From positions 1-20,919 of IMG/VR virus record IMGVR_UViG_3300032285_001208: DNA of 20,919 nucleotides, one strand, 5' to 3'. Source of the stretch: a virus. Each line of letters starts with the position of its first letter. Within the stretch, counting starts at the first letter, position 1. Position numbers and translations under genes: made by a program. Positions 1-20,919 of the stretch are shown in pieces. The notes below the pieces were generated by a model that was not told where the DNA came from, did no database searches, and saw only the letters and a program-made list of their open reading frames with translations.

Positions 1-650
1 AATGGGCGAATCTCGCTGTAATCAAATGTTAGAGCGGTCTGGTTTGGCTTTAAATAAGAATTGATTAGAGCCATAGTCGAGTTAGCCCAACCCTCACGAG
101 TGTCGGGAATTACAAGAATTTCCTCACCGACTGGCTCGTAGATGTCAAAGCCCTTGTCCGCACCCTTTTGGTCAAAGCCAACGCCTACACCAAGCATTGA
201 GGCTTCCATTAGGAATCCAAATGGCTTAGCAGGATTTGATTTGCTCATTTCAGCGGTGGATACGAACGCACAGTTCTGCAACGCAGCCGAATTCTTCTGC
301 TCGTTTACCAGCGGAGTACCCATGACCCACAGACCGCGACCTGGCGGTGTCCACTTCAATTCAAATAGACGGTCAAATGCTTCTTTAGCACTAGCCTGTG
401 CCTTGGCGTCGTTCCAAGGTAGACGGTTGGTCTTGCAGTGGTCTTTCTGCAACGAGTACATGCCGTTGATAACACGCTCGCAAACATCTACCCAAGTCTC
501 TTTAGTTCCGTCTGGCTTCTTACGGCTGTAGGTGCGGAGGAATGTAATCTCGCCCACCGAGTTTCCAGCAGCGTCTTGGTAGCCCCAAGGTACTTTCTTC
601 TCTCTGTAACTATCTACATAATCGGTGGTCAATTTGAATGAAAGGGGCAT
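1..650 (-). CDS. nrdJ: Class II (adenosylcobalamin-dependent) ribonucleoside-triphosphate reductase, N-terminal part
   Basis: Reduces ribonucleotides to deoxyribonucleotides for phage DNA synthesis. Only the first 216 codons are in the window; the gene runs off the left edge. The ATG is at 650. I read MPLSFKLTTDYVDSY near the start, then KWTPPGRGLWVMGTP and LQNCAFVST, then FGFLMEASMLGVGVGFDQKG. These match the monomeric class II family typified by the Lactobacillus leichmannii enzyme. The Cys in LQNCAF is at the place of the first redox-active cysteine of the substrate site. The thiyl-radical Cys and the C-terminal shuttle cysteines lie outside the window. A promoter sits about 45 bases upstream and a possible terminator separates it from the gene before, so it probably heads its own transcript. 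B12 dependence is known for the family and not visible here. Confidence 0.9.
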   Translation of the reverse strand, partial: MPLSFKLTTDYVDSYREKKVPWGYQDAAGNSVGEITFLRTYSRKKPDGTKETWVDVCERVINGMYSLQKDHCKTNRLPWNDAKAQASAKEAFDRLFELKWTPPGRGLWVMGTPLVNEQKNSAALQNCAFVSTAEMSKSNPAKPFGFLMEASMLGVGVGFDQKGADKGFDIYEPVGEEILVIPDTREGWANSTMALINSYLKPNQTALTFDYSEIRP

Positions 651-694
651 ACGCCTGTCCGTTTCTAGTCGTGGGTTTCTTGGGGGACTACTAT

Positions 695-724
695 TCTATA
701 CAGAAGAAAGTGCCAGTTCACCAA
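695..724 (-). promoter_or_regulatory. Probable sigma70-type promoter for the ribonucleotide reductase gene
   Basis: On the minus strand there is TTGGTG (719-724) and, 18 bases on, TATAGA (695-700), followed by a leader of about 40 bases to the ATG at 650. It lies just after the putative terminator at 782-793, where a new transcript would be expected. The -35 box is only a partial match. Confidence 0.45.
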
Positions 725-769
725 CTACACTCAAATAAAAAATGGTAGTAATTGAGTAAATAAATGTAA

Positions 770-799
770 GTAACAAAATGTCCCTTTAAAGGGCTTGTT
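770..799 (-). terminator. Possible weak intrinsic terminator
   Basis: A 12-base palindrome CCCTTTAAAGGG (782-793) follows the stop codon at 805. On the minus strand it is followed by ACATTTTGTT, and outer AACAA/TTGTT sequences could lengthen the stem. The stem is short and the T-run has only four bases, so termination may be partial. Confidence 0.4.
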
Positions 800-804
800 G
801 GTAA

Positions 805-2250
805 CTATTTAAAGTCGCCCGTTACTTTACGAATTACCTCATTTGTCTGGGTTTCATCCATCCCATTGTTAGGTAATTGATTAAGGACTTGAGCCTTATC
901 TCCGAACAAAGACGACAAAACTCCCGCTGCGCCCTGTCGCTCGACAGTCACTCGCATCAGTTCTTTGGACTCATCTAACTTCTTAACGGTCTCCAACATT
1001 TTGAAGAATCTGTCCATCTCTAGACCCACATTTGGGTCAGGATAACCACCGTTCAAATCCTCTACAAATTTGCCGAATACCACTCGTTGCCCTTGTATTT
1101 CAAGCATTGTATTAATTACGCCCTTGAGTTGGTCTTTAGTTTTCAACTCCAGCGGCAGGTTATACGCACAGGTACTTTGAGGCTGGTAAGCAGGGCAGTT
1201 GTTCTTAATAAAACAGGTATCACATGCTCGCATACTGCTTGCACTAGAAGTTAGCACAGGCACATCACGCAGAACTTCACGTCCATCCGCATCTGGTTCT
1301 AGCACGCGAGTGGTGTCCATACCAACTACAGGAATTGGTCGGATTTCTAATGGATTTCTAGGATTAAGTTTCTGCATGTTAGACCCCCTGTTGGTAACAT
1401 GGGCAGGGGTAGTTTCCTGAGTTGAGTCGGGTAGCGTATTGTCGTTCATAGTGACTAATAAGCCTCCATTATTCTCTAATTGTTGATACGACCATAATGC
1501 TAGTTTAGAAACTTCTACTGCATCATCGCTTTGTATCTTATCTAAATCTAATCCAGCGCGGGTATAGATAGCAGCGTAACGTGGTCTGGCTTGTTCTTTC
1601 ATTCGCTTAGGGTAGCGAATTAACTTAGCGCCATCCCATACGATAGTTTCTCCACGCATCATCGGTGATAACCACGCTAGGGTGCTGGCGGTTTCAAATA
1701 CTGAATTGCGCATTAAATCTGGCTTTGCTACACCTAGCGCATGGAACTTAGACCCGTGCTGAGACGAGTAGCGACGAAGGCTACTCTCTAGCGTCTGGTT
1801 TTCATCAATGTACTCGCTAGGGATAATAACATTTAAATACCTAGTGGCTAGGGATTCTAAATCCTTACCGCTGTATACGACGGCAAACTTCTCTTCTGGT
1901 ACATCAGCCCACACAGTCTGGCGCTGCTGGGCTATAAACTCATCAGGCAAACTAGGATGGTTTACCTCTGCAAATAGGGTAATGCGGTCAATGTTATCCG
2001 CAATAAAGGCTTCGTACTCTACGCAGAAATCTTCGAGCTCATCATACGAATACTCTTTGCCAGCAGGGATGCCTGGATAAACATAAATGTCCACGCCATC
2101 GCGGAAGTAATTAGATAATAGATACTTCTTATTCTTGGGCAAACCACGCTTGATTAGACCCCAGACGCTGACTCCCATGCTGGATACGGCAGCGGACTCC
2201 ATAATGACACGATTGCTAGGAACTTCAGCGCCAAGGTATACAAACTTCAT
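805..2250 (-). CDS. Queuine tRNA-ribosyltransferase/DpdA-like TIM-barrel protein with C-terminal zinc-binding domain
   Basis: 481 residues in two parts. Residues 1-210 have the layout of tRNA-guanine transglycosylase (TGT) and DpdA-like barrels: an N-terminal strand FVYLGAEV, DIYVYPG at 54-60 where active members have a DSG motif, a long helix, then KFHALGVAKPDL (168-179) and VFETAST (184-190). The last resembles the family's H-x-LG...(F/V)D(S/C) segment. The two expected catalytic Asp positions read as Tyr58 and Glu186 in my alignment, so base-exchange activity is doubtful. Residues 340-480 hold C343, C346, C352 and C361 (a likely zinc site) and a helical segment with EIQGQRVVF and NGGYPDPN, which I recall only from phage proteins. 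The start overlaps the previous stop (ATGA), so it is coupled to the HAD-like gene. No queuosine precursor genes are in the window. It could be a non-catalytic barrel that binds nucleic acid. Confidence 0.6.
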   Translation of the reverse strand: MKFVYLGAEVPSNRVIMESAAVSSMGVSVWGLIKRGLPKNKKYLLSNYFRDGVDIYVYPGIPAGKEYSYDELEDFCVEYEAFIADNIDRITLFAEVNHPSLPDEFIAQQRQTVWADVPEEKFAVVYSGKDLESLATRYLNVIIPSEYIDENQTLESSLRRYSSQHGSKFHALGVAKPDLMRNSVFETASTLAWLSPMMRGETIVWDGAKLIRYPKRMKEQARPRYAAIYTRAGLDLDKIQSDDAVEVSKLALWSYQQLENNGGLLVTMNDNTLPDSTQETTPAHVTNRGSNMQKLNPRNPLEIRPIPVVGMDTTRVLEPDADGREVLRDVPVLTSSASSMRACDTCFIKNNCPAYQPQSTCAYNLPLELKTKDQLKGVINTMLEIQGQRVVFGKFVEDLNGGYPDPNVGLEMDRFFKMLETVKKLDESKELMRVTVERQGAAGVLSSLFGDKAQVLNQLPNNGMDETQTNEVIRKVTGDFK

Positions 2251-2702
2251 AGGCGCTTATCCTCTAGTTTCATGTTTATTTGGTGGTCTAACTCTTGCAT
2301 CAGGTCATCCCAACTCTTGCGCCCGCTGCGCCCATCAGGGCGGAACTTAGCGCTAAAGTAAGTTGGGTGCAGGAATAGCAGGGTTTTAATTCCATTTTCC
2401 AAACACATGGTGGCTAAATCCACATCAGAAGTAATAACGAATTCTACGGGGCCGCTAGATTGCACATGCTGAACCTTTAAAAAGTTTCGGTTATCGTAGT
2501 TGCCCACTCGGTCATTTGGAATAAATCCATCAACATCATCTACGCTGTGCTCTTTAGTCCAGCGCAGGGCTTCCTTGTCATCATCACACGCTAGAAAAAT
2601 AGTGCCGTGAGGATTGAGGGAACGGTACAAGGTCAGCCCGTCGTAGATTGGTACTCTATTTTCGGTGCGCAAAACGCCATCCATAAATACGATTATTGCC
2701 AC
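2247..2702 (-). CDS. HAD-superfamily-like protein, apparent nucleophile missing
   Basis: 151 residues with GTG start at 2702, 9 bases after the nucleotidyltransferase-like gene. The N-terminus IIVFMDGVLRT is a HAD motif I region, but it reads F-M-D-G where active phosphatases have D-x-D-G. The usual Asp nucleophile is therefore Phe6 and only the second Asp (D8) remains. FLACDDD (about 36-42) and FVITSDVDLATMCLENG (about 88-104) fit the later HAD motifs. It may be a binding protein or a phosphatase with altered chemistry. The stop overlaps the next ATG (ATGA). The fold assignment is inference from motif order. Confidence 0.55.
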   Translation of the reverse strand: MAIIVFMDGVLRTENRVPIYDGLTLYRSLNPHGTIFLACDDDKEALRWTKEHSVDDVDGFIPNDRVGNYDNRNFLKVQHVQSSGPVEFVITSDVDLATMCLENGIKTLLFLHPTYFSAKFRPDGRSGRKSWDDLMQELDHQINMKLEDKRL

Positions 2703-2711
2703 GATTAATGC

Positions 2712-3605
2712 CTATCTATGCTGTGAAGCAGCCCTGCGAATTAGTGTACTGGTATCTGGGAACTCTGCGCTGCCGTAGGCGCGCTTGTTGTACTCTGCGT
2801 CTAGGGATTCTAGGTCTGTCTTTAGTGCGCGTAGGAACTGAATAACGCCAGAACGCTTACCTGCTTGCCAGCGATAGTTGTAGAAATCGCTGTAGCCCTC
2901 ACCTGTTGGGCTAAAGGCATTGGAGCGCTCCGAGTGAATACTCTCGTATAGAGCATTGCCCTGTGACATTGCAATTCGCATCTGGGAACGTGCGTTAGTT
3001 TTTACTGCGTCATTTGAGGCTGAATTATATAAATTTTTAGCCGCTGTGTAGCGCGTCATCAGGTCAATAGCCAGTGAACGGTCTTTGTTTACACGCTCTT
3101 CCCATTGAGGGTTTGTGGGGGCATCTGAGGCTACTGGAGGTACTGTCCAGTCGTCATCAGTAAGCGAGTAGGCAGCGTAAGGCTTAATATCAATAATATT
3201 TGAGTGAATGTTTACATAAAAGGTTAGCTCAAACGAACCCATGAACAACGACGTATCAGGCTGTAGCTCAGCTCTGAAACCTTCATTGAGCATGTCAGCA
3301 ATTTCTTTATCGCTTAATCCAGTGAATCTAACATTTGACTGGCGAAACTTTACAAAGTCTACGCCTACAAGGCAGTCCAGGTCCCCAGGGTCACGATGCG
3401 CAGCCCATTGGTACGATACGCCAGAACCTGCTAGCCATGCACGTGACCAAGTACTGCCACCAGAATAATGGCTGTCAAGATAATTATTAAGTAGTTGTAA
3501 GATAGCATTTCGTACCTGTGGTGTTAGTTTTCCGTCACGAAATAGACGCGGGTCTAGCCCAGCCGAAGGTTTACTAAAGTATGAAGTTTCTGCTGGCTCT
3601 AGCAT
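2712..3605 (-). CDS. Nucleotidyltransferase-like protein
   Basis: 297 residues. AWLAGSGVSYQW (57-67) followed by DPGDLDCLVGV (72-82) gives the Gly-Ser and D-x-D signature of the DNA polymerase beta type nucleotidyltransferase fold (D75, D77). IIDIKPYA (137-144) supplies a plausible third carboxylate, D139. The C-terminal half is helical and rich in Arg, Ser and Asn with no motif I know. The family transfers NMP groups to proteins, nucleotides, RNA or small molecules; the substrate cannot be told here. It starts with ATG at 3605, GAGGA four bases upstream, and directly abuts the previous stop at 3606. It is followed by HAD-like and TGT-like genes in one operon. Confidence 0.6.
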   Translation of the reverse strand: MLEPAETSYFSKPSAGLDPRLFRDGKLTPQVRNAILQLLNNYLDSHYSGGSTWSRAWLAGSGVSYQWAAHRDPGDLDCLVGVDFVKFRQSNVRFTGLSDKEIADMLNEGFRAELQPDTSLFMGSFELTFYVNIHSNIIDIKPYAAYSLTDDDWTVPPVASDAPTNPQWEERVNKDRSLAIDLMTRYTAAKNLYNSASNDAVKTNARSQMRIAMSQGNALYESIHSERSNAFSPTGEGYSDFYNYRWQAGKRSGVIQFLRALKTDLESLDAEYNKRAYGSAEFPDTSTLIRRAASQHR

Positions 3606-3812
3606 TTATTCCTCGTCGTCTTGGTAAGCCTTTGGCTTGAACTTAATTTCGTGGCGAACAGTACTGGTTGGACTGTCCGACTTTGTAGTGGTCATGAATC
3701 CGCATTTAACATGCGAGTCTGAAAACCTAGTGGCAAGTAGCAGAGTGAAGGTATCATCGGCACCCTCTAGTTCAATTGATGCACCACAAGCGCATGACAT
3801 GGCTACTAGCAT
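3606..3812 (-). CDS. Small hypothetical protein with N-terminal CxC
   Basis: 68 residues, not recognised. MSCACGASIELEG at the N-terminus looks like the first half of a zinc knuckle. A further Cys (C37, in HVKCGF) is present, but there is no full four-ligand set. The C-terminus is acidic (QDDEE). The start is well supported by AAGGAG six bases upstream of the ATG at 3812. The stop is immediately before the nucleotidyltransferase-like start, which suggests coupled translation. Confidence 0.7.
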   Translation of the reverse strand: MLVAMSCACGASIELEGADDTFTLLLATRFSDSHVKCGFMTTTKSDSPTSTVRHEIKFKPKAYQDDEE

Positions 3813-3827
3813 TGGGGTCTCCTTGCA

Positions 3828-4106
3828 TTAGTTATCGGATTTTCTCCTGCTAATAGCATCTCGCATTTTGGCAGCAACTTGTTGGCTATCGTCCGCAGAT
3901 TTTGGTGCAAGGCTGCTTGCTATAAGGGATGCTAAATCATGTTGTCCAATTACATTGGCAATTTCGGAGCAACCAATACGAATTTCGTGGCGCTCAACGG
4001 CGCGACGAGCATCAATTTCCATGCTGAGGTCGGAAGTGACTTCCCAGAATCCTTCTGGGGTAAGCATGACCATAAAGGCGGCTTCTACATAACGTGGCTC
4101 TGCCAT
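3828..4106 (-). CDS. Hypothetical protein, 92 residues
   Basis: Not recognised. The sequence has an N-terminal part with alternating strands (EAAFMVMLTPEGFWEVTSDL) and a helical, charged C-terminus ending in RRKSDN. No catalytic motif or membrane segment is visible. Its ATG at 4106 overlaps the stop of the upstream gene by one base (TAATG), so it is probably translated by re-initiation. It belongs to the run of small unknown genes between 3606 and 6120. Confidence 0.65.
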   Translation of the reverse strand: MAEPRYVEAAFMVMLTPEGFWEVTSDLSMEIDARRAVERHEIRIGCSEIANVIGQHDLASLIASSLAPKSADDSQQVAAKMRDAISRRKSDN

Positions 4107-4615
4107 TAGTTATACAGACCTGCTTCGCCAAACGACTTCTTCTGGTTAAACATCTTAACTGGGCAGAAATCGCAAAGGTATACAGTCTTGCCACGAGGTC
4201 TAATAGACAAACCTTCTTTGCGACGAGCCTGCTCTGTCTGTGGCGACAGTTCCTTACGGTCACTCTTGTAGTCTGAGCATTGACCCTTTGGGCGATTGTG
4301 CAAACTATAGCAAGCCATTGCATCTTCGTGAAACTGGTTCTTGGTCTGGTAGAAGTTAGTACCAAACGAGTCAAGGCCTGAACCTACCTCGCCGTGGATA
4401 AACTCAATCATCTGCTTGCGACCAGACTCGGTAATCCAGATACCTTTAGGAACATTTACTAGAACACCAAAATGCTCATCGCCGTGGCGCTCTACAGTAA
4501 TGTCCAACAAAATGTCGTTAGGGTCTTCGTCGCCGCCAGGCAACTCGTCGATAGTCCCGCAGGTGCGGCAGACAAGTAGACGGAAATGTGGTTCCTGCTC
4601 TACATCTAATCCCAT
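4106..4615 (-). CDS. Cysteine-rich hypothetical protein with several possible zinc sites
   Basis: 169 residues, no family name. It has an N-terminal CRTCGT (C16, C19), a middle CYSLHNRPKGQC segment and CDFCPVK near residue 148. Three Cys pairs spread along the chain suggest one or two structural zinc sites joining distant parts. The segment GDEHFGVLVNVPKGIW looks like a beta-rich core. ATG at 4615 has AGGAGC seven bases upstream. It follows a 55-base gap holding an inverted repeat, so it may be the first gene of a sub-operon. Confidence 0.65.
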   Translation of the reverse strand: MGLDVEQEPHFRLLVCRTCGTIDELPGGDEDPNDILLDITVERHGDEHFGVLVNVPKGIWITESGRKQMIEFIHGEVGSGLDSFGTNFYQTKNQFHEDAMACYSLHNRPKGQCSDYKSDRKELSPQTEQARRKEGLSIRPRGKTVYLCDFCPVKMFNQKKSFGEAGLYN

Positions 4616-4630
4616 ATTGTGCTCCTAATA

Positions 4631-4649
4631 GATAGGTGATTAGCCTATC
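4631..4649. repeat. Inverted repeat GATAGG-N7-CCTATC upstream of the 4615 gene
   Basis: Perfect 6-base arms at 4631-4636 and 4644-4649 with a 7-base loop, a few bases upstream of the ribosome-binding site of the gene starting at 4615. It overlaps a weak promoter-like TTGAGC (4654-4659) / TATCTA (4629-4634) pair with 19-base spacing. It could be an operator or an mRNA hairpin; nothing ties it to a given regulator. Confidence 0.35.
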
Positions 4650-4670
4650 ACATGCTCAAATAAATGTATA

Positions 4671-4877
4671 TTAAGCGCCTGGGTTTACTTTATTAATTTC
4701 TTCGCTGTTTGAGTAACCGTAGTTCCAGAACGGGTGCAGACCTGCACGGTTCTGCTGCACTTTCTGGTCACCCATGCCAGGCTGTACTTTAGTGTTTGGG
4801 CGACGCTTGCGGTATTTACCGTCGGTAGCGCCGTCGTTTAGGTTGTCTACGTTAGACTGTGAATTATTTACGGCCAT
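4671..4877 (-). CDS. Small polar hypothetical protein
   Basis: 68 residues, rich in Asn, Gly, Lys and Gln, with no predicted hydrophobic core. It is probably largely disordered (NDGATDGKYRKRRPNTK). The start is supported by GAAGGAAG seven bases before the ATG at 4877. It lies two bases after the zinc-ribbon gene, in the run of short genes 4671-6120. Not recognised; a small virion or nucleic-acid-binding protein is possible but unproven. Confidence 0.6.
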   Translation of the reverse strand: MAVNNSQSNVDNLNDGATDGKYRKRRPNTKVQPGMGDQKVQQNRAGLHPFWNYGYSNSEEINKVNPGA

Positions 4878-4879
4878 GA

Positions 4880-5095
4880 TTATCTTCCTTCGGACATTCT
4901 GTTTGCTAGTGACTTAGATGCCCTGCGGCGTGCGCAGTTTGAGCAACTATTTGAATTGAGGGACTGATATGGGTTCATAATTGTTCCACAATCAGCGCAA
5001 GCGCTAGAGCCGTTGTACACAGTCTGCAGAACGCTCTGCGGAACGGCTGCGGCTGGCATACCGTCGCCTGTTGAATCTACGAAGTCTAGTTGCAT
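4880..5095 (-). CDS. Small zinc-ribbon protein
   Basis: 71 residues. The C-terminal half has CADCG (C33, C36) and CSNC (C52, C55) about 15 residues apart, a classical four-Cys zinc ribbon, followed by a basic tail RRRASKSLANR. Such tails fit DNA or RNA binding. The N-terminus (QLDFVDSTGDGMPAAAVPQS) is a short flexible arm. The ribosome-binding site is weak. Function unknown. Confidence 0.65.
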   Translation of the reverse strand: MQLDFVDSTGDGMPAAAVPQSVLQTVYNGSSACADCGTIMNPYQSLNSNSCSNCARRRASKSLANRMSEGR

Positions 5096-5104
5096 AATAA
5101 TATT

Positions 5105-5467
5105 TTACACCTGTCCAAGTGTGTTACGGCTAGTAGACTCAGTCGTATTTGGAATCTGGCTGAATCCTGGGGCCACACGCTCTGTAGGGCGACCAGATAG
5201 TTCTACGATGTCTTTAATACCGTATTCATTAGTATTAAATCCAAACTTTTCTGGGAATAGTTCTACCTGCGGTAGTGGAGGGCGTACCATACCTTGAATC
5301 TCGGCAGCAGACATGACATTAATAGCCATTGACTGTGATAGTAGACGCTCTTGATTAGACGCAAAAGGGCCGAGGTACTGTTGGGGCGGGAAGGCTGCCT
5401 GCTCTGGTACTCCAGTCTTCTGGCTCCAAGGTCTATTGCTATATTGACCGTTTGGAGTGTTAGGCAT
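5105..5467 (-). CDS. Hypothetical protein, Pro/Gln/Asn-rich
   Basis: 120 residues from the ATG at 5467. I prefer this start to an in-frame ATG at 5482 because GAGG lies five bases upstream of 5467 and the upstream gene ends there (the ATG overlaps its stop region). The N-terminus is Pro/Gln/Asn-rich and probably disordered. The middle contains QSMAINVMSAAEIQGMVRPPLP and then VELFPEKFGFNTNEYGIKDI, which looks folded. Not recognised. With its neighbours it resembles the strings of small polar proteins found near phage structural genes. Confidence 0.65.
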   Translation of the reverse strand: MPNTPNGQYSNRPWSQKTGVPEQAAFPPQQYLGPFASNQERLLSQSMAINVMSAAEIQGMVRPPLPQVELFPEKFGFNTNEYGIKDIVELSGRPTERVAPGFSQIPNTTESTSRNTLGQV

Positions 5468-5591
5468 TACGACCTCGTGCAAATTCTGCGCTGCGTCCAG
5501 ACGGCTTGGCTACTGCAAAACCATCAGCCGAATTCATTGCCTTTTCAGTTTTTCTGTCCTGCATAGAACCAACCTGCGGATTAGCTGCCAT
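5460..5591 (-). CDS. Very small hypothetical protein (43 residues)
   Basis: The frame reads MAANPQVGSMQDRKTEKAMN and continues to ARGRNA before TAA at 5460-5462. The ATG is at 5591, one base after the stop of the 175-residue gene. The stop overlaps the start of the next gene by eight bases. The tight fit between two genes and the absence of any other coding frame there support it as real. The product is basic and polar, with no known motif. Confidence 0.6.
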   Translation of the reverse strand: MAANPQVGSMQDRKTEKAMNSADGFAVAKPSGRSAEFARGRNA

Positions 5592-5592
5592 T

Positions 5593-6120
5593 TTATTTCC
5601 ATCCTGGAGTCAGTTTATTTAGCTGGGTAATGCGGTGGCGGTTTAACTCATAAGGCTCATTTGACTTAAGGTTAGCTTTACCATCGTTAGGCAAGTGAGG
5701 AGCTGGAGCATATGCAAATGCTGGAGTATAGCGTGGAACAGGTACGCCTTTTCTAGCTGCCTGCATTTGACGTGCGATACCGCGGTCAGCAGTCATGCCA
5801 TTAGGCAAGTAGTAATCGCTAGGGTCAATGCGCTCACCGCGGTGAACACCACGCTGGTATCCGCGCTGGTTTAGGCGGGTCTTTACTGCACCAAGTACAT
5901 CTTCAGATGTACCATTCATACGACCGCGGGCATCACGGCGCGACTGGATAGTTCCAAGGTAACCGTTAGGGTACTCAGCGCTAGGCTCACGGCCTACACC
6001 AATACGTAGGAAATCGAGTTCCGAGCGTGCGACAGGAGTACCTCCACCACCGTAGTTAGTGTAGGTACCATACATTCCGCCTGCGCCGAGGCTCTGCGTA
6101 TTCTGGTGTGGGGCTGCCAT
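5593..6120 (-). CDS. Hypothetical Gly/Arg-rich protein
   Basis: 175 residues, not recognised. A glycine- and tyrosine-rich N-terminus (GAGGMYGTYTNYGGGG) is followed by a charged middle with many Arg residues (RRDARGRMNG, RLNQRGYQRGVHRGER) and a Pro-rich C-terminus with RYTPAFAYAPAPHLP. The composition suggests a nucleic-acid-binding or virion-associated protein rather than an enzyme. It begins 17 bases after the metallophosphoesterase stop and heads a run of four short polar proteins. Confidence 0.65.
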   Translation of the reverse strand: MAAPHQNTQSLGAGGMYGTYTNYGGGGTPVARSELDFLRIGVGREPSAEYPNGYLGTIQSRRDARGRMNGTSEDVLGAVKTRLNQRGYQRGVHRGERIDPSDYYLPNGMTADRGIARQMQAARKGVPVPRYTPAFAYAPAPHLPNDGKANLKSNEPYELNRHRITQLNKLTPGWK

Positions 6121-6137
6121 ACAACCAGTTTAAATAC

Positions 6138-7151
6138 TTATTTGGCTGTACGAGCCCTAAACTCTTGACCATTAAATACTGCCCAGTCATCTAGGATAGG
6201 CACAGATAGCAGCGAGTACTCGCCTGAATCCTTGTACCAAGCAAACCCTAGTCCCTGTTGCCAGTTCTCCCAATACTTAACAGGCTTTTCATTAGGCGTA
6301 ATACCGCCCTTAACTGATGGGACTGAACCGTCAACCCGACACAAACAACCAGGGCTAAACGCGGCATTGCGAGCTGGCCCATCGCTGGTGTGGTTAGTGT
6401 GGTACAGCATTTCAATTCGGTGAATGTGACCGTAAATAGTAGAAACGTGGTGATTTGCATTGATGTACTTCATTGCGGTGCTACCGCTGGAATTAACACG
6501 GTCGCCGTGGATGCAACGTAGGTTCTTATTCAACCAGTACTCGCCAGCTGGGTATCCGCTGGCAAATTTAATATTTAGTTCATCCATGTGCAATAGGTGT
6601 GGAAGGCTATTGACGGGCCATGTGGACATATCTCCTGCACGACGAATCATTGCCACAGCAGGGGCGTTCTCTGCTAGGTACTTATAGATACGGCAGTCGT
6701 GGTTTCCTTCTAGGAACACAATATCGCCCTCTGGTACGATGGCACGCTGGGCGGCCAGGTACTCATAGGCACGCTGAATTGCTAGGTTAGTCGAGTTCTG
6801 GAACGCAATCTCCTGATGATGGCGACTCTGCGCTGGTAGGTCTAGGGTATCTCCTAGGTTTACAATAGTGTCTACGCCAAACTGTTCATGCGCGTACTGT
6901 ACTACCTGCAGGGCTACGTCAATTGCTGCTTCAGAATGGAATTCAATTACCGAACCATCCTCATACACACGGTACCCAATCTGGGTATCTGGCAGCAAGG
7001 CTGCTAGCTTCCATCCGTCTTTGGACTTGGCTTTGCTTGCCTTAGACGGTTTAATCTGCATCTTTACTGCTGGCAGAATTGGGAATGGTGCGTACGGGTC
7101 TTCCTTTAGGAATTCCTTTAGTTCTTGAGCTAGACTTCTTGACACAGGCAC
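6138..7151 (-). CDS. Calcineurin-like metallophosphoesterase
   Basis: 337 residues. The five metal-binding blocks are in order: LLPDTQ (D55; the usual D-x-H is D-x-Q), NLGDTLD (GD 100-101), EGNHD (149-152), CIHGD (215-217) and YGHIH (241-244). A two-metal phosphodiesterase or phosphatase is therefore likely, acting on nucleotides, nucleic acid or phosphoprotein; the substrate cannot be read. The first GTG at 7151 lies only three bases after GAGAGG; a second in-frame GTG at 7145 is nine bases away and may be the true start. It overlaps the end of the small upstream gene by 16-22 bases. The D-x-Q variant may change metal preference. Confidence 0.85.
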   Translation of the reverse strand: MPVSRSLAQELKEFLKEDPYAPFPILPAVKMQIKPSKASKAKSKDGWKLAALLPDTQIGYRVYEDGSVIEFHSEAAIDVALQVVQYAHEQFGVDTIVNLGDTLDLPAQSRHHQEIAFQNSTNLAIQRAYEYLAAQRAIVPEGDIVFLEGNHDCRIYKYLAENAPAVAMIRRAGDMSTWPVNSLPHLLHMDELNIKFASGYPAGEYWLNKNLRCIHGDRVNSSGSTAMKYINANHHVSTIYGHIHRIEMLYHTNHTSDGPARNAAFSPGCLCRVDGSVPSVKGGITPNEKPVKYWENWQQGLGFAWYKDSGEYSLLSVPILDDWAVFNGQEFRARTAK

Positions 7152-7375
7152 TGGCCTCTCATGTGCATGACAAATGACGTGCGTTTGAACGGCAAGTCAG
7201 GGTTGTGCTTCTTAAATAGATTTAGCAATTCGGTGAGGTTCACATTTGCGGTTTTTAGTTCGCGCATAACTTCCTGAAACTCTGAGTCTTGGGTCTTTAC
7301 CCACACACCCACTACACAGCCTTGAATCTCTGACTTTTTAATCAGATTACGCAGTTCGCCTACTAGCATGTCCAT
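7130..7375 (-). CDS. Small basic protein, possible helix-turn-helix
   Basis: 81 residues. The C-terminal region LLNLFKKHNPDLPFKRTSFVMHMRGQC has a helix-turn-helix look, with a recognition-helix-like segment that is Arg/Lys-rich. I cannot place it in a named family. There is no ribosome-binding site, and the ATG at 7375 lies six bases after a TACAGT box, so the transcript may be leaderless. It is the first gene after a strong terminator, and may therefore regulate the transcript that continues into the metallophosphoesterase. Confidence 0.65.
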   Translation of the reverse strand: MDMLVGELRNLIKKSEIQGCVVGVWVKTQDSEFQEVMRELKTANVNLTELLNLFKKHNPDLPFKRTSFVMHMRGQCLCQEV

Positions 7376-7381
7376 ATATTT

Positions 7382-7413
7382 ACTGTATCACGTATTGACG
7401 TTTTATACCACAA
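7382..7413 (-). promoter_or_regulatory. Candidate promoter giving a leaderless transcript
   Basis: Minus strand: TACAGT at 7382-7387, then six bases, then ATG at 7375, so transcription would start at about the A of the ATG. The -35 is poor: TTGTGG at 7408-7413 with a 20-base spacer, or TGGTAT with 17. Its position just after the terminator at 7435-7460 and the matching layout at 18739-18766 support it. Confidence 0.35.
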
Positions 7414-7434
7414 CTAGCCGCGACACTCCAAAAT

Positions 7435-7460
7435 GCAAAAAACCCGCCGAAAGGCGGGTT
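7435..7460 (-). terminator. Strong intrinsic terminator
   Basis: Perfect stem AACCCGCC (7441-7448), loop GAAA on the plus strand, and GGCGGGTT (7453-7460). On the minus strand it is followed by TTTTGC, with a T-run continuing from the stem. It lies 15 bases after the stop at 7476, the right distance to end the 104-residue gene and the operon before it. Confidence 0.85.
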
Positions 7461-7475
7461 AATTGCTAGAACTAT

Positions 7476-7790
7476 TTAGTCGTGGTCCTGGATACCGTCA
7501 CGGAAGTTAGGTGCAGTGCGGTTAATGGCTGGTTTGAACAAACGACCGTTGCCCTGAACCTTGCCAGCTTCGGTGGACTTGTAGGCTGGCATCTTAGCAG
7601 TAATACCGTAAGCACGACCGCCTAGCTTAGCGCCAGCAGACTTGTTAGCCTTGTCCTTAATAACAGGGTCACCCGACTGGGTGTTCTTCTTTGCTACTAG
7701 CTTTCCGCCTGTGCTTTCAGCAGATGCGTTGCGAGCAGTGCTAGCTGCGCTTGTTCCCATAGTGGTGAACTTGCTCTTTGGTTCCTTCAT
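7476..7790 (-). CDS. Small basic Ser/Thr/Lys-rich hypothetical protein
   Basis: 104 residues, strongly basic, rich in Ala, Ser, Thr, Gly and Lys, with no hydrophobic core: probably disordered or a nucleic-acid-coating protein. AGAGG lies about five bases upstream of the ATG at 7790. It is the last gene before a strong terminator. High expression and a role as a DNA-binding or virion protein would fit, but this is inference. No family recognised. Confidence 0.7.
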   Translation of the reverse strand: MKEPKSKFTTMGTSAASTARNASAESTGGKLVAKKNTQSGDPVIKDKANKSAGAKLGGRAYGITAKMPAYKSTEAGKVQGNGRLFKPAINRTAPNFRDGIQDHD

Positions 7791-7852
7791 GATTACCTCT
7801 TTGGCCTAAGATGGTGGTTAATAACAGAATACAGGCGCTAGCCTATTTAGTC

Positions 7853-8131
7853 TTAATTAACTGCGGTTACTTTAAATACAATGGCGCTAATTTTATCGCC
7901 ATTACTTTCAATTGACTGGAAGCCTGGAATACAGACTAGGTCAATGCCGCGAGGGGCTGCGTAGCCTCTAGCGATTGCAATTGCCTTAACAGCCTGGTTT
8001 ACAGCTCCTGCGCCCACGGCTCGAAGCTCGCACTTTCCGCCTTCATAAACAGCGTGTGCAATGGCTGATGCTACTGATTGGGAGTTACTATTCGCGCTTA
8101 CGCGAAGTGTTGACTCTTCTGGTGCAGACAT
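7853..8131 (-). CDS. spoVS: SpoVS-like protein
   Basis: 92 residues, nearly the same length as Bacillus stage V sporulation protein S. LRVSANSNSQSVASAIA (9-25), AVGAGAVNQAVKAIAIARG (38-56) and GIDLVCIPGF (62-71) match the highly conserved SpoVS blocks, including the GAGA-x-NQAVKA-x-AIARG core. SpoVS is a small dimeric protein of the Alba-like fold group thought to bind nucleic acid; its mechanism in sporulation is not settled. AAGGAAC precedes the ATG at 8131. It lies between the DUF1599 gene and the basic protein. A phage could use it to influence host development or its own DNA; that role is inference. Confidence 0.9.
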   Translation of the reverse strand: MSAPEESTLRVSANSNSQSVASAIAHAVYEGGKCELRAVGAGAVNQAVKAIAIARGYAAPRGIDLVCIPGFQSIESNGDKISAIVFKVTAVN

Positions 8132-8191
8132 TTGGTGTTCCTTATAGTAGTAGTATGTATCTCCCGATATATTTACTATAAAGGTAAATGC

Positions 8192-8533
8192 TTACATAGG
8201 GGGCTTAAACTCTTTATCCCACTTATCGGTCAATACCATAATACCAATAGCACTGTAGTTCATTAAATCCATGAAACTATCTAGTAGGCTCTCGTTCTCA
8301 GGCGCTACGCCGCTTTCGTGCAGGTTGTTGATGCGGGCTAGCTTATCCCACATACGTACGCGTAGCCCGTTGATAGGGCCACCAGGGGACTGGCTGATGT
8401 TTTTTGGCCCGTAATCTTTATGCTTTTGCTTTAGTAGGTCTAGTGCTGACTTGAATACGGCTTCTAGTGCGTCTTCAAAATCAGACTCTACGATGTTGTT
8501 TTCTAGCTGGTACGATTTGCTTGTCTCGTGCAT
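8192..8533 (-). CDS. DUF1599-like (nucleotide modification associated domain 1) protein
   Basis: 113 residues. LLKQKHKDYGPKNIS (33-47), GLRVRMWDKLARINNL (56-71) and NESLLDSFMDLMNYSAIGI (79-97) match the conserved blocks of the DUF1599 family: the KH-x-DYG motif, R-x-x-DK-x-R and the D-x-x-D-x-x-NY helix. This family has been linked by genome context to modified-nucleotide metabolism in phages; the reaction is not established. TAGGA lies five to six bases upstream of the ATG at 8533, so the 53-base overlap with the upstream zinc-finger gene appears real. Confidence 0.75.
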   Translation of the reverse strand: MHETSKSYQLENNIVESDFEDALEAVFKSALDLLKQKHKDYGPKNISQSPGGPINGLRVRMWDKLARINNLHESGVAPENESLLDSFMDLMNYSAIGIMVLTDKWDKEFKPPM

Positions 8534-8834
8534 TTTTTCCTACAATCCCTAGTTCTTCTACTACAAAATCCCAAAAGTTATCGGCATTGGTAATAATAAT
8601 TGGTCCTTGACGTAACGGTACAAATGTACCTGCCGCCTTGGCTTTGCGGTATTCCCGCATGTAGTGTTTCTTGCACAGCCCCTTGCCGTACAATTTAGTT
8701 TCGCCGCACTCAGCGCACTGCAGCGGGCCTTCTGGGAACGCTTCGCTACGGTAACCACGCATGTAGTGGGTATGGCATAAACCACGCCCCTTCATTTTGT
8801 TGTCGCAACCTTCTTCAGAACAAATCTTAGTCAT
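8481..8834 (-). CDS. Tandem CC..CH zinc-finger protein
   Basis: 117 residues. There are two copies of the same module: C5, C10, C20, H23 followed by YMRGYR, and C40, C43, C54, H57 followed by YMREYR. The spacing C-x2/4-C-x9/10-C-x2-H with the [KR]GLC..HYMR.YR signature is a small zinc finger also found at the start of phage HNH endonucleases. No HNH catalytic domain follows; the C-terminus is short and mixed (NFWDFVVEELG). It could be a stand-alone DNA-binding protein or the remnant of a homing endonuclease. Its ATG overlaps the upstream stop (ATGACTAA), and its last 53 bases also code for the start of the next gene. Confidence 0.7.
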   Translation of the reverse strand: MTKICSEEGCDNKMKGRGLCHTHYMRGYRSEAFPEGPLQCAECGETKLYGKGLCKKHYMREYRKAKAAGTFVPLRQGPIIITNADNFWDFVVEELGIVGKNARDKQIVPARKQHRRV

Positions 8835-9009
8835 CGCGTTTCATGCCCCTAATGTATGGGCCCGCTAGAAGTAAGGTAAGTACCCACTGCCAGTAGTTGC
8901 TAGGGTTTTGTAGCAATACAACGATTGACCAAGGAAGACAGAAAATAAGGGCTACGCTCAATATAAACGTAGCAATTGCTTCACTTAGTTTTTTAGGCTT
9001 GTGGGACAT
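8827..9009 (-). CDS. Small membrane protein
   Basis: 60 residues with two likely membrane helices: about residues 10-33 (IATFILSVALIFCLPWSIVVLL) and 40-55 (WQWVLTLLLAGPYIRG), flanked by basic ends (KPKK, MKRDD). No family recognised. It overlaps both neighbours by 8-17 bases. Small membrane proteins inside phage early regions often act in host takeover or superinfection exclusion, but nothing here proves it. Confidence 0.6.
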   Translation of the reverse strand: MSHKPKKLSEAIATFILSVALIFCLPWSIVVLLQNPSNYWQWVLTLLLAGPYIRGMKRDD

Positions 9010-9196
9010 ACTCTAGTGCCTCTAATGCAGTAATAATGTCTGCATAAATTTCGTGGCAGTAGCAGTTATCTTCACCGCACGGTTTAGTAAACGGCTTTAA
9101 TGCCTTTACAAGGTCAGCGCGTTCGTACTCGCGCCCTTTTTGAAACGAATGTAAATCGGTCACGCCATCAGCGTGTAGTTCTGACATACTTGCCAT
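8993..9196 (-). CDS. Small hypothetical protein with G-x-x-x-E-R motif and Cys/His cluster
   Basis: 67 residues. It contains KGREYERADLVKAL (20-33), then C40, C45, C47 and H48 in PCGEDNCYCHEIYADII, a possible metal site. AAGG lies five bases before the ATG at 9196. The GREYER..L..L segment recurs in looser form in the proteins at 9462-9695 and 9688-9939, so the three may be related. Function unknown. Confidence 0.6.
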   Translation of the reverse strand: MASMSELHADGVTDLHSFQKGREYERADLVKALKPFTKPCGEDNCYCHEIYADIITALEALEYVPQA

Positions 9197-9197
9197 T

Positions 9198-9332
9198 TTA
9201 GCCTTCTTGCCTAGTTAGTATTATTCCAATAGTACCTGCTATTGTTAGCAGTATTCCTACTGGAGTGTCTGGTGCACCTATCATACCCATAATACCTACG
9301 CAAGCGCAAGCTACGGATAAGGCATACTCCAT
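9198..9332 (-). CDS. Small membrane protein (44 residues)
   Basis: I use the ATG at 9332, just after the stop (9337) of the small gene before it; an upstream ATG at 9383 in the same frame would overlap that gene by 47 bases and has no ribosome-binding site. The product is almost entirely hydrophobic: MEYALSVACACVGIMGMIG and then GILLTIAGTIGIILTR give two membrane helices with a short PDTP turn. No family recognised. Confidence 0.55.
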   Translation of the reverse strand: MEYALSVACACVGIMGMIGAPDTPVGILLTIAGTIGIILTRQEG

Positions 9333-9336
9333 AAAT

Positions 9337-9462
9337 TTAATCGTCAAGGTAATTATCTTCTCTAATTTGCAACCATGCGCCAACCGCAGACATAACCGCA
9401 GCTACAAACCATAGTCCAAAAAACCCTAGAAGGGTTCCTACTGCAAGCCCCAACCAAAACAT
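9337..9462 (-). CDS. Very small membrane protein (41 residues)
   Basis: The frame reads MFWLGLAVGTLLGFFGLWFV and continues with a hydrophobic stretch to ~residue 31, ending QIREDNYLDD before TAA at 9337-9339. The ATG at 9462 overlaps the upstream TGA (TGATG), a typical coupled start. It has one long or two short membrane helices. It fills a gap that would otherwise be non-coding in this packed region. No function assigned. Confidence 0.6.
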   Translation of the reverse strand: MFWLGLAVGTLLGFFGLWFVAAVMSAVGAWLQIREDNYLDD

Positions 9463-9695
9463 CAGCGAGCGCCTTTCTTAATCAGAATTTCTAGTTTAGT
9501 TAATAGACGCTGAGCGTGCAAGGTAGCAGCGTCAGAATCAAATGTACCTGTAGGGCGTGGATGCCACGCCATTGACCCTTGCTCTAGTGCAAAAAACACT
9601 AGCTCTTTACCTTCTACTCGGAGGGCTTCTAAAATGCGGATGCGTTCATCATCTACGCCAGCTGCCCAACCCTTGTTGAAATCTTCTTCACTCAT
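9462..9695 (-). CDS. Small hypothetical protein with G-x-x-x-E-R motif
   Basis: 77 residues from the ATG at 9695, chosen because GGAAGG lies five bases upstream; an in-frame start at 9710 would overlap the preceding gene further and has no such signal. WAAGVDDERIRILEALRVEG (about 10-29) gives an amphipathic helix with the ER..IL..L pattern shared with two neighbours. The C-terminus LLTKLEILIKKGAR is also helical. No known domain. Confidence 0.6.
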   Translation of the reverse strand: MSEEDFNKGWAAGVDDERIRILEALRVEGKELVFFALEQGSMAWHPRPTGTFDSDAATLHAQRLLTKLEILIKKGAR

Positions 9696-9939
9696 ATTTG
9701 CCTTCCGCACTCATTATGTTTGAAATCTGGGTGTGAGCCACGCAGGTTACTTTGCACTCATACGCTTCGTGCGCTATGTGGCTCTCTAGTAGTTTAACGA
9801 TGTTAATGCGCTCTTGCAATGCGCCTTCTGCTTTTATTGCCTCAATACTGTGGTCTACAAACGCTTCGTTATCCTTGCGCAACCTGATTGACCGCAATAC
9901 TTGTAATAGGGTTCTACGTTTCTTAGGCATACCGTACAT
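9688..9939 (-). CDS. Small basic hypothetical protein
   Basis: 83 residues from the ATG at 9939, which overlaps the stop of the RuvC-like gene (TGATG); a GTG one codon upstream is possible. The N-terminus is basic (PKKRRTLLQVLRSIRLRK), then AEGALQERINIVKLLESHI carries the ER..IV..L helix also seen in its neighbours, and C62/C66 plus two His give a possible metal site. Function unknown. Confidence 0.6.
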   Translation of the reverse strand: MYGMPKKRRTLLQVLRSIRLRKDNEAFVDHSIEAIKAEGALQERINIVKLLESHIAHEAYECKVTCVAHTQISNIMSAEGKYE

Positions 9940-10550
9940 CACTTTTCGCGGTATTTAGGGTCTTGAATTTGCTGGTAAATAGCTTGTTCATAGGCTAGGC
10001 TGGCGTGACCCGCGGCTAGGTGGGCTAGAGCAAAGGAATCAGCAGCGTTGTCGTCATTAAACTCTTCGCCCCACTTCTTGTAAACCTGTAGAAGTATCTC
10101 GTTCTTCTTTACGTTTGTACCCTTACCGACCACGTACTTCTTTAATACAGTTGGCGGAATAATATATGGGTATGCCCCATGAAATCCTTTAAAGGTAACG
10201 TAGCAAAACAGTTTAACTACCGCACCTAGTTCGCCCGCCATGTTTGCCATCTGTGACCCAAACGCATAACCTTCCATAGCCACTACTATTTCCTTGGCTT
10301 TCAGGACACGGTTCTGGACTAGGTTAGCTAAGGTGTCGTTAATAAATACCAGACGGTCTACGCCCGTGCTCTCGGCTTTAAATACGATGGTCTCGTAGGC
10401 TCCGCTATCTATATCCATGAACGTAATGCCAAAACCCGAATACGACTGGTCAATACCAATCGCAAATCGGGTTGTTAGCAGGGATAGCCCTGGGCCAAAT
10501 TTCTTGTGCTTAGACATTGAACTTACTGGTTCTGCTACGGTAATTGTCAC
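9939..10550 (-). CDS. RuvC-like Holliday junction resolvase family nuclease
   Basis: An RNase H-fold nuclease of the RuvC group, which cleaves four-way junctions or related branched DNA during replication and packaging. From the ATG at 10517 the protein has 192 residues with AIGIDQSYSGFG (D23), IVVAMEGYAFGS (E82) and EEFNDDNAADSFALA (D155/D156, D160), the four acidic positions expected for two-metal catalysis. A GTG at 10550 in frame would add 11 residues; neither start has a good ribosome-binding site, so I give the longer bound. It overlaps the upstream gene and sits with RecA, the polymerase and a Cas4-like nuclease in one block. Confidence 0.8.
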   Translation of the reverse strand: MTITVAEPVSSMSKHKKFGPGLSLLTTRFAIGIDQSYSGFGITFMDIDSGAYETIVFKAESTGVDRLVFINDTLANLVQNRVLKAKEIVVAMEGYAFGSQMANMAGELGAVVKLFCYVTFKGFHGAYPYIIPPTVLKKYVVGKGTNVKKNEILLQVYKKWGEEFNDDNAADSFALAHLAAGHASLAYEQAIYQQIQDPKYREK

Positions 10551-11013
10551 CTGCGGTACGGCGGGTTAGTTCACGGCTACACACAGCGGTGCTACGCTCG
10601 CAGTTGTTGGAAATAGTTTCCATCATCTTGCGGTAGGCATAGCGGGCTAAAAACTGGTTCTCTAGGGCAATCATGTCTGGGTCAGATGAAATCTGCGCCT
10701 TGATAATAGTCACCTTATCGCTTGCTTTACCTGTTGACATCTGCACGGTCTTGGAGGCAGTCATAACGTCAATAAGGCGTTCAGTTTCTTTCTCGTCAAT
10801 AATGGCGCATGATAGCTGGGTGTTAATAAAGTCTGTATACGCTGAAAACTGAGTGTATAGGTTCATCAATTCGCGCTCATCAATTGCCGTGATGTCTTCT
10901 GGCAAGTGCGGCTGGTTTAGGTCTACCTTGCGGGAAATGCCTAGCCCTTGGTTTGCTAGCGTATCAAGCACATAATCGCTGATACTGCTAGTCATTAGTT
11001 CGGCTTTACTCAT
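10510..11013 (-). CDS. Conserved-looking helical protein of unknown function
   Basis: 167 residues, mostly helical and acidic in the middle (IDERELMNLYTQFSAYTDFIN, IIDEKETERLIDVMTASK), ending with a conserved-looking basic tail CSRELTRRTAGDNYRSRT. I recall SRELTRR tails in unnamed actinophage proteins near recombination genes but cannot give a name. GGAG lies six bases before the ATG at 11013, inside the end of the previous gene. Its position between the coiled-coil protein and the RuvC-like nuclease suggests a DNA-repair or replication accessory role (inference). Confidence 0.7.
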   Translation of the reverse strand: MSKAELMTSSISDYVLDTLANQGLGISRKVDLNQPHLPEDITAIDERELMNLYTQFSAYTDFINTQLSCAIIDEKETERLIDVMTASKTVQMSTGKASDKVTIIKAQISSDPDMIALENQFLARYAYRKMMETISNNCERSTAVCSRELTRRTAGDNYRSRTSKFNV

Positions 11014-11404
11014 TTTTGTCTCCTTCTAGGTACACCTTAAACGCATCTTCACGAATTTTACGAAGTGAGTGCGCCAATATTCTAGTGGCTTCCATTAGAT
11101 TACCTGCACAATCTTTCCAGCCCTCTTTGTAAGCTTTCTTGATACGCTGCTCAATATCCTTTTGCATCTGCACAGGGTCATTCAGCTTTGCTTCAAGGTG
11201 CGCAATACGCTCATTACGCTTAGCTAGCGTAGCCTCTAGACCAGCAATGTGGATAAGTAGGGCTTCGCGGTTGCGCTCTTGGTTATTCGGTGCGTGCGGG
11301 TTCGTCGGTGTAGGTTTCGCATTGTTTACACTTGAATACGCCTCCGATGTTGCAGGTCGGGGCGATTTCTGACTTGAGGGCTTCCACAACAATTTTTGCT
11401 CCAT
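11006..11404 (-). CDS. Coiled-coil protein overlapping the Cas4-like gene
   Basis: 132 residues from the ATG at 11404. The core, about residues 40-105, is a charged heptad-like helix (HIAGLEATLAKRNERIAHLEAKL) followed by AYKEGWKDCAGNLMEATRIL. The first 40 residues are Ser/Pro/Asn-rich and lie wholly within the 3' end of the Cas4-like gene. A TTG at 11392 has GGAG six bases upstream and may be the true start. No ATG or GTG lies between the overlap and residue 80, so at least some overlap seems required. No family recognised; possibly a structural or scaffold-like partner in the recombination operon. Confidence 0.6.
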   Translation of the reverse strand: MEQKLLWKPSSQKSPRPATSEAYSSVNNAKPTPTNPHAPNNQERNREALLIHIAGLEATLAKRNERIAHLEAKLNDPVQMQKDIEQRIKKAYKEGWKDCAGNLMEATRILAHSLRKIREDAFKVYLEGDKNE

Positions 11405-12182
11405 CTAGTACGGTTTGAATTCCCCAAGTATCACGGCGAACTACAAACTCTTTTACTTGCTGATTTGGTTTTGCTTCATATATTAGTACGGCTTCTTCTG
11501 GCACATCTTCAACGCCAGCTAGCACTAGGATTTCCATGTACAACTGAACCTGCTGTACGTGTGATTCAAATGGGGCTTTTAGGTTCTTCCACGCCTTGTC
11601 AAAATCTTGGTCGTTTGCCAACCAAAACTGAAGGTCTAGCCACTGGATAGTTCCAGCGCCGATGGACTTAATCTCTAGCATTAGGTCTTTTCCAAAACCT
11701 TTTAGCCAACCATCTGAGTGACCAGTAATCATTAGTGGGTCATACTGTACTGGTACTTCTTTATACTTTAGCGCAACGCTCTGACATTCTGGGCACTCCT
11801 TAGGGCTTAGCGCCCACCAGTAGTGCTTGCATGACTTACATAGCCAAGCACCATACAAGGTGCCCATCTCCCAAAACCAGGTCTGCCACGTGTCGTGGAT
11901 ACCGTGACCTTGGGCAAAAATTAGTTCGGTAGTAAACTTGCGCGGACGCGGCTCTGGATGGTGTCCGCGTAGGTGAAAATAGGATGCTCGGTGGCACCAT
12001 GACTTGCTAATAATAGCTGAAGGGTGCAACCCATCAAACGACCTGGAATTGTCGTACGGCTTGGCTAGAACGTGGCGCTCTACCCTACCGATAACGCGGG
12101 TAGGTGAGGTGCCCGCCTTTACAAAATCTTTTAGCTTCCCTGCTGGAAGCTTAGTAATTGCCTTTGTTTTGCCTGTAGCCAT
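11283..12182 (-). CDS. Cas4/RecB-like PD-(D/E)XK nuclease with Cys clusters
   Basis: 299 residues. Nuclease core: FAQGHGIHDTW (H93), ITGHSDGWL (D157), LMLEIKS (E170, K172) and HVQQVQLYM (Q210/Q213, Y215), the RecB-type order. C63 in SWCHRASY plus C277, C285 and C288 near the C-terminus match the Cas4/AddB pattern of one N-terminal and three C-terminal Cys holding a 4Fe-4S cluster. A second set, C115, C118, C130 and C133, forms a zinc ribbon inserted before the catalytic Asp. A single-strand exonuclease role in recombination or DNA-end processing fits the RecA/RuvC context. AAGGACGG precedes the ATG at 12182. Its last 122 bases overlap the next gene. Confidence 0.8.
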   Translation of the reverse strand: MATGKTKAITKLPAGKLKDFVKAGTSPTRVIGRVERHVLAKPYDNSRSFDGLHPSAIISKSWCHRASYFHLRGHHPEPRPRKFTTELIFAQGHGIHDTWQTWFWEMGTLYGAWLCKSCKHYWWALSPKECPECQSVALKYKEVPVQYDPLMITGHSDGWLKGFGKDLMLEIKSIGAGTIQWLDLQFWLANDQDFDKAWKNLKAPFESHVQQVQLYMEILVLAGVEDVPEEAVLIYEAKPNQQVKEFVVRRDTWGIQTVLDGAKIVVEALKSEIAPTCNIGGVFKCKQCETYTDEPARTE

Positions 12183-12222
12183 GTTAATCCGTCCTTTAGA
12201 ACGAACCTACCACATACCACTG

Positions 12223-12609
12223 TCAATGTCTAGTTTGTTTTTCGGCAAGTTTAAGTAAAGTAGTGCCAGTCTTTTTAGCCTTGCGCTTTAGCGCATTACG
12301 CTCACGATGGCTCATGCCACCATAGATGCCGTGCGTTTCTTCGTTTTCCTCTGCGTACATTAGGCATTCTAGACGAACTGGGCAGGGCTGATGACCGTCT
12401 CTACCCCAGCAAATAGCTTTGGCTTTATCGGCAATTGGCTTGTACTTGTCTTTATCCCGAGGTGGATACCACAGCTCTGGGTCGTAATCTACGCATTTAG
12501 CCTGGTCCATCCAAGGCAAATACTGAATGTCTGGAAGGCTCAAATCATCTGACAAGGGTGCTCCGAAGGGTAGGTGTACTACTCCTCCCGAGTGTGCTCC
12601 TCTAGACAT
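12223..12609 (-). CDS. WhiB-family iron-sulfur transcription regulator
   Basis: 128 residues. C39, C67, C76 and C82 with PCPVRLECLMYA, then GIYGGMSHRERNALKRKAKK: the WhiB layout of a 4Fe-4S site, a G-[IVW]-[YW]-GG turn and a basic DNA-contacting tail. WhiB proteins are confined to Actinobacteria and their phages and usually act by binding the host primary sigma factor. The middle spacing is C-x8-C rather than the usual C-x2-C, because GRDGHQ is inserted. The ATG at 12609 overlaps the upstream gene by 31 bases and lacks a ribosome-binding site; a TTG at 12555 has GGAG five bases upstream and may be the real start (110 residues). Confidence 0.9.
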   Translation of the reverse strand: MSRGAHSGGVVHLPFGAPLSDDLSLPDIQYLPWMDQAKCVDYDPELWYPPRDKDKYKPIADKAKAICWGRDGHQPCPVRLECLMYAEENEETHGIYGGMSHRERNALKRKAKKTGTTLLKLAEKQTRH

Positions 12610-12923
12610 TGTAGCACAAAATCACGCATAACCATAAAATCGTTTTCATCCATGACTACATAATTATTATCATTAAGGCTAATTCCTAATACAGGAGTAC
12701 GACTATCAATTACTGCTTCGTTGACAATCTTTTCTAGTACATCAGCCTTGATAGTAAACGACTTCTTGCCAGTCCACTTATGCTCGATTAACAAGTCCTT
12801 AGACCGCACATCGCCTTTACGGAACCAGAAAGCCCCAGAAGCAACGTTCTTCTGACCGCCAGTTAGTTTGGCTAGTCTAGCTTCGTGCTTCTGGGACTGC
12901 TTTTGACCTTCTGACTTAGCCAA
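12579..12923 (-). CDS. PD-(D/E)XK nuclease, Holliday-junction-resolvase-like
   Basis: 114 residues. KHEARLAKLTGG at 12-23 (E14), then RKGDVRSKDLLIEHKWT (35-51) with D43, E47 and K49 give the E...D-x3-E-x-K pattern of Hjc-like and other small PD-(D/E)XK nucleases. The following strand-helix segment (SFTIKADVLEKIVNEA) fits that fold. It probably cuts branched DNA, and would be a second junction-type enzyme besides the RuvC-like one. The start is a TTG at 12923 overlapping the upstream stop; its ribosome-binding site is weak. Confidence 0.65.
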   Translation of the reverse strand: MAKSEGQKQSQKHEARLAKLTGGQKNVASGAFWFRKGDVRSKDLLIEHKWTGKKSFTIKADVLEKIVNEAVIDSRTPVLGISLNDNNYVVMDENDFMVMRDFVLQCLEEHTREE

Positions 12924-13125
12924 GAGCCACTTCTTCAGGTCCGCAACAGCAAGACTTTGGCGCTGGCTTTAAGCCAGCTTTAATTTCTAGAGAAGTTATA
13001 CGAGTGTTTAGTTCGCTAATACGAATGTTTTGACGGGACTCTTCCTGGCGAGTCCACTCTTCTTGACGAGCCTTGGACTCTTTTAGGTAAATCTTTTCGT
13101 TTAGTTTCTTTTTACTAATCCACAT
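12916..13125 (-). CDS. Small coiled-coil protein
   Basis: 69 residues. The first 50 form a charged helix (KKLNEKIYLKESKARQEEWT, then RQNIRISELNTRITSLEIK) with heptad-like spacing. The C-terminus has a Cys triplet CCCGPEE, which could bind metal or form disulfides. AGGAGA lies five bases before the ATG at 13125, inside the end of recA. No known family; a partner or accessory of RecA is possible from position only. Confidence 0.65.
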   Translation of the reverse strand: MWISKKKLNEKIYLKESKARQEEWTRQEESRQNIRISELNTRITSLEIKAGLKPAPKSCCCGPEEVALG

Positions 13126-13126
13126 T

Positions 13127-14149
13127 TTATTCTCCTAGGTGTAGTGTACCGAGTACGTCTCGGCGCAGTTGGTCTTGTAGGTCTACTTCTTCACGAATGG
13201 AATTAAGGAACGCATCCGCGCCCTGCCACTGACGGTCTGCATAGCGGTAGTATGCTCCAGCGCGAACAACTAGCTTGTGGATAATGGCTAGGGACACCAT
13301 CTCCTTAGCAAAGTCGTAGTCGCCAGCTTCTACGCCAGCGCCCTCAGCAAAGTAGAAATCGGTAAACGCTACCTGGCCTGGGGGTGACGACTTGTTCTTC
13401 TTGGTGGTGAACTTGATAGTCTGACCAACCTTGCGCTTTTCCTGACCAGTGCCTTCTTCAATCCACTCATCGCGCTTTACTTCAATGCGGGTAAAGAAAA
13501 AGTAGTTCTTGGCTTCGCCACCTGGGGTGGTGCGAGGGTCTCCGTACATTACGCCAATCTTCATACGGAACTGGTTAATGATTAGACCGATAAATGGGCG
13601 CTCTTCGCCAAGCATACTGCGCTTGCCAGCTCGCTCCATCTTGCGGAAAAACTTACCGATAAGCTGGGCACCGCGACCAACGGTAAACTCTTCCATAGCC
13701 TTCTCGTCTTCAGCAGCTGGGACAAGTGCAGGGAACGAGTCAATGACTACGCAGTCTACTTCCTTGGTCTCTACAAACTCTAGAACCGCTGTAAGCGCGG
13801 TTTCCATCACGTTACTGCTAAATACAAATACGCGACTAGGGTCTACGCCACACATCTCTGCGTACTCTGGCACCCACTGCTCAGCGGCAATCCAGATAGC
13901 CGTAAAATTAGGGTCGCGCTGCTGGTTAGCCGCGATGGTCTTTAGGGCTAGTGCGGTCTTACCGTTACTGGCTTCACCAATAATCTCATGCCACTGGTTA
14001 GTAGGCCACCCGCCACCTAGAATCATGTCTAGCGACAATGACCCTGAAGTCATGCGGGTAAGTGGAACAATGTTAGACGCCTTGACGACAGTGTTTTCGC
14101 CAAGCTTCTTATTCATTTTTGCTACTAGGGCGTCTACTGCGCTAACCAT
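13127..14149 (-). CDS. recA: RecA recombinase
   Basis: 340 residues, close to bacterial RecA. It forms filaments on single-stranded DNA and drives strand exchange using ATP. Visible: N-terminal polarity SLSLDMILGGGWPT, Walker A GEASNGKT (58-65), Walker B VDCVVIDSFPAL (about 130-141), and QFRMKIGVMYGDPRTTPGGEA, the L2-loop block nearly as in host RecA. The acidic C-terminal tail of bacterial RecA is absent. The ATG at 14149 overlaps the previous stop (TAATG). With SSB, polymerase and the nucleases this forms a replication/recombination operon. A host-derived origin or an ancient phage lineage cannot be told apart without a tree. Confidence 0.93.
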   Translation of the reverse strand: MVSAVDALVAKMNKKLGENTVVKASNIVPLTRMTSGSLSLDMILGGGWPTNQWHEIIGEASNGKTALALKTIAANQQRDPNFTAIWIAAEQWVPEYAEMCGVDPSRVFVFSSNVMETALTAVLEFVETKEVDCVVIDSFPALVPAAEDEKAMEEFTVGRGAQLIGKFFRKMERAGKRSMLGEERPFIGLIINQFRMKIGVMYGDPRTTPGGEAKNYFFFTRIEVKRDEWIEEGTGQEKRKVGQTIKFTTKKNKSSPPGQVAFTDFYFAEGAGVEAGDYDFAKEMVSLAIIHKLVVRAGAYYRYADRQWQGADAFLNSIREEVDLQDQLRRDVLGTLHLGE

Positions 14150-14532
14150 TAGCCAATCCTATCTACGATGGTCTGTGGGTTGAAGTTATTGCCAGTGTTC
14201 AGCTGACGAGCAGCCGTTACAGCACCGCCTGTAGGGGTCTTGATACCTGGCGAACCAGAACCAGACTGTGTAATAGGATAGCCACAATCGTAGCAACGCG
14301 CTTTAGCTTCTGGAGCCATAGCAGACCTACCGTAGTTTCCGCTGGCGCAGTTAGGGCAGCGGTCTGGTGAAGTAGCACTGGCTGGAAGCCTAGTGTTAGC
14401 TGTCGCAGGCACGTTATTAAACTGCTGGGAACTAGGTAGTTGACTAGGCAGATTACTAATCGGCGTAGTTTGGGGTGTGGATGGCTGAGGTGCTTGAGGC
14501 GCACCTAGCTTGTTTGCCCACCAATTACTCAT
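14149..14532 (-). CDS. Zinc-ribbon protein with disordered Pro/Gln-rich arm
   Basis: 127 residues. The N-terminus MSNWWANKLG is followed by a long Pro/Gln/Ser/Thr-rich stretch, then CPNC (C59, C62) and CYDCG (C80, C83), a four-Cys zinc ribbon, and a Gly/Thr-rich tail. I remember similar unnamed actinophage proteins but no function. It sits directly before recA with a TAATG junction and after the 144-residue gene, so it is likely part of the replication operon, possibly binding DNA or a replication protein. Confidence 0.7.
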   Translation of the reverse strand: MSNWWANKLGAPQAPQPSTPQTTPISNLPSQLPSSQQFNNVPATANTRLPASATSPDRCPNCASGNYGRSAMAPEAKARCYDCGYPITQSGSGSPGIKTPTGGAVTAARQLNTGNNFNPQTIVDRIG

Positions 14533-14966
14533 TACTCTACTCCTGTAAATGAACCGTTTACTTGGATAAGTTCTAGGTCTACCGCTGCGGAAAATGCAGT
14601 TAGCAATCCTGCAAAAGTAACGTTCTGGTAGAACATTCCAATGCTATCAGCTTCTTGCTCTAGTATTTCTGAGGTCACTCCAGGCATCTTCAACAACGAA
14701 GACTTCTGGGTTTCAAAAATATATTGCGAATTAATGTGCGAGTACAGGTTCAAAAAAGAAATTAAAGGCTTTACCTTGCTCAGACGGTACTCCGCGTCTT
14801 GGCGTTCTTTTTCATCACCTTCAGCACTAACTGGTAACAAATCAAATGCTTTACCTAGACCGTTAGGGTCTTTGACATCCATGTCGTATAGATACCAGCG
14901 AAACAAAGTGCTGACTGGGATACGGTCAGCATCCTCATCATCAGAGTCAAACGAAAATGCACTCAC
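14532..14966 (-). CDS. Hypothetical helical protein
   Basis: 144 residues from the GTG at 14966, which overlaps the polymerase stop (GTGA) and has GGGAG about seven bases upstream; an in-frame start at 14981 has no such signal. It begins with an acidic stretch (DSDDEDADR), followed by helical segments such as TLFRWYLYDM and PLISFLNLYSHINSQYIF. No catalytic motif is seen. Coupled translation to the polymerase suggests a replication accessory protein, an inference from position. Confidence 0.65.
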   Translation of the reverse strand: MSAFSFDSDDEDADRIPVSTLFRWYLYDMDVKDPNGLGKAFDLLPVSAEGDEKERQDAEYRLSKVKPLISFLNLYSHINSQYIFETQKSSLLKMPGVTSEILEQEADSIGMFYQNVTFAGLLTAFSAAVDLELIQVNGSFTGVE

Positions 14967-16942
14967 TTGGCTTCTCCCCACTTGTCTACAATCTTTACAT
15001 CTGCAATCAATGGTACTTTTAGCACTTGAATGTCCTCCATAGCTTGACGTAATGCTTCTGCAGTTTCTTCTGCCAATTCAGCTGGAGTGGTTAACACCAA
15101 TTCATCGTGAACTGTAAGGATAATCTTAGCTTCTTTTGGAATCATTTGCCAAGCACGCACCATAGCTATTTTAATAATATCTGCAGCACTTCCCTGGATT
15201 TTAGTATTAAATGCCTGGCGCTCAGCCTGAGCACGCATACCCATGTCTCTTGACAGAATCTCTGGCAGATACCTACGGCGACCACTAAGGGTCTTAATGT
15301 AAGGCACTGGTTTGCCAGCCTTGGTAGCAGAAATGACCTTGGAACGGTAGACAGCAATCGAACTAAACTGAGCGGCAAAGCGGTCTAGTAGGTCTTTAGC
15401 CTCAGCCTTGGTACAACCAATCTGACTTGCAATCTTGTCTGGACCAACTCCATAGGCCATAGCTAGTACAAGTACCTTACCTGCCTTACGGTTTACGCCC
15501 ATAGTGTCACCCACGGTGGTGTAAATGTCTGCGCCCTCTAGGTAGTTCTTCATCATAATTGGGTCTTCGGAGAACGAAGCAATTACGCGAGGCTCAATCT
15601 GCGAGTAGTCAGCAACCACCAGCTTGTGCCCTGGAGGAGCCACAAACAAGTTACGAATCTTCTTGCCCTGCTCAGTGTGCGGAGCGGGGACGTTCTGTAG
15701 GTTTGGATTACGACTAGAAAAACGACCAGTCTCTGCACCGTGCTGTACGAAGTCTCCGTGGATACGCCCATTGATTAGTAGGCTCTCCTTGGTCTCAGTA
15801 CGGGTCTTACCAGCAGTTGTGCGCTCTACTTCTCCACCTAGGTAAGGGATTACATAGGTAGATAGAAGCTTGTTGTAGTCAGCGTACTCAAGCATCGCGG
15901 TTACTAGCTCGTCTTGGTCACGGTATGCTTCAAGCGCTTCTGCCGAGACTGAGTAGTCAGACATTAGCAGTTCATCATCCCTGCCTTTGCCCTTGCCTTT
16001 TGGGGTAAGAATCTTAGGCTTTAGTCCACGACCGCCCTCGGCTTTAGTGGCGTACAAAAGAAACTGCTTTTCTGGGTTGGAGTTAATGTTGAACTCGCGT
16101 CCAGCAATCTTCCAAATCTTTGCGCGCGACTCGTCTACCTTTTGCTCTAGGTCAACCTTTAGGTCTACTAGCGAATCAGTATCAATAGGAGCGCCAGTCA
16201 GCTTCATATCGCAAAGCACGGCAAGTACGTTCATCTCAAGGTTCATAACCTTGTTAAGCTCAGTCGCCTCTAGCTTAGGTACTAGCGACTTCCATAGCAG
16301 GAACGTGTACTTGGAGTCTAGATAGGCATACTTAGCAACGGTGTTAAAGTCATAGACTTCAACCTCTTTACCTACGCCCTTTTCCATCTCATAACCAAAC
16401 TCACGCTTAAGGCAATCAGCCAAACCGCACTTGTTTTTGTTCCTGTTATCCGAAATAAACGAAGCAATCATGGTGTCAAAGTAAGGGCCAGCAGGGACGC
16501 GACCGCCGTAGTACTTGGCTACGGAGGTTAGGTCAAAGGCTAGGTTGTGACCAATGGTCAAGATGTTCTCGTTAAACATCAAAGGCTCTAGACCAGCAAA
16601 TACTTCAGCTGGGTATAGTTGCTCTGGGGCAGGGCCAAATACCTTTGTGGCTTTTTTAGCGTCACGGCTGTAGTCAGCTGGGCGAAGCGCAAGTCCTTTG
16701 GCTTTACGTACTTCACCTTGTCCAGTAAGCGGGAAAATCTCTTCAATGAAGTCACCATGTGGATGACCCATAGGAATAACGTCACAGCGACCATGAGTGG
16801 CTAGGGTAATCCATAGCACTTCATTAATCGGGGTTAGTCCGCGGAAGTCTCCAACGGTTTCAACGTCATACGCAAAGGCGTCTTGAGTTAAGTAGTAGTC
16901 AACCATTTCGGTCAACTGCTCAGCAGTCGTAATGATATTCAT
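14963..16942 (-). CDS. polA: Family A DNA polymerase with 3'-5' exonuclease
   Basis: 659 residues, replicative DNA polymerase. Exonuclease domain: YDVET (D26, E28), HNLAFD (D137) and YAYLD (Y205, D209), all proofreading residues present. There is no 5'-3' exonuclease domain. Polymerase: TGRFSSRNPNLQNVP (405-419), motif A VVADYSQIEPR (D445, E450), motif B RKAGKVLVLAMAYG (R485, K489, L493, Y497) and motif C LTVHDELVL (H612, D613, E614). Leu493 aligns with E. coli Phe762, an important O-helix position. The ATG at 16942 is preceded by a large hairpin (16961-16991) separating it from the SSB gene, and no clear ribosome-binding site is visible apart from TTGGGG about 7 bases upstream. It is followed by a GTGA-coupled gene. 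Confidence 0.95.
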   Translation of the reverse strand: MNIITTAEQLTEMVDYYLTQDAFAYDVETVGDFRGLTPINEVLWITLATHGRCDVIPMGHPHGDFIEEIFPLTGQGEVRKAKGLALRPADYSRDAKKATKVFGPAPEQLYPAEVFAGLEPLMFNENILTIGHNLAFDLTSVAKYYGGRVPAGPYFDTMIASFISDNRNKNKCGLADCLKREFGYEMEKGVGKEVEVYDFNTVAKYAYLDSKYTFLLWKSLVPKLEATELNKVMNLEMNVLAVLCDMKLTGAPIDTDSLVDLKVDLEQKVDESRAKIWKIAGREFNINSNPEKQFLLYATKAEGGRGLKPKILTPKGKGKGRDDELLMSDYSVSAEALEAYRDQDELVTAMLEYADYNKLLSTYVIPYLGGEVERTTAGKTRTETKESLLINGRIHGDFVQHGAETGRFSSRNPNLQNVPAPHTEQGKKIRNLFVAPPGHKLVVADYSQIEPRVIASFSEDPIMMKNYLEGADIYTTVGDTMGVNRKAGKVLVLAMAYGVGPDKIASQIGCTKAEAKDLLDRFAAQFSSIAVYRSKVISATKAGKPVPYIKTLSGRRRYLPEILSRDMGMRAQAERQAFNTKIQGSAADIIKIAMVRAWQMIPKEAKIILTVHDELVLTTPAELAEETAEALRQAMEDIQVLKVPLIADVKIVDKWGEAK

Positions 16943-16960
16943 AATTACCCCAAAGATGGT

Positions 16961-16991
16961 AATAGGCGGGGATTAAACATCCCCGCCTATT
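16961..16991 (-). terminator. Strong hairpin between SSB and polymerase genes
   Basis: Perfect 11-base stem AATAGGCGGGG (16961-16971) and CCCCGCCTATT (16981-16991) with a 9-base loop. It lies 10 bases after the SSB stop and about 18 bases before the polymerase start. On the minus strand there is no T-run after the stem (ACCATCTTTGG follows), so I expect partial termination, transcript processing or protection of the SSB mRNA 3' end rather than a full stop. Confidence 0.6.
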
Positions 16992-17000
16992 ATCTCTTGG

Positions 17001-17675
17001 TTAGCCCTGTAGGTCGCTAGCGATATCAGCTAGTTCGGCCAGGGTGTTTTCCTTGATGATGCTACGGGTGTAGACCTCAGCTTGGGAAACAGCGACATCA
17101 GCGGCATCCTGGTCAATCGACCAGTCTTCCTCTAGGTCACGAGCCTTTACAGCCTGTACAGCGTACATGGTCTGTGGACCCTTACCAGTGCGTACAATCG
17201 ACCAGTAACCCTTGGTTAGAGGACCCTGTGGGGAGTAGTGAGCAGCGTGTAGGGCCTGGTACAAACGAGCACCAGTAGTAAGAATCTGACGCTTCATTCC
17301 CTCTGGCGAGTTTAGGCTCACCACGGTAAATGCGCGCTTGTTCTCTGGGCGGTCACCTAGCTCAAGGCAAAGTGGGCAATCAGCACCAATACAGACATAC
17401 GAGCGGCGACCGCTAGTCTTCTGCTTTAGGAAGTGCTGCTTGTAGATGGCAAAAGGGCCATTCTCATCCAGGAACTTGAAGACCTGGTGCTTGTTCTCCT
17501 CGAACTTTACCTCGGTTGGGTAATCTCCAGGAGTGGATAGGGATTCTGCAGCGTCCCAGCCCGATAGAACGGTGGTGGAACTTGCAGTGGACTGCTCTGG
17601 GCGAGCGTCTAGGGTGTCATCGGCAATGAACTCATTGGCATCGGTGGCAGTTGTGGCATTTTGCTGAATTGGCAT
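17001..17675 (-). CDS. Single-stranded DNA-binding protein (phage type)
   Basis: 224 residues. After a disordered Ser/Thr/Asp-rich N-terminus (1-50), the core has FEENKHQVFKFLDENGPFAI and YKQHFLKQ, then H81, C95, C100 and C103 (RRSYVCIGADCPLCL), a possible zinc site as in T4 gp32-type proteins, and RAFTVVSLNSPEG. The C-terminal third is acidic (DLEEDWSIDQDAADVA), the usual partner-binding tail. It coats single-stranded DNA at the replication fork and recruits polymerase and recombinase. It starts 11 bases after the HTH gene and precedes the polymerase. The specific OB fold is inferred. Confidence 0.7.
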   Translation of the reverse strand: MPIQQNATTATDANEFIADDTLDARPEQSTASSTTVLSGWDAAESLSTPGDYPTEVKFEENKHQVFKFLDENGPFAIYKQHFLKQKTSGRRSYVCIGADCPLCLELGDRPENKRAFTVVSLNSPEGMKRQILTTGARLYQALHAAHYSPQGPLTKGYWSIVRTGKGPQTMYAVQAVKARDLEEDWSIDQDAADVAVSQAEVYTRSIIKENTLAELADIASDLQG

Positions 17676-17686
17676 TTTTTTCCTTA

Positions 17687-18151
17687 TTAGTTTGTTTTTA
17701 TTTCATCTGCACGGATTTTACTCCATGCCTCGGCAATCTCATCGCTGAGCTGTCGGTGTACTGTCCATTCTACACGAGCTGTTTCATAAATACCAGCTTT
17801 TGTAAAAATTTCTACAGTTGCTTGCACCATAGCTTTGCTATAGAGACGCCTTCCAGCATACTCTACACCTTTTGCACTCGTTGTCGAAGGCAGTCGGTAT
17901 GGAGATGTTGGCAGGTATCCTTTATCAATCCAAAAACGAATAGTTTTTACGGACCTACGAAGTGCTTTTGCAAGCGAACCTGTAGTGTACATCGCTACTA
18001 CCTTACCATTAGGTAGCATTTTTGCAAACGCTTCGTGCTCCCACTCCAGAGGGTCTACGACCTTTGGAGCTGGTGGCTCACGGCGCTTGCGTTTACTTCC
18101 TGGATAATAGTCATCTAGCCCAGCAAATACTTGCTCGAACATGTCAGACAT
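17687..18151 (-). CDS. MerR-like helix-turn-helix DNA-binding protein
   Basis: 154 residues. After a basic linker (GSKRKRREPPAPK), residues 54-82 (MYTTGSLAKALRRSVKTIRF and WIDKGYLP) form a winged helix of the MerR/excisionase type: T-x-x-x-LA-x-x-L-x-x-S-x-x-T-I-R-x-W-I-x-x-G-x-LP. The wing continues to GRRLYSKAMVQATVEIF. No ligand-binding domain follows. The ATG at 18151 immediately follows the previous stop. It may regulate the early operon or act at the replication origin; both are inference. Confidence 0.75.
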   Translation of the reverse strand: MSDMFEQVFAGLDDYYPGSKRKRREPPAPKVVDPLEWEHEAFAKMLPNGKVVAMYTTGSLAKALRRSVKTIRFWIDKGYLPTSPYRLPSTTSAKGVEYAGRRLYSKAMVQATVEIFTKAGIYETARVEWTVHRQLSDEIAEAWSKIRADEIKTN

Positions 18152-18580
18152 TTACTTCTCCAGAATTAGAGCCCAGCTTACCTTCTCTGGAAACATTTGG
18201 TCAATGTCGTCATCGGTAAGTGTGCCGTCGTAATAAGCCGCCATTACGGCGTCTTGGTCTAGTACTGTAACTACTTTAGTGCAAGTGTCGTACACATTCC
18301 TAGCTTTAAGAATGTTGTTGGCAGTTGCTTCATCAAAGCCTTTAGATACTCGGCGTTGTTTTACAACAGACTTAATGCTGTCGCCTTCGCCTAGGTCTAA
18401 GACAATGTGACCCTTGTCATTAGTCTCGCCCATAGCTTCTACCGCAGTAGTAATTCTGGTCTTCAACTGCTTAACGCGAGTTTCCATAGTAGCAATTTCG
18501 TCTTTTAATGTTACGTACTGCTTTACCTCTGCCTTAATAGGGTCCAGGTTTAGCTGTGGTTCAGATGGTATTACAGGCAT
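18152..18580 (-). CDS. Hypothetical protein with N-terminal coiled coil
   Basis: 142 residues. Residues 15-52 (YVTLKDEIATMETRVKQLKT and on) form a coiled coil, followed by a compact domain with KGHIVLDLGEGD, VVKQRRVSKGFDEATANNIL and the acidic TLTDDDIDQMF. I recall similar unnamed proteins in actinophage early regions but no function. AAGGA lies five bases before the ATG at 18580, just inside the stop of the ribbon-helix-helix gene. The two look coupled. Confidence 0.7.
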   Translation of the reverse strand: MPVIPSEPQLNLDPIKAEVKQYVTLKDEIATMETRVKQLKTRITTAVEAMGETNDKGHIVLDLGEGDSIKSVVKQRRVSKGFDEATANNILKARNVYDTCTKVVTVLDQDAVMAAYYDGTLTDDDIDQMFPEKVSWALILEK

Positions 18581-18582
18581 TG

Positions 18583-18732
18583 TTAATCCTTAGGAGCAAT
18601 GTACTTTTGGAGAGCATCAATAATAATGCTGGTGACTGTGACCTTTTCTTCAGCTGCTTTAGCTTGAACAGTAGTCCACAATTCATCGGATACGCGGATG
18701 GTTCTAGTTGGTGTTTTAGGTGCATTTGGCAT
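18583..18732 (-). CDS. Ribbon-helix-helix (Arc/CopG-like) DNA-binding protein
   Basis: 49 residues. TRTIRVSDELWTTVQAKAAE (9-28) followed by VTVTSIIIDALQKYI (31-45) is the strand-helix-turn-helix pattern of Arc/MetJ/CopG repressors: the RTIRVSD strand would enter the major groove and VTVTSII is the turn before helix B. The ATG at 18732 is only six bases after a TATACT box, so the mRNA is probably leaderless. It is the first gene of the early operon and has a direct repeat flanking its promoter, so autoregulation is likely. Confidence 0.85.
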   Translation of the reverse strand: MPNAPKTPTRTIRVSDELWTTVQAKAAEEKVTVTSIIIDALQKYIAPKD

Positions 18733-18738
18733 ATTTAT

Positions 18739-18766
18739 AGTATACACAGGTACTGACATTTGTAAA
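18739..18766 (-). promoter_or_regulatory. Strong promoter of the early operon, leaderless start
   Basis: Minus strand: TTTACA (18761-18766), 16-base spacer, TATACT (18739-18744), then ATAAAT and ATG at 18732. Transcription would begin at or next to the start codon. It lies directly after the lysis-block terminator. This is the best sigma70-like promoter I see in the window. Confidence 0.7.
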
Positions 18767-18772
18767 CACAGG
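18744..18772. repeat. Direct repeat ACACAGG flanking the promoter, possible operator
   Basis: ACACAGG occurs at 18744-18750 and 18766-18772, 22 bases apart or two helical turns, touching the -10 and -35 boxes. Repeats on one DNA face are typical of ribbon-helix-helix operators, and the first gene downstream encodes such a protein. Binding is inferred. Confidence 0.45.
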
Positions 18773-18775
18773 AAT

Positions 18776-18817
18776 AAAAAACCCGCCAGGACATCGTTGA
18801 GAGGTCTTGGCGGGTTT
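18776..18817 (-). terminator. Strong intrinsic terminator after the lysis block
   Basis: A 13-base stem with one G-T type mismatch: AACCCGCCAGGAC (18780-18792) and GTCTTGGCGGGTT (18804-18816), with a T6 run on the minus strand (18776-18781). It lies just after the stop at 18838. The outer stem AACCCGCC/GGCGGGTT is the same as that of the terminator at 7441-7460. Confidence 0.85.
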
Positions 18818-18837
18818 ATACCCTAGTTCAGTAAACC

Positions 18838-19215
18838 TTAAGCTTTAGCAGCCTTGGTTACTGGGTTTGGAATGTGGTCATCGTCGTCAGCTAGAAGCTC
18901 GGAGAAATCTCCAAAGTCTTCAAGCTGAATGGTGTCTTCTGCAGACTCCTTAACAGCCTGAGCGATGTCCTTGTTGTCAGCTGCAGCCTTAGCTACTGCT
19001 GCACGGAATCCCTTTTCAATGTCCTGGTCTGAGATGTCTGCATCCCAAGCAAGCTGAACACCAAAGAAAATAATGATTGACGAAAATACGGTAAGAACAC
19101 CAGTAATTCCACCCATTAGCCATCCGATAGTAGGTGCACCAGCAGCCATACCAGGAATGAAAGCAAATAGGATAATACCGACTGAACGCTTTAGTAGATT
19201 CTTAAACTTTTGCAT
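18838..19215 (-). CDS. Membrane protein, holin-like candidate
   Basis: 125 residues. Two membrane helices, about 11-27 (SVGIILFAFIPGMAAGA) and 29-56 (GWLMGGITGVLTVFSSIIIF and on), then a soluble acidic, Ala-rich tail (FRAAVAKAAADNKDIAQAV; DFSELLADDDD). It starts by overlapping the endolysin stop (TAATG). Its position directly after the endolysin and its topology make it a holin or lysis-accessory candidate, although the long charged tail is larger than in most holins. No family recognised. Confidence 0.7.
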   Translation of the reverse strand: MQKFKNLLKRSVGIILFAFIPGMAAGAPTIGWLMGGITGVLTVFSSIIIFFGVQLAWDADISDQDIEKGFRAAVAKAAADNKDIAQAVKESAEDTIQLEDFGDFSELLADDDDHIPNPVTKAAKA

Positions 19216-19688
19216 TATAGACCTAGTTCTTTCTTTAGCTTCTTTTCTGCTGCAATCTTTTCCTTTAGGAAAGCGTCAGCATCAAATACCTGACCGCCAA
19301 ATACTGCTTCTGCAGTAGTTCCTAGAGTTAGGTGAAGGTGAGTTCCCGAACTAGCGGACCCTGTTGTTCCAGCAGGTCCTACTACGTCACCAGAGGCAAC
19401 AACTGTTCCTACCTTGTGAGGGCTTGGCTTTGACATGTGGCAGTAACCGAAGAACTTGCCACCTACCTGGAGCACTACTACGTTACCCAGCACTGCTGAG
19501 AACTTGTTTAATACGATGGTGCCATCTGCTACAGCAAGTAGTGGTGTGCCTTCTTTAAATCCATTGTAGTCAGTTCCACGGTGACCGTTAGGGTGCCATG
19601 AATCTTTAATGCCGAATAGTGGTCCGTAAGAGTACTTGCCATTCAGAGGCATCCTCCAGTTGCGAATAACTGGTGCTTTTTCTGCCAT
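19215..19688 (-). CDS. M23 family metallopeptidase, probable endolysin
   Basis: 157 residues. GHRGTDYNG gives H36 and D40; FFGYCHMS gives H84; GTHLHLTLG gives H117 and H119: the H-x3-D, H and H-x-H zinc and catalytic residues of the LytM/lysostaphin family, all present. The domain fills nearly the whole protein, with a short Lys/Glu-rich helical C-terminus (EKIAAEKKLKKELGL) and no separate cell-wall-binding domain or signal peptide. It would cut peptide bonds in peptidoglycan cross-links. Flanking small membrane proteins on both sides make it the lysis enzyme; a virion-associated entry lysin is the alternative. Confidence 0.9.
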   Translation of the reverse strand: MAEKAPVIRNWRMPLNGKYSYGPLFGIKDSWHPNGHRGTDYNGFKEGTPLLAVADGTIVLNKFSAVLGNVVVLQVGGKFFGYCHMSKPSPHKVGTVVASGDVVGPAGTTGSASSGTHLHLTLGTTAEAVFGGQVFDADAFLKEKIAAEKKLKKELGL

Positions 19689-19723
19689 TTATTTACCTTT
19701 CAGAATGGTATTTCTAGTTTCTC

Positions 19724-19891
19724 TTATTCGTCGTCTTTTTTCAGGGCTAAGTTAATAATGCCAGCAACTAGGCCGACAATGAGCATGTAGCCAACTAGAG
19801 TCTTAAGGAAGCCTTCAAGAACGGCCCAAGCAATAAACATACCAATTAGAGTCCAACGGTCTTCAATAATATTTTTAAGTAGCTTTTTCAT
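19724..19891 (-). CDS. Small two-helix membrane protein, holin candidate
   Basis: 55 residues, reading [20 protein letters not shown], then AWAVLEGFLK, then a second hydrophobic helix TLVGYMLIVGLVAGIINLAL and a charged end KKDDE. Basic N-terminus, two membrane segments and acidic C-terminus fit small class II holins. The ATG at 19891 overlaps the upstream stop (TAATG) with a GGAAGGAAAAT-type signal just before it, and the endolysin follows 35 bases later. Confidence 0.65.
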   Translation of the reverse strand: MKKLLKNIIEDRWTLIGMFIAWAVLEGFLKTLVGYMLIVGLVAGIINLALKKDDE

Positions 19892-20919
19892 TATTTTCCT
19901 TCCTTTCTTCTGGCAGATGAGCCAGAGCTAGATGCGGTAGAGGTAGCTGCAGAAGTAGCGGCTCCAATAGCGGCAGTAGTTACTTGAGTAAGCACAACTG
20001 CTGCTACAACTTCTTTCTTTGCGGTGGCACGATGTGCAGGTGACATATCGGCACCAAAGTTACCCAAAGCGTTAAACACACCAAGTACAGCTACTGCTGC
20101 CTGACCAACACCAGGGATGTTTGCTAATGCTTCGGGAACTTCTGGGTCGTCTGCTTGAGCAACTACTGCCAAAGCATCAAGAGCTTTTGCATACTCAGGA
20201 GATTCTTCTGAAGCAGATGCTAGAACAATATTTGCGGCAGTAGTTAATTGTTGAACCTGTGTGTCAGTCAATTCTTGAGGAGCAATAGATACTAATGCGG
20301 CTATAGCTGCTACGGATTCTTTTGGTGTAGCTGGTTCTACTGTAGGTTCTGGAGTTGGGGTGGGTGTAGGAGTATTGCTTGGCTCAGGAGTAGGTTGTGC
20401 AGGCTCTGTAGGTATAGGAGTAGGAACTTCAGTAGGTTGAATTGTAGGAGTTGGCTCTGGGGTTGCAGTAGGCTCTGGAGTCGGAGTCTCTGTAGGAGTT
20501 GGGGTTGGAGTTGCAGAAGCGGCTGCAGCTGCAGCTGCTGCTTCTTCTGCTGCTTTTCTAGCAGCTTCTTCAGCAGCGGCTTGTGCCTCGGCTAATGCTT
20601 TTGCTTCTGCTGCAGCTTCTGCTTCTGCCTCAGCCGCTAATCTTGCAGCTTCTTCGGCAGCAGCTTTATCTGCTGCGGCTTTTTCAGCAGCAGCTTGAGC
20701 AGCGGCAGCTTGCTCTGCAGCAATTCTCTCAGCCTCAGCCTGCGCTGCAGCGGCTTGTTCTGCGGCAATTCTTGCAGCCTCTTTCTCAGCCGCGATACGC
20801 TCTGCCTCAGCCCTAGAAGCTTTTTCTGCAGCAATACGTGCGGCTTCAGCATCTGCAGCAGCTTGTGCTTCTGCAGCTGCAATAGCTGCTTGTCTAGCAG
20901 CTTCTTCAGCAGCAGCCTG
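19891..20919 (-). CDS. Ala/Glu-rich coiled-coil and Pro/Thr-rich protein, C-terminal part
   Basis: The frame is open from the right edge, 342 residues to the stop at 19891; the N-terminus lies outside. Residues from the edge to about 133 are an Ala/Glu/Lys/Arg helix (units such as [13 protein letters not shown] and [17 protein letters not shown]), like TolA or an extended phage stalk. About 60 residues of Pro-Thr-Glu repeats follow ([14 protein letters not shown]). The rest is a compact Ala/Val-rich domain with [15 protein letters not shown] and [16 protein letters not shown], ending in a Ser/Arg tail. A tail fibre, tail-spike linker or other long virion protein fits its place before the lysis genes. 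A TTG at 20271 is only an internal codon. Confidence 0.75.

Follow-up and report, generated by a model that had tools for sequence, protein, structure and literature searches.

The window analysed here (positions 1-20919) is an entire 20.9-kb IMG/VR virus record. Its gene content is actinophage-like, with genes for WhiB, RecA/UvsX, a family A DNA polymerase, a metallophosphoesterase, a RuvC-like resolvase and a Cas4-like exonuclease. An open reading frame of 481 amino acids lies on the minus strand at 805-2250 and harbours the segments Y58-P59-G60 and F185-E-T-A-S-T190, all at the places given by an earlier sequence-only reading. Upstream on the same strand are genes for a 151-aa HAD-like protein and a 297-aa nucleotidyltransferase-like (NTase-like) protein, whose families occur at 140 and 135 of the searched loci, respectively; the gene at 805-2250 nearly always comes after this pair. 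The features of this region are:

1-650, minus strand: class II ribonucleotide reductase, N-terminal part, next gene downstream of 805-2250 (locus gene families)
805-2250, minus strand: fusion of a TGT/DpdA-derived barrel and a C4-hairpin domain, 481 aa (open reading frame, phrog match, alignment, AlphaFold2, hhalign)
808-1245, minus strand: C-terminal domain, residues 336-481, C-x2-C-x5-C-x8-C (C343, C346, C352, C361) and a two-helix hairpin (alignment, AlphaFold2, hhalign)
1465-2250, minus strand: TIM-barrel domain, residues 1-262 (eight ordered strands in AlphaFold2; hhalign to DpdA)
1684-1686, minus strand: S189 at the position of the nucleophilic Asp; Ser in 97, His in 8, Ala in 7, Thr in 2, Gly in 1 and Asp in none of 115 sequences (alignment)
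1741-1743, minus strand: H170, invariant in 115/115, equivalent to the conserved His of the DpdA HG motif (alignment)
1966-1968, minus strand: E95, invariant in 115/115, located where strand 4 ends, next to the base-recognition Asp position (alignment)
2071-2079, minus strand: Y58-P59-G60 at the DSG site, with loss of the general-base Asp; Asp in 27/115 relatives (alignment)
2247-2702, minus strand: HAD-like protein similar to the 3'-phosphatase of T4 Pnkp; its motif I, IVFMDGVLR, lacks the nucleophile Asp (AlphaFold2, Foldseek, alignment)
2712-3605, minus strand: NTase-like protein, GS...DLD...E motif kept in 102/102 (motifs)
4106-4615, minus strand: 169-aa protein, often in the same neighbourhood (family in 60/70 loci)

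The 481-aa protein matched phrog_887, 'queuine tRNA-ribosyltransferase', with an E value of 1.3e-40, and no Pfam match was found. Since phrog_887 appears to contain gp36 of Streptomyces phage BRock, which is itself a member of the 481-aa family, this match was set aside as sole proof of kinship and the relationship was tested separately by hhalign with controls. The alignment of 115 family members matched ten phage DpdA-type proteins with an E value of 8.4e-14 (probability 98) and seven DpdA proteins alone with 5e-11, whereas six unrelated phage families gave values of 0.024-0.96, and eight column-shuffled and one reversed DpdA gave 0.33-0.82. This is well above chance, and on profile comparison the N-terminal part can be regarded as a homologous TIM barrel of the TGT/DpdA group, as its order of segments had suggested. 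The barrel shares with the DpdA proteins of Enterobacteria phage 9g and Rosebush-like mycobacteriophages the order of the DSG and nucleophile segments and a conserved His and Trp. Structure prediction and structural search, which had been proposed as a check, agreed in part. In the AlphaFold2 model, residues 1-262 form a confident fold with eight ordered strands (pLDDT of about 75-94 per block), and Foldseek retrieved phage queuosine tRNA-ribosyltransferases from BFVD (E about 2e-5), but in the PDB general TIM barrels came out on top, with no TGT among the best 50 matches listed. Sequence searches of the PDB, in which the 481-aa protein and profiles of each of the three cassette families served as queries, yielded nothing useful.

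In the TGT of Z. mobilis, the nucleophilic Asp is D280 and the general-base Asp is D102 of the DSG motif; the base pocket of TGT consists of D156, Q203 or His, and the GG of strand 6. In the alignment to 9g DpdA, the counterpart of D-S-G is Y58-P-G and that of the nucleophilic Asp is S189. Like this Asp, S189 lies exactly four residues before the conserved Trp, which is the invariant alignment anchor W193. The nucleophile site is also Ala, Ser or Thr in Streptomyces, Terracoccus and prophage-like members. Position 58 is more variable, with Glu in 31, Asp in 27, Tyr in 23, His in 13, Asn in 10, Phe in 5 and Thr in 4 of the 115 sequences. The suspected loss of both catalytic aspartates is thus borne out, with Y58 in place of the DSG Asp and S189 in place of the nucleophile. 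The segment FETAST is indeed present at 185-190, but the nucleophile site within it is S189. The suggestion of an enzyme using Glu, with Glu186 at the nucleophile segment, is not supported, and Glu186 was rejected as a replacement nucleophile: it is misaligned, three residues upstream of the nucleophile site, and not conserved (Glu in 50 of 115 sequences, Ala in 30, Ser in 16, Thr in 7, Asp and Lys in 3 each, and others).

The equivalents of the base-pocket residues are N97, S127 and V-I-I-P. Across the family, the base-binding GG of DpdA is gone, while the pocket His is present in 65/115 sequences and D97 in 78/115. The zinc site of TGT has the spacing C-x-C-x2-C-x25-H, a pattern not found in the 481-aa protein with its C-x2-C-x5-C-x8-C. 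In the canonical TGT reaction, an Asp nucleophile forms a covalent intermediate with the nucleic acid and a second Asp activates the incoming base (PMC6165067). Because both aspartates are missing and the base pocket is altered, canonical transglycosylase activity has in all likelihood been lost.

Retention of the fold, Ser189 in 97/115 sequences and the DSG Asp in some relatives would be compatible with a protein that still exchanges bases, with Ser189 or Glu186 as the nucleophile, and RefSeq and SEA-PHAGES label the family queuine tRNA-ribosyltransferase or dpdA-like. However, Ser189 is replaced by His, Ala, Thr or Gly in 18/115 sequences, Glu186 is absent in 65, the GG motif is lost and the long relatives have no QueC or QueD (see below), which makes continued base exchange very improbable.

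None of six residues (E95, H170, R110, W193, T202 and R212) varies among the 115 sequences, and position 201 carries either Glu or Asp throughout. Such conservation exceeds the needs of a bare scaffold, and together with the location of E95 beside the base-recognition Asp position it raises the alternative of a re-tooled enzyme, in which the barrel would catalyse a reaction on nucleic acid or nucleotides via the new residues E95, E/D201, H170, R110 and R212. We consider this unlikely, though worth keeping in mind. H170 is replaced by Phe in the Streptomyces chromosomal copies, and the variability of the formerly catalytic position 58 implies that the pocket is not fixed. Moreover, we know of no TGT-fold enzyme that is active without an Asp nucleophile, which also counts against this alternative.

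The surroundings of the gene differ from those of DpdA as well. In actinophages, genes for true DpdA have queC, queD, queE and folE as neighbours. No match to the QueC or PTPS/QueD families was found in 15 long relative records (62-115 kb, some possibly incomplete; the window itself is a 21-kb fragment). The relative phage records contain one phrog_887 match each, and no active TGT paralogue was found in them. Compared with phage DpdA, the 481-aa family has lost both aspartates (the DSG Asp being still present in 27/115) and the GG pocket motif, has a fused C4-hairpin domain, lacks QueC/QueD in its long members and has different neighbours. Hutinet et al. reported DpdA2, a family in which the conserved His is missing (PMC6884629), a deviation different from that of the 481-aa family.

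GATC and CCGG are both absent from the window, against about 43 and 36 expected sites, respectively, in agreement with the avoidance reported before; TCGA and GGCC are depleted. This absence looks like avoidance of host restriction. It had been used as an argument against bulk 7-deazaguanine protection of the DNA, and it does fit an unmodified genome, but the evidence is weak because the avoidance varies among relatives: GATC is missing or nearly so in most of them, but not in the Streptomyces-type members. An association between a kept DSG Asp and no GATC avoidance was seen in raw counts (22/26 versus 11/84), but the tree offers only 3-5 independent pairs and no significance, and the association was rejected.

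At least 434 relatives of the 481-aa protein were found in IMG/VR. Most relatives are metagenomic contigs, which probably belong to freshwater actinobacterial phages. Over 247 pairs, dN/dS (Nei-Gojobori, NG86, approximate) was 0.074 for the barrel, 0.143 for the linker and 0.034 for the C-terminal domain; values this low exclude decay. Although the loss of both catalytic residues could be expected of a decaying pseudogene, that explanation is refuted by dN/dS values of 0.03-0.14, invariant non-catalytic residues and hundreds of relatives. Loss of the catalytic aspartates under purifying selection indicates that the barrel was repurposed, as had been considered in the sequence-only reading. A tree built from 63 barrels separates the DpdA rows from the others by a branch with full support. 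Beyond this branch, Streptomyces, Terracoccus and further early lineages retain the DSG Asp, and the tree requires this residue to have changed at least five times. The nucleophilic Asp would have been lost once, before the divergence of the known family members, and the DSG Asp would have disappeared afterwards from most of the clade to which the window phage belongs.

The C-terminal domain had been described as a four-Cys domain with a phage-specific look. The four Cys are present and invariant in all 115 aligned sequences, and AlphaFold2 places two long helices after C361, in a domain that is poorly modelled. However, the domain is not peculiar to the 481-aa protein. On its own it constitutes gp88 of Bacteroides phage BS162P1, directly after the gp87 barrel, and a related domain (hhalign E 1.3e-5, probability 81) is found at the C-terminus of proteins that are putative small terminase subunits in many Gordonia, Rhodococcus and Tsukamurella phages. 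The Streptomyces chromosomal copies retain the hairpin and have lost the four Cys.

BS162P1 gp87 and gp88 both match the family profile, as adjacent genes for the barrel and the C4-hairpin domain. Unlike the 481-aa family, gp87 keeps both aspartates (TDSGAF and SVDSVTW). The gene run includes the QueC-like gp86 and the QueE-like gp91, and no NTase-like or HAD-like gene was found. BS162P1 is likely a 7-deazaguanine-modified phage. The genes of this run (L077:10182-14193; QueC-like, intact DpdA-like, C4 and QueE-like) are annotated as hypothetical proteins.

The Gordonia proteins (phrog_6902 and phrog_16015) share the C-terminal four-Cys and hairpin domain, but they adjoin TerL and their N-terminal part is unrelated by profile comparison; as a second degenerate TGT barrel it was rejected (probability 9 or less). 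In Rhodococcus phage ReqiDocB7 (L171:152-1548), the small-terminase-like protein upstream of terL seems to be divided between two genes, a split like that of barrel and C4 domain in BS162P1. Resemblance of the C4-hairpin to the C-terminus of proteins whose genes immediately precede that of the large terminase in many Gordonia, Rhodococcus and Tsukamurella phages would agree with a packaging factor, in which this domain makes the 481-aa protein a small-terminase-like DNA-recognition protein; in relatives, no recognisable small terminase is present next to TerL. Yet tens of kb separate the gene from TerL in relatives and in Streptomyces phage GiJojo, where its surroundings are replication or lysis genes, no TGT barrel was detectable in the N-terminal parts of the terminase-linked proteins and the C4-hairpin domain is also found within the que operon of BS162P1. 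A packaging role is thus improbable.

BRock gp36 and GiJojo gp181 are likewise preceded by the two upstream genes, in unchanged order. Both proteins belong to the 481-aa family (about 30% identical over 94-97%), but differ in that the DSG Asp is kept, with Ser or Ala at the nucleophile site. HAD-like and NTase-like genes are also present near several Streptomyces chromosomal copies. The 151-aa protein was modelled as a confident fold (AlphaFold2 pLDDT 89), and its best Foldseek matches were to the phosphatase domain of T4 Pnkp, with modest E values of 0.002-0.01. The position of the HAD motif I nucleophile is Phe in the window protein and Asp in 3/100 relatives, and the protein is apparently a disabled enzyme. 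In the 297-aa protein, on the other hand, G60, S61, D75, D77 and E126 (GS...DxD...third acid, a Pol-beta-type pattern) are present in 102/102 sequences; from these motifs it is likely an active nucleotidyltransferase. For the cassette members, Pfam gave only weak matches, to DUF188 and DUF6932, that of the NTase-like family being to DUF6932, and a PDB sequence search with this family was empty.

Downstream, a class II ribonucleotide reductase gene is present in most freshwater relatives, and the full-length homologue of one relative matches RNR_Alpha and RNR-II_ins_dom. Look-alikes of the 169-aa protein, judged by eye, occur near the Terracoccus and Streptomyces chromosomal copies. In 37-40 of 70 loci, a gene pair for a VWA-domain protein and a MoxR/CobS-like AAA ATPase lies downstream of the cassette on the opposite strand (L001:13238-16790, L043:16075-19483 and L063:16896-20344). 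On Streptomyces chromosomes (L186-L190), the cassette is near endolysin/LysM genes and a recombinase-like gene, which suggests that these copies reside within prophages.

Our preferred reading, to which we assign a probability of about 0.5, is that the 481-aa protein is a repurposed, transglycosylase-dead DpdA barrel acting as the nucleic-acid-binding subunit of a three-gene NTase/HAD/barrel module. Sequence comparison supports the homology, the loss of both aspartates, the purifying selection, the gene neighbourhood and the intact NTase motif; from these we infer the loss of activity, the binding to DNA, the complex and nucleotidyl transfer as the chemistry. The barrel would descend from DpdA, a DNA-acting relative of tRNA-guanine transglycosylase that replaces guanine by a modified base, with base exchange no longer possible. 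We propose that binding to nucleic acid, probably phage DNA, and to partner proteins is the reason why the barrel and the C4-hairpin domain were retained, so that the 481-aa protein would be a targeting or scaffold subunit. The likely catalyst of the module would be the adjacent NTase-like protein, via nucleotidyl transfer, and the Pnkp-phosphatase-like HAD protein may be a second non-catalytic partner. The invariant E95 and the acidic position 201 speak against this proposal, as they could mean a rebuilt active site. The general TIM barrels at the top of the PDB structural search, the poor model of the C-terminal domain and the loss of the four Cys from the Streptomyces chromosomal copies weigh against it as well.

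Non-catalytic subunits with a TGT fold are already known in eukaryotes, and QTRT2 is a precedent. In this TGT subunit both catalytic aspartates are replaced, by Glu and Cys, and it is retained as a partner subunit (PMC6165067). In contrast to the 481-aa protein, QTRT2 partners a catalytic TGT and has no C4 domain, whereas phage records of the window type show no active TGT paralogue. In the open-licence PubMed Central papers searched, no description of a phage family of transglycosylase-dead barrels or of the three-gene module was found.

The presence of DpdA-like genes is taken to indicate 7-deazaguanine in phage DNA, and such labels are found on some records of the 481-aa family. The labels 'queuine tRNA-ribosyltransferase' and 'dpdA-like' in several records are probably wrong in the sense of a base-modifying enzyme. 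At the level of single residues, the entire branch is very probably unable to make 7-deazaguanine, and predictions based on annotation alone therefore need a test for the aspartates. The family shows a graded loss, first of the nucleophile and later of the second Asp, and the split, apparently intact Bacteroides version offers a direct comparison for the fused family. With the linked genes for the NTase-like and HAD-like proteins, a new, testable module is defined in actinobacterial phages. More tentatively, and with clear doubt, this may be a widespread phage module in which two Asp-less former enzymes, a DNA transglycosylase barrel and a Pnkp-like phosphatase, provide the binding parts of a nucleotidyltransferase whose substrate is nucleic acid, with a role in replication, repair or counter-defence.
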